Shown piece by piece: positions 1 to 54,424 of a stretch of DNA of 54,424 nt; within the stretch, counting starts at the first letter, position 1, and every line of letters begins with the position of its first letter. The notes under the pieces are model-generated. The model worked only from the letters and a program-made list of their open reading frames with translations. It searched no databases and was not told the DNA's origin. The DNA is from an uncultured Anaerolineales bacterium (GTDB taxonomy: Bacteria > Chloroflexota > Anaerolineae > Aggregatilineales > Aggregatilineaceae): positions 1-54,424 of the forward strand of contig CAKZOB010000083.1 of the NCBI GenBank assembly GCA_937135955.1, written 5' to 3'. A program made the translations under genes and the position numbers.

Positions 1-618
1 GGGCGAGACATCACCAGTGACATTGTGATCAATGACCCCGAAGTGAGCCGTCATCACTGCCGCCTGACGCAGGGCATAGGGGGCTATACCATTGAAGACC
101 TGGGGTCTACGAACGGGACGTTTGTTAACGGGCAGCGGCTGACGGGGCCTCGCCCGCTGTCTCCTGGAGATATGGTAGGCCTGGGCGAAACAGTTACCCT
201 GGCCTACGAACTGGCAGAGGCGGGTTACGCGGCGGCTCCTGGCCAGGCGGCCACGATGATTGGCGGGCCTCAGCCTGGGGCAGCTCCTTATGCCCGACCG
301 GAAGCTCCGTATGGGCCTCAAGCGGCGGGAGTTCCCCCCGTAGCTCCTGTTTATGGAGCTGCTCCGGTGCAACAACCCTATGGCGTGGCCCCACAGCAAC
401 CCGTGGGGTACGAGTATGGCTACCAGGAGGAACCCTATGAAGAGGGCGGCGGAGCAGGCCGCTGGATCGTCCTGGGGTGTGGCTGCTTCCTGGTGCTTTG
501 TATCGTGACCTCGGTAATCGGGGGCATCATCATTGATGCGAAGTGCTGGTGGGATGACATCCCCGTCATCTCAGAAGCGTTCGACCTGGGCATCCGTGAA
601 GGGGCGACGTGCCGCTAG
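1..618 (+). CDS. FHA domain protein with C-terminal membrane anchor (5' end outside window)
   Basis: The reading frame is open from base 1, so the N-terminus lies outside the window; 205 residues are visible. They start inside a forkhead-associated domain: a GRD strand, then SRHHC, then GSTNGTFVNG, the hallmark phosphothreonine-binding loops. FHA domains bind phosphothreonine peptides, usually as readers of Ser/Thr kinases. After about residue 75 comes a low-complexity linker rich in Ala, Pro, Gly, Gln and Tyr, then a Cys-containing hydrophobic segment (GRWIVLGCGCFLVLCIVTSV) that should cross the membrane, and a short acidic tail. The gene ends 15 bases before moeA. The FHA call is firm; the partner kinase is not in the window. 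Confidence 0.85.
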   Translation, partial: GRDITSDIVINDPEVSRHHCRLTQGIGGYTIEDLGSTNGTFVNGQRLTGPRPLSPGDMVGLGETVTLAYELAEAGYAAAPGQAATMIGGPQPGAAPYARPEAPYGPQAAGVPPVAPVYGAAPVQQPYGVAPQQPVGYEYGYQEEPYEEGGGAGRWIVLGCGCFLVLCIVTSVIGGIIIDAKCWWDDIPVISEAFDLGIREGATCR

Positions 619-633
619 ACAACACCTGAGGGC

Positions 634-1899
634 ATGCCAGTGAGTGGTCTGCTGTCAGTCGAGGAGGTGCTCGCGCGCGTCCTGGCACGGGTGCAGGTAC
701 TCCCTTCAGAGAGCGTGCCTATAGCCGATGCTTTGGGGCGTGTGCTGGCCGAAGATATCATCGCTTCCTTCTCTGTACCACCCTTCCGCAACTCGGCCAT
801 GGATGGCTACGCGGTTCGTGCAGCAGACGTAAGCAATGCCACGGCGGAGACGCCCGTCTCTTTGACCCCCATTGAGGATATTTCTGCGGGGCGAATGCCC
901 CAGCGAACGATCGGTCAAGGCGAAGCCGCGCGGATCATGACTGGCGCGCCGCTCCCTCCTGGGGCTGACGCGGTTGTGCCTGTGGAAGATACCGACGATC
1001 GCTGGCGAGTGGAAGGGTACACGCCGTTGCCGGCGCGTGTGGCGGTTTTCCGGCCTGTAGCAGCCGGTGGCAACGTGCGTCCTGCCGGGGAAGATATTCA
1101 GGCAGGACAGGTTGTTTTGCGGGCAGGCACTATCTTGCGGCCACAGGACATAGGGGTCCTGGTCTCACTGGGATTTGGCACGCTGGCTGTACGGCGGCAA
1201 CCGCGCGTCTCGATTCTGGCGACAGGAGACGAGCTGGTTGAGGTGGGGCAGCCATTGCTCCCCGGCCAAATTCACAACAGCAACAGCTACATGCTGGCGG
1301 GCCTGGTGCAGCAGTGTGGGGGGATTCCATTTCGCCTGCCAGTGGCACGAGATACCCTGGACGAGGTGCGCGCCCGTTTTGAGGAGGCACTGGCGCTGCA
1401 ACCGGACTTCGTGCTGAGTTCGGCGGGGGTATCGGTGGGCACTCACGACGTGGTGCGCGTCGTAGTCGAACAACTGGGGCGCATTGAGGTATGGCGTGTG
1501 AACGTCAAGCCGGGCAAGCCGTTGGCCTTTGGGCAGGTTGGCGGCGTGCCATTCTTCGGCCTGCCTGGCAATCCGGTCTCGGCGATGGTGACGTTCGAGC
1601 TGTTCGTCCGGCCCGCACTGCATAAAGCGCTTGGGGCCGATCCGCTGGCTGTGCCGCTCACCACGGCTGTGCTGGAAGAAGATCTGACGCTGGATGGGCG
1701 ACGCACCTATGTGCGCGTCATCCTGCGCGAACGCAACGGCGAACTGGTCGCCCGCACCACGGGGACACAAAGCTCCAGCGTGTTGATGTCCATGGTGCTG
1801 GCCGATGGTCTGATGATCATCCCCGAAGGCCAGTCGCGCGTTGCCGCAGGCAGCCGCTTCCCTGTGCGGCTGCTGCGTCCCCTGTTGCATTCAGGATGA
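634..1899 (+). CDS. moeA: Molybdopterin molybdenumtransferase MoeA
   Basis: MoeA inserts molybdate into adenylylated molybdopterin, the last step in making active molybdenum cofactor in the cytoplasm. The 421 residues match the usual length. Family marks are NSAMDGYAVR near residue 54, ATGDELVEVG near 198, SSAGVSVGTHDVV near 262 (the usual SGGVSVG loop with one change), and VKPGKPLAFG followed by GLPGNPVSAMVTFELFVRP near 310. The ATG at 634 follows a GAGGG sequence. Molybdoenzyme context exists nearby: an MsrP-like protein at 8354-8974 and moaB at 19182-19691, both on the other strand. It lies 15 bases after the FHA gene and may share its transcript. Confidence 0.95.
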   Translation: MPVSGLLSVEEVLARVLARVQVLPSESVPIADALGRVLAEDIIASFSVPPFRNSAMDGYAVRAADVSNATAETPVSLTPIEDISAGRMPQRTIGQGEAARIMTGAPLPPGADAVVPVEDTDDRWRVEGYTPLPARVAVFRPVAAGGNVRPAGEDIQAGQVVLRAGTILRPQDIGVLVSLGFGTLAVRRQPRVSILATGDELVEVGQPLLPGQIHNSNSYMLAGLVQQCGGIPFRLPVARDTLDEVRARFEEALALQPDFVLSSAGVSVGTHDVVRVVVEQLGRIEVWRVNVKPGKPLAFGQVGGVPFFGLPGNPVSAMVTFELFVRPALHKALGADPLAVPLTTAVLEEDLTLDGRRTYVRVILRERNGELVARTTGTQSSSVLMSMVLADGLMIIPEGQSRVAAGSRFPVRLLRPLLHSG

Positions 1900-1913
1900 G
1901 AGACTACTTGAGA

Positions 1914-2040
1914 AGCCCTGATCGGCAGGGTTTCCTCACCTCTCGATTCCCTCAGCCACACGCGGAAGGGGACTTGGGAATGCGCTTACCCTCTCTCCAT
2001 GCATGGCTGAAGGGCCAGGGGTGAAGTTTCAAACAGTCTC
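1914..2040. repeat. Intergenic repeat, CCTGATCGG/CCTCACC family
   Basis: The gap between the convergent moeA and ferredoxin reductase genes starts with CCCTGATCGGCAGGGTTTCC and then CTCACC, followed by a CACACGCGGAAGG segment. The same order of blocks (CCTGATCGG, CCTCACC, TACGCGGA) recurs at 13693-13805, and the first two blocks recur at 36672. The copies are diverged, and I cannot tell the exact ends by eye. Confidence 0.5.
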
Positions 2041-2053
2041 TGTGGGATCGCCC

Positions 2054-3466
2054 TCAGGGCGTTGCTGCCTGTCTGGCCGTCTCCAGGGCGTTCAGCATTT
2101 CTGCCACGCTGGTTAACTTGATGCGCGGGCGTCCCACGGTTTCACCCCGCTCGGTTTCCAGGCGGTCGAGCAGTTGCCAGTCTTCGTAGGTCACATAGCG
2201 GATGCCGCGCCGTTGCAGCAGGTCTGGAATGGCTTCGCGCGACGAGTTGGCCGGGCAGAAATGCTGGTGAAAGGCCATATCCCGCAGCAGATATTCGACT
2301 GTCTCCTGGGCGTCGGGCTTGTTCGAGCCGATGATGCCAATGGCTCCGCGCTTGATCCAGCCGACCGCGTATTCGCCGCGCATCCGCTCGCCGTGTTCGT
2401 TGATCACCCGACCGCGCTTGTTGGGGATGATGCCCTGCCGATCGTCGAAAGGGACACCTGGCAGAGGTACACCCTGGTAGCCGATGGAGCGGAAAACCAG
2501 CCCAACCGGAACGGTCTCGTATTCTTCGGTGGGGCAGGGACTCATGAAATGCTCGCGTTCGCAGATTTCGTTTTTGACCATGCGGATGGCCTCGACCCGA
2601 TCGGTGCCGACAAACTCGACCGGGGAGAGCAGGAAGCGCATGATGATCCGGCGAGGCTTGGCAAGTGGGCGGCTGCGGGCGAATTCCTGGAAAATCTCGT
2701 AGTTGCGCACCGCGGTGCGGCTTTCGCCGGAGCGCAAATACTCGGCGCTGAGCGGGTCGAGTTCGAGTTCGCGCGGATCAATGAACACGTCTGCTCCGGC
2801 CAGGTTGCCCAGTTCTTTCAGTTCCAGGCTGGTGAACTTGGCCTGCGCAGGGCCACGCCGCCCCAGAATGAGAATTTCGCGGACGTTGCTCTGCGCGAGC
2901 GCTTCGAGGGCGTAGTCCGCGATATCTGTCTGGCGCAATTCGTCCGGGGTGCGCGCCAGGATGCGCGCCACATCAACGGCCACATTGCCGTTGCCGATCA
3001 CAGCTACCCGTTCCTGCGAGAGATCGAAGGACAGGTGCGCGTAGTCGGGATGACCATTGTACCAGGCCACAAACTCGGTGGCAGCGTGACTGTTGGGCAG
3101 GTCTTCACCGGGGATGCCCAACCGACGATCGGTCTGTGCACCGGTAGCGTAGATCACAGCGTGATAGTGCGCCGCGATGTCGCCGTGGGTCAGATCGCGC
3201 CCAAAGGTGACGTTGCCGAAGAAACGGAAGCGTTCGTGCTGCGCGGTGCGTTCGAAGGCCCGCGTGACTGTCTTGATTTTGGGATGATCCGGCGCGACGC
3301 CGCCCCTCACCAGACCAAAAGGTGTGGGCAGGCGTTCGAACATGTCTACTTCCACGACGGCGTCTGAGGCCGAGAGCAGGAACTCGGCGGCATAGAACGC
3401 CGATGGGCCGGAGCCAATGATGGCAACACGGATGGGATTGTCGGGCGTTCCAGTGAAGTATTGCAT
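2054..3466 (-). CDS. fprA: Ferredoxin/ferredoxin--NADP+ reductase, adrenodoxin-reductase type
   Basis: This FAD enzyme passes electrons between NADPH and ferredoxin. Its 470 residues fit the FprA/adrenodoxin-reductase family. The N-terminal FAD fold shows VAIIGSGPSAFYAAEFLL (residues 14-31); then come LPTPFGLVRGGVAPDHPKIK, the family signature near 46-65, and IYATGAQTDRRLGIPG. The NADP fold shows VIGNGNVAVDVARIL (156-170), followed by ILGRRGPAQAKFT. The ATG at 3466 has a GGGAG about ten bases upstream. It stands alone, divergent from proB and convergent with moeA. It could supply or drain low-potential ferredoxin for Fe-S enzymes such as MtaB or Elp3; that link is inference. Confidence 0.93.
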   Translation of the reverse strand: MQYFTGTPDNPIRVAIIGSGPSAFYAAEFLLSASDAVVEVDMFERLPTPFGLVRGGVAPDHPKIKTVTRAFERTAQHERFRFFGNVTFGRDLTHGDIAAHYHAVIYATGAQTDRRLGIPGEDLPNSHAATEFVAWYNGHPDYAHLSFDLSQERVAVIGNGNVAVDVARILARTPDELRQTDIADYALEALAQSNVREILILGRRGPAQAKFTSLELKELGNLAGADVFIDPRELELDPLSAEYLRSGESRTAVRNYEIFQEFARSRPLAKPRRIIMRFLLSPVEFVGTDRVEAIRMVKNEICEREHFMSPCPTEEYETVPVGLVFRSIGYQGVPLPGVPFDDRQGIIPNKRGRVINEHGERMRGEYAVGWIKRGAIGIIGSNKPDAQETVEYLLRDMAFHQHFCPANSSREAIPDLLQRRGIRYVTYEDWQLLDRLETERGETVGRPRIKLTSVAEMLNALETARQAATP

Positions 3467-3679
3467 CGGACGATACTCCCAGGGGCGATGCTATGCTATC
3501 CTCATCATATTGATGCGCAGGCCAGGCAAGACGATGCGCCGGATGCACACCCTTTTTAGTTATCGCGCTTTTGTGAAGATCGTACCAATGAGACCGAATG
3601 AGAATCATTTAATGTATATTAGAAAAATTCATGAAACGGCGAAGCTGGCGTTTGCTACGATGGAAAGTGTACACGACGC

Positions 3680-4792
3680 ATGAATCACAATCATGTTCAC
3701 CATACAGTGGTGATCAAAGTAGGCACCAGCACACTCACAGGTGGCACGGCGCGCCTGTCGCGCCCGCACATGCTCGATCTTATCCGACAGATCGTGACAC
3801 TGCGGCGGCAGGGCGAGCGTGTAGTGCTGGTGACTTCGGGCGCGATTGCTGCCGGGCGCGAGCTGCTCAATTATCCCGACCTGCCCAATCATTTGCCCGC
3901 CAAGCAGATGCTCAGCGCGGTAGGGCAAAGCCATCTCATGCAGCTTTACAGCATGCTTTTCGACCTGTATGACGTGCGCATTGGGCAGGTATTGCTGACG
4001 CATGGTGATCTGTCGCACCGCACGCGCTACCTGAACGCCCGTGACACGCTCAATACCCTGCTGGATTACGGCATCGTGCCCATTGTCAACGAGAACGACA
4101 CAGTGGCCGTAGAGGAGATCAAGGTCGGGGACAACGACAACCTGTCTGCCCATATTGCCGTGTTGCTCAACGCGGCCTTGCTGATCATCCTCACGGACCA
4201 AGATGGGTTATACGATCGCGATCCGCGCACTGACGAGCGGGCGCGCCTGATTCAGCGCGTTGACCATATTGACGAGCAGATTGAGCGCCTGGCAGGCGAT
4301 AGCGTATCGGGGTTGGGCATAGGGGGGATGACGACCAAGGTGCAGGCGGCGCGGCTGGCCACACGCAGCGGAACACGCGTGGTGATCGCTAACGGACGCA
4401 CCCCTGATGTGCTGGTGCGGATCATGGCCGGCGAGGAACTGGGCACAACCTTTGTGCCGGCGGTAGGTCACATCGAGAGCCGCAAGCGGTGGTTGCTGGC
4501 TGAACGACCCCAGGGGACACTGGTGGTAGACGACGGCGCAGTGCGCGTGCTCACGCAACAGGGGGCCAGCCTGTTGCCTGTGGGTATTCGCGCTCTGCGT
4601 GGCAAGTTCGAGCGCGGGGCGGTAGTACTGGTGGTAGATGAGACGTCTCGTCCTGTGGCCAAAGGGCTGGTCAATTATCCCAGCGAGGAACTGAGCCGTT
4701 TGTGCGGGCACCACTCTCGTGATATCGTGCAGGTACTCGGCTACACCTACGGTGACGAGGCCATTCATCGCGACAACATGGTGTTTGTCTGA
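3680..4792 (+). CDS. proB: Glutamate 5-kinase
   Basis: ProB phosphorylates glutamate to gamma-glutamyl phosphate, the first and feedback-controlled step of proline synthesis. The 370 residues hold an amino-acid-kinase domain ([13 protein letters not shown] near the N-terminus, [32 protein letters not shown]-like [13 protein letters not shown], and [12 protein letters not shown]) and a C-terminal PUA domain from about residue 280. The ATG at 3680 is the first in a His-rich start (MNHNHVHH). proA begins 17 bases after the stop, so the two form the usual proBA operon. The 213-base divergent gap to the ferredoxin reductase gene must hold its promoter; I see no strong consensus there. Confidence 0.95.
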
Positions 4793-4809
4793 GACGGGGA
4801 GCAAGAGCC

Positions 4810-6066
4810 ATGACAGTTGACATGCAACAACTGGGTCGGCAGGCCAAAGCAGCGTCGTATGCGTTGCGCATCTTCACTACAGAGGCCAAGAATCGGGCGT
4901 TGCGGGCCATCGCCGATGCGCTGGAAGCGAATCAGCAAACCATTCTGGTAGCCAATGCCCAGGATATGGCCGAAGGCAAGGAAAAAGGACTGACGCCGGC
5001 CTTGCTCGACCGGCTCAACCTGCAGGGACGACTGGCGGGTATCGCGCAGGACGTGCGGCACGTGGCCGAATTGCCCGACCCAGTAGGACGAGAATTCGAA
5101 CAGAGGACTCTGCCCAACGGCCTGCGCGTGCGCAAACGGCGCGTGCCTATCGGGGTGTTGGGCGTGATCTACGAGGCGCGCCCCAATGTGACGGTTGATG
5201 TGGCGGCGTTGGCGCTGAAGACGGGCAACGCCGTGATCCTTCGTGGCGGCTCGGAGACGCTGCGGAGCAATGTGGCCTTGGTGGAGACGATTCGCGGGGC
5301 GCTTGAGCGCGAAGCATTCCCTGTGGACGCGGTGCAACTCATCACCGACCCCGACCGTCGCTATGTGCACGAACTCCTGCGGCTGAGCGAATACGTGGAT
5401 ATGATTATCCCGCGGGGAGGCAATGCACTGCATACCTTCTGCCGTGAGAACAGCACCATCCCGGTTATTACAGGGGGGATCGGCATCTGTCACCTGTACG
5501 TAGACGCAACAGCGGATCAGGAAGCGGCGCTGGCGGTTATTCGCAACGCCAAGGTGCAGCGACCGTCTGTGTGCAATGCGCTGGACACGTTGCTGGTGCA
5601 GGAGGCCATCGCCAGAGACTTTGTGCCACGGGTGGTAGAACGACTCTTGGCGGACGGGGTGCGCTTTCGCGTTGACGAGCGGGCGCAGAGCGTGTTGGCT
5701 CCGGCTCAAAACGTGCAACCGGCGGGGGAGGGTGATTGGGACACCGAGTGGCTCGATCTGATTCTGGGCATCCGCGTCGTGCCCGACCTGGACGCGGCCA
5801 TTGAACATATCCGGGCGCACAGCACGGGGCATTCCGACGGTATTCTCACCAGCGACCCGTCGGCCATGCAGCGTTTCGTAGATGAGGTAGACTCTGCAGT
5901 CGTCTATGTGAATGCGTCAACGCGTTTCACCGACGGGGGGCAGCTTGGGTTGGGAGCAGAGATCGCCATCAGCACGCAGAAGTTGCACGCCCGCGGGCCG
6001 ATGGGGCTGGAGGAACTGACTACCTACAAGTGGATCATCGAGGGCGACGGACACGTGCGGCCTTGA
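4810..6066 (+). CDS. proA: Gamma-glutamyl phosphate reductase
   Basis: ProA reduces gamma-glutamyl phosphate with NADPH to glutamate semialdehyde, the second step of proline synthesis. The 418 residues match the family. Visible marks are [21 protein letters not shown] (residues 120-140), LRGGSE, the catalytic cysteine in [15 protein letters not shown] (Cys255), and the closing [20 protein letters not shown] segment. A GGGGAG sits about eight bases before the ATG. It is the second gene of proBA and probably translated from the same transcript. Nothing is unusual in length or key residues. Confidence 0.96.
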
Positions 6067-6139
6067 GTAGTGGAATCTGCGGCAGGCAGGGCGATGACCA
6101 TAGCAGGCATGGCCCCCGGCTGGCGAATGGGTGGCAAAC

Positions 6140-7228
6140 ATGTTCAGAGCACTGGGACGATATGGGCTGGCCCTGTTGTTGTTGACTGCAGCCCTCTGGC
6201 TGGAGTGGCCGGGATTGAACGCTGCGCACGGTCAGGGTCAGAACGGTCCGGCGGCGCTCTTCGGTTTTGTGATAGACAAACAGGGTCACCCCATCGCCGA
6301 CGTTGAGGTAGAAGTCCACTATGATGGCGAGTCAGAGCCGGTGGCGCTGGCGCGCAGTCATGCTGACGGGCTGTGGGAAATCAACCTGCCACAATTGCCC
6401 GATAGCCCGGCGCATCTCACCTTTTCTCACACACATTTCGAGACCGATCCCCTGAAACTCGATGCTGCGCAGATTGAGGGATTGCAGCACGGTGGCTCCG
6501 TAGGCCTGGGCGAAATCGTCATGCGCAATCGCTATGCGCCGGGGTTCTGGGTGGCGACCGGCACCTTTGTGCTGGTGTTGGTGCTCATGGCTGCCGAGAC
6601 AATGCCGAGCGCGACGGTGGCCTTGCTCGGCGCGGCCATTGTTTTTGCCTCCACTTTCTTCGGCGGACGTTTGGTGCCAGGGCTGTACATCTTCGATTTT
6701 GAGCGCGCGCTGACATACATCAACTGGGAAGTGATCTTCCTGGTGATGGGCATGATGATCGTCGTCGGAGTCATTGAAAGCACGGGCTTGTTCCAATGGC
6801 TGACGTTTCAGTCCTACCGCTGGAGCAGGGGACAGCCCGTGTTGTTGATGCTGATCCTGGTCGCGATCACCACGCTGGCGTCGGCGTTGCTGGACAACGT
6901 GACCACCATGTTGCTGATGGTGCCCATCACCCTGGAAATTGCGGTCGCTCTGGAATTGCCGCCACAGTCGCTGCTGATCCCGGAAATCTTTGCGTCCAAC
7001 ATCGGGGGGATCATGACCCTGATTGGCACACCGACGAACATCTTGATCGGGGCACAGGCGGGCATCTCGTTCAATGATTTTTTGCTCAACCTGATGCCAG
7101 GCGGTGTACTGGCCGTGCTGGTCATGGTCGCCTGTGTACTGTGGTTCTTTCGGCACGACTACACCAGAGGCGAAAGAGGCATCTCGCCGACGCTATACGC
7201 CAGGCTGGCACAGAACGCGGCCATCTAG
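6140..7228 (+). CDS. SLC13/ArsB-NhaD-like permease, N-terminal half (ends at in-frame TAG)
   Basis: This frame encodes a signal-like hydrophobic N-terminus, a small beta-sandwich of carboxypeptidase-regulatory type (GFVIDKQGHPIADVEVEV onward, about residues 40-110), and then about six membrane segments of the ion-transporter superfamily, including the first conserved hairpin, IGTPTNILIGAQAG. It stops at TAG 7226-7228. The missing second half continues in the same frame at 7238-7861. I chose ATG 6140, with GGGTGG six bases upstream; GTG 6131 is an alternative. The substrate (dicarboxylate, Na+/H+, arsenite or sulfate) cannot be told. Either the gene was inactivated by one nonsense change, or it works as a split or readthrough protein. 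Confidence 0.8.
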   Translation: MFRALGRYGLALLLLTAALWLEWPGLNAAHGQGQNGPAALFGFVIDKQGHPIADVEVEVHYDGESEPVALARSHADGLWEINLPQLPDSPAHLTFSHTHFETDPLKLDAAQIEGLQHGGSVGLGEIVMRNRYAPGFWVATGTFVLVLVLMAAETMPSATVALLGAAIVFASTFFGGRLVPGLYIFDFERALTYINWEVIFLVMGMMIVVGVIESTGLFQWLTFQSYRWSRGQPVLLMLILVAITTLASALLDNVTTMLLMVPITLEIAVALELPPQSLLIPEIFASNIGGIMTLIGTPTNILIGAQAGISFNDFLLNLMPGGVLAVLVMVACVLWFFRHDYTRGERGISPTLYARLAQNAAI

Positions 7229-7237
7229 GATGTCGGT

Positions 7238-7861
7238 GTGCTACGCAAATCGCTGGTCGTCTTCGCGCTGACCATTCTGTTGTTCGCCGTGGGCGAGCCG
7301 TTGCGGATGGTGCCCGCGGTAACCGCCCTGCTGGCCGCGACGGTCATGCTGGTATGGGTCGAAACCGATGTGGAGATGATGATCGACCTGGTGGATTGGA
7401 CGACCCTCGTTTTCTTCATGGCACTTTTTATGGTCGTGGGGGCCATCCAGGAAGTAGGGTTGATCGGAGCCATTGCAGGTGTCATGGGTGCCCTTGTTGG
7501 GAGCAACCTGTATGTGGGCCTGTTCACCGTAGTGCTTGGGGGTGGCTTGCTATCTTTTGTCGTGGCCAGCATTCCTTTGACAGCAGCGTTGCTGCCGGTA
7601 GTTGAGTTTCTTTCTGGGCGCATTCCGGGCGCTATGACGAGCAAGATTCTGTATTACGGACTCTCCATGGGCACCGGGCTGGGCGGCAACGGCTTGCTGA
7701 TCGGTGGCGAAACCAATCTGATGACCGCCGGCGTTGCCGACCGGGCTGGCTTCCGGGTGAGCTTCGCTTCGTTCGCTCGTGTGGGCATTCCTGCGACGCT
7801 GCTGTCGCTGCTCACTGGCAGCCTGTGGTTGCTGCTGCGCTTTGAAGTGTTGGGGGGGTGA
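7238..7861 (+). CDS. SLC13/ArsB-NhaD-like permease, C-terminal half (in frame with 6140-7228)
   Basis: The 207 residues begin at GTG 7238, nine bases after the TAG and in the same frame. They supply what the upstream frame lacks: the linker LRKSLVV, five or six membrane segments, and the second signature loop LLIGGETNLMTAGVADRAG. The pair together has the length of one full permease. An AGGA at 7227-7230, seven bases before the GTG, could let ribosomes restart here, so two polypeptides that assemble in the membrane are possible. The universal stress gene follows three bases after the stop. The family assignment is good; whether this is a gene or half of a pseudogene is open. Confidence 0.7.
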   Translation: MLRKSLVVFALTILLFAVGEPLRMVPAVTALLAATVMLVWVETDVEMMIDLVDWTTLVFFMALFMVVGAIQEVGLIGAIAGVMGALVGSNLYVGLFTVVLGGGLLSFVVASIPLTAALLPVVEFLSGRIPGAMTSKILYYGLSMGTGLGGNGLLIGGETNLMTAGVADRAGFRVSFASFARVGIPATLLSLLTGSLWLLLRFEVLGG

Positions 7862-7864
7862 GGG

Positions 7865-8287
7865 ATGCAGGTCATACTGTGTGCCACACGGGGGGGCGAG
7901 GCCAGCATACGCACGCAGGAACGCGCCATCGCATTGGCCAAAGAGCGCGGGGCGCGGTTGGTCTTTGTCTTTGCCCTGGATGTCGCTTTCCTGGATAAGT
8001 TCGTTGCTCCGCATGTTCACGCGGTGGACGATGAGATCGAGCACATGGCAGAGTTTCTACTTGCCCTGGCCAGGGATCGCGCAGAGAAAGCGGGAATAGA
8101 GGCCGACTACGTCGTGAGAGAAGGTGCGCTGGCCGATGTGCTGGTCAAGGTTGCGCGCGAAGTCAGGGCGACCCTCATCGTCCTGGGACGTCCACGTGAA
8201 AGTCGCGTCACCACTCTGGAGTACCTCCAGCACGAACTGCTACCCTATCTTGAGAGGAAGACAGGGGCAGAGGTTCTACTGGTGTAA
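7865..8287 (+). CDS. Universal stress protein family protein
   Basis: The 140 residues have the UspA fold: an N-terminal strand (MQVILCATRGGEASI), a long helix with RTQERAIALAKERGARLVFV, an internal acidic helix, and a final VRATLIVLGRPRESRVTTLE region. The ATP-binding pattern G-x2-G-x9-G-(S/T) is not intact in that last segment, so nucleotide binding is doubtful. It starts three bases after the split permease gene with a good GGGTGAGGG site overlapping the permease stop, so it is translationally linked to it. UspA domains often regulate transporters of this class; a regulatory partner role is inference. A strong terminator follows. Confidence 0.85.
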   Translation: MQVILCATRGGEASIRTQERAIALAKERGARLVFVFALDVAFLDKFVAPHVHAVDDEIEHMAEFLLALARDRAEKAGIEADYVVREGALADVLVKVAREVRATLIVLGRPRESRVTTLEYLQHELLPYLERKTGAEVLLV

Positions 8288-8293
8288 TAGAGC

Positions 8294-8336
8294 AGGAGTC
8301 GCCCGGCTTCATCAACCGGCGACTCCTTTTCCTTTT
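8294..8336 (+). terminator. Rho-independent terminator after the permease-usp operon
   Basis: GGAGTCGCCCGG (8295-8306) pairs with CCGGCGACTCC (8316-8326), with one bulged C and a nine-base loop, and is followed by TTTTCCTTTT. It closes the plus-strand transcript between convergent genes. Confidence 0.9.
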
Positions 8337-8353
8337 GTGCCTTGCGGATTGCT

Positions 8354-8974
8354 TTAGAAGAAGCGTTGCCGCTGGTAGCGCTCTTCTTTCCAGGGATCGC
8401 CTTCGTTGTGGTAACCTGCCTGTTCCCAGAAGCCAGGTTTGTCTACGGGACTGAATTCGAGCTTCATGAGCCATTTAGCGCTCTTCCAGAAATAGCGCTG
8501 AGGAACCAGGGTGCGGACTGGAAAGCCATGTTCTGGCTCGAGCAGTTCCCCGTTGTATTTCCATGCCAGCAAGACGTTGTCTTCCAGCATCACCTCCAGG
8601 GGTAAATTGGTGGTGAAGCCATAGGCTGCGTGCGCAATGACGTACTTCGCCGTCGGTTTGACGCCGAAAAGCTTGATGAAGTCTCGAAAAAGTGGGCCTT
8701 CCCACGTCGTGTCGAACTTGCTCCAGCCAGTGACACAGTGAATGTCAGTGGTGACGACGGTCGTCGGAATCTGGCAGAACTCTTCCCATGTCCAACTCAT
8801 CTCGCGCTCGACTTCCCCGAACACCGACAAGCGCCAGGTCTTGAGATCAATCTGCGGGACAGGGCCATAGTGGAGGACGGGGAACTTTTGGGTAAGCGAC
8901 TGACCTGGTGGCAGACGGCCAGCCTGCTTCATCTGACGTTCTTCGTCGCGCCGGTTCATGAAGTCGCGCAGCAT
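8354..8974 (-). CDS. Molybdopterin-dependent oxidoreductase, MsrP/YedY-sulfite oxidase fold, no export signal
   Basis: The 206 residues form an oxidoreductase molybdopterin-binding domain. The molybdenum-ligand cysteine is Cys80 in VVTTDIHCVTGWSKFD, with FRDFIKLFGV, HAAYGFTTNLPLE, and EHGFPVRTLVPQRYFWKSAKW as the other family blocks. MsrP proteins are usually exported by Tat; this one starts MLRDFMNRRDEERQ with no twin-arginine or hydrophobic signal, so it should be cytoplasmic, as in the small uncharacterised sulfite-oxidase-like group. The substrate is unknown. It depends on the moeA/moaB pathway in this window. It may be cotranscribed with the upstream mutY, but a 70-base palindrome separates them. 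Confidence 0.9.
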   Translation of the reverse strand: MLRDFMNRRDEERQMKQAGRLPPGQSLTQKFPVLHYGPVPQIDLKTWRLSVFGEVEREMSWTWEEFCQIPTTVVTTDIHCVTGWSKFDTTWEGPLFRDFIKLFGVKPTAKYVIAHAAYGFTTNLPLEVMLEDNVLLAWKYNGELLEPEHGFPVRTLVPQRYFWKSAKWLMKLEFSPVDKPGFWEQAGYHNEGDPWKEERYQRQRFF

Positions 8975-9048
8975 GGTGAAGCCTCCGTATTTCGGCGGGG
9001 ATATCTAGTGCGAAGATAGCACAAATGCCCGTCAGCTTCCAACGGACG

Positions 9049-9120
9049 GGTGCGTGCAAGATGTGACAGGCGATTTGCAGCAGTCTGCAGCAAACTATCT
9101 GGCACACTTTGTACACGCCT
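9049..9120. repeat. Palindromic intergenic repeat (solo copy of the GGTGCGTGCAAA family)
   Basis: The left arm GCGTGCAAGATGTGACAGGC and the reverse complement of the right arm (GCGTGTACAAAGTGTGCCAG) match imperfectly over about 27 bases across a short centre. The same arms bound longer copies at 22920-23082, 34753-34909 and 40876-41060, so this is a short version without the middle part. It lies between mutY and the molybdoenzyme gene. Confidence 0.65.
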
Positions 9121-9125
9121 GCCGT

Positions 9126-10226
9126 TCAGGGCAGTTCCAGGCCCAGTTGTCCGCCCCCGTCACGCAGCATGGTGATGATCTTCTGATCGGTCACTGGAAA
9201 AGCGTAGCGGTCCAGGTCTTCGAGTGTCACCCAGGCCCACTCGGAGCAACCTATGGCGCGCGGTTCGCCACTGAGATGGCGGCAGGCGAAGACATAGAGG
9301 GTGATGCGGAAGTGCGTATAGGCGTGACGAACCGTGCCGATCTGTTCGCTTACCTCGATCTCAATGCCCAGTTCCTCGCGGATTTCGCGGCGCAGACACT
9401 CGCGCAGCGATTCGCCTGGTTCGCGCTTGCCGCCAGGGAATTCCCACAGGCCGCCGAGCATACTTTCTGGGGGACGGCGGGCGATTAGAATGCGCCCATC
9501 CTCGCGGCGGGTGACGGCGGCAGTTACGTCGTAGTGCGGCGTGCGGCGACGTGGTTGCCTGACCGGTCGAGATAGTTGCGTGCCGTTGGCGAAGGCGCTG
9601 CAATGTGCTGTCAGTGGGCATTCCTGGCAGCGTGGCGTCGGGGTGGTGCAGATACGCCGCCCCAGCTCCATCAGCGCTTCGTTCCATGCGCCCGCCTGTC
9701 CGGCAGGTAGCAACTCTGTCGCGAGATGCCACAGCGTGTGTTGGGTGCGGCTCTGGGTCACGTCTTCGGCAATATCGAACAGCCGGGTGAGCACGCGGAT
9801 CACGTTGCCATCGAGTACGGGCGCTGCTATGCCAAAGGCCAGGCTGGCGATCGCGCCGGCGGTATAGCGACCAATGCCCGGCAGTTTCTGCAATTGGAGC
9901 GGGTCGCTGGGGAATTGCCCGCCATACTCGGCGACCAGGAGTTGTGCGGTGCGGTGCAAGTTGCGTGCCCGGCTATAGTAGCCCAGGCCTTCCCATGCCT
10001 TGAGCACATCATCGAGAGGGGCTTCTGCCAGCGCGTGTATGGTGGGAAAGCGCGCCATGAAGCGCTCGAAGTAAGGGATCACGGTGGCAACCTGTGTCTG
10101 CTGCAACATGATCTCCGAGACCCAGACGGCATAAGTATCTCGCCTGCGCCGCCAGGGCAGGTCGGCCTGGTGCGCAACGAACCAGGCGAGCAAGGCATCG
10201 TGCAGAGCAGTGGGATCGAGGGACAT
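9126..10226 (-). CDS. mutY: Adenine DNA glycosylase MutY with C-terminal Nudix domain
   Basis: MutY removes adenine mispaired with 8-oxoguanine. The 366 residues show the catalytic Glu38 in VSEIMLQQTQV, the helix-hairpin-helix LQKLPGIGRYTAGAIASLAFG (112-132), catalytic Asp139 in PVLDGNVIRVLTRLF, and the [4Fe-4S] cysteines 193, 200, 203 and 209 in the C-x6-C-x2-C-x5-C pattern. A C-terminal Nudix-like domain follows and keeps a complete GX5EX7REUXEEXGU box (266-290), which suggests real hydrolase ability as well as lesion recognition. The ATG at 10226 overlaps the upstream methyltransferase stop as TGATG, a sign of coupled translation. Confidence 0.95.
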   Translation of the reverse strand: MSLDPTALHDALLAWFVAHQADLPWRRRRDTYAVWVSEIMLQQTQVATVIPYFERFMARFPTIHALAEAPLDDVLKAWEGLGYYSRARNLHRTAQLLVAEYGGQFPSDPLQLQKLPGIGRYTAGAIASLAFGIAAPVLDGNVIRVLTRLFDIAEDVTQSRTQHTLWHLATELLPAGQAGAWNEALMELGRRICTTPTPRCQECPLTAHCSAFANGTQLSRPVRQPRRRTPHYDVTAAVTRREDGRILIARRPPESMLGGLWEFPGGKREPGESLRECLRREIREELGIEIEVSEQIGTVRHAYTHFRITLYVFACRHLSGEPRAIGCSEWAWVTLEDLDRYAFPVTDQKIITMLRDGGGQLGLELP

Positions 10227-10927
10227 CACGTTTCTCGTTTCAGGACGCTGTAGCGGTTGACGTCACCACTGTGCCCGTCGGCGCGATAGGTGAGCACTTC
10301 GCGCAGGCCAGTGGCCTGAATCAGGGCGGCATGTTCTTCGTCGTCCACATAGTGGCAATAGCGCAAGGCGCGCGTGCCGCGCCGCCATTCCAGCAAGTAG
10401 TCACCAGGTTCGGCGCGCAATTCGGGCGGAAAGGGCACAATGCGCTGGCGAAAGCGCGCGTATTCGTAGAAACGCCAGGCGGTGAAGACCAGCAGCCCAC
10501 CCGGCGCCACACGCGTAGCCAGGGCGTGCATGAAATCGCGCCGGTTGTCACGGCCTGGGATGTGATGCAACATGCCGAAGAGCACCACCAGATCATAAGT
10601 GTCGGACGGCAGCGGTTCGCCCAGCACGTCGCGCTGTTCCAGGCGGGCCGTGTGGCCGCTCAGCGCGATCTGCGCAAAGCTCAATAACTGAGAGTTGCTA
10701 TCCACTCCATGGTACGTTACGTTTGTCCCCAGGCGCTCGAACAGAAAGACCCCGAAGCGCCCGTTGCCGCAGGCCACATCCAGCACGCTGAGCGGCGTGC
10801 TGAGCAAAGGCAACAAAGCCTCCCAGCCAGGCCAGGGAGCAGTGCGGGTCTGGTCGAAGTCGGCGGCGGTGATCTGGTAAAATGCACGGTTGAGCGCGTT
10901 CAGCCGCGCGATCGTTTCGGCATCCAC
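10226..10927 (-). CDS. Trm9/ALKBH8-like SAM methyltransferase, possibly for tRNA wobble uridine
   Basis: The 233 residues are a class I SAM methyltransferase: motif I LDVACGNGRF (49-58), HGVDSN (73-78), LFGMLHHIPGRDNRRDFMHAL, and VAPGGLLVFTAW. The N-terminal signature FYQITAADFDQTRTAPWPGW (16-35) and the HH pair followed by a tryptophan closely recall eukaryotic Trm9 and ALKBH8, which methylate 5-carboxymethyluridine at tRNA position 34 (their FS-TR--PWP motif). That carboxymethyl group is made by Elp3, and elp3 is the divergent neighbour 38 bases away. The start is GTG 10927. The stop overlaps the mutY start (TGATG). The fold is certain; the tRNA role is inference from motif and neighbour. 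Confidence 0.75.
   Translation of the reverse strand: MDAETIARLNALNRAFYQITAADFDQTRTAPWPGWEALLPLLSTPLSVLDVACGNGRFGVFLFERLGTNVTYHGVDSNSQLLSFAQIALSGHTARLEQRDVLGEPLPSDTYDLVVLFGMLHHIPGRDNRRDFMHALATRVAPGGLLVFTAWRFYEYARFRQRIVPFPPELRAEPGDYLLEWRRGTRALRYCHYVDDEEHAALIQATGLREVLTYRADGHSGDVNRYSVLKRET
10875..10883 (+). promoter_or_regulatory. Possible extended -10 promoter for elp3
   Basis: TGG immediately before TAAAAT (10878-10883) fits an extended -10 element. A start near 10890 would give a leader of about 75 bases to the elp3 ATG. There is no clear -35, and the site lies inside the divergent methyltransferase gene. Confidence 0.3.
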
Positions 10928-10965
10928 AGGGCACTTAGCAGTCGAGCAGGTATTCGGAACCTATC

Positions 10966-12792
10966 ATGGGCAAACACTACCGTCCACCGGTTGAACTCGA
11001 GAATTATCGAGACGCGCTCCTGGCGATCTTACAGGAAGTCGTGCGCGAACCCAATCTGACGCCAACGCGCCTCATTCAGATTCTCAAGCAACATCCCAGG
11101 GATGGGCAAGGGTTGTTCAACAAGAACGACCTGATCCACGCTTATCGGCACCTGGCCGGGACGAATGGATTGCCCCCGTTCGACCCGGAAGTCCTGGCTC
11201 GGCTGCGCATGAAACCCATCCGTACCATGTCCGGTGTGACGCCGGTCACAGTGCTGACCAAGCCGTACCCCTGCCCTGGCGAGTGCATCTTCTGCCCGAA
11301 TGATGTGCGGATGCCCAAGAGCTACCTGGCGCGTGAACCAGGGGCGCAACGGGCGGAGCAGAACAACTTCGATCCCTACCTGCAGGTCTACTCACGCCTG
11401 ACCACACTTTATGAAACCGGGCATCCCCTGGACAAGATCGAGTTAATTGTCCTGGGTGGGACGTGGTCATTTTACCCTGAAACCTATCAGGTGTGGTTTG
11501 TCAGGCGGATGTTCGAGGCGCTGCACGATTTCGGCGCAGGCATTGACCGGACGGACGAAGTGCGCGCGTTGTTGCGGCAGGCGTCGCAGTTGCACCCGGA
11601 ACAGGCAACTCCGGTGACGCTGCATGGAACCGCGTTGGATCGCACTTACAATCAGGTGGTGCAGCAGATTTACCGCCAGGAGATGGCGCGTTCGCGCGAA
11701 CTGGCGCAGGCGGTGGCGCGAGGGCAACGTCCCCGTACGGTGGTAGACGAGTATGCTACCTGGGAAGAACTGGCCGAAGTGCAGCGCCAGAACGAAACTG
11801 CGCCATGCCGCTGTGTGGGGCTGGTGATCGAGACGCGCCCCGATTATCTGAGCGTGGACGAAGTGATCCGCATCCGGCGGCTGGGCGTGACCAAGGTGCA
11901 GATCGGGGTACAAAGCCTTGATGACGAGATCCTGCGGAAGAACCGGCGCGGTCATACCGTCGCCATGACACGGGAGGCTTTTCGCCTGCTACGCCTGGCT
12001 GGCTTCAAGATTCACGCGCACTGGATGCCGAACCTGTACGGCTCGTCACCGGAAGCGGACATTGCGGACTATCAGCGCCTGTTCTCCGATCCGGATATTC
12101 GCCCTGACGAACTGAAGATATACCCCTGCTCGTTGATCGAGAGCGCCGAACTCATGCAGGTCTATCAGCGTGGGGAATGGCAGCCCTATTCGCATGAGGT
12201 GTTGCTGGATGTGCTGGTCAACTGCTTTCTACAAACGCCGGAATATTGCCGCCTGACGCGCGTCGTGCGCGATATCCCTTCGACGGATATTGTGGCGGGA
12301 GACATGAAACCGAATTTCCGCCAACTGGTCGAAGCGGCGTTGCAGCAGCGCGGGTTGCGTAGCCCGGACATCCGCGGACGGGAGATTCGCGGCAAGACTG
12401 TAGCACCGGAAGCGCTGCATCTGGACGAACTGTGGTATGAGACAGGGGTCGGTCAAGAGGTTTTCCTGCAATACATCACAGACGATCGGCGGATCGCGGC
12501 CTTTTTGCGGCTGTCGTTACCCACAGCGGCACCTCTGTTGCCTGAGTTGCAGGGGGCAGCCATGATCCGCGAGGTGCACGTCTACGGGCAGGCGGTATCC
12601 ATTGGTGAGAAGGTGCGGGGCAGGGCGCAACACAGCGGACTGGGTACCCGCCTGATCGAGCGGGCGGTGCAGATTGCCCGCGAGCATGGCTTTGCGCGGT
12701 TGGCGGTGATTTCGGCAGTGGGGACGCGATCGTACTACAGGGCACGGGGTTTTGAAGATGGCACACTATATCAGTTGCGGCCCCTGAAATGA
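10966..12792 (+). CDS. elp3: Elp3-like tRNA uridine(34) carboxymethyl-forming enzyme (radical SAM + acetyltransferase)
   Basis: The 608 residues have both Elp3 halves. The radical-SAM half carries YPCPGECIFCP with Cys103, Cys107 and Cys110 for the [4Fe-4S] cluster, followed by IELIVLGGTWSFYPE, VGLVIETRPDYLS and VQIGVQSLDDEILRKNRRGH. The C-terminal acetyltransferase half has the acetyl-CoA loop GRAQHSGLGTRLIERA and ends FARLAVISAVGTRSYYRARG. Elp3 uses acetyl-CoA and SAM radical chemistry to put a carboxymethyl group on C5 of wobble uridine; single-protein bacterial Elp3 is known from Dehalococcoides. It diverges from the Trm9-like gene. The following DUF4230 gene could be cotranscribed. Confidence 0.95.
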   Translation: MGKHYRPPVELENYRDALLAILQEVVREPNLTPTRLIQILKQHPRDGQGLFNKNDLIHAYRHLAGTNGLPPFDPEVLARLRMKPIRTMSGVTPVTVLTKPYPCPGECIFCPNDVRMPKSYLAREPGAQRAEQNNFDPYLQVYSRLTTLYETGHPLDKIELIVLGGTWSFYPETYQVWFVRRMFEALHDFGAGIDRTDEVRALLRQASQLHPEQATPVTLHGTALDRTYNQVVQQIYRQEMARSRELAQAVARGQRPRTVVDEYATWEELAEVQRQNETAPCRCVGLVIETRPDYLSVDEVIRIRRLGVTKVQIGVQSLDDEILRKNRRGHTVAMTREAFRLLRLAGFKIHAHWMPNLYGSSPEADIADYQRLFSDPDIRPDELKIYPCSLIESAELMQVYQRGEWQPYSHEVLLDVLVNCFLQTPEYCRLTRVVRDIPSTDIVAGDMKPNFRQLVEAALQQRGLRSPDIRGREIRGKTVAPEALHLDELWYETGVGQEVFLQYITDDRRIAAFLRLSLPTAAPLLPELQGAAMIREVHVYGQAVSIGEKVRGRAQHSGLGTRLIERAVQIAREHGFARLAVISAVGTRSYYRARGFEDGTLYQLRPLK

Positions 12793-12883
12793 CCGGAACT
12801 GCAGACCACGATGCAACTCGCGAGGTGTTTTCGCGTAGTCATTAACAAACAAGAACACCACCCATCCGCCAACCGAGGAGACC

Positions 12884-13678
12884 ATGAAACCAGCCAAAAC
12901 CCCTTCGCGGCAAGCTCCCTCGCACGCCGTCGCCCCAGCGGGACGCCCGCCGCGCAAAGAAACTGTTCGAACGGTAGCACCGCGCGGATGCTGGGCCACC
13001 TGCGCGCTGTTCGGCGGCGCGTCGGTGCTGGTGCTGACGCTGGTTGTCGCCTGCATGGCGCTGATCATGACGCTGCAGGTTGCCGATTTTCTGGGCGATC
13101 CGGCGAATAATTTCCTGGCCGTGTTCGGCTTCGAGAAGAACGCGACTCCGGTTGTCACTGACAGCCGGACGATCGTGCTGAGCGTGCGGGAGCTGGCACT
13201 GCTGGAGACGGTGCAGAGCGGCGTCGTGATTACCAAAACTGTCGTGGACAGCGGAGCAGCACCCGACGCCGAGTTGCAGATCAGCTATACCGGCACGATT
13301 AAGGCCGGGATAGACCTGGCGACGATCGGCGAGGATGACGTCACCACGACGCCAGACGGCGCGGTCAGGCTGGTGCTGCCCCCGCTGCGTATCACCTACT
13401 GCGACCTGGGCAAACCTGAAGTGCACACCTGGACATGCCGGGGCTGGGCGGGCCTGCAGGATTGCAGCAGCCGTTACGAGCGGATGCAAAGCGAAGCCTA
13501 CAACCGGGCCATGAGTGACCTGCTCGAAGCCGCCGAGACGATGGACTTGTTGGGGCTGGCCAGGCAGAACGCCGAAGCGACACTGTATGACCTGCTGCAG
13601 AAGCTGGGGTTTGCCAGCGTCACTTTCGAAGTCGCGGGCGAGACACTCCCGCCGGATCCCTCGTGTCAGCCAGACTAA
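12884..13678 (+). CDS. DUF4230 membrane-anchored protein
   Basis: The 264 residues start with a basic, Pro-rich cytoplasmic tail, then a single hydrophobic helix (about residues 38-66), then an extracytoplasmic domain. That domain has the DUF4230 pattern: a strand with ELALLETVQSGVVITKTVV, an YTGTIKAGIDLATI segment, VLPPLRITYCD, and a helical end with RQNAEATLYDLLQKLGFASVTFE. The family has no known function. The ATG is preceded by GAGGAGA. It follows elp3 by 91 bases and converges on lipM. The domain call rests on overall pattern, so it is good but not certain. Confidence 0.75.
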   Translation: MKPAKTPSRQAPSHAVAPAGRPPRKETVRTVAPRGCWATCALFGGASVLVLTLVVACMALIMTLQVADFLGDPANNFLAVFGFEKNATPVVTDSRTIVLSVRELALLETVQSGVVITKTVVDSGAAPDAELQISYTGTIKAGIDLATIGEDDVTTTPDGAVRLVLPPLRITYCDLGKPEVHTWTCRGWAGLQDCSSRYERMQSEAYNRAMSDLLEAAETMDLLGLARQNAEATLYDLLQKLGFASVTFEVAGETLPPDPSCQPD

Positions 13679-13692
13679 AAGAAGGGTTCAGC

Positions 13693-13805
13693 AGTCCTGA
13701 TCGGCGAGTCTGCCTCACCCCTGGGTTTCCTCCATACGCGGAGAGCGAACCTCATCCCGCACTTCTGCACCTTGCCGTGCCCGGAAAGGGAGCCGGGGAC
13801 AACAG
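13693..13805. repeat. Intergenic repeat, CCTGATCGG/CCTCACC family
   Basis: Between the convergent DUF4230 and lipM genes the sequence GTCCTGATCGG, then GCCTCACCCCTGGG and ATACGCGGA, matches the block order found at 1914-2040. The first two blocks are also present at 36672. Confidence 0.5.
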
Positions 13806-13809
13806 GTCT

Positions 13810-14628
13810 CTAAAGGCGGGAGTTCCACGCTTCGGTGGCGTATTGTGTGGCGCGCAACTCAGCGGCACGCTTGTACTCGTCGTCTGTCAGCGTTGTTTCC
13901 TGCAGGTTCAGATCGAACACGCGCCGGAAGCCTTCGACCATGGCTGAAGCGGCTTCGCGCCAGGAGACGCTCCGGCCTAATGCCTGTTCCAGCGTAGTGG
14001 CGCGTTCGAGCACACGCTCGCGCGCGTGCTGACGCTCCTGGTCACTGGTGAAGACCAGTACGTCGCAGATGCGGGCAATGTCTCCCCAGAGCGGCAGAGT
14101 GCCGTGCTGCAGCACCGCCCCAAACCTGCGCACCTGAGCGCTGCCGATCAGTTTCCTGCCGCCGACTGTGATCTCGTAGTGGCTGGGCACCTCAAAGCAG
14201 ACTGGCCCATTGGCACTGTTGTGTCCGTCGGCGCGTTTATCGGCTTCTGGCGTGACGCCCAGGATATGTAGCCCCTCGACCAGGGCGGCGCTGAGACGGC
14301 GATAGCTATCCACGATCCCTCCGGCCACAAGGGGATCGTCGGTGGGGACAGCCACGCTATAGGTGAGTTCGTCTGTGTGCAGGATGGCCCGTCCACCAGT
14401 CATGCGTCGCACGATGTCCCAGCCAGCCAGGGTCAGGCGTGCAAGGTCCACGTCCTGGATGGATTGCATATAGCCCAGCGACAGGCAAGCCGGTTCCCAG
14501 GCAAAGAAGCGCAGGGTGGGAGGGACACGGTTGGCTGACACGGCCTCCATGATGGCCTGATCAATGGCCATGTTCAGTGGGCCATCCAGGGGATCGGTCA
14601 GTAGTAGCCGCCATTGTGCGCGAGTCAT
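13810..14628 (-). CDS. lipM: Octanoyltransferase LipM-type (BPL/LPL family)
   Basis: The 272 residues belong to the biotin/lipoate ligase fold. Marks are LSLGYMQS, VRRMTGGRAILHTDELTYS (73-91), the CFEVPSHYEITVGGRKLIGS block containing Cys144, and VRRFGAVLQHGTLPL. The conserved cysteine before the FE-PSHYE block is the acyl-accepting residue in Bacillus LipM, which moves octanoate from acyl carrier protein to GcvH for lipoate synthesis; a lipoate-protein ligase is the other option. The gene is divergent from the LCP gene, with promoters that nearly overlap. No lipA or gcvH is seen in the window. Confidence 0.88.
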   Translation of the reverse strand: MTRAQWRLLLTDPLDGPLNMAIDQAIMEAVSANRVPPTLRFFAWEPACLSLGYMQSIQDVDLARLTLAGWDIVRRMTGGRAILHTDELTYSVAVPTDDPLVAGGIVDSYRRLSAALVEGLHILGVTPEADKRADGHNSANGPVCFEVPSHYEITVGGRKLIGSAQVRRFGAVLQHGTLPLWGDIARICDVLVFTSDQERQHARERVLERATTLEQALGRSVSWREAASAMVEGFRRVFDLNLQETTLTDDEYKRAAELRATQYATEAWNSRL

Positions 14629-14673
14629 TCTATCTCTAGCTCCGAAGGTGGAATTGCGTCACAAAGCAGCAGG

Positions 14674-14682
14674 ATTTTAGCA
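14674..14682 (-). promoter_or_regulatory. Extended -10 promoter for lipM
   Basis: Read on the minus strand, TGC directly precedes TAAAAT, an extended -10. It lies two bases from the -35 of the divergent LCP promoter, so polymerase binding at one probably excludes the other. Confidence 0.4.
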
Positions 14683-14684
14683 CA

Positions 14685-14713
14685 TTGAGGCTTCAGAGGT
14701 TTAGGGCTACAAT
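14685..14713 (+). promoter_or_regulatory. Sigma-70-type promoter of the LCP gene
   Basis: TTGAGG (14685-14690), 17 bases, TACAAT (14708-14713). Transcription from about 14720 leaves a short leader that contains the GGAG site at 14733 for the ATG at 14743. Confidence 0.75.
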
Positions 14714-14742
14714 ACGCGCATGAGGCTCAGTTGGAGCACGTG

Positions 14743-16020
14743 ATGACTTCTGACGACCCGATTCAGACTCAGCCACATCTCGATCCCATCCCTGCGCCGA
14801 AGCCTGGGGGCAATCCGCGCTCGTCTGGCGGAGGACACTGGTACAGTTTCCCCGGCGCTCCGGCTGCCATACCATCTGAGGTTGAATCGCGGAGAGGGCG
14901 GCGGGGCAGGCGCGTGCGCGACCGTGTCGAACGCCGCAAGGTGCGCCGCGAATTGGGCGCGCCCGATGAGTGGGCGTGGGTGATCATTGCCTCGGCGTTG
15001 CTGGGAATCACCATCATCTCCAGCATGATTGTCTTCTTCCTGCTGCAGGCCGCGCGCGGCGCTGAAGGGACAGTGGCGACCAGCGCCCCGCCGGTCGAAC
15101 CGACGTCGGTGCTCTACGGGCCGGGGGGTATTCTGGAGGCGTCGGGTGATATGCCAGTAGGCGGGATGCTGGGCAACGGCGAGAGCATGATCATCCGCCC
15201 CTGGGATGGCAAAGAGCGCTTCACCGTGCTGGTGATGGGCATGGACTGGCGTCCGGGCGAGTTTGGAGCGTCGGTGCGCACCGATACCATGATTCTGATC
15301 AGCCTGGATCCCAAAACGAACAGTGTGGGTATGCTCAGCATTCCGCGCGACCTGTTCGTAGACGTGCCAGGCTATGGGCCGCAACGCATCAACACCGCGT
15401 ATAGCGCGGGCGAACTGGAAGGGCCAGGAGGGGGGCCGCGCCTGGCCATGCAGACAGTGCAGTACAACTTCGGTATCCGCGTCAATGAGTACGTGATGGT
15501 GAACTTTGAGACGTTTATCCGCATCATTGACCTCATTGGCGGAATCAACATCGAAGTGCCCTACGACATCTACGACCCGCTCTATCCCGATATGAACTAT
15601 GGGTATGATCCGTTCTACATCGAAGCGGGCTGGCATCAGATGGATGGGGCCACTGCGCTGAAATATGCGCGCAGCCGTCATTCGACGGACGATATTGATC
15701 GCAATCGTCGCCAGCAACAGGTGCTCTACGCCATTCGCGACAAGGTGCTGGCCTTCAATATGATTCCGGAGCTGGCCATGCAAGCGCCAGTCTTGTGGTC
15801 GGAACTGAGCAAGGGCATTGACACAGGCCTGTCGCTGGAGCAGATTCTGCAACTGGCCTGGTGGGTGAAGGATATCCCTACCTCGAACTATCGCAGTGGG
15901 GTAGTTGGCTGGGAATACGTCATTCCGACCAACTGGCAGGGGCAGGATATTCTGATTCCCAACCGGGCCAAGCTGGGGCCGTTGATGGCCGAGGTCTTCG
16001 GGCCTGATTACAATCAATAA
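14743..16020 (+). CDS. LytR-CpsA-Psr (LCP) family cell-wall glycopolymer ligase
   Basis: LCP enzymes transfer lipid-linked glycopolymers onto the cell wall or related acceptors. The 425 residues have a basic cytoplasmic tail, one membrane helix (EWAWVIIASALLGITIISSM, near residues 75-100), and an outside LCP domain: FTVLVMGMD, VRTDTMILISLDPKTNSVGM, the SIPRDLFVDVPGYGPQRINTAY block, and ALKYARSRHSTDDIDRNRRQ with the conserved arginines that bind the polyprenyl pyrophosphate. I chose the ATG at 14743 because TTGGAG lies six bases upstream; a TTG at 14731 is in frame. It has its own promoter and a terminator, so it is monocistronic. Confidence 0.93.
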   Translation: MTSDDPIQTQPHLDPIPAPKPGGNPRSSGGGHWYSFPGAPAAIPSEVESRRGRRGRRVRDRVERRKVRRELGAPDEWAWVIIASALLGITIISSMIVFFLLQAARGAEGTVATSAPPVEPTSVLYGPGGILEASGDMPVGGMLGNGESMIIRPWDGKERFTVLVMGMDWRPGEFGASVRTDTMILISLDPKTNSVGMLSIPRDLFVDVPGYGPQRINTAYSAGELEGPGGGPRLAMQTVQYNFGIRVNEYVMVNFETFIRIIDLIGGINIEVPYDIYDPLYPDMNYGYDPFYIEAGWHQMDGATALKYARSRHSTDDIDRNRRQQQVLYAIRDKVLAFNMIPELAMQAPVLWSELSKGIDTGLSLEQILQLAWWVKDIPTSNYRSGVVGWEYVIPTNWQGQDILIPNRAKLGPLMAEVFGPDYNQ

Positions 16021-16050
16021 AGCCGGGCTACACCGTGGCCGGAATCACAG

Positions 16051-16072
16051 AAGGGAGCGAGTCTCCCTTTTT
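16051..16072 (+). terminator. Terminator after the LCP gene
   Basis: AAGGGAG (16051-16057) pairs with CTCCCTT (16063-16069) around a five-base loop and runs into TTTTT. Any start of the next gene upstream of this hairpin is therefore unlikely. Confidence 0.8.
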
Positions 16073-16121
16073 GTGTGGGGGAGAACGTTGGGGCAACGTG
16101 GCAAGATCGGAGCAGGGTTGT

Positions 16122-18062
16122 ATGGATGCCTTGGGGCAGATCATTGAGACACTGCGGCAACGTCGCCGCGAGCTGACACAGCCATACCATGTACCGGGCC
16201 TGTGGATTGATCATCAAACAACCGCGGCTCGTGCGGTCAACCCTTATGACTTTTACCGTGCCAGGCTGGAATGGATTGTCGCGCAGCCGCCGCGTCCGCT
16301 GGTGCAGGGGGATGGTAATGGGGATTGGACGCGACAGGCCATCATCTACAACATGTTCCCGCGCGTTACCACAGCTTATGACCACGCTCACGACGGGGTG
16401 CTGATTACCGGCCCCTCTGCTGACGGGTGGCGCGAGACCGGCACCTTGCTCAAAAGCATCGCCTTACTGCCCTACATCCAGAGCCTGGGCGTGAACACAG
16501 TGCACTTACTGCCCATCACGGCGGTGGGTCAGGATGGCAAGAAGGGCACCCTGGGATCGCCCTATGCCATTCGCGACCCTTATGCGCTGGACGAAAACCT
16601 GGAAGAGCCGGCGCTGGGACTGTCCGCAGACACGCTCTTCGCCGGGTTTGTCGAGGCGGCACACCGGCTGGGGATGCGTGTGGTGATGGAGTTTGTGCTG
16701 CGCACGTCATCCAAGGATGGGGCGTGGATCGGACAGCATCCGGAATGGTTCTACTGGATTCGTGCCGACGTGCCGGACCGTCAGCCGGGCAGTGCTGATC
16801 CAGCCGCCTACGGCAACCCTATCTTCTCAGAGGCTGAACTGGCGGCGATTAAGGCGAAGATAGCTGCGCATGATTTCTCGCGACTCCCGCCTCCGCCGCG
16901 CCAGTACCGGGCAATGTTTACATCTCCTCCGCACCCCGATCGCGTGTGGATGGAAGATGGGCGCTGGCTGGGCGCGTTGGATGATGGAACCAGGGTGCGC
17001 ATTCCTGGCGCGTTCACCGATTGGCCGCCGGACGACAATCAGCCGCCGTGGACGGATGTCACCTATCTGCGCATGTACGATCATCCGGACTTCAATTACA
17101 TGGCCTACAACACCATCCGCATGTATGACGAGCGGCTGGCGCGTCCGGAGAACGCTGTCGCGGACCTGTGGGATGCAGTCGCGGGGGTGATTCCGCATTA
17201 CCAGCGAACCTTTGGGATTGATGGCGTCATGATTGACATGGGCCACGCATTGCCTATGGCGCTCAAGCAGCGTATCGTGGCTTCGGCACGGACTATCAAT
17301 CCGGACTTCGCTTTCTGGGACGAGAACTTCGTCATTGGGCAGCAGAGCGTTGACGAAGGATACAACGCGGTCGTGGGCTACCTGCTGTTCGACTTCCACC
17401 AACCCGACAAATTACGCGCTTTTCTGAACAGATTGGCGCACGAGCGGTTGGCGCTGCCCTTCTTTGCCACACCGGAGAATCATAACACCCCGCGGGCGGC
17501 GGCACGTCCATTCCCCTTGCAGTACGTGCATTTTGCTCTGGCATTGAGTGTGCTGCTACCAGGCGTGCCGTTCATTCACAGCGGCTTCGAACTGATGGAG
17601 ACACAGCCTATCAATACAGGGCTGGGCTTCACAGACGAGATGATCCGCGCTTATCCTACGGAGAAACTGCCGCTGTTCAGCGCCTGGGCGTTCGACTGGG
17701 CGCGTCCCGACAACCTGGTGAACTCGGTGCGCTATGCGCTGCAGTTGCGGCAGAAGTTCGCTTCGTTGCTCAGCGATCCTGACCCGGCCACCTTCTTTAT
17801 CGGCTACAGCGAAAATCCGGGTTTCCTGACCTTTGCCCGGCAAAACGCCGAGCACACCCTGGTCGCTGTGGCCAGCGCGACCTTTGAAGCGCCAGAAGAC
17901 GGGCGCGTGTACCTGCCTGTCTGCCAGTGCTCTTTAACTCCTCTGTGGGGAACTGACGTAGCTCATGTGGGGCGCGGTGCGGTACACCTAGATGTCAGCC
18001 TGGGGAATGGGCATGTGCTGATCCTGGAAGGTGGGCCAGAATTCCCGCGCCTGCACAAATGA
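16122..18062 (+). CDS. GH13 maltosyltransferase-like protein with altered catalytic motifs
   Basis: The 646 residues have an alpha-amylase-family barrel: LGVNTVHLLPI near residue 130, GIDGVMIDMGHALP with the candidate nucleophile Asp372, FAFWDENF with the candidate acid Glu401, and ENHNTPR near 452-458. The order of motifs, MGHALP, and a later GVPFIHSGFELMETQPINTG closely recall the Thermotoga alpha-glucan maltosyltransferase group. Two positions differ from the GH13 rule: Met370 stands where Arg normally precedes the nucleophile, and Asn455 stands where the third catalytic Asp is expected. The protein may therefore be a transferase with changed chemistry or a non-catalytic glucan binder. The ATG at 16122 has GGAGCAGG upstream and avoids the terminator; an upstream in-frame start is rejected. 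No signal peptide. Confidence 0.8.
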   Translation: MDALGQIIETLRQRRRELTQPYHVPGLWIDHQTTAARAVNPYDFYRARLEWIVAQPPRPLVQGDGNGDWTRQAIIYNMFPRVTTAYDHAHDGVLITGPSADGWRETGTLLKSIALLPYIQSLGVNTVHLLPITAVGQDGKKGTLGSPYAIRDPYALDENLEEPALGLSADTLFAGFVEAAHRLGMRVVMEFVLRTSSKDGAWIGQHPEWFYWIRADVPDRQPGSADPAAYGNPIFSEAELAAIKAKIAAHDFSRLPPPPRQYRAMFTSPPHPDRVWMEDGRWLGALDDGTRVRIPGAFTDWPPDDNQPPWTDVTYLRMYDHPDFNYMAYNTIRMYDERLARPENAVADLWDAVAGVIPHYQRTFGIDGVMIDMGHALPMALKQRIVASARTINPDFAFWDENFVIGQQSVDEGYNAVVGYLLFDFHQPDKLRAFLNRLAHERLALPFFATPENHNTPRAAARPFPLQYVHFALALSVLLPGVPFIHSGFELMETQPINTGLGFTDEMIRAYPTEKLPLFSAWAFDWARPDNLVNSVRYALQLRQKFASLLSDPDPATFFIGYSENPGFLTFARQNAEHTLVAVASATFEAPEDGRVYLPVCQCSLTPLWGTDVAHVGRGAVHLDVSLGNGHVLILEGGPEFPRLHK

Positions 18063-18068
18063 AATGTC

Positions 18069-18108
18069 AGCCCTGCAGGTAACAGGTCACCCCCTGCAGG
18101 GCTTGTTT
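18069..18108 (+). terminator. Terminator after the GH13 gene
   Basis: AGCCCTGCAGG (18069-18079) pairs perfectly with CCTGCAGGGCT (18093-18103) and is followed by TGTTT. It separates the convergent GH13 and adk genes. Confidence 0.8.
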
Positions 18109-18132
18109 CCTCGTCCTTATTTCTCCGTGAGA

Positions 18133-18711
18133 TTAGCTGATCAGCGGCTTGAGCAGCGCCAGAACATCCTGGTAGATGGCGTCAATGGTGCGGTTGGCGT
18201 CTACGCTTTTGACCAGGCCGGGGCGCTCGCGATAGTAGGGCATCACGCTGGCTTCGACCTGGGCATGGTCGCTGAGGCGTTTTTCGATGACCTCTGGGCG
18301 ATCGTCGGGGCGGCCTTCCTGCCGACCCATCAGGCGCTGACGCGAGACTTCGAGGGGCAGGACGAAATCTACCACCAGGTTGAGCTGTGCGCCCAATTCA
18401 TGTAGCAGGTTGTCCAGTGCCTGAGCCTGGGCGCGGGTGCGCGGGAATCCGTCGAAAATGGCCCCCTTGCTCACGTCTGGTTCGGCCAGCCGTTCGCGCA
18501 CCATGCCGATCGTGATTTCGTCGGGCACCAAAGCGCCCCGCGACATATACTCTTGCGCCTGCAGACCCAACGGCGTCTGGTTGCTGAGGTGCTGGCGGAA
18601 CAGTTCGCCAGTCGAAATCTGAACCAAGCCAAGTTCAGCCGCAACACGTTTGGCCTGAGTACCTTTGCCACAGCCGGGCGGGCCAAAGAAGACCACGAAT
18701 GCCGGTGTCAT
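18133..18711 (-). CDS. adk: Adenylate kinase
   Basis: Adk equilibrates ATP + AMP with two ADP. The 192 residues show the P-loop FFGPPGCGKGTQAKRVA (8-24), ISTGELFRQHL, the AMP-site segment LVPDEITIGMVRERL, IFDGFPRTRAQAQAL, and a short LID (RQEGRPDDRPEVIEKRL) without the zinc cysteines of long-type enzymes. GAGGAG is placed well before the ATG at 18711. It stands alone here rather than in the secY ribosomal operon, the more usual location, so a second adk may exist elsewhere. Confidence 0.94.
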   Translation of the reverse strand: MTPAFVVFFGPPGCGKGTQAKRVAAELGLVQISTGELFRQHLSNQTPLGLQAQEYMSRGALVPDEITIGMVRERLAEPDVSKGAIFDGFPRTRAQAQALDNLLHELGAQLNLVVDFVLPLEVSRQRLMGRQEGRPDDRPEVIEKRLSDHAQVEASVMPYYRERPGLVKSVDANRTIDAIYQDVLALLKPLIS

Positions 18712-18754
18712 TGCAACTCCTCACTGTCATGCGGAACAAGAAACGCGCTCAGCA

Positions 18755-18782
18755 ATTCTAACGGATGCTGTGAGAAGGACAA
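18755..18782 (-). promoter_or_regulatory. Likely adk promoter
   Basis: On the minus strand: TTGTCC, 16 bases, TAGAAT. The start would lie near 18748, giving a leader of about 37 bases that contains the GAGGAG ribosome site. Confidence 0.5.
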
Positions 18783-18996
18783 GGATCACAATGGTCTTGG
18801 CTGAGGCGACCTGATCTCCGATCGGGGAATTGGCATCGCGGCGCTGCCTGTACGCTTTGATATGTGCCCCTTTTCGAGCGCTTGCTGGTCGAACATATCC
18901 GGACGTCTAGGCATGGGGCGTTCTTCTCCCTGTGGCTGATGGCCGTTGACCGTAGTGTGTGCTATCTGGAGGGCGGAAAACGAGTTGGGGGAAGTC
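18783..18996. other. Intergenic stretch without recognised content
   Basis: Between the adk promoter and the tRNA terminator I see no convincing gene, repeat or structured RNA. The small open frames have no ribosome site and no recognisable sequence. Confidence 0.6.
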
Positions 18997-19028
18997 AAAA
19001 AAAGAAAACCCGGCCAGGAGGTCGGGTC
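18997..19028 (-). terminator. Terminator of the tRNA gene
   Basis: On the minus strand ACCCGACC pairs with GGCCGGGT around TCCT (one mismatch) and runs into TTTC and seven T residues. It directly follows the tRNA 3' end. Confidence 0.85.
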
Positions 19029-19034
19029 TTGGAG

Positions 19035-19106
19035 TGGCGACGGTGTGATTTGAACACACGACCCAGGGCTTATGAGTCCCCTGCTCTACCGCTGAGCTAC
19101 GTCGCC
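19035..19106 (-). tRNA. tRNA with CAU anticodon (elongator Met; Ile2 possible)
   Basis: A complete 72-base cloverleaf reads on the minus strand: acceptor GGCGACG/CGTCGCC with discriminator A, D arm GCTC-AGCGGTA-GAGC, anticodon loop CTCATAA, and T arm GTGTG-TTCAAAT-CACAC. The anticodon is CAT. The G1-C72 pair rules out the initiator type. A CAU tRNA modified by TilS to read AUA (Ile2) cannot be excluded by eye. There is an A-G mismatch at the base of the anticodon stem. CCA is not encoded, so it must be added after transcription. Confidence 0.93.
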
Positions 19107-19118
19107 GAACTGGGGGAT

Positions 19119-19146
19119 ATTATAGCAAGAGTTGTGGGCGCGTCAA
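19119..19146 (-). promoter_or_regulatory. Strong promoter of the tRNA gene
   Basis: On the minus strand: TTGACG (19141-19146), 16 bases, TATAAT (19119-19124). Transcription would start about six bases before the mature tRNA 5' end. Confidence 0.85.
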
Positions 19147-19181
19147 TGGTTTTGAGGCTGTTTTTCGCCCACAAGACCCGC

Positions 19182-19691
19182 TCAGCGGATCACTTCCCAC
19201 GCCAGGTGTGATAGCTCTGGCGCGATCAGCTTTTCCCAGGCCAACCTTACGGCGTCCGGTGAGCCGGGGGTCGAGACGATCACCTTGTTGCGGTAGACAC
19301 CCGCGATGGCGCGCGACAACATTGCGGCAGCACCTACCTGCTGATAGCTGAGCATACGGAACAGTTCGCCAAAGCCGGGCAACACTTTCTCCAGCTTGCG
19401 ACTGAGGGCATCGTAGGTACGGTCGCGCGGCGAGATGCCGGTGCCGCCGTTGAAGAGAATCACCCGGGCGGGGCCGTTGATCAGCTCCTCCAGCACGTTG
19501 TTCACCTGCTCGACTTCGTCTTTGACGATGTGATAGGCCACGACCTGATGACCGGCGCTGAGGATTTGCTCGCGCAGGTAGGTGGCATTGGTGTCGGTCT
19601 CTGGGGTGCGCGTGTCGCTGACAGTGACGATGGCGATGGGCACCGGCCCTTGCCGGGCGGCAATTTCTTTGTGGTGAGCACTGCTGGACAT
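19182..19691 (-). CDS. moaB: MoaB/MogA-family molybdopterin adenylyltransferase
   Basis: MoaB/MogA activates molybdopterin by adenylylation before MoeA adds molybdenum. From ATG 19691 the protein has 169 residues: [36 protein letters not shown], the nucleotide loop [38 protein letters not shown] and [20 protein letters not shown]. The GGGAG at 19703-19707 is rather far from this ATG, so the start is a judgement; an upstream in-frame extension back to 19760 looks non-coding and contains the promoter. It complements moeA at the left of the window. Confidence 0.92.
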
Positions 19692-19730
19692 GATGGATGA
19701 CACTCCCTGAAGCCGTATGACCCTGGCCCG

Positions 19731-19760
19731 ATGATAGCAGTAAGAAAGACACAGAGGCAA
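19731..19760 (-). promoter_or_regulatory. Likely moaB promoter
   Basis: On the minus strand: TTGCCT (19755-19760), 18 bases, TATCAT (19731-19736), with about 35 bases to the chosen moaB ATG. It also argues against a start at 19760. Confidence 0.5.
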
Positions 19761-19762
19761 CC

Positions 19763-19964
19763 AGGGGGCTCAGGGTAATCGCATCAAAACCAGCCCGCAG
19801 AACCATGGGCAGAAGTAAGCTCAGGGGTGATCTTCTGGTTGACCTCACCCCCGCTCGGCGCTGGCGCGCCTCGTTGCCCCCTCTCCAACGCGGAGAGGGG
19901 GCAAGCTGAGCGTAGCGAGGCTGGGGGTGAGGTAAAGCGGCAAGTGGTTTGATGCAATCCCCCT
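19763..19964. repeat. MITE-like intergenic repeat with GCATCAAA terminal arms and a nested 92-base palindrome
   Basis: The left arm AGGGGGCTCAGGGTAATCGC then ATCAAAACCAGCCCGC matches the reverse complement of the right arm (AGGGGGATTGCATCAAACCA then CTTGCCGC) with a small gap. Inside, 19841-19933 is a palindrome bounded by GACCTCACCCCC and GGGGGTGAGGT that is nearly identical to 36720-36812. It fills most of the 317-base gap between moaB and glnA. There is no coding capacity. Confidence 0.7.
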
Positions 19965-20008
19965 GCCGGGGGGCTGCCTCTGTGCGTGAATTTGACTGGC
20001 TAACCGGG

Positions 20009-21349
20009 CTAGACGGTGAGCATGTAGCGGTCTAGTTCCCAGCGCGAGACGTGAATGCGGTACTCGTCCCATTCGGCACGCTTGGCCCGGTCGTAGACCT
20101 CATAGACATGTTCGCCCAAAGCGCCACGCACGACGTCGTCTTTGGCTAGCTCGTTGAGAGCTTCTTCGAGCGTACCCGGTAACACGTCCACGCCATTGGC
20201 TTCCCGTTCGGCAGTCGTCCAATGGAAGACATCATCCGTAACGGGCGTGGGCGGTTCCAGGCCACGTTCGATCCCATCCAGACCTGCTTCGAGCATCGCC
20301 GCAAAGGCCAGGTAGGGGTTGCAACTGGGATCGGGGAAGCGCAACTCGACGCGCGTGGACTGTTCGCGACCCGGAGAGTAGCGCGGCACGCGAATCAGCG
20401 CCGAGCGATTACGCTGTGCCCAGCAGACGTAGACTGGCGCTTCGTAGCCGGGGGTCAGGCGCTTGTAGCTGTTGACCGTCGGCGCTACCACCGCTGCCAG
20501 GGCGCGGGCATGAGCAAGCTGCCCGGCCACGAACTGTCGAGCCAGTTTGGAAAGATGGAACTCGCCGTTGGGATCGTACATCAGGTTCTTGCCGGTCTTG
20601 ATGTCGGCGAGGCTCTGGTGCACATGCATCCCACTACCGTTGATGCCGAAGATTGGCTTGGGCATGAACGTGGCGATCAGGCCGTGTTTCGCGGCGATAC
20701 CCTTGACTGTGTACTTGAAAGTCACGGCATTGTCGGCTGTGTGGAGCGCGTGCTCATAGCGGAAGTCAATCTCGTGCTGACCAATAGCGACTTCGTGGTG
20801 GGCCATTTCGACGTGAATACGTAGCGCCAGCAAGGCGCGGCTGATGTCGCTGCGCACTCGCTGCGCCTCGTCGCCAGGAGAGAAATCGAAGTATCCGCCC
20901 ACGTCATGCGGTACGGCTTCGTGCCCGTTCTCGCGGAACAGGAAGAACTCAAGTTCTGGCCCCGTGTTGTAGATTAGCCCCAGCTTTTCGGCGTGAGCGA
21001 CAGCGCGCTTCAACACGTAGCGCGGATCGCCTTCGAAAGGTGTGCCATCCGGATTGTAGACATCGCAGATGATGCGGCCACGCTTGCCCAGGGGATCGTC
21101 CAGAGTCCAGGGTAACACGCGGAATGTCACCGGGTCTAGCCGCAAGAACATGTCCGATTCCTGGATGCGAGCGAAGCCCTGGATAGAAGACCCATCGAAC
21201 CAGACTCCCCGTTCCAGTGCTTCTTCCAGTCCGACATCCTGGATGGTCACACTTTTGGTCACGCCAAAGATATCGGTGAACTGCAGGTCAATGAACTTCA
21301 CCCCTTCCGCCTTGACTGTTTCAAGAATGGCCTGGGCTTTGTCGTCCAT
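20009..21349 (-). CDS. glnA: Glutamine synthetase type I
   Basis: GlnA joins ammonia and glutamate using ATP. From ATG 21349 (GGAGAG upstream) it has 446 residues, typical of GSI-alpha enzymes. Marks are LQFTDIFGVTKSVTI, VWFDGSSIQGFARIQESDMF, the metal-site TGPELEFFLF, the long NGSGMHVHQSL loop, VAPTVNSYKRLTPGYEAPVY, and RVELRFPDPSCNPYLAFAAML. The adenylylation-site region is not of the E. coli type, so control is more likely by feedback and transcription. The promoter (see 21388-21441) has a good -10, no -35 and an upstream inverted repeat. Confidence 0.96.
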   Translation of the reverse strand: MDDKAQAILETVKAEGVKFIDLQFTDIFGVTKSVTIQDVGLEEALERGVWFDGSSIQGFARIQESDMFLRLDPVTFRVLPWTLDDPLGKRGRIICDVYNPDGTPFEGDPRYVLKRAVAHAEKLGLIYNTGPELEFFLFRENGHEAVPHDVGGYFDFSPGDEAQRVRSDISRALLALRIHVEMAHHEVAIGQHEIDFRYEHALHTADNAVTFKYTVKGIAAKHGLIATFMPKPIFGINGSGMHVHQSLADIKTGKNLMYDPNGEFHLSKLARQFVAGQLAHARALAAVVAPTVNSYKRLTPGYEAPVYVCWAQRNRSALIRVPRYSPGREQSTRVELRFPDPSCNPYLAFAAMLEAGLDGIERGLEPPTPVTDDVFHWTTAEREANGVDVLPGTLEEALNELAKDDVVRGALGEHVYEVYDRAKRAEWDEYRIHVSRWELDRYMLTV

Positions 21350-21387
21350 TACGACACTCTCCTGTGTGTGGCATAGCGTACATACCA

Positions 21388-21441
21388 ATTATAGTGGCCG
21401 TGGAGTCACTGGCGATAGTGTTGCTTGTGCATTACACACAA
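21388..21441 (-). promoter_or_regulatory. glnA promoter with upstream inverted repeat (candidate activator site)
   Basis: On the minus strand a perfect TATAAT lies at 21388-21393, but the expected -35 window reads ATCGCC. An inverted repeat, TTGTG-N7-CACAA (21425-21441), would lie about 44-60 bases before the start point, the usual place for an activator. It resembles a dyad operator of the kind used by GlnR or Crp/Fnr proteins, but does not match either rule exactly. Confidence 0.45.
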
Positions 21442-21519
21442 AGAATTTTGCCGATTGGCCTTATTTCTGGACGATCTGCTTGGGCGGTTAGATGCAAATT
21501 GGGCAGACTGCACAATTCT

Positions 21520-22479
21520 CTAGTTGGGCAGGCTGTCCAGGAACGCCTGCACGCTGCTGGCTGAATTGAGCGTGATGCGCTGGGCGTCCCGGTCAATGCG
21601 CTTGATCAGGCCAGACAGCACATCCTTGGGCCCCAGTTCGATGAAGACATTGACGCCCAGAGCGCGCATGGTTTGCACAGATTCCGTCCAGCGCACAGTG
21701 GAGGTAAGCTGAGCGCCCAACTCGGAGCGAATGGCTTCCGGCGATTGCAGCGGCGTAGCATCCACGTTGCCGATCACTGGCACGCGCGGAGACTGGAAGG
21801 GCACGGCAGCCAGGGCCTGCTCGAATTCGGGCACAAGGGCGGTCATCAGCGGTGAGTGCGAGGCAACAGTCACGGCCAGGGGGACGACGCGCTTGGCTCC
21901 TTTAGCTTCGGCCAGCGGGATGGCCTGTTCCACCGCGGTCTTACCGCCCGAAATCACCAACTGGCCGGGGCAGTTGTCGTTGGCAATGACCAGCGGTTGA
22001 CCCGTGCTGGCACTCACGTCCGCGCAGAGGGCGGCCAGTTCGTCTCTTTCCAGGCCGAGGACGGCGGCCATGGCACCCGGCGCGCGGACAGTTGCTTCCC
22101 GCATCAGCCGACCGCGCTCGCGCACCAGCCGCAGGCCGTCCTCAAAGGACATGGCTCCCGCAGCAGCTAGCGCGGTCAATTCGCCAAGGCTGTGCCCTGC
22201 CATACACAGGGGAGCGAGGGCCGTACCACAGGCATCTTCCAGGATGCGCACGATGGCCATGCCGATGACGTAAAGCGCGGGCTGTGTGTTGAACGTGTCG
22301 TTGAGGCTGTCGGCAGGGCCGTGAAAGCACAGTTCGCTGAGAGAAAAGCCCAGGATGGCGTCGGCTTGATCGAAGACCTGCCGTGCCTGGGGAAAGATCG
22401 CCACCAGGTCGGCACCCATACCGACCTCTTGCGATCCCTGACCAGGAAACACCAATGCAGTGGTGTGCCAGTCAATCAT
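21520..22479 (-). CDS. fabD: Malonyl-CoA:ACP transacylase
   Basis: FabD loads malonyl groups onto acyl carrier protein for fatty-acid synthesis. The 319 residues show the N-terminal LVFPGQGSQEVGMG (9-22), FNTQPALYVIGMA, the catalytic serine in AGHSLGELTALAAAG (near 95), GAMAAVLGLERDEL, VIANDNCPGQLVISG, the catalytic histidine in VASHSPLMTALV, and IELGPKDVLSGLIKRI near the end. It lies downstream of rpmF, in the same direction. Other fab genes that usually follow (fabG, acpP, fabF) are not in the window. Confidence 0.95.
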   Translation of the reverse strand: MIDWHTTALVFPGQGSQEVGMGADLVAIFPQARQVFDQADAILGFSLSELCFHGPADSLNDTFNTQPALYVIGMAIVRILEDACGTALAPLCMAGHSLGELTALAAAGAMSFEDGLRLVRERGRLMREATVRAPGAMAAVLGLERDELAALCADVSASTGQPLVIANDNCPGQLVISGGKTAVEQAIPLAEAKGAKRVVPLAVTVASHSPLMTALVPEFEQALAAVPFQSPRVPVIGNVDATPLQSPEAIRSELGAQLTSTVRWTESVQTMRALGVNVFIELGPKDVLSGLIKRIDRDAQRITLNSASSVQAFLDSLPN

Positions 22480-22560
22480 TGTGTATTCTCCGCTTTCCTA
22501 AAAAGAACCGGTGAGGTCGTTTACTCCAAAAGCAGAGTGCACCCTGGATTCATAACGCAA

Positions 22561-22587
22561 AGAGCCGTGCAAAGCCAGGCACGGCTC
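22561..22587 (-). terminator. Hairpin between rpmF and fabD (partial terminator or attenuator)
   Basis: GAGCCGTGC (22562-22570) pairs perfectly with GCACGGCTC (22579-22587). On the minus strand it is followed by TCTTTGCGTT, a weak U-tract, so it may let some transcription continue into fabD, setting a high ratio of ribosomal protein to FabD message. Confidence 0.55.
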
Positions 22588-22623
22588 CCAGGACCCGACA
22601 GGGTGGGTTGTTGGGAGAATGAG

Positions 22624-22815
22624 CTACTCTTCGTCTTCTTTGACGGAGATCACCTCGCGCCCGCGATACGACCCACAGTGAGGGCATACCTCGTGCGCCG
22701 GCTTGTACTCATTGCACTCGTCGCACAGGACGAGATGGCGCGGCGTCAGGTGATCGTGCGACCGACGCTTATCGCGGCGGGATTTGGACATTTTTCGTTT
22801 GGGTAGCGGACCCAT
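22624..22815 (-). CDS. rpmF: 50S ribosomal protein L32 (zinc-binding form)
   Basis: The 63 residues begin MGPLPKRKMSKSRRDKRRSH, the standard L32 start, and contain the zinc ribbon Cys31, Cys34, Cys44 and Cys47 (LCDECNEY then CPHCGSY). AGGAGA stands before the ATG at 22815; a longer in-frame reading to 22863 has no support. The rpmF-then-fab order is widely conserved and links ribosome supply to lipid synthesis. A perfect-consensus promoter is just upstream. Confidence 0.96.
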   Translation of the reverse strand: MGPLPKRKMSKSRRDKRRSHDHLTPRHLVLCDECNEYKPAHEVCPHCGSYRGREVISVKEDEE

Positions 22816-22871
22816 GCGAATTCTCCTTTGGCCAAGCCAAGGTCCGTCCAGCAGGCCGGACAACGGGGAGA

Positions 22872-22900
22872 ATTATAAGGGCCGCTCAGGGCCCTGTCAA
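22872..22900 (-). promoter_or_regulatory. Perfect consensus promoter of rpmF
   Basis: On the minus strand: TTGACA (22895-22900), exactly 17 bases, TATAAT (22872-22877). Transcription should begin near 22865, giving a 50-base leader to rpmF. Confidence 0.92.
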
Positions 22901-22919
22901 GGCTATGCTACATGATGCA

Positions 22920-23082
22920 GGTGCGTGCAAAGGTGGTCAGCAATTTACTTGGCGCCGGGGCGCTTACCTCATCCTCGCTCGGCCCGCGAGTGCCCCGCTG
23001 TTCCCTCGCCATGTTACGGAGGAGCCGGAGGTGAGGTAAACTAAAGCGCAGCAAAACTGGCTGACACATTATTTCATGCACC
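22920..23082. repeat. Intergenic repeat with imperfect terminal inverted repeats (GGTGCGTGCAAA family)
   Basis: The left end GGTGCGTGCAAAGGTGGTCA matches the reverse complement of the right end (GGTGCATGAAATAATGTGTC then AGCC) imperfectly over about 30 bases. The centre carries TTACCTCATCC and GGAGGTGAGGTAA arms, like the palindrome of the other copies. It separates the coiled-coil gene from the rpmF promoter. Confidence 0.7.
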
Positions 23083-23094
23083 CCTACATGCGCT

Positions 23095-23658
23095 TCACGC
23101 CTCTTGTTGAGAGGGTGTCTGCGCAGGCACTTCAACTTCTTCGACCGCGCGCGCTGCTGCGGATGGTGTTGCTGGCACAGAAACGGGCCGCCGCTGAGGT
23201 TGTTGCTTTGCTTCACGATCTCTGAGCAGCTTGGCGATGCCGTTCTGGGCGACCGTCAGGTTATATTGCAGTTGCTCTTCGAGCGAGCGTAGCACTTCCA
23301 GCACATAGGCATCGGCTTCAGCGCGGATATTCTCAGCTTCGCGGTAAGCCTCGTCAATGATATTCTGCGCCTGGGCGCGCGCCTTCTGCACAATGGCGTC
23401 GCGCTCTACCATTTCATCGCTGCGCTGACGGGCAAGCTGCAGGATACGGTTAGCTTCTTCATTGGCCTGAGCAATGAGCCGGTCGCGCTGATTTATCAGG
23501 CGCGAGGCTTTTTCGATCTGCTCTGGCACCGAAATGCGCATCTGGTCTATGATTTCGAGCGCTCGCTCTTCGTCTATCAGCGTGAACTTGCTCAGCGGAA
23601 CATGCCGCCCCTCGTCTATCAGGTCTTCGAGCCGGTCTACCAGATGTTGAATGTCCAT
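23095..23658 (-). CDS. DivIVA/AtpF-like coiled-coil protein
   Basis: The 187 residues are mostly helical. After a short N-terminal part (MDIQHLVDRLEDLIDEG) comes a long charged coiled coil from about 45 to 150 with repeated Ala/Glu/Arg heptads (RLIAQANEEANRILQLARQR and similar), then a Pro/Ala-rich tail ending in an acidic stretch. Similar proteins are often found beside coaD in Chloroflexota and Firmicutes and are annotated as ATP-synthase-B-like or DivIVA-like; the function is unknown. It is the last gene of the asp23-fakA-fakB-fakB-recG-coaD cluster, 27 bases after coaD. Confidence 0.75.
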   Translation of the reverse strand: MDIQHLVDRLEDLIDEGRHVPLSKFTLIDEERALEIIDQMRISVPEQIEKASRLINQRDRLIAQANEEANRILQLARQRSDEMVERDAIVQKARAQAQNIIDEAYREAENIRAEADAYVLEVLRSLEEQLQYNLTVAQNGIAKLLRDREAKQQPQRRPVSVPATPSAAARAVEEVEVPAQTPSQQEA

Positions 23659-23685
23659 GCCCTGCCTCCTAAACCTACGTCGGCG

Positions 23686-24228
23686 TCAATCTTCCAGGCT
23701 GACCATATAGGAGGAATTGGTCCCTCGCGCTCTAAGCTCTGCGAAGCGCCGCTGCAGCGCCTCTACTACATGCGGCGGCGTCATCGAAGAGACATCTCCC
23801 CCCAGCGAAGCGATCTCTCGTATGGTGCTCGAACTGATATGCAGGTGTTCCTCCGCCGCGATAAAGGTGACGATTTCGATATCGGGCGCAAGGCGACGGT
23901 TGGCCAGCGCCATACGGAACTCCAGCTCAAAGTCAGAGAAGACCCGCAGCCCGCGCACAATAGCCTGTGCGCCAACTTCACGTGCATAGTCTACAGTCAA
24001 CTTGTTATATGACGCAACTCGGATGCGAGGCTCATCTTTGAGCGATTCGCGTACCAGCGCTACGCGCTCTTCTCCGCTGAACAGGTCGGGCTTGCCAGGG
24101 TGCACGTAGACCGCGACGATGACTTCGTCAAACAGGCGGAGTGCCCGATGGGCGATGTCAATGTGGCCGTAGTGGATCGGGTTGAAAGAGCCGGGCAGAA
24201 CAGCACGGTAGATATGATTGTGGCGCAT
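23686..24228 (-). CDS. coaD: Phosphopantetheine adenylyltransferase
   Basis: CoaD makes dephospho-CoA from ATP and phosphopantetheine, the penultimate step of CoA synthesis. The 180 residues carry the nucleotidyltransferase signature in LPGSFNPIHYGHIDIAHRAL (HYGH at 19-22, where most CoaD have TxGH), YNKLTVDYAREVGAQAIVRG, LRVFSDFELEFRMALANRRL, and the second signature HLHISSSTIREIASLGGDVSSMTPPHV. The HxGH form is a common variation within the superfamily. It is about 15-20 residues longer than usual at the C-terminus. It sits between recG and the coiled-coil gene. Confidence 0.94.
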   Translation of the reverse strand: MRHNHIYRAVLPGSFNPIHYGHIDIAHRALRLFDEVIVAVYVHPGKPDLFSGEERVALVRESLKDEPRIRVASYNKLTVDYAREVGAQAIVRGLRVFSDFELEFRMALANRRLAPDIEIVTFIAAEEHLHISSSTIREIASLGGDVSSMTPPHVVEALQRRFAELRARGTNSSYMVSLED

Positions 24229-24269
24229 GGTATCCTTCTCGGTCTGCGACCTTGGATCGCGGCTTATGC

Positions 24270-26840
24270 TCAGCTAATATCTCCCCGGCGTTCGGCCAGG
24301 GCAGCAATGCGGCGGGCCAGCAGGAAATGCTCCGGACGTGCAAGTGACGGATCGTCAGCATAGACAGTGCGGGCTTCGCGCTGTGCCAGCTCTACCAGAT
24401 GCGGATTCATCAATTCCGCCAGGCGAAATTGCCCAATGCCGCTCTGCCGGACTCCTAACAGATCGCCAGCGCCGCGTAGTTTCCAGTCAATCTCGGCCAG
24501 CCGGAAGCCGTCGGTGGTCTCTTCGAGCGCGCGCAGACGTTCGGTCGCTTCGTCGCTGGGCGATTCGGTGAGCAGCAGACAGAAAGAGCGGTGCTCACCG
24601 CGGCCAACCCGCCCGCGGAATTGATGCAACTGAGCCAGCCCGAAGCGCTCGGCGTGTTCGATGAGCATAACCGTGGCATTGGGCACATCAATTCCCACTT
24701 CGACGACGGAGGTGGAGACCAGCACCTGAATATCTCCGCGGGCAAAAGCGGCCATCGTGGCCTCTTTCTCCGCGGCGGACATCCGCCCATGTAGCAGGCC
24801 CAGCCGAAATTCGGGGAAAATGTCTCTCTGCAGGCGCTCGAACTCGTCTACCGCAGCGCTGGAGGCTTCGTCGGGATCGGAGCTTTCTACCAGGGGGTAG
24901 ATGATGAAAGCCTGATGGCCCTTCTGGAGCTGGGATCGGATAAAACCGTAGGCGCGTTCGCGCTCGTTCGGCCACAGAATGCGCGTCTCCACAGGAGAAC
25001 GGCCCGGCGGCATCTCGTCAATGAGGGTCAGGTCCAGGTCTGCATACAGGGTCAGGGCCAGGGTGCGCGGGATGGGCGTGGCGGTCATGACCAGCAGGTG
25101 CGGGTTGGTTCCCTTGCCGCGCAGAGTGGCGCGCTGTTCCACTCCGAAGCGGTGTTGCTCGTCAATGATCGCCAGACCCAGGTTGTTGAGGCTCACGTCT
25201 TCCTGGATCAGCGCGTGTGTCCCGATGATCACCTGCACAGAGCCATTGGTCAGGCCAGCATAAATCTCCTGTCGTTCAGCGGGCGGAGTATTGCCCGTCA
25301 GCAGGCGAATCTGGGCGTGCTCACAGCCGGGCAGGGCGGGCAGCAGGCGGCTGATATTGCGGGCGTGCTGCTCAGCCAGAATGCTGGTGGGGGCCATCAG
25401 CGCCGCCTGCCTGCCGTTGAGGACTGCGATAGCCATCGCCAGCGCAGCGACGACTGTCTTGCCGGAGCCAACGTCACCCTGCAACAGGCGATTCATAGGG
25501 ATGTCGCGGGCCAGGTCGGCGCGAATCTCGTCCAGGGCGCGACGTTGCGCACCGGTGAGAGCAAAGGGGAGCGTCGCCAGCGCTTGATGCAGCCACTCGT
25601 CGGTGACGGTAAGCGGCTGACCGGGCACGGACTGCCAGTCGCGGCGGGCGGCCATCACTGCCATCTGGAAGACGAACAACTCGTCGAAGCTCAGGCGCAG
25701 GCGAGCCCGTTCCAGATGATCCGCTGTATCCGGGAAGTGCACCTGTTCGAGCGCCCAACTCAACTCCGGAAAGCCCGTGCGTTCCAGCACTGCTTCCGGC
25801 AGATAGTCGGGGACCCCTACGCCGTAGTCATCGAGCGCCAGACGCACCAGACGGCGCATAGTACGGGCCGATAGCCCTTTGGTCAGCGGATAGACTGGCA
25901 CGATACGGTTGGTGTGCAGGTGTTCGCGTTCCAGAAATTCCCATTCAGGGTTAGTCATGGAAGGCGCGCCGCGGAAGCGCTCGACCTTGCCACTGAGCAC
26001 GACCATGCTTCCGCGCTTGAATTGCCGTTGTAGCCAGAGCTGTCCGAAGAAGAAGGTGTGCAGAGTGCCCGTGCTGTCTTCCAGTGTCGCGTGCAAGTAT
26101 GGCCGTCCGCCGCGCCCCTGTTTACGGGCAACAGACTCGATTTCGGCCACAATGCTGACAGTCTCGCCGGGCAACAGACGATTGAGGGGCCGCATCCGCG
26201 AGTAATCGTTGTAGCGGCGGGGGAAGGTGAACAGCAGATCGCCTACCGTGGCGATACCTAACCGCCCGAGCTTCTCGGCCATCTTGTCGCCCACCTTGGG
26301 CAGGCGGACTACAGGGGTTTGCAGAGCGGCCAGACGTTCGGCGGCCTGTTCGGGCGTGAGGGACTCGCGGCGACGCCGGCGCCCTGCTGGGCCAGGAAAA
26401 GGCGGCATACTGACAGGCTGCGGGGTCACAGATGCGCGCGAGGATGGCGCTGACGCTTCAGCGACGGTCTCCTCTTCAACGGGCACGAAGTCCGACTTTT
26501 CTTGATCGGTGGGAACTTGCGGTTCGCCCGACTCTTGTGGACTCTCTGTGAGGGCCGCGCCAGCCGTCTGGGGAGCGGGGATGCGCCCGGTGATACGCCC
26601 CAGCATATACTGAATGGCCTCAGCGCGCGCCGCGGGAACGGTTTCCCCGTCGTAAGCGTGTAACAATTCCACCAGTTCCTCGATAAGCTGATGGTGTTCG
26701 GGACGCTTGGCCTGCTGATGAGCGTCGCGCTGCCAGTTGGCCGCGAAAGCTCCCAGTCCGCCGATCACAGCCGTGTTGCGATAGCCGGTCTCTTGTTCGA
26801 GTTTGAGAATCTTGACCAGTGTTTCCAACGCCGAGGGCAT
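24270..26840 (-). CDS. recG: ATP-dependent DNA helicase RecG
   Basis: RecG remodels stalled forks and branched DNA. The 856 residues comprise an N-terminal helical and Pro-rich region (about 1-180), a wedge/OB domain (RLGIATVGDLLFTFPRRYND onward), and two helicase lobes: Walker A LLQGDVGSGKTVVAALA near 455, GTHALIQEDV, the DEQH box in AIIDEQHRFGVEQR near 560, TATPIPRTLALTLYADLD, and FRGRVGRGEHRSFCLLL. The N-terminal extension makes it longer than the E. coli enzyme, as in many Chloroflexota and Cyanobacteria. It starts ten bases after a fakB stop. Confidence 0.96.
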   Translation of the reverse strand: MPSALETLVKILKLEQETGYRNTAVIGGLGAFAANWQRDAHQQAKRPEHHQLIEELVELLHAYDGETVPAARAEAIQYMLGRITGRIPAPQTAGAALTESPQESGEPQVPTDQEKSDFVPVEEETVAEASAPSSRASVTPQPVSMPPFPGPAGRRRRRESLTPEQAAERLAALQTPVVRLPKVGDKMAEKLGRLGIATVGDLLFTFPRRYNDYSRMRPLNRLLPGETVSIVAEIESVARKQGRGGRPYLHATLEDSTGTLHTFFFGQLWLQRQFKRGSMVVLSGKVERFRGAPSMTNPEWEFLEREHLHTNRIVPVYPLTKGLSARTMRRLVRLALDDYGVGVPDYLPEAVLERTGFPELSWALEQVHFPDTADHLERARLRLSFDELFVFQMAVMAARRDWQSVPGQPLTVTDEWLHQALATLPFALTGAQRRALDEIRADLARDIPMNRLLQGDVGSGKTVVAALAMAIAVLNGRQAALMAPTSILAEQHARNISRLLPALPGCEHAQIRLLTGNTPPAERQEIYAGLTNGSVQVIIGTHALIQEDVSLNNLGLAIIDEQHRFGVEQRATLRGKGTNPHLLVMTATPIPRTLALTLYADLDLTLIDEMPPGRSPVETRILWPNERERAYGFIRSQLQKGHQAFIIYPLVESSDPDEASSAAVDEFERLQRDIFPEFRLGLLHGRMSAAEKEATMAAFARGDIQVLVSTSVVEVGIDVPNATVMLIEHAERFGLAQLHQFRGRVGRGEHRSFCLLLTESPSDEATERLRALEETTDGFRLAEIDWKLRGAGDLLGVRQSGIGQFRLAELMNPHLVELAQREARTVYADDPSLARPEHFLLARRIAALAERRGDIS

Positions 26841-26849
26841 GGGATTATC

Positions 26850-27695
26850 CTATCCTGCACTGCGGAGGACGGCTGCACCCAGGCCATGTGGCCCGACGTG
26901 CACGCCAATCACCGGTGTGACATTGACTCGTGGAATCTCCGTGTTGGGGGACAGGTCGGCCAGTGCCTGTGCCAGGCGTTCGCCCCCTTCCGGGAAGTTG
27001 GAATGCATGACAGCCAACCGCTCGTGCGGCGCTGCGGACCGCACCAGGTCGACCAGTGTGCTGAAGGCCCGCTGAGAAGTGCGGGCCCGCGTGACCGACG
27101 AAACCACCCCGTCGTACAGACGGATGATCGGTTTGATCTGAAAAAGCTCGCCCATAGCTGCTTTGGCCCACCCGACGCGCCCGCTGCGTCTCAGGTACTC
27201 GAACGTGTCCAGCGCGGCCCAGACCTCTACACGGGGCAAAGCCTGGTGAATGTCCCTGGCAATGGCGGCGGGTGACAATCCTGCAGCCGCGCGTTCGGCA
27301 GCCATGAGCACCAGCCATCCTAATCCCATGCTGATGGTACCGCTGTCAATGAGTGTCACCCGGTCGGGGGCGGTTTGCTCGGCGGCCAGGCGAAACGTAT
27401 TGAAGATACCGCTCAGCTTGGACGGGGCAGTCAGGGCGATGACGTGATCGGCTTCGGCCAGCGCTCTGCTCATTACTTCCAGCACCTGCCCGACTGGCGG
27501 CGCAGAAGTAGCGACGACCTCTTTGTGAGCCGTCAGCCGCTCATAGAACGCCGTGCGGGTGAGTTGTACGCCATCGTCCGCCAGACTTTCCAGACCAAAA
27601 TGCACGTAAGTGGGCACAACTCGGATGTCGTAGCGTTCCAGCCAGGCGCGCGGCAGATCGCAGGTGCTATCCGTCATGACCAGAATGCGCGTCAT
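26850..27695 (-). CDS. fakB: DegV/FakB family fatty-acid-binding protein (second of two)
   Basis: FakB proteins hold a fatty acid while FakA phosphorylates its carboxylate. The 281 residues show ILVMTDSTCDLP at the N-terminus, RVVPTYVHFG, a TSAPPVGQVLEV segment, the DSGTISMGLGWLVLMA region that positions the bound acid, and the C-terminal lobe with FEYLRRSGRVGWAKAAMG and IKPIIRLYDG. The ATG overlaps the preceding fakB stop by four bases (ATGA). It is one of two tandem, clearly diverged copies, which may bind different acyl chains. Confidence 0.9.
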   Translation of the reverse strand: MTRILVMTDSTCDLPRAWLERYDIRVVPTYVHFGLESLADDGVQLTRTAFYERLTAHKEVVATSAPPVGQVLEVMSRALAEADHVIALTAPSKLSGIFNTFRLAAEQTAPDRVTLIDSGTISMGLGWLVLMAAERAAAGLSPAAIARDIHQALPRVEVWAALDTFEYLRRSGRVGWAKAAMGELFQIKPIIRLYDGVVSSVTRARTSQRAFSTLVDLVRSAAPHERLAVMHSNFPEGGERLAQALADLSPNTEIPRVNVTPVIGVHVGPHGLGAAVLRSAG

Positions 27696-28564
27696 AGTAG
27701 CTCTTCCCCGGCTTCGGCTTGTTCTTGCACCACGACCCCATAGCCGTCAGGGCCGATCAGGGCTGCCAGACTGGGTTGGTATAACGCTTGAGGGAAAGTA
27801 CGGTCAGGGAACTCCATGGACAGATGTTCCAGCAAGAGGCGAGTTCGCTCCGCAGGGAGCAAGGCATTCGTCAAGATGACCAGATGCTGTAGCTCGGAGA
27901 ACTCGGCCACAAACTCAATGAGTTTCTCAATCGCCTGAGCCTGCGAGCGCACCTTTTCCATGGCGATGAGTTCACCGTTTTCGATGGTGAGAAAGGGCTT
28001 GATGTCGAGCATGGTGCCCAGCAAAACCTGCGCTTCGCTCAGTAGGTTGTTGTGGCGCAGGTAGGTGAGGGAGTCGACATAGAACACCGAGTAGACATGG
28101 GGCAGCAGCGAGCGAATCAGATGCACTATGTCATCCAGGGTGGCGCCGTCTTCGGCAGCACGCGCGGCCTGCTCGACCAGCAGGGCCAGTCCTACCGAGG
28201 TAGTCGTGGAATCCAGGGGCACAATGTCACAGCGCCCCAGCAACGATTTGCTGGCACGCAGAGCGTTTTCCCACGCCTGACTCATGTGGCGCGACATGGT
28301 AATCGCCAGAATCTGGTCGGTTTCGCGGTTGAGCCGTTTGAAAACCGCGGTGAAATCGTCCGCCGAGGGGGCCATCAGCCGGGCTGGAAACTCGGTCTGG
28401 CGGACAAGCTGGAAGAAGGCCTGCGATTCAATGTCAATGCCCTCGCGAAAGGCTCGTGGCCCCAACAGGATGGTGTGGGGCACAACCGTGATCCCATAGC
28501 GATCTACAACGGTGGAGTCGAGAAATTGAGCCGAACTATCGGTCACAATGCGCACTTTTCCCAC
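27692..28564 (-). CDS. fakB: DegV/FakB family fatty-acid-binding protein (first of two)
   Basis: The 290 residues have the DegV fold: VRIVTDSSAQFLDS at the N-terminus, VVPHTILLGPRAFREGID, TRLMAPSADDF-like substrate loop (ARLMAPSADDFTAVF), DSTTTSVGLALLVEQAARAA, and VYSVFYVDSLTYLRHNNLLS with IKPFLTIENGELIAMEKVRS. In Firmicutes FakB delivers exogenous or recycled fatty acids to FakA, giving acyl phosphate for PlsX/PlsY. It starts about 36 bases after the fakA stop and is translationally coupled to the second copy. Confidence 0.9.
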   Translation of the reverse strand: MGKVRIVTDSSAQFLDSTVVDRYGITVVPHTILLGPRAFREGIDIESQAFFQLVRQTEFPARLMAPSADDFTAVFKRLNRETDQILAITMSRHMSQAWENALRASKSLLGRCDIVPLDSTTTSVGLALLVEQAARAAEDGATLDDIVHLIRSLLPHVYSVFYVDSLTYLRHNNLLSEAQVLLGTMLDIKPFLTIENGELIAMEKVRSQAQAIEKLIEFVAEFSELQHLVILTNALLPAERTRLLLEHLSMEFPDRTFPQALYQPSLAALIGPDGYGVVVQEQAEAGEELL

Positions 28565-28600
28565 CAGGATATCCTCCCTTTTTGCCCGATGTGGTGAGCC

Positions 28601-30295
28601 TCATTCGGCGCTGACAATATAGTGATAATGCGCCTGCCCCCCATACACCACTTCGAACTCCTGGTCAGGATACGCTGCGCTCAACTCTTCGCTCACTTGT
28701 CGGGCGTCGGCCTCGTCAATGCCGTTGCCGTAATAGAGCGTGATCAGCTCGCATTCACCGGAACACATGCGTTCCAGCACCTCGCGCAACACCTGACTGA
28801 TTTCGTCGCCTGCCACGGCCAGAGAGCCGTCTATCAGCCCGATGATCTGTCCCTCAGTGACCTTGACGCCGTTCAACTCGACGCTGCGTGTGGCGGTGGT
28901 GATCTCGCCGGTAACTACTCTATCTTTGGCCTGGAACATGGCCTTTACCACGGTGTCCAGGTCGCCCTTGGGATCATAGGGCAACATGGCGCTGATGCCC
29001 TGCGGCATAGTGCGCGTGGGCACGACCACCACCTGCTGATCGGTGGCCAATCGCGCGGCCTGCTCGGCGGCCAGGATGATGTTCTTGTTGTTGGGCAAGA
29101 CAATCACCTTGCGGGTCGCTGCCCGCTGGATGGCATCGAGGATTTCCTGGGTGCTGGGGTTGTTGGTCTGACCTCCCATCACCAATTGGGCGGCACCAAG
29201 CTGGCGAAAGACCCGCGCCAGCCCATCTCCTGAAGCGACGCTGACTACAGCGATGTCGTCTTCGTCCAGTTCGATGGGGGGAATTTCCGCCAGCGAAGGC
29301 GGTGCGCCAGGCATGGGAGATGGCGCGGACGCTCTTTCGCGCACGTATTCCTGGTACTGTTCCTGCATGTTCTCGACTACGATGTCGCTCAGTGTCCCCA
29401 GGCTGACGCCATAACTGAGGGGAATGCCCGGATCGTGCACGTGAACATGCACCTTGATGGCCTGTTCGTTGCCGACGACCAGGGTTGACCAGCCCATGCT
29501 ATCTATCGCCGCGCGAATGGCGTTAACGTCGAGATTTTCCCCTTTGAGGATGAACTGCACGTCGTAGCCGTAGCCCAGTTCGTCCTCAGGGGCCAGCGTC
29601 TCTGCCAGATCGCGGGCCTCTGCCAGGGTTGCTTCTTTCACCTGGATCGCCTGCCCTTGCAGGTACAGGAGCATCCCTTCCAGGATGTAGACCAGACCGC
29701 TGCCGCCAGAATCCACAACGCCGGCTTTCTGAAGGATGGGCAGCATTTCCGGCGTGCGGGCCAGGGCGTCCTTGGCACGCAGCACCGTTCTGCGCAGGAT
29801 TTCAACCATGTCTTGGGTATCGCGCAGCGCTTCTTCGGCAGCTTCTGCTGCCTCGCGGGCGACAGTGAGAATGGTGCCCTCTACCGGTTTGATCACACCG
29901 CGATAGGCCGTGTCGGAGGCTTCGCGCAGCGCTTTGGCGAGCAGTTCGGGCGTCAGAATCTTTTGTTCCTTGAGGGCATGGGCAAAACCCTGCCACAGTT
30001 GAGACAGGATCGTGCCGGAGTTTCCTCGCGATCCCATCATCGCCCCATGAGCGATGCGCGCGGCTACCTGACCTACGTGCTCAGTGGCCCCAGACTCTTC
30101 AACTTCCCTGATGGCGTTGCGCATGGTCATGAGCATGTTGGTGCCTGTGTCGCCATCTGGCACGGGGAATACGTTCAACTGATTGACCAGCGCATGGTGT
30201 TGGTCGAGCCAGTCACGCCCTGCCTGGGCCAGACGCCACAGGGTGAGGCCGTTGCAGGCGGGTGTCTCGGAAGGGGAGGATGAATGGTCGGCCAT
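28601..30295 (-). CDS. fakA: Fatty acid kinase catalytic subunit FakA (DhaL-type kinase + YloV C-terminal domain)
   Basis: FakA phosphorylates FakB-bound fatty acids with ATP. The 564 residues start with a DhaL-like kinase domain: VNQLNVFPVPDGDTGTNML (Asp47/Asp49 for magnesium), HGAMMGSRGNSGTILSQLWQ, and LQKAGVVDSGGSGLVYILEG. The middle region has YGYDVQFILKGENLDVNAIR and KVHVHVHDPG, and the C-terminal YloV domain has VVMGGQTNNPSTQEIL and VIVLPNNKNIILAAEQAA. The order asp23-fakA with rpmB divergent is the same as yloU-yloV-rpmB in Bacillus. The two fakB genes directly downstream complete the system. Confidence 0.93.
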   Translation of the reverse strand: MADHSSSPSETPACNGLTLWRLAQAGRDWLDQHHALVNQLNVFPVPDGDTGTNMLMTMRNAIREVEESGATEHVGQVAARIAHGAMMGSRGNSGTILSQLWQGFAHALKEQKILTPELLAKALREASDTAYRGVIKPVEGTILTVAREAAEAAEEALRDTQDMVEILRRTVLRAKDALARTPEMLPILQKAGVVDSGGSGLVYILEGMLLYLQGQAIQVKEATLAEARDLAETLAPEDELGYGYDVQFILKGENLDVNAIRAAIDSMGWSTLVVGNEQAIKVHVHVHDPGIPLSYGVSLGTLSDIVVENMQEQYQEYVRERASAPSPMPGAPPSLAEIPPIELDEDDIAVVSVASGDGLARVFRQLGAAQLVMGGQTNNPSTQEILDAIQRAATRKVIVLPNNKNIILAAEQAARLATDQQVVVVPTRTMPQGISAMLPYDPKGDLDTVVKAMFQAKDRVVTGEITTATRSVELNGVKVTEGQIIGLIDGSLAVAGDEISQVLREVLERMCSGECELITLYYGNGIDEADARQVSEELSAAYPDQEFEVVYGGQAHYHYIVSAE

Positions 30296-30312
30296 AATGA
30301 TTCAGTGCTCTC

Positions 30313-30669
30313 TCATTCCGTTTTGCTCACGCGCAGGCCCTGAACGTGGACGTTCACCTGGTTGACCGACAGGCCGGTTGCTTGCTCAACAGCATAGCGC
30401 ACGCCGTTGATCAGGCTGTTGGCTACTGAGGCGATGCGCGTGCCGTATTCGATGATCACATAGACATCAATGATGATGTGATTGTCTTCCAGGCGGACGA
30501 CGATGCCGCGATTCGGGTCGCGAGTGAGACTGGCTGCAATGTCCGAAGCCAGATTGGGAGAAGCCATGCCCACCACACCATAGGTTTGCAGAGCGGCGTG
30601 ACTCGCCAGAGTGGCAATGGCAGTGGGCGATATTTCGATTGAGCCGCGAGGCGTATCGTTCGTTGTCAT
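30313..30669 (-). CDS. Asp23/Gls24 family envelope stress protein
   Basis: The 118 residues fit the Asp23 (YloU) family: GSIEISPTAIATLASHAALQ, YGVVGMAS, a variable middle, the long strand HIIIDVYVIIEYGTRIASVA, and the C-terminal VNQVNVHVQGLRV. Proteins of this family associate with the membrane and affect the envelope in Firmicutes; the small versions next to fakA have unknown function. It is the first gene of the minus-strand cluster, 17 bases before fakA, and shares a divergent promoter region with rpmB. Confidence 0.92.
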   Translation of the reverse strand: MTTNDTPRGSIEISPTAIATLASHAALQTYGVVGMASPNLASDIAASLTRDPNRGIVVRLEDNHIIIDVYVIIEYGTRIASVANSLINGVRYAVEQATGLSVNQVNVHVQGLRVSKTE

Positions 30670-30700
30670 GGGTTATCCCGTCACTGTTCCCGGATGGCCC

Positions 30701-30748
30701 TTGCGTTGTGCTCCGCTCTATGGTAGCATGGCGTCCGCTTGTTTGACA
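30701..30748. promoter_or_regulatory. Overlapping divergent promoters for rpmB and the asp23-fakA cluster
   Basis: Plus strand: TTGCGT (30701-30706), 17 bases, TAGCAT (30724-30729) toward rpmB. Minus strand: TGTCAA (30743-30748), 17 bases, TACCAT (30720-30725) toward asp23. The two -10 boxes overlap, so the promoters should compete. Confidence 0.45.
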
Positions 30749-30777
30749 GATCGAACAATTGGTGGTGAGGCGTAGCC

Positions 30778-30972
30778 ATGGCAAAGTGTGAAGTGTGTGG
30801 GAAGGGGCCGCAGTTCGGGCACAATGTGAGCCACTCCAACCGCCGGACCAAGCGCCAGTTCAAGGCGAATATCCAGCGTGTGACTGTAATGGAAAACGGT
30901 CGCCCGGTGCGCAAGTATATGTGCACCCGTTGCATTCGCACGCTCAGCAAAGACATCAAAGTGCGCTCCTAG
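30778..30972 (+). CDS. rpmB: 50S ribosomal protein L28 (zinc-binding form)
   Basis: The 64 residues read [20 protein letters not shown] at the start, the L28 signature, with zinc cysteines 4, 7, 49 and 52 (the second pair in [10 protein letters not shown]). GGTGAGG precedes the ATG. It is divergent from asp23-fakA and ends in a clear terminator. The C+ forms of L28 and L32 in one window imply a zinc-dependent set; zinc-free paralogues may exist elsewhere. Confidence 0.97.
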
Positions 30973-31005
30973 TTCTCTGTACGCGATGCCCCAGGCGTTT
31001 CGGAG

Positions 31006-31028
31006 AGCCAGCATACGCTGGCTTTTTT
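31006..31028 (+). terminator. Terminator after rpmB
   Basis: AGCCAGC (31006-31012), loop ATAC, GCTGGCT (31017-31023), then a run of T. It reaches the last base of the convergent rpe gene. Confidence 0.9.
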
Positions 31029-31711
31029 CATATACTCACCCGAACCCGGCTGGCAGCAGCGCGCAATGAGGCGATCGCCGCGGCGATGCCTTCTGGCGCA
31101 CCAAAGACAAAGGTGCCAGCTACCAGTACGCTGGCTCCCTTCGCCACAACCTGGGGGGCAGTCAGCAGATCAATGCCACCGTCTACCTGGATATCTACTG
31201 TCAGGCCGCGCTGGACGATCGCAGCGCGTATCTGCTCGATCTTGCGCAGCGTCTCCGGGATGAATTGCTGTCCGCCAAAACCAGGGTTAACAGTCATCAC
31301 CAGCACCATATCCACAAAGGGCAGAATTTCTTCGACCATAACCGCCGGGGTATGTGGATTGAGGGCCACTGCGGGCCTGGCTCCCGCTTCGCGGATCTGC
31401 TGAATGACACGGTGCAGATGAGGGCAGGTTTCAACGTGAACAGTGATGCGGTCGGCTCCGGCCTGCACGAATGCCCCGATATGCTTCTCTGGTTCGACAA
31501 TCATCAGATGGACATCGAGGGGGAGCGAGGTAGCGCGCCGGGCTGCTTCGACAATTAGCGGTCCCATGGTGATGTTGGGCACGAAACGGCCATCCATCAC
31601 GTCCACATGGATGAGGTCGGCTCCTGCTTGCTGTGCTTCGGCGATCTGAGCGCCAAGACGGGTGAAGTCAGCGGCCAGTATGGATGGTGCAATCAGAATG
31701 TGTTCTGGCAC
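31028..31711 (-). CDS. rpe: Ribulose-phosphate 3-epimerase
   Basis: Rpe interconverts ribulose 5-phosphate and xylulose 5-phosphate in the pentose phosphate pathway. The 227-residue TIM barrel shows IAPSILAADFTRLG, IHVDVMDGRFVPNITMGP (the metal His/Asp pair), LPLDVHLMIVEPEKH, VALNPHTPAV, LVMTVNPGFGGQQFIPETL and IQVDGGID. The start is GTG 31711 with GGGAG upstream. It faces rpmB. In Bacillus rpe also lies close to rpmB, so the placement is part of a conserved neighbourhood. Confidence 0.95.
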   Translation of the reverse strand: MPEHILIAPSILAADFTRLGAQIAEAQQAGADLIHVDVMDGRFVPNITMGPLIVEAARRATSLPLDVHLMIVEPEKHIGAFVQAGADRITVHVETCPHLHRVIQQIREAGARPAVALNPHTPAVMVEEILPFVDMVLVMTVNPGFGGQQFIPETLRKIEQIRAAIVQRGLTVDIQVDGGIDLLTAPQVVAKGASVLVAGTFVFGAPEGIAAAIASLRAAASRVRVSI

Positions 31712-31745
31712 GATCGGATGCTCCCTGGTTGCTCACGCGCCGTGT

Positions 31746-31775
31746 ATCTTAACTGATGGGGCGCGCAGAGATCAA
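31746..31775 (-). promoter_or_regulatory. Likely rpe promoter
   Basis: On the minus strand: TTGATC (31770-31775), 18 bases, TAAGAT (31746-31751), giving a leader of about 28 bases. Confidence 0.5.
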
Positions 31776-31809
31776 TATACCCGTAAAATGCAGTCCACAA
31801 CAGCATTCT

Positions 31810-31838
31810 TTGCAGAGTTAGAACACCAGTGCTAGAAT
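31810..31838 (+). promoter_or_regulatory. Promoter of ftsK
   Basis: TTGCAG (31810-31815), 17 bases, TAGAAT (31833-31838). The expected start near 31845 rules out the in-frame GTG at 31842 as an initiation codon and supports a start at or after 31914. Confidence 0.7.
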
Positions 31839-31913
31839 GAAGTGACGCTACCGACCGGCTGTAGATTATGGGAGGGGGAAGGCCGGTCGGCCAATTATGG
31901 GAACATATACTTC

Positions 31914-34721
31914 ATGAGCAGATCGAAGATGGCGGCGGGCGGTCGGCGTGTCACCGAACAGCCCGATTTGTCTGGGTCGCGCGGAAGTAGCGGACGGCGA
32001 CAGTCTTCCAGGGCGGAGACGAGCAGTGGCTCTCCGTCCGATAAGTCGCCGAAGCAGACCTCCAGGCGAAAGTCCACGCCTCCAGCAGAAACGACGCAGG
32101 CGAAGACTGCACGTCGTCCCCGCGTCCGTCCCACCATCGAAAAGCGCATTCCTCTTGGACAGAGGATGCGACAGACAGTCTCCCAGGCGATAACTACAAT
32201 CACAGACCCGGCTTTCTGGAAGACGATAGCGGGCCGATTGCCTCCGTGGGCGGGAGAAGTGGGGGCCATTTTACTGATGGTGCTGGGAGTTGTCGCACTC
32301 AATGCCCTGTTGAATAGCTCATCGCAGGCCCCCCTGGCTATCACTCTGTCGCGCACGCTCCGACAATGGTTTGGCCATGCCGCGTATGCGATCGCACTGG
32401 GCCTGCTGGCGGCAGGGGTCTTTCTGCTGTTGCCTCGTTTCGGTCGTCCTGTGCGGCTGAGCTGGCTGCAAATTGTCGGTCTGGAGATGGCTCTGGCGGC
32501 GCTCACCGCTTGGCTACACTGGTGGGCCAACGATCCGGAACCACGGGTACTGGCTCGTGAGGGAGGCGGCGGAGGATACCTGGGATGGGTGCTGACGGCA
32601 CTTGGGGAGCCTTTGGGCCGCGCGCTTTCCGCGGCGGTGCTGGGAACGCTAACCCTGGGCAGTGTTGTGCTGACGACCGAACTACGCCTACGGCATCTGG
32701 TACAGGCCATGCACTGGCTCCGCAGTCGCTTGCAGGCGAGGCTATCGCAACTGGACGAAGACCAGAATTGGGGTCGCGAGGAAGGGCCTTCGCCGACGGA
32801 TGATAGTCATTGGCCTGGCAGCTCGACAGGGCTGGGAGGCGGCGGACATGTGCCCCCAACGGACAGTAGTCAGCGCGGGACAGGGCCGGGCGCGATCGGT
32901 GACGGGTTGGCTGGCGGAAGTCCGAGCAGTGACGCGCAGGGTAACCCTGGTTCCAGGGCAGCGGTGAACCCACGTTTGACTAAGGCACAACGTCAGGAAC
33001 TGATTGCCCGCACGCGCGACGAACTGGGCACGGAAAACGGGCGCAGTCTGGTCGCGCCAGGGGGACGCACCGGTCGTCCCTCGGTTGTTCCACCGGAACT
33101 ACGTCAAACCCCTATCATCAACGGCGCGCGCGGACGCGGTCGGTCGGGGGGCACTAACGGAGGCGAGCGCCGTTTCACGGTGAAGGATTTCCGCGAGGCA
33201 AGGAAGGTAGGCAAACGCGATCCCAATCTGCCACCGCTGGAACTGTTGAGCGATCTCGAACTGAATGTGCCCACTGAGGAGGAGATCAATACCAACGCGC
33301 GCATCATCCGCGACACCTTGCTCGAATTCGACGTGGAGACTGAGGTCATTGACGTGAAAGTGGGGCCGACAGTGACCATGTACGCTGTCTCGCCCTTCAC
33401 AGAGCAGGTGACGGAGAATGGCGAACGGGTTGTCAACCGGGTGCGCGTGCATGAGATCACTGCACTCAACGGCGACCTGGCGCTGGCGCTTTCGGCCAAG
33501 CGCTTGCGCATCCAGGCACCGGTGCCCGGCCACTCATATGTAGGGGTGGAGGTGCCCAACCGGCAGCCCAGCACAGTGGCGCTGCGACCTGTGCTGGAAT
33601 CGGAAGCCTTCTACCGATACCGCAACCGTCCGCTGGCGATCCCGCTGGGCCGCGACACGGCGGGGGCTTCGTTTGTGACCGATCTGGCGACCATGCCGCA
33701 CTTGCTCATCGCGGGGACTACGGGGTCGGGCAAGTCCATTATGCTGGCGTCCATGACGACGGCGCTGGTGATGAACAACATGCCCGATCGCGTGCGGCTG
33801 GTGTTGCTCGACCCCAAGATGGTGGAACTGAGCCGTTTCAATGGGCTGCCACACCTGTTGGGACCCGTGGAGACCGAGCTAGATCGCATTGTGGGGGTGT
33901 TGCGCTGGGCCACCCGCGAGATGGATCGGCGTTATCGCCTGCTGGAAAAAGAAGCGGCGCGCAACATTGATGTCTACAACGCGGCGCTCGGTCGGCGTCG
34001 AGCCGATGAGCATCTGCCCTATATCGTGATCATCATTGATGAAATTGGCGACTTGATGATGCAGCGCCCGGACGAGACCGAACGCACTTTGACCCGTCTG
34101 GCACAGATGGCGCGCGCGGTGGGGATGCATCTGGTGGTGGCCACGCAGCGCCCAAGCGTGGACGTGATCACTGGCCTGATCAAGGCAAATTTCCCGGCGC
34201 GAATTTCCTTCGCTGTGGCGTCGGGGGTGGACTCGCGGGTCATTCTGGATACGACGGGAGCCGAATCGCTGATGGGGCGGGGCGATATGCTTTTCCTGGC
34301 TCCAGACGCAGCAGCCCCGCAGCGAATCCAGGGTTGCTACGTCTCAGACGAAGAGGTCACGGCGGTCGTGTCCTACTGGAAGCAGTGGTACACGGCGCAG
34401 ATAGAGGGGGGCCTGATGGAGCCGGTTACCATCGGCCCGTGGGAACGCGGTATGACACGCCGGGAGGTGCTTTCCGAGACCGATCCCATGTTGGAGGAGG
34501 CCATTGCGCTGGTGATCGAAGAGGGAGAAGCATCCGCGTCGCTGATCCAGCGCCGATTGGGGCTGGGCTATCCCCGCGCTGCGCGCATCATTGACCTGCT
34601 GCACGAACTAGGCATAGTCGGTGCGCCCAAACCAGGGGGGCGTTCGCGCGATGTACTGGTCAAGCCTGGCACCGATCCCTTCGAGCGAATTGTGGATAAG
34701 CGGTTGCAGAAGCGAGAGTAG
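31914..34721 (+). CDS. ftsK: DNA translocase FtsK/SpoIIIE
   Basis: FtsK pumps DNA during division so that chromosome ends are cleared from the septum. The 935 residues have a basic, Ser/Arg-rich N-terminus, four membrane segments (about 115-260, beginning AGEVGAILLMVLGVVALNAL), a Gly/Ser-rich linker, the alpha domain (NTNARIIRDTLLEFDVETEV), Walker A LIAGTTGSGKSIML near 605, Walker B YIVIIIDEIGDLMM near 705, VVATQRPSVDVITG, and a C-terminal gamma winged helix (ASASLIQRRLGLGYPRAARI). The start is uncertain: ATG 31914 is used, with only a weak ribosome site. Confidence 0.94.
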   Translation: MSRSKMAAGGRRVTEQPDLSGSRGSSGRRQSSRAETSSGSPSDKSPKQTSRRKSTPPAETTQAKTARRPRVRPTIEKRIPLGQRMRQTVSQAITTITDPAFWKTIAGRLPPWAGEVGAILLMVLGVVALNALLNSSSQAPLAITLSRTLRQWFGHAAYAIALGLLAAGVFLLLPRFGRPVRLSWLQIVGLEMALAALTAWLHWWANDPEPRVLAREGGGGGYLGWVLTALGEPLGRALSAAVLGTLTLGSVVLTTELRLRHLVQAMHWLRSRLQARLSQLDEDQNWGREEGPSPTDDSHWPGSSTGLGGGGHVPPTDSSQRGTGPGAIGDGLAGGSPSSDAQGNPGSRAAVNPRLTKAQRQELIARTRDELGTENGRSLVAPGGRTGRPSVVPPELRQTPIINGARGRGRSGGTNGGERRFTVKDFREARKVGKRDPNLPPLELLSDLELNVPTEEEINTNARIIRDTLLEFDVETEVIDVKVGPTVTMYAVSPFTEQVTENGERVVNRVRVHEITALNGDLALALSAKRLRIQAPVPGHSYVGVEVPNRQPSTVALRPVLESEAFYRYRNRPLAIPLGRDTAGASFVTDLATMPHLLIAGTTGSGKSIMLASMTTALVMNNMPDRVRLVLLDPKMVELSRFNGLPHLLGPVETELDRIVGVLRWATREMDRRYRLLEKEAARNIDVYNAALGRRRADEHLPYIVIIIDEIGDLMMQRPDETERTLTRLAQMARAVGMHLVVATQRPSVDVITGLIKANFPARISFAVASGVDSRVILDTTGAESLMGRGDMLFLAPDAAAPQRIQGCYVSDEEVTAVVSYWKQWYTAQIEGGLMEPVTIGPWERGMTRREVLSETDPMLEEAIALVIEEGEASASLIQRRLGLGYPRAARIIDLLHELGIVGAPKPGGRSRDVLVKPGTDPFERIVDKRLQKRE

Positions 34722-34752
34722 AATCAGCCGGCTACCCAATTGACCGGCTGGA

Positions 34753-34909
34753 AGTGCCTGCAAAGGGGGTCAGCGATTTGCTGGACGCGGGAGCATTCAC
34801 CTCATCCCCACTCGGCGTTCACATACCTCACTGCCTCCTGACTATGGTGGAAGCTGGAGGCGAGGTCAACCAAAGTGCCGCAAGTGGCCCGATCATATTT
34901 TGCACGCCC
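34753..34909. repeat. Intergenic repeat with imperfect terminal inverted repeats (GGTGCGTGCAAA family)
   Basis: The left end AGTGCCTGCAAAGGGGGTCA and the reverse complement of the right end (GGCGTGCAAAATATGATCGG) are imperfect matches to the family arms. The middle carries TTCACCTCATCCCC and GGAGGCGAGGTCAA arms. It fills the gap between ftsK and the promoter of the receiver protein. Confidence 0.65.
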
Positions 34910-34915
34910 CGCCAG

Positions 34916-34946
34916 TTGTGCGCTCAAAGCGGGTTGTGTGTATAAT
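34916..34946 (+). promoter_or_regulatory. Promoter of the receiver-domain gene
   Basis: TTGTGC (34916-34921), a long 19-base spacer, then a perfect TATAAT (34941-34946). It begins just outside the right arm of the repeat. Confidence 0.55.
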
Positions 34947-35008
34947 GCACTGCCTGAGGGGTAGGGCTGTCGCTGGATAAAGTGCCAGCAGAAATCGAGG
35001 GATAGCCC

Positions 35009-35467
35009 ATGGCTGAAGATTCCAGCCTTTTGTCTCAGCCGTTGTCGGCAGGATCGCCGCGCAGGATAGAGATAGGAGAGTCTGGCTCGCAGACTTACGG
35101 CGTGCTGATCGTCGAGGACACGATTGATCTGGCAACTATCGTCCGCCTGACGCTGGAGCGGCTGGGGCTGCGCGTGTGGCACGCAACGCATGGCAACCAG
35201 GCTATGGAACTCTTTCACGCGCAGCATCCGGACGTAGTCTTGCTCGACCTGGCGCTGCCCGATATTCCGGGCTGGCGGCTTCTGGAGGAAATGCGCCGCG
35301 TTCCGCACGATGGAGCAGGCCCGGCTTTTGTGGTCATCACCGCCTACGGTGATCCAGCCAATCGGCTGATGGGCAAGTTGCAAGGCGTGGACGGGTATCT
35401 GCTGAAGCCGTTCAAGCTGGCCGATATTGAAAACGCCGTGATGAGTGCTCTGCGCCTGCAGGTGTGA
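35009..35467 (+). CDS. Stand-alone response regulator receiver protein
   Basis: The 152 residues hold one receiver domain after a 30-residue Ser/Gly-rich lead: acidic pocket Glu36/Asp37 in VLIVEDTID, phosphoacceptor Asp80 in VVLLDLALPD, Thr111 in VVITAYGD and Lys133 in YLLKPFKL. There is no output domain, so it must act by protein contact (CheY/Spo0F-like). No sensor kinase is nearby. GAGGGAT precedes the ATG. The TPR gene starts immediately after and is probably cotranscribed. Confidence 0.9.
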   Translation: MAEDSSLLSQPLSAGSPRRIEIGESGSQTYGVLIVEDTIDLATIVRLTLERLGLRVWHATHGNQAMELFHAQHPDVVLLDLALPDIPGWRLLEEMRRVPHDGAGPAFVVITAYGDPANRLMGKLQGVDGYLLKPFKLADIENAVMSALRLQV

Positions 35468-35468
35468 C

Positions 35469-36656
35469 TTGCGCGTCAGGCATAAGCGCCATGCTCTGCT
35501 GGGCATGGGGGCGATAGTCTGGTTGATTGGTATGCTCTTCATCGGCCTGACGTGGCCCACTGATTTTTCTTCCGCCTTCTCTGCTCAGGCCGACAGGCTT
35601 TCCACGCTCACCGTTTCACCGACCCCTGATCCTTCAATACTCTTGCAAGAAGCCCGCCGGGCGATCGAGGCGCACGACTGGCCTGCTGCCGAGCAGACGT
35701 TGGTGACTCTGGTGACTGCTGACCCGGCGAACGCACAGGCCAGTCTGTTGCTGGGGTTGTTGCTGGCGCCTGTCGCCCCGGAGCGCGCCCAGCAGTGGCT
35801 GAAACGGGCAGAGGCGGATCCCTCGCAGGCAGAAAGCGCCCGGCAAGTCCTTGAAGTTCTGGCGAACCATACACCCTTGCGGGCGGATTTCTACACTGCT
35901 CTGGGGCTGACTATGTGTGGCCTGGATGAGTGGGCACTGGCTGAGCGGGCGCTACGCCTGGCGCTTGAGGCCAACGCTGCCAATCCGATCGCGCTGGCCT
36001 ACCTGGGATACGCCCTGGATCGACAGGGGGAAGACGGCTGGCCCTGGCTGGAACAGGCGCGGGCGATGGCACCTACCAGTCCACAGGTGCTCTATCTGGT
36101 AGGGATGCACTGGCGGCTGATCGGCGACCTGGAAGCCGCGCGACGTGCCCTGACACAAGCATACTGGGCTGCGCCCGATAATCCCGCGCTGGCTGCAGAG
36201 GTGGGACAAACCCTACAGGCGGCGGGCGACCTGGCCGGGGCGGAACGCTGGCTGCGCATTGCTGTCGGGCTTGCGCCGGATGAGGCGCGGTGGGCCGAGT
36301 TGCTGGCGACCTTCTACGCAGAGACTGGCTACAACCTGGAAGGGGCCGGTATGGTATTTCTGCAGCGGGCCTCCACCGACTTTCCTCAGAACGGGGTGCT
36401 GAAGGCCAGTCTGGCGTGGGCGATCTATCGTCAGGGGGACGCTGAGGCTGCGCTGGAGCAGTTGCAGGCCGCGGTAGAACTGGCTCCGCGGGACGTGCGG
36501 GTACACTACTATCTTGGCGCGGTGCAGGAACATCTTGGTGACGGGGAAGCGGCGCGGCTGGCTTATAGCACGGTGCTGACTCTGGTTCCGCGCGAATCCT
36601 ACTACGGCGAACTGGCCGCGCGAGGTTTGGTCAGGCTGAGCGCGACGGTCCCATGA
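35469..36656 (+). CDS. Membrane-anchored or exported TPR repeat protein
   Basis: The start is best placed at TTG 35469, one base after the receiver gene, with GCAGGTG upstream; an in-frame GTG at 35445 overlaps that gene. The 395 residues have an N-terminal hydrophobic segment (LLGMGAIVWLIGMLFIGLTW) that should be a signal anchor, a short Thr/Pro stretch, then about eight tetratricopeptide-like helix pairs (AIEAHDWPAAEQTLVTLVTA, ANPIALAYLGYALDRQGEDG, AALEQLQAAVELAPRDVRVH and similar). Such proteins are scaffolds; the partner is unknown. Confidence 0.8.
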   Translation: MRVRHKRHALLGMGAIVWLIGMLFIGLTWPTDFSSAFSAQADRLSTLTVSPTPDPSILLQEARRAIEAHDWPAAEQTLVTLVTADPANAQASLLLGLLLAPVAPERAQQWLKRAEADPSQAESARQVLEVLANHTPLRADFYTALGLTMCGLDEWALAERALRLALEANAANPIALAYLGYALDRQGEDGWPWLEQARAMAPTSPQVLYLVGMHWRLIGDLEAARRALTQAYWAAPDNPALAAEVGQTLQAAGDLAGAERWLRIAVGLAPDEARWAELLATFYAETGYNLEGAGMVFLQRASTDFPQNGVLKASLAWAIYRQGDAEAALEQLQAAVELAPRDVRVHYYLGAVQEHLGDGEAARLAYSTVLTLVPRESYYGELAARGLVRLSATVP

Positions 36657-36671
36657 GAGAGCGTATGAGGA

Positions 36672-36854
36672 GTCCTGATCGGTTGGGTCACCTCACCTCT
36701 TGCTCGGTGCGGGGGCGTTGACCTCACCCCCGCTCGGCGCTCGCGCGCCTCGCTGCCCCCTCCCGCGTCGGGGAGGGGGCAAGCTGAGCGAAGCGAGGCT
36801 GGGGGTGAGGTCAACCGCAGCCCAGCACACGCCCTGTCACAGTTTGCGCGCACC
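36672..36854. repeat. Composite intergenic repeat with nested 92-base palindrome
   Basis: It starts with GTCCTGATCGG and CACCTCACCTC, contains a palindrome (36720-36812) bounded by GACCTCACCCCC and GGGGGTGAGGTC and nearly identical to 19841-19933, and ends with the reverse complement of GGTGCGCGCAAACTGTGACA, an arm of the other repeat family. Two families therefore share parts. Confidence 0.65.
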
Positions 36855-36881
36855 TCTCAAAGGGGGTGCATTTCAGGTATC

Positions 36882-36936
36882 TCCGTAAATTCGGTTCTGT
36901 AGGGGCGCTGCTTGCTGCGCGACAGGAATTTACGGA
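36882..36936. repeat. Inverted repeat TCCGTAAATTC/GAATTTACGGA
   Basis: Perfect 11-base arms (36882-36892 and 36926-36936) enclose a centre that itself pairs CTGT with ACAG and GCGC with GCGC. The AT-rich arms differ in composition from the surroundings. It may be a small mobile palindrome or a transcribed hairpin. Confidence 0.6.
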
Positions 36937-37053
36937 TAGGTTGTTAATTCTGTGCCTACTTCCCCTTGCCATGCATGGGGAGGCCGGAAGGTGAGCCTTT
37001 CAAGCGGCCTTTAATCTGCACCGGAAGGTCTCCGGTCTCGACGCGCCCGAATG

Positions 37054-37062
37054 TGTTACAAT
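37054..37062 (+). promoter_or_regulatory. Extended -10 promoter for the lectin-like gene pair
   Basis: TGT directly before TACAAT (37057-37062), with no good -35. A start near 37069 would give a leader of about 40 bases to ATG 37110. Confidence 0.4.
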
Positions 37063-37109
37063 TTCACCGTTACAGTGCAGAAAGCTCTGTCGGCGGGAGA
37101 AGCCGCTAC

Positions 37110-37814
37110 ATGCAGGGAAAAGTGAGCGCCAGTGCTGCGGTCGTTCTTGTGCTGCTATGTATACTGTCAGCACGGGGTGCGGCGCTTAACGAGCGAGCCT
37201 GGGCAGAGGCGGAAGCGACAGTCACAGCTACGCCAGTGCCGATCCTACTCTTTGCCGACGACTTTGGCACCTACAGTGGTCGCTGGCGTGAGAGTTTCTC
37301 GGCCAAGGCGACGGCGGCTTACCGCGACGAGACGCTATGGATGCGCGTGGTGTCGCCGGGAGTCGCGGTGTGGTCGGTGCCAGACTTTCAAGCACCGCTG
37401 GCCGATTTCGACATCCAGGTGACGGTGCAGTTCAATGCGGGGCAATCCGATGGACAGGCGGGCATCCTGTTCGGCTACGCCGATGACGAACACTTCACGG
37501 CGGTGCTGCTCAGCGCAGAAGGAAGGATATATATACTGGCGCGTGATGGTCAGCAGTGGGAGGAACTCACGTCGCAAGAGGGGCTGATCAGCCCTGTCCG
37601 CTTTGGAGAGTCAGTGCTGGTGCGGATAAATCGAGTTGGCGTAGGGAATGACGCCCTCCTGACTGTAACTGTGGCGGGAGAGCCAGTTGCTGAGTTCACA
37701 TTGCCTGCGATCGGCCAGGGACGCTCGTTCGGGCTGATCGCGCGGGCAGGGCGGGGGTATGTGGATGTATCGTTTGATGAGGTGGTTGTCGTGACGAAGC
37801 GCGGAGAGGACTGA
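37110..37814 (+). CDS. Exported protein with concanavalin-A-like/LamG-type domain
   Basis: From ATG 37110 (CGGGAGAAG upstream) the protein has 234 residues: a signal peptide (MQGKVSASAAVVLVLLCILS), a short Thr/Ala stretch, then one beta-sandwich domain. Typical strands are LLFADDFGTYSGRWRESFSA, WSVPDFQAPLADFDIQVTVQ, GQAGILFGYADDEHFTAVLL, GRIYILARDGQQWEELT and a last RGYVDVSFDEVVVVTK. This is the jelly-roll pattern seen in DUF1080/LamG-like sugar-binding domains. The next gene carries the same domain. No catalytic residues can be assigned. The upstream in-frame extension lacks a ribosome site. Confidence 0.7.
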   Translation: MQGKVSASAAVVLVLLCILSARGAALNERAWAEAEATVTATPVPILLFADDFGTYSGRWRESFSAKATAAYRDETLWMRVVSPGVAVWSVPDFQAPLADFDIQVTVQFNAGQSDGQAGILFGYADDEHFTAVLLSAEGRIYILARDGQQWEELTSQEGLISPVRFGESVLVRINRVGVGNDALLTVTVAGEPVAEFTLPAIGQGRSFGLIARAGRGYVDVSFDEVVVVTKRGED

Positions 37815-37817
37815 AGT

Positions 37818-39203
37818 TTGACCGATGATAGCATTCAGCCGTTCTATCGTGTCTCGCCAGCCAGGGGCAGGCGCGGGCGATGGATGATGCGACTGGCACG
37901 AGCGCATTTTGCTCTCATTGGTGTCGTTCTGTTTGGCGCGGCGCTGGCCCTGCTCGTCTATCTGTTCACTCTGGAATTCAAGCGGGTGGAACTGAGCTGG
38001 CCACTGCGTATCGAACGCGCTGGTGACATCTACCAGGCGGCGGTGCAGTGGAAGATGGCCGCGGCAGTCGGGCTGGTGCTGGGCAGCGTGCTGTATTTCC
38101 GGGCGGCGAGCGCGCTGGAATGCCAGCGTAAGGGGGCTGTGCGCTGGATGCGGTTGGCAGCAACGCTGCTCCTGGCCAGCCTGCCCGCAGGTTTCGTGCT
38201 GTGGTGGAGGGCCGATCAGGGGGAAGCCCTGGGTACAACAACCCAGCTTGTTCAGGACGTGCAAACAGTGGTGCGCGTTGCCGCGCTGTTGCTCGTGGCG
38301 CAGGGCATCCTGGCCTTCTCATACTGGGTGCTGAGCACGCGCCCTCTTGCTGAGGAAACGGCTGCAGATGACCGGCAAGGAGCACATGCCAGGGGATGGG
38401 CGCGATTGGCCCGCGCCATCGTTATCGGGTGGCTGATCGTCTTGCTGGTGCTCGGTGTTGCTCTGGGAGTGCTGACCGACTGGCTTTACGAGCTGCCCGT
38501 AGCAAGACCCGAGCCGGGCGAACTGCTCTATGCCACGACCTTTGACGATTTCAATGACGAATGGGATTTGTACGCAGGACGGGACGCAGTGCAGGTGCAG
38601 TCAGTGCCTGATGACGGCGGGCAACCGGATCCGGCACTGGTCGTCGAATACGGTTCTGGTGCGCCGGACGAAGTAGTGTGGTCTGTGCTGGATCGCAAGT
38701 TCAGTGATTTCGATCTGCGTGTAACCGCTCGTTTGCTGGAAGGGCCGGTGGATCAGAATCAGTTCGGCGTCGTGTTTCGCTATCGCGACGAGAGCAATTT
38801 CTATATCTTCCGCATCAGCGCTGACGGCTACTATTCCCTGGGCAGAGTGCGTGATGGCGTCCAGGAGAAGATCAGCGATTGGGGTGTGAGCGAGTTGATT
38901 CGGCAGGGGAATGTTCCCAACGAAATCCGCGTGATCGGGTACGGCGATGAATTCCGCTTCTTTATCAATGGGCAGCCTGCACCACTGTGCCTGAAAGGCG
39001 AGAACGAAACCAGTATGTGGGCCAACTGGGAAGGCCCAGGGATCTGTTACACCTCCGAACCGACCGCTGTCTTCCACGACGATGCGTTTGGGCAGGGTCG
39101 CATTGGCTTGGCGGCGGGCACGATTGATGGGAGTGAGGTCGTGGTCGCGTTCGACGATGTCATTGTCACTGGCCCGGACCCGGCGGTTTGGGGTGAGGAG
39201 TGA
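37818..39203 (+). CDS. Polytopic membrane protein with C-terminal concanavalin-A-like domain
   Basis: The 461 residues begin at TTG 37818, with GGAGAGG of the preceding gene's end as ribosome site. Five hydrophobic segments are seen up to about residue 225 (starting HFALIGVVLFGAALALLVYL). They are followed by an outside beta-sandwich domain: LLYATTFDDFNDEWDLYAGR, WSVLDRKFSDFDLRVTARLL, QFGVVFRYRDESNFYIFRIS, GRIGLAAGTIDGSEVVVAFD. The domain parallels that of the previous gene strand by strand, so the two arose by sharing or duplication and may bind the same ligand. mtaB starts five bases later. Confidence 0.72.
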   Translation: MTDDSIQPFYRVSPARGRRGRWMMRLARAHFALIGVVLFGAALALLVYLFTLEFKRVELSWPLRIERAGDIYQAAVQWKMAAAVGLVLGSVLYFRAASALECQRKGAVRWMRLAATLLLASLPAGFVLWWRADQGEALGTTTQLVQDVQTVVRVAALLLVAQGILAFSYWVLSTRPLAEETAADDRQGAHARGWARLARAIVIGWLIVLLVLGVALGVLTDWLYELPVARPEPGELLYATTFDDFNDEWDLYAGRDAVQVQSVPDDGGQPDPALVVEYGSGAPDEVVWSVLDRKFSDFDLRVTARLLEGPVDQNQFGVVFRYRDESNFYIFRISADGYYSLGRVRDGVQEKISDWGVSELIRQGNVPNEIRVIGYGDEFRFFINGQPAPLCLKGENETSMWANWEGPGICYTSEPTAVFHDDAFGQGRIGLAAGTIDGSEVVVAFDDVIVTGPDPAVWGEE

Positions 39204-39207
39204 TCTC

Positions 39208-40509
39208 ATGCGCGTCTACCTGGAATCGACCGGCTGCCGCCTCAATCAGAGCGAGATCGAGACGCTGGGTCGTCAGTTTGAGCGAGCAGGGTGGCAGGTG
39301 GTCTCTTCGCCGGAGGCGGCGGATGTGTGCGTGGTCAACACCTGTGCCGTCACGCAGGAAGCGACGCGCACTAGCCGCATGATCTTGCGGCGTTTGAACC
39401 GGGTTAATCCGAACGCTCAACTGGTCGCGACCGGTTGTTACGCGCATCTGTCACCAGAACAGGTGGGCGTGTTGCCAGGGGTGACGTGGGTCATTGATAA
39501 CCTGCACAAGGAGCAGTTGGTACCGTTGGTCGCAGGAACACCTGGGCCGATCGATCCGTTTGACCGTGAGCCACTGGAACGCGAGTTCCGCCCCGGTGCG
39601 CTGGGGCGCACGCGCGCTTTCGTCAAAGTACAGGATGGCTGCAACAACCGCTGCACCTTTTGTGTCACCACCATTGCCCGCGGGCCGGGGCGCAGCCGAC
39701 CTATTGATGAGGTAGTGGCTGAAGTCAATTGCCTGGTGGCAGCGGGTTACCGGGAAGTAGTGCTCACGGGGGTACACCTGGGGTCATACGGACACGACTG
39801 GGGTCAGCGCGACGGGTTGAAGCGGCTGGTTCAGGCGCTCCTGGCGCGCACGGCAATCGCTCGTCTGCGCCTTTCGTCGCTGGAACCCTGGGACATTCCG
39901 CCGGATTTCTTCCAGTTGTGGGAAGACGCGCGCCTGTGCCGACACCTGCACCTGCCTTTGCAGAGCGGTTGTGACGCCACGCTCCGGCGCATGGCGCGGC
40001 GCACTTCGCAGGCGAGCTTCGCCGCGCTGGTCACGCGGGCGCGGGCGGCGATTCCCGATCTGGCCCTGAGCACCGATGTAATCGTTGGGTTCCCTGGCGA
40101 GACGGAAGCGGAGTTCGAGGAGAGCTATCAGTTCGTTCGCGAGATGGCGTTCATGAAGCTGCACGTCTTTCGCTATTCACCACGACCGGGGACAGCAGCG
40201 GCACGCATGGGCGGACAGGTGTCTCCCGAAGCCAAACACGAGCGGAGCGCGCGGATGCTGGCGCTATCGGAAGAAGGCGGGCGGCGTTTCCGGCAAGGCT
40301 TCGTCGGGCGGGTGTTGCCGGTGTTGTGGGAACAGGTCTCCGGCGCGTCGGAGCGCGGTTTCCTGAATGTGGGGCTGACGGACAACTACCTGCGCGTCAC
40401 TCTGGAAGCACCCGAAGTGCTAACGAATTGCATCGAACCTGTGCGGCTGGTGGAGGTCACGGATCAGGGCCTGAAAGCCGAACGGTGCCAGGTACCTTGT
40501 GCGAAATAG
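39208..40509 (+). CDS. mtaB: tRNA t6A37 methylthiotransferase MtaB
   Basis: MtaB adds a methylthio group to t6A37 of ANN-decoding tRNAs. From ATG 39208 (GAGGAG upstream) it has 433 residues: the N-terminal UPF0004 domain with cluster cysteines 10 (STGCRLNQSE), 46 (VVNTCAVTQ) and 77 (VATGCYAHL), the radical-SAM cysteines 145, 149 and 152 in VQDGCNNRCTFCVTT, HLHLPLQSGCDATLRRMARR, DVIVGFPGETEAEF, and a C-terminal TRAM-like part. LNQ instead of the MiaB pattern and the overall layout favour MtaB over MiaB or RimO. With elp3 and the Trm9-like gene it is a third tRNA-modification gene in the window. Confidence 0.93.
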   Translation: MRVYLESTGCRLNQSEIETLGRQFERAGWQVVSSPEAADVCVVNTCAVTQEATRTSRMILRRLNRVNPNAQLVATGCYAHLSPEQVGVLPGVTWVIDNLHKEQLVPLVAGTPGPIDPFDREPLEREFRPGALGRTRAFVKVQDGCNNRCTFCVTTIARGPGRSRPIDEVVAEVNCLVAAGYREVVLTGVHLGSYGHDWGQRDGLKRLVQALLARTAIARLRLSSLEPWDIPPDFFQLWEDARLCRHLHLPLQSGCDATLRRMARRTSQASFAALVTRARAAIPDLALSTDVIVGFPGETEAEFEESYQFVREMAFMKLHVFRYSPRPGTAAARMGGQVSPEAKHERSARMLALSEEGGRRFRQGFVGRVLPVLWEQVSGASERGFLNVGLTDNYLRVTLEAPEVLTNCIEPVRLVEVTDQGLKAERCQVPCAK

Positions 40510-40518
40510 GGGGAAAGG

Positions 40519-40860
40519 ATGTCGTGTGTGTTTTGCCGGATTGCCTCCCGGCAGGCTCCAGCAACCATCATCTATGAGGACGAGCAGGCTGTCGCCTTTC
40601 GCGACATCGCGCCGCAGGCTCCCGTGCATATCCTGATCATTCCTCGCGAACACATCTCCGGCCCGCTGGATGTGTCTGAGGACAGAGAAGAATTGATCGG
40701 GCATCTGGTCGCGGTGGCGGCAAAGGTGGCGCGGCAGGAAGGGCTGGCAGCAGACGGTTACCGCCTGGTCCTGAATCAGGGGCGCAATGGCGGGCAGTCG
40801 GTGTTTCACCTGCACATGCATCTACTGGGGGGACGGCGTATGACCTGGCCGCCCGGCTAG
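40519..40860 (+). CDS. HIT family hydrolase (HinT-like)
   Basis: The 113 residues carry CVFCRIASRQAPATIIYEDE at the start, PQAPVHILIIPREHI in the middle, and the histidine triad SVFHLHMHLLGGRRMTWPPG at the end. HinT proteins hydrolyse aminoacyl-AMP and related nucleotide phosphoramidates. Cys3 and Cys6 recall the zinc-binding CxxC of many bacterial HIT proteins. AGGGGGAAAGG precedes the ATG, nine bases after mtaB, so they share a transcript. Confidence 0.95.
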   Translation: MSCVFCRIASRQAPATIIYEDEQAVAFRDIAPQAPVHILIIPREHISGPLDVSEDREELIGHLVAVAAKVARQEGLAADGYRLVLNQGRNGGQSVFHLHMHLLGGRRMTWPPG

Positions 40861-40875
40861 GCAAACCGGCGCAGG

Positions 40876-41060
40876 GGTGCGCACAAAATGTGTCGGGCAG
40901 TTTGCTGCAGTTTGCTACCCCCTCACCCCTAAATTCCCTCTCCCTCGCGACTGCGCCGCGGGCGAGGGGGCGTATCTGCGCGTGCCCCTTCGACCGCCGC
41001 GCGGGAGTGGGATCAGGGCCACCGGGTGGAGCGAAGCCGCTGACAACCGTTGCACACACC
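40876..41060. repeat. Intergenic repeat with imperfect terminal inverted repeats (GGTGCGTGCAAA family)
   Basis: The left end GGTGCGCACAAAATGTGTCG matches, imperfectly, the reverse complement of the right end (GGTGTGTGCAACGGTTGTCA). The middle has CCCCTCACCCC and CCCTCGCGACTGCGCCGCGGGCGAGGG-like pairing segments. It occupies most of the HIT-yqeY gap and stops just before the yqeY promoter. Confidence 0.68.
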
Positions 41061-41086
41061 GGGTGCAGCGCCGACGCAACGCGCGG

Positions 41087-41116
41087 TTGGCATCTTGGGA
41101 GCAGGGTAGCTATAAT
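41087..41116 (+). promoter_or_regulatory. Promoter of the yqeY-like gene
   Basis: TTGGCA (41087-41092), 18 bases, TATAAT (41111-41116), with about 33 bases from the start point to the ATG at 41156. Confidence 0.8.
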
Positions 41117-41155
41117 GCGTGACGGTTCGCGAAGCAGACGGCATTGGGGGGCCTG

Positions 41156-41599
41156 ATGCATCCCAAAGAACGGATTCAAAACGATCTGAAAGAGGCCATG
41201 CGTGCGGGCGACACGCGCCGACGCGAGGTGCTGCGTCTGCTGATGGCAGCTTTCAAGCAGGTGGAAGTTGACCGACAGATCGAGTTGACCGAGGCTGACG
41301 CTCTGGGAGTGCTGATGGGCGAAGCCAAGAAGCGCCGTGAGGCCATTGCCGAGATGTCGGCAGCGGGCAGAGCGGAGCTGGTCGCCCAGGAGCAGTACGA
41401 GCTAGAGGTCATCGAGTCCTACCTGCCCCGCCAACTGGATCGCGCCGAGCTGGAAGCCCTGGCCCGTGAGGTCATTGCTCAGGTGGGGGCCAAGTCCGCC
41501 AAGGACATGGGCCTGGTGATGAAGGAGTTGATGGCGCGGGTCAAAGGCCAGGCAGATGGCAAGGTGGTGAATGCCATCGTGCGCGAACTGCTGGGCTAG
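41156..41599 (+). CDS. GatB/YqeY domain protein
   Basis: The 147 residues match the small stand-alone YqeY family, related to the tail of the GatB amidotransferase subunit: RIQNDLKEAMRAGDTRRREV at the start, KKRREAIAEMSAAGRAEL, LEVIESYLPRQLDRAELEAL, GAKSAKDMGLVMKELMARVK and DGKVVNAIVRELLG at the end. The family is thought to interact with tRNA or aid transamidation, but the role is unproved. ATG 41156 is preferred over the in-frame TTG at 41144 because a G-run stands just before it. Confidence 0.92.
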   Translation: MHPKERIQNDLKEAMRAGDTRRREVLRLLMAAFKQVEVDRQIELTEADALGVLMGEAKKRREAIAEMSAAGRAELVAQEQYELEVIESYLPRQLDRAELEALAREVIAQVGAKSAKDMGLVMKELMARVKGQADGKVVNAIVRELLG

Positions 41600-41664
41600 A
41601 ATGCGCGACTGAGCGCTCGAGTCGAACTCTGCCAGCCGGGGCCAGCGATAACTCATGTGGAAGG

Positions 41665-41688
41665 AGCGGGCGCTGCGGCGCTCGCTTT
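41665..41688 (+). terminator. GC-rich hairpin, possible terminator between yqeY and pgpH
   Basis: AGCGGGCGC (41665-41673) pairs with GCGCTCGCT (41678-41686) around TGCG, followed by only TT. The stem is strong but the T-run is weak, so partial readthrough into pgpH is likely. Confidence 0.4.
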
Positions 41689-41706
41689 GGTTGAACGGGC
41701 GCGGGG

Positions 41707-44085
41707 ATGCAGGCAACCGAAAAGCAGGCGTCACCTAACGGGGCAGAGACCCTGCAAACCACGTTGCGGACGAGCGCCTATGGGTTGTTCGTAGCAGCGT
41801 TTGTGCTGGTCGGCGCGGTGATCCTGGCCTCGAATGTACTGTTCCCATCCGACAAGGCAGTGGCGTTGCAGGTGGGGGAAGTTGCTCCGCACGATATTCT
41901 GGCTCCGCGCAGCCTGAAGTACGAGAGCGAAGTACTGACAGAAGCCAAGCGCAACGCTGCAATCGCTGCTGTGCGCCCCATTTACGATCCCCCCGATCCG
42001 GCGGTGCGCAATGAACAGGTGCAGCGGGCGCGGCACATTCTTGATTTCATCGAGAATGTGCGTTACGACGACTTTGCCACGGAGGAACAGAAAGCTGCAG
42101 ATATTGCTGCCATCACCGATCTGCATCTCGCTCCAGGAACTATCGAGGCTCTGCTGGCAATAGACGATCCTGACCGCTGGCGAGACATTGATGCGCAGGT
42201 GGTGCGCCTGTTGGAGCGTGTGCTGAGCGGAGAGGTGCGCCAGGATGATATTCCGGCCCGGCGTGAGGACCTGCCTAATCTCATTAGCGCCACTTACAGC
42301 GAAGCCGAAGTCCAGGTGATAACCGGCATCGTCGGCGATTTGATCCGCCCCAACACCTTCTATAACGAAGAACTGACGCGGAAAGCTCAGTTGGAGGCGG
42401 CGGAAAATGTGCCCGCTGAGACCCGCTCCTTCGTGCGAGGACAGGTGATCATTCGCGCAGGGGAGATCGCATCAGCCGCCCATATCGAGGCTCTGGAACA
42501 GTTTGGTCTGTTGCAGCCCGCCCGGCGCAAACTCGAACGATTTGCCGGGGCGCTGCTGACCATGCTGTTCCTGACCACAGTGTTGTGGCTCTACCTGCGC
42601 AAATTCGACGCCAAGGTCTTGCGCGATCCGCCGTTTTTCATGGTGCTGGGTGTGACGTTCCTGTTGTTTCTCGGAAGTGTGCGCGTGCTGAGTGTAGAGG
42701 ATCGGGTGCAATACTATGTCTTCCCGGCATCAGCGCTGGCCCTGCTCGTCGCTACGCTGGTGGGGCCGCAGTTCGCCATTGTCGCCAACATGCTTTTCGC
42801 CGGAACGGCAGGGCTGGTGATGGGCAGTTCGCTGGAATTTGCCATTCTCATTGGTCTGACCGGCACTCTCGGAGTCCTGAGCCTGGACCGGACAGAGCGA
42901 TTGAATGCGTACTTTGTGGCGGGGTTGGTGATTTGTGGGACAGCTATCGGCGTGGCGGCGCTCTTTGCGCTGCAGACCGAAGGGTCACCTGACCTGGTCG
43001 TGGTGCTGTCACAGATGGTTGGCGCAGTGGTAAATGGCTTATTGTCGGCGGCGGTTGGCCTGGTTGGCCTCTACGTCATCAGCCATGCGCTGAACATCCC
43101 CACCAGCCTGAAGCTCGTCGAGCTAATGCAGCCGAATCATGCGCTGCTGCAACGTCTGTTGCGGGAAGCTCCGGGTACGTATCAGCACAGTCTGCAGGTG
43201 GCCAACCTGGCTGAGCTTGGTGCACAGCGGGTGAACGCAGATGCGTCATTGGTGCGCGTGGCGGCCATGTATCACGACGTGGGAAAGATACTCAACCCAC
43301 ATTTCTTCATCGAGAATCAGGCGGATGGGATTAATCCCCATGACATGCTGGACGATCCGGCTCAGAGCGCCAAGATCATCATCGGTCACGTGAGCGAGGG
43401 GCTACGCCTTGCTCGCCAGTATCGGCTACCAGTGCGTCTGCGGGATTTCATTGCGGAGCATCATGGGACAACGCGGGTCGCTTTCTTCCTGCACAAGGCC
43501 CAGGAGGCGGCGAGTGATCCGGCCAAAGTAGACCTGGCGGCATATACTTATCCTGGCCCGCGCCCACGTTCGCGCGAGACGGCGATCTTGATGCTGGCAG
43601 ATGGTTGCGAAAGCAGTGTGCGGGCACGCCGTCCGCAGTCCAAAGAGGACATCCGCGAGGTCATTGATTTCATCTTCGAAGAGCGTTTACGCGACGGACA
43701 GCTCGACGACAGCGGTTTGACGCTCAATGACCTGCGTATGCTGCGCGATACGTTCCTGACTGCCCTACAGGGGATATTTCATCCTCGCATCGCCTATCCT
43801 GGGACGCCGTCGCAGGCAGCCGTGCCCACAGAGAGAGTCCTAGTTGACAAGGGGGAAAAGACACCAACGGCTACTCTGGAGGCCGTCAAGGAGGAAACCG
43901 CGCTGGCTATCCCTGCGACGGATGGGCAGAAAGAGCGATCTCCAGGTGACAGAAGCAAGACTGATGGGCAACCTGGAGCGCGGCGGAAAACGACGCCCCA
44001 CGTATCCGGACGCACTGATGGTTCAGCCTCCGTTGGCCAGGAAAGACCGGCAGAAAGCGCCCGCGATGCCTCAGTACGAGATTAA
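41707..44085 (+). CDS. pgpH: 7TM-HD phosphohydrolase PgpH (cyclic-di-AMP phosphodiesterase type)
   Basis: PgpH-type proteins hydrolyse cyclic di-AMP. The 792 residues have an N-terminal membrane helix, an outside 7TMR-HDED domain (about 45-275, with VGEVAPHDILAPRSLKYESE), about seven membrane segments (280-465), and a cytoplasmic HD domain: APGTYQHSLQVANLAELGAQ, MYHDVGKILNPHFFIENQ near 522, IIGHVSEGLRLARQYRLP, and IAEHHGTTRVAFF. A roughly 95-residue polar, disordered tail follows. Its last 20 bases overlap ybeY. pgpH-ybeY adjacency is conserved in many Firmicutes. Confidence 0.93.
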   Translation: MQATEKQASPNGAETLQTTLRTSAYGLFVAAFVLVGAVILASNVLFPSDKAVALQVGEVAPHDILAPRSLKYESEVLTEAKRNAAIAAVRPIYDPPDPAVRNEQVQRARHILDFIENVRYDDFATEEQKAADIAAITDLHLAPGTIEALLAIDDPDRWRDIDAQVVRLLERVLSGEVRQDDIPARREDLPNLISATYSEAEVQVITGIVGDLIRPNTFYNEELTRKAQLEAAENVPAETRSFVRGQVIIRAGEIASAAHIEALEQFGLLQPARRKLERFAGALLTMLFLTTVLWLYLRKFDAKVLRDPPFFMVLGVTFLLFLGSVRVLSVEDRVQYYVFPASALALLVATLVGPQFAIVANMLFAGTAGLVMGSSLEFAILIGLTGTLGVLSLDRTERLNAYFVAGLVICGTAIGVAALFALQTEGSPDLVVVLSQMVGAVVNGLLSAAVGLVGLYVISHALNIPTSLKLVELMQPNHALLQRLLREAPGTYQHSLQVANLAELGAQRVNADASLVRVAAMYHDVGKILNPHFFIENQADGINPHDMLDDPAQSAKIIIGHVSEGLRLARQYRLPVRLRDFIAEHHGTTRVAFFLHKAQEAASDPAKVDLAAYTYPGPRPRSRETAILMLADGCESSVRARRPQSKEDIREVIDFIFEERLRDGQLDDSGLTLNDLRMLRDTFLTALQGIFHPRIAYPGTPSQAAVPTERVLVDKGEKTPTATLEAVKEETALAIPATDGQKERSPGDRSKTDGQPGARRKTTPHVSGRTDGSASVGQERPAESARDASVRD

Positions 44086-44578
44086 CGTGATCCAGCAAGT
44101 GCCGTTGGGCAATGTGTCATCGGTGGGAAGGCTCATTGCAGCGAGTAGCGCAGTGCTGGAGCGTCACGGTTTGCCTGAAGGGGCGGGAATCAGCATCGTC
44201 ATCACGGATGATGAGACAGTGCGCCGCCTCAATCGCCAGTATCGGCAGGTGGATGCGCCCACCGACGTGTTGTCGTTTCCCGCTGAGGATGAAGGGCCTG
44301 GCACACTGGACGAACCGCCCTATCTGGGCGACCTGATCGTGGCCTTGCCGACTGTTGAACGGCAGGCACAGAACGAAGGACACACCGCAGAAGACGAACT
44401 GCTGCTGGCGGTGGTGCACGGGAGCCTGCACCTGGTGGGATATGATCACGATACGCCGGAACATCAGGCGGCGATGTGGGCAGTTCAGGAAGAGCTACTG
44501 CGTTCGCTAGGGGTAGCGATTACTGTGCCACTGTTCGATTTTCCGCCGGACGACGACCGGTCAGGGCCGGCGGGCTAG
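44066..44578 (+). CDS. ybeY: Endoribonuclease YbeY (rRNA maturation factor)
   Basis: YbeY is a zinc-dependent RNase needed for 16S rRNA 3' maturation and ribosome quality control. From ATG 44066 it has 170 residues: ISIVITDDETVRRLNRQYRQ, DAPTDVLSFPAEDE, YLGDLIVALPTVERQAQNEG, and the metal motif H-x3-H-x5-H in VVHGSLHLVGYDHDTPEHQ (His118, His122, His128). A reading from 43844 would overlap the pgpH tail and is basic and unlike the family, so it is rejected. The overlap suggests coupled translation. Confidence 0.93.
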   Translation: MPQYEINVIQQVPLGNVSSVGRLIAASSAVLERHGLPEGAGISIVITDDETVRRLNRQYRQVDAPTDVLSFPAEDEGPGTLDEPPYLGDLIVALPTVERQAQNEGHTAEDELLLAVVHGSLHLVGYDHDTPEHQAAMWAVQEELLRSLGVAITVPLFDFPPDDDRSGPAG

Positions 44579-44613
44579 GGTTTCCTGGCAACTGTCGAAA
44601 GGGGTGAGGGACT

Positions 44614-45657
44614 GTGCGCTACTATCGGCAGTCGCGCTTGCGATCCAGTCGCGGCCATGTGCGGATGAGTTCAACTCCGCCCTGGGCTACATATGGGATA
44701 TGGGCCGTGGTGGCAGTGATCGCGCTGATCGTCATCGTGGCGCTGATCACGCAGGTCATCGCACGAGATTCCGACGGAGATAAGACAGACTGGCACAACC
44801 GTACCTGGCTTGAATTCCAATGGGTGAACGGGCCGGTGAATCCGGATGGTGTCGCTGGTCTGGCCAAACGTCTGTCCGAGAATCATATTGATCGCGTGTA
44901 TGTCGAAGGCGCGGCGTGGTTGTCCGACGGTTCCTTACTCTACGGGGAGTATGGCAAAGAGTTTGCCGAGGCTCTGCATCAGGCCTATCCGAAAGTGCAA
45001 GTTTTGCTGTGGCTGCGCATGACCGGCGACGAGATCGCCGAAGCTGAACGCCGCGATAGGGCGGTCGAACTGGCGCGGACCAGCGTGCGGCAATGGGGTT
45101 TTGACGGGGTGCAGCTCAATGGCTTTGCAGTGGTCAGCGGGAGCGATTCATACGTTACACTTCTGCGGGCGTTGCGCGAAGCGATCGGGGATGAAGCACT
45201 GCTTTCGGCAACGGTACCGCCGGATCGCATTCCCGCTGATCCGGACGTACCGGTCGGCACCACAGTTGCGCCCGAACTCACCTGGGAAGTGGGTTATAAG
45301 CAGCGGATCGGTCTGCTGAGCCTGGACGAAGTGGTGGTGATGGCCCATGCCAGTGGGTTGAGCAATCCGGTCGAATACGAGACCTGGGTTGCCTATCAGG
45401 TAGAGAGTTACACGGATGCTCTGGCCGAACTAGAGCGTCCCCCTGAGATTATCATAGCCCTGCCGACCTATGATGCTGCGCCAGAGCATGACCCGCAGGT
45501 AGAAGATGTCCGGTCGGCTGCGCGTGGCGTGAAAGCTGGCATTCAGCGGGCAGGCAAGATGGCTCGCCTAGTGAAAGGGGTCGGTCTGTACGAGTATAAG
45601 ACCACCGATTCGCTGGAATGGCAGCTTTTCGCCGAGAATTGGCTGGACAAGCGCTGA
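44614..45657 (+). CDS. Membrane-anchored GH18-like TIM-barrel protein of unknown function
   Basis: The 347 residues start at GTG 44614 with GGGGTGAGGGA upstream. A basic tail leads into one membrane helix (IWAVVAVIALIVIVALITQV), so the rest is outside. The fold resembles glycoside hydrolase family 18: VLLWLRMTGDE, the strand WGFDGVQLNGFAV where chitinases have GFDGIDIDWE, LLSATVPPDRIP, DEVVVMAHASGLSNP, and IIIALPTYDAAPEHDP. The acidic DxxDxDxE residues are absent, so it may bind rather than cut glycans. It follows ybeY by 35 bases and ends in a strong terminator. Confidence 0.65.
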   Translation: MRYYRQSRLRSSRGHVRMSSTPPWATYGIWAVVAVIALIVIVALITQVIARDSDGDKTDWHNRTWLEFQWVNGPVNPDGVAGLAKRLSENHIDRVYVEGAAWLSDGSLLYGEYGKEFAEALHQAYPKVQVLLWLRMTGDEIAEAERRDRAVELARTSVRQWGFDGVQLNGFAVVSGSDSYVTLLRALREAIGDEALLSATVPPDRIPADPDVPVGTTVAPELTWEVGYKQRIGLLSLDEVVVMAHASGLSNPVEYETWVAYQVESYTDALAELERPPEIIIALPTYDAAPEHDPQVEDVRSAARGVKAGIQRAGKMARLVKGVGLYEYKTTDSLEWQLFAENWLDKR

Positions 45658-45687
45658 ATGTGAACTGAGAGCAGCTCCGGCTATGAG

Positions 45688-45724
45688 CGCGAGGAGGCAC
45701 GGGCTTTCCTCGCGTTTTCTTTTC
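45688..45724 (+). terminator. Terminator after the GH18-like gene
   Basis: CGCGAGGA (45688-45695) pairs perfectly with TCCTCGCG (45707-45714) and is followed by TTTTCTTTTC. Confidence 0.9.
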
Positions 45725-45856
45725 GTTGGGTGGGTTGACTGTGCCGCGCGGCGAGAAGTCATGGCATTTGGCGTGCCAGGAAGTGCTGAGTGGCGGTTCT
45801 GGCGAGTTGGTAACCTCGCTTATACTCGATCGTAACAGGGCCAAGCGGGGTTGCAT

Positions 45857-45884
45857 TTGTTCTATCGCGATGCCCGTCTATAGT
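45857..45884 (+). promoter_or_regulatory. Possible promoter of the response-regulator gene
   Basis: TTGTTC (45857-45862), 16 bases, TATAGT (45879-45884), about 30 bases before the ATG at 45919. Confidence 0.45.
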
Positions 45885-45918
45885 CTATCTGGATCAGTTT
45901 CAATGTGAGGCCTGAACT

Positions 45919-46599
45919 ATGGAAGGCGCGCTCAGTCCGATCAGGGTGTTACTTGTTGACGCAAACCCTCTGTTTCGCAGTGGAATCGCCCGGCTACTGG
46001 ACGGCCAGCCGGATATGATGGTCGTTGGCGAGACGGGCGACTGCCTGGAGGCAATCCGACTTGCGAAGGATACGGATGCCAACCTGATATTGCTGGATAT
46101 CGAGGTCAATGAATGTGATGGGCCCACACTTGTGCGCACAATCAAGGGGCAGCTCCCCGGCTGTCGTGTGGTGGTGTTGACCAACGACGTTGATCCAGAC
46201 ACTGTTCTGGGTTGTGTACTGGCCGGAGCGGAGGGCTATTTGCCAAAGAGCATCATGCCGGACGAGCTGTTCGCGCGGATACGTGGGCTGACTCATGGTG
46301 AGGCAGCGTTAACGCTTTCTTTGGCGGCGGTGTTGTTGCAGCGGCTAAGCCAGAGTCACTGCACACTGTGCCTGCGAGCGTCGCCTAACCCCAAGCTGAC
46401 GCCGCGCGAATGCGAGGTGCTGGGGCTGGTGGCGCGAGGCATGACTAACAAGCGCATTGGGGCGCTGCTCAGCATCTCCGAAAACACAGTTCGCAACCAT
46501 CTGTGCAGTATCTATCAGAAGCTCAACCTGGAAAACCGCCTGCAAGTGGCTGTCTATAGCGTGACGCATGGGCTGGTAGATTTCGATACCCTCGCGTGA
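45919..46599 (+). CDS. NarL/LuxR-family response regulator
   Basis: The 226 residues combine a receiver domain (IRVLLVDANPLFRSGIARLL, phosphoacceptor Asp60 in LILLDIEVNE, Thr88, Lys110 in GYLPKSIMP) and a C-terminal LuxR-type helix-turn-helix (LTPRECEVLGLVARGMTNKR, then GALLSISENTVRNHLCSIYQ). The linker contains HCTLC (147-151), a CxxC pair not expected in this family. No kinase gene is near. It lies just upstream of the hdr-mvh operon, whose leader has an inverted repeat suited to a dimeric regulator, so it is a candidate regulator of the operon; this is inference. Confidence 0.9.
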   Translation: MEGALSPIRVLLVDANPLFRSGIARLLDGQPDMMVVGETGDCLEAIRLAKDTDANLILLDIEVNECDGPTLVRTIKGQLPGCRVVVLTNDVDPDTVLGCVLAGAEGYLPKSIMPDELFARIRGLTHGEAALTLSLAAVLLQRLSQSHCTLCLRASPNPKLTPRECEVLGLVARGMTNKRIGALLSISENTVRNHLCSIYQKLNLENRLQVAVYSVTHGLVDFDTLA

Positions 46600-46632
46600 T
46601 CCTGCGCTGAAGTCACCCCTAGCCCCCTAGTA

Positions 46633-46669
46633 CATACCGACTATACACTCGCCGCAACTAGTCGGTATG
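46633..46669. promoter_or_regulatory. Inverted repeat, candidate operator for the hdr-mvh operon
   Basis: CATACCGACTA (46633-46643) and TAGTCGGTATG (46659-46669) form perfect 11-base arms with a 15-base centre. The site would lie about 42-78 bases before the transcription start, where activators bind. It could also fold as an RNA hairpin at the end of the regulator transcript. Confidence 0.6.
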
Positions 46670-46695
46670 GCTGATAGTGTGTCGCTTTTTCCCCC

Positions 46696-46704
46696 TGCTA
46701 CAAT
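46696..46704 (+). promoter_or_regulatory. Extended -10 promoter of the hdr-mvh operon
   Basis: TGC directly before TACAAT (46699-46704). The -35 window reads AGTGTG and is poor, consistent with a promoter needing an activator bound at the inverted repeat upstream. Confidence 0.5.
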
Positions 46705-46924
46705 GACATTTGAGCGTATTGTGCTTCCGTACATCTGCGTAAGTAATGGCTTCACTTCATCGTGTAACGAACTGAAACGCAGAGAAAGGAAGATTTATAT
46801 CGGTATAGATTGAACCAGATTGTTTTCGTTGGTGGGGCCAGGGTACGTGCCTCTGAATGGATCATCTGAGGAGGACGCTCTGGCAGCACTAGTGGCTTCT
46901 TTAAGCTAAGGAGGTAGGCTCCCC

Positions 46925-47497
46925 TTGACAGCACCACAACGGCGCAACACTTTCTTTGATCGGGTGGTGGCTGCAACGCCAGGTGGAGAACTGCTGAGCA
47001 GGTGCCTTCAGTGTGGGTCTTGTGGTGGTTCGTGCCCGTCTGGGGCGGATATGGACCACACGCCACGTGCGCTCTTCGCCATGATCAGCGTGGGGCTGGA
47101 AGACGAGGTGCTGAGCAGCAACACCCCCTGGTATTGCGTGTCGTGCTATGCATGCACCACACGCTGCCCGCAGAATATCCCGATCACGGACATCATGTAC
47201 ACATTGAAGGAAATGGCCATCCGGGCCGGGCGCTACGATCACCCTCATGCAGCCAAGTTTTCCGAGACGTTTATCGGCTTCGTCGAGCAGCGAGGGCGTA
47301 GCTTCGAAGCGGGCCTGGCCACTCGCTATCACCTGTTCCACCACCCGCAACAGGTGATCAAGCTGGGCATCATGGGGGTGGGAATGCTACGACGTAACCG
47401 GCTGCCGCTGCGTCCCAAGTCGATTCGCCGGATCGATCAATTGCAGGCGATCCTGGCTGAGGCCAAAGCGCTGGCCGCCAAGGAGGTGGAAGCATGA
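46925..47497 (+). CDS. hdrC: Heterodisulfide reductase-like subunit HdrC
   Basis: HdrC is the small two-cluster ferredoxin subunit that passes electrons from HdrA to HdrB. The start is TTG 46925, set by a perfect AAGGAGGT eight bases upstream. The 190 residues carry two [4Fe-4S] motifs: Cys27, 30, 33 and 37 (RCLQCGSCGGSCPSG) and Cys71, 74, 77 and 81 (CVSCYACTTRCPQNIP), followed by a helical tail. No membrane segment is present, so the complex is soluble. Its stop overlaps the hdrB ATG by four bases. Confidence 0.94.
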   Translation: MTAPQRRNTFFDRVVAATPGGELLSRCLQCGSCGGSCPSGADMDHTPRALFAMISVGLEDEVLSSNTPWYCVSCYACTTRCPQNIPITDIMYTLKEMAIRAGRYDHPHAAKFSETFIGFVEQRGRSFEAGLATRYHLFHHPQQVIKLGIMGVGMLRRNRLPLRPKSIRRIDQLQAILAEAKALAAKEVEA

Positions 47498-48447
47498 CTG
47501 CTTCTCGCTATCCCTACTATCCGGGGTGTTCACTACAACACCGGTCACACGCTTACCAGCAGTCCACAGAGGCTATTGCACGGTCGCTGGGCTTCGAGCT
47601 GGCCGAGATTGACGACTGGAACTGCTGCGGCGCTACGGAGTATTTCTCGGTCAATCGTCTGCCTGCTTACGCGCTGGTTGCGCGCAATCTGGCGTTGGCT
47701 GCCGACCAGGGAGCAGAAGAGATCGTCGTTCCGTGCAGCGCGTGTTTCCTGAACCTGTACAAGACGGATAAGAACATGAAGCTGTATCCGGAACTTGGCA
47801 GCAAGGTCAACAAGGCGCTGGCGGCGGGAAATCTGCACTACGAGCCAGGGACGGTGAAAGTCCGCCACCTGTTGGAGATGATCCTGACCGATATCGGGAT
47901 TGATCGTCTCAAAGACCGTACCCGTCGCCCGCTTTATGGGCTGAAGCTGGCACCCTACTATGGCTGCCTGGTAGCTCGACCCGACAGTGTGTTTGACAGC
48001 ACCGAACAACCCACAGCGATGGACAGGATGCTGGAAGCGCTGGGGGCGCAGGTAGTGCCGTTCTCGCTGAAGACGTTCTGCTGCGGTGGACACATGACGC
48101 AGATCAGCGAGGAAACGGCGCTGGACATGATTCACCGCATTGTCAAGGGGGCGGCAGACAGCGGAGCCGATGCTCTCGTGACGCTGTGTCCCATGTGTCA
48201 GCTTAACCTGGACGTGTATCAGGATGCCGCCAATCACTACTTCGAGACCAACTACCAGGTGCCGGTGCTGTTCTTCACGCAGGTGATCGGCGTGGCGCTG
48301 GGCCTCTCGGCGAAAGAGCTGGGTTTTGGGCAGGAATTTGTGGATGCCCGCGTAGCGCTCAACAAGATTCAGGACGTGCCGCCGCCCAGGGCAACGCCAG
48401 CGCGACGATCGAAGAACGCGCTGCCCATGCCTGCCATGCCGGAATAG
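47494..48447 (+). CDS. hdrB: Heterodisulfide reductase-like subunit HdrB (two CCG domains)
   Basis: HdrB is the catalytic subunit that cleaves disulfides on two noncubane [4Fe-4S] clusters in methanogens. Both CCG motifs are complete: Cys12, Cys44-Cys45, Cys81 and Cys84 fit CX31CCX35CXXC exactly, and Cys158, Cys196-Cys197, Cys232 and Cys235 fit the same plan with 37 and 34 residue gaps. The 317 residues start MTASRYPYYPGCSLQHRSHA. In this bacterium, which should lack coenzymes M and B, the real disulfide or other acceptor is unknown. A Pro/Arg-rich tail of about 25 residues is unusual. Confidence 0.95.
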   Translation: MTASRYPYYPGCSLQHRSHAYQQSTEAIARSLGFELAEIDDWNCCGATEYFSVNRLPAYALVARNLALAADQGAEEIVVPCSACFLNLYKTDKNMKLYPELGSKVNKALAAGNLHYEPGTVKVRHLLEMILTDIGIDRLKDRTRRPLYGLKLAPYYGCLVARPDSVFDSTEQPTAMDRMLEALGAQVVPFSLKTFCCGGHMTQISEETALDMIHRIVKGAADSGADALVTLCPMCQLNLDVYQDAANHYFETNYQVPVLFFTQVIGVALGLSAKELGFGQEFVDARVALNKIQDVPPPRATPARRSKNALPMPAMPE

Positions 48448-48456
48448 GAGGAGGCC

Positions 48457-50463
48457 ATGAGCGAACCAAGAGTTGGCGTCTATGTGTGTCACTGCGGGCA
48501 CAACATCGCCGGCACGGTTGATGTGCAGCACGTGGCCGAATGGGCGATGGGTCTGCCTAATGTGGTGATTGCCCGCGACAACAAGTTCATGTGCGCCAGC
48601 ACGGGCCAGGAGCAGGTCGAAGAGGATATCAAGCAATTCGAGCTGACTCATGTGGTGGTGGCCTCGTGCTCGCCGCACATGCACGAGAAGACTTTCCGCA
48701 ATGCCTGTGCCCGCGCGGGGCTGAATCCTTACCTGTTCGAGATGGCGAACATCCGCGAGCACGCCTCGTGGGTGCACCCCAATGACCGGGAAGGGGCAAC
48801 CAACAAAGCCAAAGCACTCGTCAGCGCGGCAGTGCATCGTGTGGTGCATCAGCAGCCGCTGGAACCGATGAAGGTAGACATCCGCCCCGAGACGCTGGTG
48901 GTGGGCGGGGGCATCGCGGGCATCCAGGCTGCGCTGGAAATCGCCGACGCGGGGTATCACGTCTACCTGGTGGAGCGCGAGCCGAGCATCGGCGGGCATA
49001 TGGCCATGTTCGACAAGACCTTCCCCACGCTCGACTGCGCGGCCTGTATTCTGACGCCCAAGATGTTCGATGTAGGGGGCCATCCTAATATCACCTTGCT
49101 GACCTATAGCGAGGTGGAAAAGGTGGATGGCTACGTGGGCAACTTCCAGGTACGGGTGCGCAAGAAAGCGCGCATGGTGGACGAGAGCCTGTGCACGGGG
49201 TGTGGCACGTGCTGGGAGAAGTGCCCGATCAAGGTGGTGGACACTGTGTGGGAAGCTGGCCTGGGCTACCGCAAGGCCATCTACCGCCCGTTCCCGCAGG
49301 CGGTGCCCAAGTATCCAGTCATTGATATCGAGAACTGCACCTACTTCAAGACGGGCAAGTGTCGCATGTGCGAGAAGGTGTGCCCGACTAATGCCATCAA
49401 CTATGAGATGCAGGACGAGATCATTGACCTGGAGGTGGGCAACATCATCCTGGCGACCGGCTACAAGCTGTTCGATGCTCGCCGGATTCCGCAGTATGGG
49501 TATGGGCGGCTGGAGAACGTCTTCACTAGCCTGGAATTCGAGCGCCTGACCAATGCCTCCGGCCCTACGGAGGGTAAGATCGTGCTGCGCGATGGCGAGA
49601 CCACGCCGCAGACAGTGGCGATTGTGCACTGCGTCGGCAGCCGTGATCGCAATTACAACACTCACTGCTCGGCGATCTGTTGCATGTCGTCGCTGAAGTT
49701 CGCGCACCTGGTGATGGAGAAGACAGGGGCTAAAGTCTACAACTTCTATATTGACATGCGTCCCCTTCACAAAGGCTACGAAGAGTTCTATCACCGCATC
49801 ATGGAAGAAGGTGCGACCTTCATCCGCGGCAAGGTGTCTGAGATCACCGATGTGCCGCGTACTCCTGAAGAAGAGGACAAGCTTATTGTCGTTTGCGAAG
49901 ATACGCTCCTGGGCCGACAGCGCCGGGTGCCAGTAGATATGGTTATCCTGGCGGCGGGGCTTGAACCGCAAGCGGATGCCCAGGAAGTGGCGCATATGTT
50001 CGGCGTGGGGTGTGGCGAGACGGGCTTTTTCATCGAACGTCACCCCAAGCTTGACCCGGTCGCTACGATGACTGAGGGTGTGTTCATCGCTGGTGCGTGC
50101 CAGGGAGCCAAGGACATCCCCGATAGCGTGGCGCAGGGGGCCGCCGCAGCAGCACGGGTGCTGGGAACGATCAATCAGCGTCAGGTGACCCTCGAACCCA
50201 TTCGCGCCTCGATTGATGAGGAGCGGTGCTCCGGTTGCCGTATCTGCAACAACCTGTGCCCGTACAATGCGATTGATTTCATCGAGGAGAAGGGCGTATC
50301 GCGCGTGAACCCGGCGCTGTGCAAAGGGTGCGGCACCTGCGTGGCTGCGTGCCCCAGCCAGGTGATCACTGGTGCGCACTTCACCTTCGAGCAGATCATG
50401 GCCGAAATTGACGGCATCATGATCGATGTGCTGTCCGACCGGCCTGTCGTCGAGGCGGTTTGA
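48457..50463 (+). CDS. hdrA: Heterodisulfide reductase-like subunit HdrA (flavin, electron-bifurcating)
   Basis: HdrA holds the FAD where electron pairs are split or merged. The 668 residues have an N-terminal domain with VYVCHCGHNIAGTVDV and HVVVASCSPHMHEKTF, a thioredoxin-reductase-like FAD domain (LVVGGGIAGIQAALEIADAG, 148-167; SIGGHMAMFDKTFPTLDCAA), an inserted ferredoxin part (Cys246-256 and Cys294-309 clusters), IILATGYKLFDARR, and a C-terminal ferredoxin domain with CSGCRICNNLCP and CKGCGTCVAACP (about 590-635). No selenocysteine codon is needed. ATG follows a GGAGGAGG site. It is the hub between HdrBC and MvhD. Confidence 0.96.
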   Translation: MSEPRVGVYVCHCGHNIAGTVDVQHVAEWAMGLPNVVIARDNKFMCASTGQEQVEEDIKQFELTHVVVASCSPHMHEKTFRNACARAGLNPYLFEMANIREHASWVHPNDREGATNKAKALVSAAVHRVVHQQPLEPMKVDIRPETLVVGGGIAGIQAALEIADAGYHVYLVEREPSIGGHMAMFDKTFPTLDCAACILTPKMFDVGGHPNITLLTYSEVEKVDGYVGNFQVRVRKKARMVDESLCTGCGTCWEKCPIKVVDTVWEAGLGYRKAIYRPFPQAVPKYPVIDIENCTYFKTGKCRMCEKVCPTNAINYEMQDEIIDLEVGNIILATGYKLFDARRIPQYGYGRLENVFTSLEFERLTNASGPTEGKIVLRDGETTPQTVAIVHCVGSRDRNYNTHCSAICCMSSLKFAHLVMEKTGAKVYNFYIDMRPLHKGYEEFYHRIMEEGATFIRGKVSEITDVPRTPEEEDKLIVVCEDTLLGRQRRVPVDMVILAAGLEPQADAQEVAHMFGVGCGETGFFIERHPKLDPVATMTEGVFIAGACQGAKDIPDSVAQGAAAAARVLGTINQRQVTLEPIRASIDEERCSGCRICNNLCPYNAIDFIEEKGVSRVNPALCKGCGTCVAACPSQVITGAHFTFEQIMAEIDGIMIDVLSDRPVVEAV

Positions 50464-50480
50464 AAGGGGAGCAAGGCGCG

Positions 50481-50948
50481 ATGAGCGATAATGGAACATT
50501 CACGCCTGTGATCGTAGGCTTTCTGTGCAACTGGTGCTCCTACCGCGCAGCCGATCTCGCCGGGACATCGCGTATGGGATATCCGGCGACGTTGCGCGAC
50601 ATCCGTATCATGTGCACCGGTCGCCTCGATCCCACCTTTGTGCTGCGCGCCCTGCAGAAGGGGGCGGATGGTGTGTTGATCATGGGGTGCCACCCAGGGC
50701 AATGCCACTATCAGGAAGGGAACTACAAGGCCATCCGGCGGTTTGCCCTGTTGCGGCGCACCCTGCGACAACTGGGTATCGAAGATGAGCGCGTACAGCT
50801 TCATTGGGCTTCGGCGGCGGAGGGAGTGCGCTTCGCCGAAACGGTGGCGCGCATGACCGAGCAGATCAAGCAACTGGGGCCGCTCGACTGGCCGCGCAAC
50901 TGGCCCAACGAAGACCCTTATGCTGTGGAGGAGGCCGTACATGAGTAA
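50481..50948 (+). CDS. mvhD: F420-non-reducing-hydrogenase iron-sulfur subunit MvhD-like
   Basis: MvhD carries a [2Fe-2S] cluster and wires the hydrogenase to HdrA. From ATG 50481 (GGGGAG upstream) it has 155 residues, with cysteines 16 and 19 in VGFLCNWCSYRAADLAGTSR, 45 in IMCTGRLDP, and 70 and 75 in LIMGCHPGQCHYQEGN, plus LRQLGIEDERVQLHWASAAE. It overlaps the mvhG start by eight bases. Its presence shows that the HdrABC and hydrogenase products form one complex rather than two systems. Confidence 0.95.
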   Translation: MSDNGTFTPVIVGFLCNWCSYRAADLAGTSRMGYPATLRDIRIMCTGRLDPTFVLRALQKGADGVLIMGCHPGQCHYQEGNYKAIRRFALLRRTLRQLGIEDERVQLHWASAAEGVRFAETVARMTEQIKQLGPLDWPRNWPNEDPYAVEEAVHE

Positions 50949-51951
50949 TCAGAAACCCAAACTGGCACTGTACTGGGCCTCGTCGTGCGGCGGCTGCGAG
51001 ATAGCTGTGCTGGGGTTGCATGAGAAAATCCTGGACGTAGCTGCCGCGTTCGAAATTGTCTTCTGGCCGTGCGTCATGGACTTCAAGTACGCTGATGTGG
51101 AGGCCATGGAAGACGGCGAAATAGACGTGTGCTTCTTCAACGGGGCGATTCGCAACGACGAGAACGCCCATCTGGCCCATCTGCTGCGGCAGAAGTCGAA
51201 AGTCCTGGTGGCTTTCGGATCGTGCGCTTACGGTGGCTCTATGCCTGGCCTGGCGAACTTTTACACGCGCGACGATGTGTTGCGGTGGGTCTACTTCGAT
51301 TCACCCTCAACGGACAATCCGGACGGAGTGGTGCCGCAGAAACGTGTGGATGTGCCAGAGGGAGAATTGCGTTTGCCCGGTTTCTGGGATACGGTGCGTA
51401 CCCTGGCGCAGGTGGTGCCAGTAGACTACTTCCTGCCAGGCTGTCCGCCGGAAGTATCCTCGATCGAAGCGGCGGTGAATGCCATTGTCTCTGGTGAACT
51501 GCCACCGCCTGGCTCAGTGATCGGCGTTGACGTAACCGTGTGTGACGAATGTCCGCGCGAAAAGCACGAAAAGAAGATCAAACGCTTCTACCGTCCGCAA
51601 GAGATCATCCCTGACCCGAACATATGCTTGCTGGAACAAGGGCTGTTCTGCGCGGGGATCGCAACGCGCGCCGGTTGCGGGGCCAAGTGTCCGCAGGTGG
51701 GCTTTGGCTGCCGCGGTTGCTATGGGCCTAACGAGGGCGTGCTCGATCATGGGGCACGCATCCTGTCGGGTATCGCGTCGGTCCTGGACGCCGACACCGA
51801 GGAAGAAGTAGAAGCCATCCTCGACACATTGCCCGATCCGGCGGGGTATTTCTACCGTTTCCATCTGCCAGGCTCGCTGCTGCGGCGGAGAGGGCGGACT
51901 AATGGCAAGCGCCAACCGGTGGGCGAAGCAGCAGTGCACGAACCGGCCTGA
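50941..51951 (+). CDS. mvhG: [NiFe] hydrogenase small subunit MvhG-like
   Basis: The small subunit carries three Fe-S clusters that conduct electrons from the NiFe site. The 336 residues start at ATG 50941 with GGAGGAGG upstream. The proximal cluster begins at SSCGGCE (Cys16, Cys19), with FGSCAYGGSMPGLANF and LPGCPPEVSSIEAAVNAI. The later cysteines CLLEQGLFCAG, AGCGAKCPQ and FGCRGCYGP bind the other clusters. There is no Tat signal, so the enzyme is cytoplasmic, as in group 3 hydrogenases. Confidence 0.94.
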   Translation: MSNQKPKLALYWASSCGGCEIAVLGLHEKILDVAAAFEIVFWPCVMDFKYADVEAMEDGEIDVCFFNGAIRNDENAHLAHLLRQKSKVLVAFGSCAYGGSMPGLANFYTRDDVLRWVYFDSPSTDNPDGVVPQKRVDVPEGELRLPGFWDTVRTLAQVVPVDYFLPGCPPEVSSIEAAVNAIVSGELPPPGSVIGVDVTVCDECPREKHEKKIKRFYRPQEIIPDPNICLLEQGLFCAGIATRAGCGAKCPQVGFGCRGCYGPNEGVLDHGARILSGIASVLDADTEEEVEAILDTLPDPAGYFYRFHLPGSLLRRRGRTNGKRQPVGEAAVHEPA

Positions 51952-51965
51952 CCAGGAGGATGATC

Positions 51966-53453
51966 ATGACACGCATTTCCATTGACCCGATCACCCGTCT
52001 CGAAGGACACGGCAAGATCGAAATCTTCCTGGACGAGCAGGGCAATGTGGCCAACTGCTATTTCCAGGTGCCGGAGTTACGCGGTTTCGAGATTTTCTGC
52101 GTGGGCCGGCCCGTGGAAGAGATGCCGTTTCTGACGAGCCGTATCTGCGGGGTATGTCCGGAGGCGCACCTGATGGCTGCGGCCAAGGCCTGCGATGCAG
52201 TCTACAAGGTCGAGGTGCCGCCTGCGGGCAAGAAGCTGCGCGAACTGCTGTATATGGCGTTCTTCGTCACGGATCACACCACGCACTTCTATGCGTTGGG
52301 CGGGCCGGACTTCGTAGTTGGCCCAGAAGCTCCGGCGGCAGAGCGCAACATCTTGGGTGTCATTGCCAAAGTAGGGCTGGAGATCGGCGGGCAGGTCATT
52401 GATGCGCGCAAGCGCAATCACCAGGTGATCGAGATGATCGGTGGACGGCCTGTGCATCCAGTAGCAGCGATCCCTGGCGGCATGACACATCCTATCACGG
52501 AGGAACAGCGTCAGCAGATCGTGGAGATTGCCCGTAAGAATGTCGAATTCGGGCAGTTCACCATCAGCCTGTTCCATGATGTGGTGCTCAAGAATACGGA
52601 GTATGTCGAACTGATCACCAGCCCTGGTTACACGCAGCGCACCTACTACATGGGGTTGGTGGACGAGAACAACCATGTGAATTTCTACGACGGCAAGGTG
52701 CGCGTGGTAGACCCGGACGGCGTGGAACACTGCAAGTACGCACCGCATGAATATCGCGAGTATATTGCGGAGCATGTCGAGCCGTGGTCGTATCTGAAAT
52801 TCCCCTACCTCAAAAAGGTAGGCTGGAAGGGCTTCGTAGACGGCAAGGACAGTGGTGTCTACTGCGCGACTCCGCTATCGCGGCTCAACGCGGCTGACGG
52901 GATGGCAACGCCCCTGGCCCAGGCTGAGTATGAGAGGATGTACGAAATCCTGGGGGGTAAGCCAGTGCACCATACCCTGGCCACGCACTGGGCACGCATC
53001 ATCGAGTTGTTGTATGCTGCCGAGCGCATGTTGGAGCTGGCGCAAGACCCTGAAATTACCAGTCCGGAAGTGCGGGCTATTCCCAAGGCCACGCCGTCAG
53101 AGGGTGTGGGCATTGTGGAGGCCCCGCGAGGCACTCTGACCCATCACTACATCACGGATGAGAATGGCATCCTGCAGCGGGCGAATCTGATCGTCGGCAC
53201 GACCAACAACAACGCTCCTATCTCGATCAGCATTCGCAAGGCAGCGCAGGCGTTGATCAGGGATGGTCAGGTCAGCGATGGCATTCTCAACAAGATCGAG
53301 ATGGCGTTCCGGGCCTACGATCCGTGTCTGTCGTGCGCCACACATAGCCTGCCGGGACAGATGCCGTTGGAAGTGATCGTGCGCGATCACAAGGGACAGG
53401 TTGTCCGCCATCTGAGCCAGTATGTGGCAGCCAGGGAATTGACACAGTTCTGA
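51966..53453 (+). CDS. mvhA: [NiFe] hydrogenase large subunit MvhA-like
   Basis: The large subunit splits or forms H2 at a Ni-Fe centre. From ATG 51966 (AGGAGG six bases upstream; ATG 51960 is a weaker option) it has 495 residues. Both nickel motifs are complete: SRICGVCPEAHL (Cys61, Cys64) and DPCLSCATH (Cys454, Cys457). Other marks are ISIDPITRLEGHGKIEI at the start and VEAPRGTLTHHYITDENG. Thirty-five residues follow the last motif His, and would include the peptide removed by the maturation protease encoded next. Sequence type and partners point to group 3c. Confidence 0.96.
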   Translation: MTRISIDPITRLEGHGKIEIFLDEQGNVANCYFQVPELRGFEIFCVGRPVEEMPFLTSRICGVCPEAHLMAAAKACDAVYKVEVPPAGKKLRELLYMAFFVTDHTTHFYALGGPDFVVGPEAPAAERNILGVIAKVGLEIGGQVIDARKRNHQVIEMIGGRPVHPVAAIPGGMTHPITEEQRQQIVEIARKNVEFGQFTISLFHDVVLKNTEYVELITSPGYTQRTYYMGLVDENNHVNFYDGKVRVVDPDGVEHCKYAPHEYREYIAEHVEPWSYLKFPYLKKVGWKGFVDGKDSGVYCATPLSRLNAADGMATPLAQAEYERMYEILGGKPVHHTLATHWARIIELLYAAERMLELAQDPEITSPEVRAIPKATPSEGVGIVEAPRGTLTHHYITDENGILQRANLIVGTTNNNAPISISIRKAAQALIRDGQVSDGILNKIEMAFRAYDPCLSCATHSLPGQMPLEVIVRDHKGQVVRHLSQYVAARELTQF

Positions 53454-53473
53454 CAGGGAGGTTTGAGAGCAGA

Positions 53474-53971
53474 GTGCCTGGCAAAACCCTCATTGTCGGA
53501 CTGGGTAACCCTATTCTGTGCGACGATGGGGTAGGGTGGCTGGTCGCAGAGAGAGTGCGCCAGGCACTGTCTGAACAAGTGAGAGATGGCAGCCCGCCCG
53601 CATCATCCTCAGTGGAGGTAACTGAGGCGAGTGTGGGCGGGCTGTCGCTTGCTGAGATGCTGGTTGGATATGAGCGAGCCATCATCGTAGATGCGATTAT
53701 GACGGGTCAGATGCCCCCAGGTAGCGTGTATCATCTGCGCATTAGAGACCTGCCGGGGACGCTGAATACAGCTTCTGCGCACGACACCAATCTGGTCACG
53801 GCACTGCAGACTTTGCGGCGGCACGGCGTGGCGTTACCGCCAGATGAGCGGATTGATGTCGTGGCGATTGAAGTGAAAGATGTGTGGACGTTCAGTGAGA
53901 CATGTACGCCCGAAGTGTTGGCTGCGGTGAACAAGGCGGCGAAGCTAGTGTTGGAACTGATTGAGTTATAG
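53474..53971 (+). CDS. Hydrogenase maturation protease (HycI/HyaD family)
   Basis: This endopeptidase trims the large subunit once nickel is in place. The 165 residues show LIVGLGNPILCDDGVGWLVA (metal-binding Asp17), SVGGLSLAEMLVGYERAIIV followed by DAI, and SAHDTNLVTAL with the conserved His. The start is GTG 53474; GGGAGG lies about ten bases upstream. It is the last gene of the operon. The hypABCDEF genes needed to build the NiFe site are not in the window and must be elsewhere. Confidence 0.92.
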   Translation: MPGKTLIVGLGNPILCDDGVGWLVAERVRQALSEQVRDGSPPASSSVEVTEASVGGLSLAEMLVGYERAIIVDAIMTGQMPPGSVYHLRIRDLPGTLNTASAHDTNLVTALQTLRRHGVALPPDERIDVVAIEVKDVWTFSETCTPEVLAAVNKAAKLVLELIEL

Positions 53972-54018
53972 AGAGATTAATGTTAGAGTGCGAATATTGG
54001 CAAAAGGCGAAAAGAGCC

Positions 54019-54046
54019 TTGACACGAGGACGAGGGACGCTATAAT
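54019..54046 (+). promoter_or_regulatory. rRNA operon promoter P1 (perfect consensus)
   Basis: TTGACA (54019-54024), 16 bases, TATAAT (54041-54046). AT-rich sequence around 53970-54010 could act as an UP element. Confidence 0.92.
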
Positions 54047-54112
54047 GCTGCCCCGTTGCGCAGGGTGAGACCCCTTGCCGCAGGCAGTTTACCAGAAAAT
54101 GGCAGTGCCCTC

Positions 54113-54141
54113 TTGTCTGAGCGCGCGTTCTATGATACGAT
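54113..54141 (+). promoter_or_regulatory. rRNA operon promoter P2
   Basis: TTGTCT (54113-54118), 17 bases, TACGAT (54136-54141). Tandem spacing of about 95 bases from P1 is usual for rRNA operons. Confidence 0.65.
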
Positions 54142-54252
54142 GAAATTGCGCAGCCAAGGAGCGAGGTTGTGTTGTCTGTGTTGGCAGAGACTCGCTTAAG
54201 AGGGCAGGGGGTTTGAGACGCTGCTTCTGTTCCATAGAGGTGGTGTCTTAAA

Positions 54253-54273
54253 CCGGCGCAAGCCGGATTTTTT
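54253..54273 (+). terminator. Terminator-like hairpin in the rRNA leader
   Basis: CCGGC (54253-54257), a GCAA tetraloop, GCCGG (54262-54266), then A and six T residues. It lies downstream of both rRNA promoters and just before the boxA-like element. Confidence 0.6.
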
Positions 54274-54280
54274 GTCCGGG

Positions 54281-54292
54281 CGCACCTTAACA
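54281..54292 (+). promoter_or_regulatory. boxA-like antitermination element
   Basis: CGCACCTTAACA matches the boxA sequence TGCTCTTTAACA at nine of twelve positions and lies about 65 bases before 16S, the expected place for NusB/NusE loading. Confidence 0.5.
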
Positions 54293-54356
54293 ACAGCATA
54301 GTGACAGGAAGCCGACGTGCGGAAGGAGAGCGGTCCCTGAGGAGGGACTGGAAGGA

Positions 54357-54424
<68 letters not shown>

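Follow-up and report, generated by a model that had tools for sequence, protein, structure and literature searches.

Does a bacterium carry a two-gene version of the eukaryotic Elp3/Trm9 route to a modified wobble uridine? The question is raised by the window (the whole stretch of 54,424 nucleotides that was analysed, from an uncultured Anaerolineales bacterium), in which a methyltransferase gene lies beside elp3 (Table 1). Eukaryotic tRNAs are described as the typical place of the nucleoside mcm5U (PMC2584109), and only Elp3 is reported as conserved in numerous bacteria (PMC13315578). A passage of a 2020 review places bacterial Elp3 in one specific clade (Dehalococcoides) and notes that direct evidence of xcm5U34 is lacking there (PMC7663514); a passage of a 2017 review states that bacteria have no genes detectably similar to the Trm112-dependent methyltransferases (PMC5372719). 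No earlier account of the bacterial pair was found in the open-licence PMC literature. In our reading, to which we give a probability of roughly three in four, the pair constitutes a bacterial pathway of wobble-uridine modification that would yield mcm5U34 and replace MnmE/MnmG, with no detectable Trm112 in the window's genome. Elp3 (radical SAM and acetyl-CoA) would add a carboxymethyl group to C5 of U34 in some tRNAs to give cm5U34, and the Trm9-like methyltransferase would move a methyl group from SAM onto the cm5U34 carboxylate to give mcm5U34. We infer this substrate, this product and the replacement of MnmEG from the comparisons described below.

Table 1. Positions of the gene pair and the adjoining gene in the window
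Feature	Position	Strand	Remarks
mutY	9126-10229		start overlaps methyltransferase stop (GTGA)
Trm9-like class I SAM methyltransferase (type I)	10226..10927	-	233 aa, GTG start
spacer between two divergent start codons	10928..10965	.	38 bp
elp3 (radical SAM + GNAT)	10966..12792	+	608 aa, ATG start

The two genes of the locus

The coordinates and orientations agree with the original prediction of a 233-residue methyltransferase divergent from elp3 at a distance of 38 bases. A search of 150 genomes from the window's class found relatives of the methyltransferase (E ≤ 1e-12), mostly full length, in 65 of them, and the gene is therefore not a chance open reading frame. Its key residues are R28, H121-H122, W151, D176, W181, R189, Y190 and N224. 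The signature letters named beforehand (FYQITAADFDQTRTAPWP, CGNGRF, HH and TAW) are all present, but the first proline of "PWP" did not hold up as part of the signature, being P in just 7 of the 23 aligned sequences of the window's lineage (type I). All 23 type I rows agree, by contrast, in the TR arginine, the two histidines of HH, the TAW tryptophan and, further on, D....W and RY. The predicted model (pLDDT 96.6) has the class I SAM-dependent methyltransferase fold. The candidacy of mutY as a third member of the system was dropped, since its neighbourhood is kept in 2 of 114 relatives' loci, some of which end at contig ends.

The window Elp3 scored 472.5 bits against TIGR01211 (cut-off 350), and the Pfam models Radical_SAM, Radical_SAM_C and Acetyltransf_1 were above cut-off. 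It belongs to the same enzyme family as DmcElp3 of Dehalococcoides mccartyi (PDB 5l7j), but its N-terminus is longer and it carries an insert of ∼75 residues (the segments that align are 83-192 and 269-600). In this alignment C103, C107, C110, K157, K348, E536 and Y590 match DmcElp3 residues; the three cysteines are those of the cluster motif CX3CX2C, and the catalytic residues, which are those of eukaryotic Elp3 in Elongator, are intact. K157, K348, E536 and Y590 answer to K77, K193, E386 and Y441 of DmcElp3, which are named in PMC6367351.

Likeness of the methyltransferase to Trm9

A second lineage of Elp3-partner methyltransferases (type II), closer to Trm9 than type I is, was found in Chloroflexota outside the window's class. 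Alignment A2 was made without L073 (in-frame stop) and L055, L064, L080 and L093 (overlong or partial), and alignment A3 without L126, one of 19 type II rows. Searched against the PDB, the type I profile ranked Yarrowia Trm9 (5cm2_Z) first with 60.3 bits (runner-up 53.8), as did the type II profile with 81.4 bits (runner-up 76.1), and with both profiles the match extends through the RYxH region. In all, 5cm2_Z was the first PDB match for three profiles and the fourth for the window sequence alone. The reverse search with Trm9 covered 30 genomes (17 of the 20 with type II, and 13 of the 65 class genomes with type I); the Elp3-partner methyltransferase was the top match in 29 of them (the miss was G127), with narrow margins in the window's class.

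Seven residues that the bacterial enzymes share with Trm9 occur together in every type I (23/23) and type II (14/14) sequence and in 0/21 other methyltransferases, the best of which has five of the seven. This control used 21 untrimmed outgroup ORFs under two alignment settings; between 5 and 7 of these ORFs were gap-free at the seven columns. Like eukaryotic Trm9, the bacterial enzyme has the TR, HH, W, D....W and RY residues. R29, H115 and R241 of ScTrm9 matter for tRNA binding and catalysis (PMC5372719); by motif they correspond to R28, H122 and R189, none of which varies among the 23 type I and 14 type II rows. N224 is nearly invariant, and the 5cm2_Z alignments stop short of the ScTrm9 N271 region. 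The second Tyr of RYYH, which is ScTrm9 Y243 if R241 is the R of this motif, is retained in 13/14 type II rows and replaced by Cys in 20/23 type I rows.

This last departure from Trm9 leaves some room for a product other than mcm5U, in which the methyltransferase follows Elp3 at tRNA U34 but targets a different Elp3-derived group or a different atom (another C5 substituent, or the 2'-O). Genetic linkage ties the methyltransferase to Elp3, not to a chemistry, and yeast and an archaeon are described as having ncm5U, another end product derived from cm5U (PMC6367351, PMC5372719). Against it, the equivalents of Trm9 R29, H115 and R241 are invariant in the examined rows of both lineages, and we consider a different U34 chemistry unlikely.

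Structure comparison was not useful as a discriminator. Foldseek with the predicted model placed 5cm2_Z at rank 1 (E 9.4e-14), nearly tied with others; VIA-align gave 3e8s as the top match (Z 21.2) and METTL6 at 20.7, and 5cm2_Z was not among the 50 matches listed. In the fold comparison no enzyme stands out above METTL6 and the NTMT type, which could suit a functionally linked pair whose methyltransferase has its target elsewhere in translation, be it a protein factor or a different site in tRNA, in the manner of other partners of Trm112; these include protein and rRNA methyltransferases (PMC5372719). Trm9 being the best solved sequence match for both lineages, and the reverse best match returning the partner in nearly every genome, argue against such a target, and we regard it as improbable.

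The tree with Trm9 that had been proposed as a check gave a divided answer. It was built from the window sequence with 22 of 79 stop-free type I rows, 14 of 19 type II rows and 15 outgroup matches above 28 bits (drawn from 21 matches, 23 loci). Type II grouped with Trm9 at a support of 96/87, in a tree with one incomplete Trm9 sequence and long outgroup branches; type I, including the window, was placed apart from Trm9 and type II on a weak branch (73/82), and a single clade of type I, type II and Trm9 was neither rejected nor shown (p-AU 0.261). The type I profile scored 49.7-65.3 bits on type II sequences and 58.1-64.6 bits on eight unlinked methyltransferases of the phylum; because it scores type II no higher than unlinked enzymes, the tie between the two types rests on linkage and residues.

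Linkage and co-occurrence with elp3

In the sample of 150 class genomes the methyltransferase occurs in 65 and Elp3 in 73: both are present in 64, the methyltransferase only in 1, Elp3 only in 9 and neither in 76 (Fisher p-values ignore phylogeny). The co-occurrence that the original prediction had proposed to look for across Chloroflexota is thus present in 64 of the 65 methyltransferase-positive class genomes. The two genes are divergent and adjacent in 50 of the 64 genomes with both, on separate contigs in 12, and 762 kb apart in one.

We also inspected 80 named loci, the best 80 of 412 relatives, a set that for this reason leans to the window's lineage. Within the flanking sequence retrieved, which extended up to 4 kb, elp3 was present in 39 of the 80, always divergent, and absent in 41; the spacing in linked named loci was 18-992 bp (n = 34). 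Outside Chloroflexota, elp3 was linked in 20 of 24 named loci: 7/9 in Myxococcota, 5/6 in Acidobacteriota and 8/9 in Patescibacteria/Minisyncoccota/WWE3/Dojkabacteria. In Chloroflexota outside the window's class, a type II gene was divergent to elp3 in 20 of 20 Elp3 loci, counting one (L137) in which elp3 is split over two contigs and the other piece carries the divergent type II gene. In two of the type II loci (L123, L126), the alignment of Elp3 with DmcElp3 spans 458 residues and scores 977-985 bits; close relatives of DmcElp3 therefore adjoin a type II gene, whereas the partner of the window Elp3 is type I. A lack of conserved linkage to elp3 had been named as a finding that would count against the pathway; linkage was observed in the window's class, other Chloroflexota, Myxococcota, Acidobacteriota and Patescibacteria.

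No methyltransferase was found near Elp3 in 9 of the 73 class genomes that have Elp3, nor at 4 of the 14 Acidobacteriota loci. The type II profile gave no match in 13 Elp3 loci that lack type I (L139-L147, L176, L178, L185, L188); in the Elp3-only class genomes type I was sought genome-wide and type II in the fetched neighbourhood, and in the four Acidobacteriota loci the neighbourhood alone was searched.

That the gene encodes a small-molecule methyltransferase (UbiE/UbiG-like) adjoining elp3 by chance or inherited gene order is very improbable: the pairs on separate contigs or far apart, and the fact that generic Pfam models alone (Methyltransf_25/23/12/31/11) reach their cut-offs, would be in its favour, but UbiG (29.2 of 102.95 bits) and the best UbiE model (24.3 of 216; both NCBIfam) fall far below theirs, the mutY side is hardly kept while the elp3 linkage crosses phyla, and the gene accompanies elp3, linked or not, in all but one of the class genomes that carry it. 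With Yarrowia Trm9 first among solved structures, the closer relation to UbiE-like enzymes that would have spoken against the original prediction was not seen. The 22 NCBIfam matches at E ≤ 0.01 did not include CmoM, a model of which the library is expected to contain.

MnmG and Trm112

MnmE/MnmG modifies C5 of wobble uridines (PMC7663514), the same U34 position that Elp3 would modify. MnmG is the U34 enzyme usual in bacteria, but a search of 107 Chloroflexota genomes with Elp3 found it in none, and the window's genome gave no MnmG match. In the class sample it was found in 0 of 73 Elp3 genomes (48 of the 150 class genomes have MnmG), and in the phylum sample in 0 of 45 Elp3 genomes (100 MnmG genomes). 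In Acidobacteriota, MnmG was found in 0/14 Elp3 genomes versus 207/233 Elp3-negative genomes, and it was found in none of the 24 genomes outside Chloroflexota that carry the methyltransferase. Both Elp3 and MnmG are absent from 29 of 150 class genomes.

No match to Trm112 (PF03966) was found at E ≤ 0.001 in the window's genome (22 candidates scored), in line with the predicted pathway without Trm112. We therefore use the name Trm9-like and do not file the enzyme as Trm9, an assignment that would call for a complex with Trm112. Nor does the class point to Trm112 as a partner of the methyltransferase: the two are not associated there, PF03966 being absent from 10/65 methyltransferase-positive and 13/85 methyltransferase-negative genomes.

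Comparison with known wobble-uridine systems

The bacterial two-gene Elp3/Trm9-like route put forward originally gains support from the depth of the elp3 linkage and the Trm9-first profile match, with mcm5U34 as the predicted product. On balance, though with less assurance than for the pathway itself, we favour a wider reading in which at least four bacterial phyla dropped MnmE/MnmG for a eukaryote-like Elp3 and Trm9-like pair making mcm5U34, with Trm112 dispensable. Two lineages would be involved, the Dehalococcoides-type partner being sister to eukaryotic Trm9 and the window's, a clade of its own, possibly an independent recruitment. A probable role and a partner can now be named for bacterial Elp3, and its predicted product is measurable by mass spectrometry. 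The range of Elp3 in bacteria is wider than the single clade of the 2020 review (PMC7663514), and the apparent swap between MnmG and Elp3 plus the Trm9-like enzyme bears on the origin of the difference between the bacterial and eukaryotic wobble systems.

Compared with the eukaryotic system of Elp3 (Elongator) and Trm9/ALKBH8-Trm112, the bacterial version consists of two adjacent divergent genes. In archaea, Elongator subunits other than Elp3 are described as absent, and in Sulfolobus solfataricus elp3 and a Trm9 homologue are clustered as well (PMC2584109, PMC5372719); Haloferax volcanii has mcm5U34 (PMC7663514). The window pair differs from the archaeal genes in being bacterial, with an orientation conserved as divergent.

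The chemistry proposed for the second step also has a bacterial counterpart. In E. coli, CmoM esterifies cmo5U34 to mcmo5U34, the same type of reaction on a wobble-uridine carboxylate; the partner gene of the window methyltransferase, in distinction from CmoM, is elp3.

The gene pair and its neighbours in the window

The methyltransferase and elp3 genes of the window are divergent and 38 bp apart, as the original prediction had described. The Elp3 protein scored 472.5 bits against TIGR01211 (cut-off 350) and carries the catalytic residues named for DmcElp3, the crystallised Elp3 of Dehalococcoides mccartyi (PMC6367351), together with the CX3CX2C cysteines (C103, C107, C110, K157, K348, E536, and Y590). 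It differs from DmcElp3 in its longer N-terminus and in a ~75-residue insert between two aligned segments (residues 193-268; window 11542-11769). The methyltransferase exceeded the cut-off only for generic Pfam methyltransferase models, and in the NCBIfam search no model came anywhere near its cut-off. A profile search was run over the contigs of named genomes and the best 80 of 412 relatives were taken; among these, the nearest named relatives are from Anaerolineae, Chloroflexota (locus L039, 65% identity), probably also the class to which the window belongs.

Features of the window near the elp3-methyltransferase pair
Feature	Position	Strand	Remarks
methyltransferase, type I	10226-10927	minus	233 aa, GTG start
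elp3	10966-12792	plus	608 aa
mutY	9126-10229	minus	TIGR01084, 332.1 bits vs cut-off 286.5
two ORFs, one reading frame, single stop between	6131-7228 and 7238-7861	plus	by-eye inspection

The mutY start sits within the methyltransferase stop codon (GTGA overlap), an overlap that suggests translational coupling. The two ORFs resemble, by eye, two parts of one ion transporter and may be either a split gene or two genes.

Co-occurrence and linkage with elp3

We examined 150 genomes of the window's class, scoring the methyltransferase at E<=1e-12 and Elp3 at E<=1e-40. The methyltransferase was found in 65 genomes and Elp3 in 73 (72 exceed the cut-off); 64 carry both, one the methyltransferase alone, nine Elp3 alone, and 76 neither (Fisher p 3e-31, uncorrected for phylogeny). 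The two genes are divergent neighbours in 50 of the 64, with 206-1087 bp between matches; the true gaps are smaller because the Elp3 match usually begins ~40-55 profile positions in. The other 14 comprise one same-strand tandem (G140), one pair 762 kb apart (G067), and 12 on separate contigs, as in four genomes of the window's own order that carry both (G019, G055, G083, and G127). By comparison mutY, the other neighbour, was found beside the methyltransferase in only 2 of 114 loci (L039 and L040, some of the 114 being cut by contig ends), so background synteny does not explain the linkage with elp3. In the single genome with a methyltransferase and no Elp3 match (G146, locus L148), the absence could be a missing assembly stretch or a real loss.

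Elp3 was detected in 45 genomes of a 251-genome phylum sample, 25 in the window's class and 20 outside. A full-length methyltransferase accompanied 24 of the 25. Of the 20 Elp3 loci fetched from outside the class, 19 hold a methyltransferase that lies right beside elp3 in divergent orientation and reaches 49.7-65.3 bits with the class profile. The score of this type I profile (type I being the window's lineage) proves nothing by itself for these type II proteins (the second lineage), because eight unlinked methyltransferases of the phylum score equally, at 58.1-64.6 bits. In the 20th locus elp3 is broken across two contigs, and next to its other piece is a type II gene that scores 345.9 bits with a type II profile built without it. 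Elp3 of two type II loci (L123 and L126) aligned with DmcElp3 over 458 residues at 977-985 bits. The check proposed for co-occurrence across Chloroflexota thus came out positive, with Elp3 in 64 of the 65 methyltransferase genomes of the class and linkage to type II at 20/20 Elp3 loci outside it. One or two in-frame stops lie within the Elp3 profile match of five small Chloroflexota genomes (G315, G176, G184, G322, and G382).

The pair extends to other phyla. Among the best 80 of 412 relatives, elp3 lies within the fetched flank in 39, divergent every time: Chloroflexota 19/56, Myxococcota 7/9, Acidobacteriota 5/6, and Patescibacteria, Minisyncoccota, Dojkabacteria, and WWE3 together 8/9. Of the 24 loci of this set from outside Chloroflexota, 20 are linked; among the four that are not, L091 and L105 start at a contig edge. 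Spacing was 18-992 bp across 34 linked loci. When Acidobacteriota were approached from elp3, type I was divergent to it in 10 of 14 Elp3 loci.

Mutual exclusion of Elp3 and MnmG

MnmG, of the standard bacterial wobble-uridine system MnmE/MnmG (MnmEG), was scored by TIGR00136. It is present in 48 of the 150 class genomes, none of which has Elp3 or the methyltransferase, and in 100 of the 251 phylum-sample genomes, none with Elp3. Pooling of these overlapping samples gave 107 Elp3 and 146 MnmG genomes and none with both. The same exclusion was seen in 247 Acidobacteriota genomes (MnmG in 207, Elp3 in 14, overlap 0; Fisher 9e-13), and MnmG was found in none of the 24 non-Chloroflexota methyltransferase carriers searched. 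At the thresholds used, both Elp3 and MnmG were missing from 29 of the 150 class genomes (e.g., G003, G005, G008, and G010).

Relation of the methyltransferases to Trm9

With the single window sequence as query against solved structures, Yarrowia Trm9 (5cm2_Z) ranked fourth (E 2.5e-5). It ranked first with two type I profiles of 30 and 76 rows (50.9 and 60.3 bits; runners-up 48.3 and 53.8) and with the type II profile of 18 rows (81.4 bits; runner-up 76.1). The Trm9 match reaches through the C-terminal RYxH region, whereas the printed runner-up alignments break off around where the SAM core ends. In reverse searches with Trm9, the elp3-linked methyltransferase was the top hit in all 17 type II genomes supplied, with E values from 7.6e-10 to 2.7e-18. 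Type I came first in 12 of the 13 class genomes supplied, the exception being G127; here the margins were narrow and E ranged from 0.005 to 2.6e-8. The type I and type II profiles aligned with a probability of 99.6. Fold comparison was not discriminating: Trm9 was rank 1 in Foldseek, near-tied, and absent among the 50 VIA-align entries listed.

In one alignment, seven positions match Trm9 in all 23 type I and all 14 type II rows: the arginine of TR, the second histidine of HH, the tryptophan of VW/TAW, the D/E and W/F positions of the D....W lid motif, and the R and Y/F positions of RY. None of 21 other Chloroflexota methyltransferases, aligned whole and with 5 to 7 of the 21 gap-free at the seven columns, has all seven together (best 5 of 7). 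Mutation of ScTrm9 R29, H115, R241, Y243, or N271 is reported to affect tRNA affinity and activity strongly (PMC5372719), and R28, H122, and R189 of the window methyltransferase correspond by motif to three of them. The position of Y243 (second Tyr of RYYH, by motif) is Cys in 20/23 type I and Tyr in 13/14 type II rows.

A maximum-likelihood tree grouped Trm9 with type II (96/87) and placed type I in a separate clade (92/85) across a weakly supported split (73/82); a topology uniting all three was not rejected (p-AU 0.261). For the window's own lineage "Trm9-like" is thus secure as a description, while any orthology is putative.

In line with the suggested absence of Trm112, the window's own genome (rated 100% complete) has no match to PF03966, the model by which Trm112 was scored. 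PF03966 matched in 127 of the 150 class genomes and was missing from 10/65 methyltransferase-positive and 13/85 methyltransferase-negative ones; there is no sign in the class that the methyltransferase depends on Trm112.

A putative bacterial route to mcm5U34

From the genes, their residues, the linkage, and the exclusion of MnmG we infer a substrate, a product, and a replacement of MnmEG. Most likely, Elp3 makes cm5U34 and the Trm9-like methyltransferase then esterifies it to mcm5U34, the two enzymes acting in place of MnmEG. Formation of cm5U34 in vitro by archaeal Elp3 has been described (PMC5372719; PMC7663514). A pathway of this kind is already known from eukaryotes, an archaeal version has been put forward on the basis of gene content and of a gene cluster (PMC2584109), and mcm5U34 is stated for H. 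volcanii (PMC7663514). In the open-licence literature searched we found no account of a bacterial version, of its two lineages or its range, or of the way it excludes MnmG.

Elp3 also occurs with no methyltransferase nearby, in 9 of the 73 class Elp3 genomes (L139-L147; families f13, f24, and f40), where the fetched neighbourhood holds neither type I nor type II, and in 4 of the 14 Acidobacteriota, where only the neighbourhood was examined. Such genomes may stop at cm5U, or may use another enzyme or another ending. Alternative endings likewise seem to be used in archaea, in which Trm9 is described as confined to a limited subset (PMC2584109).
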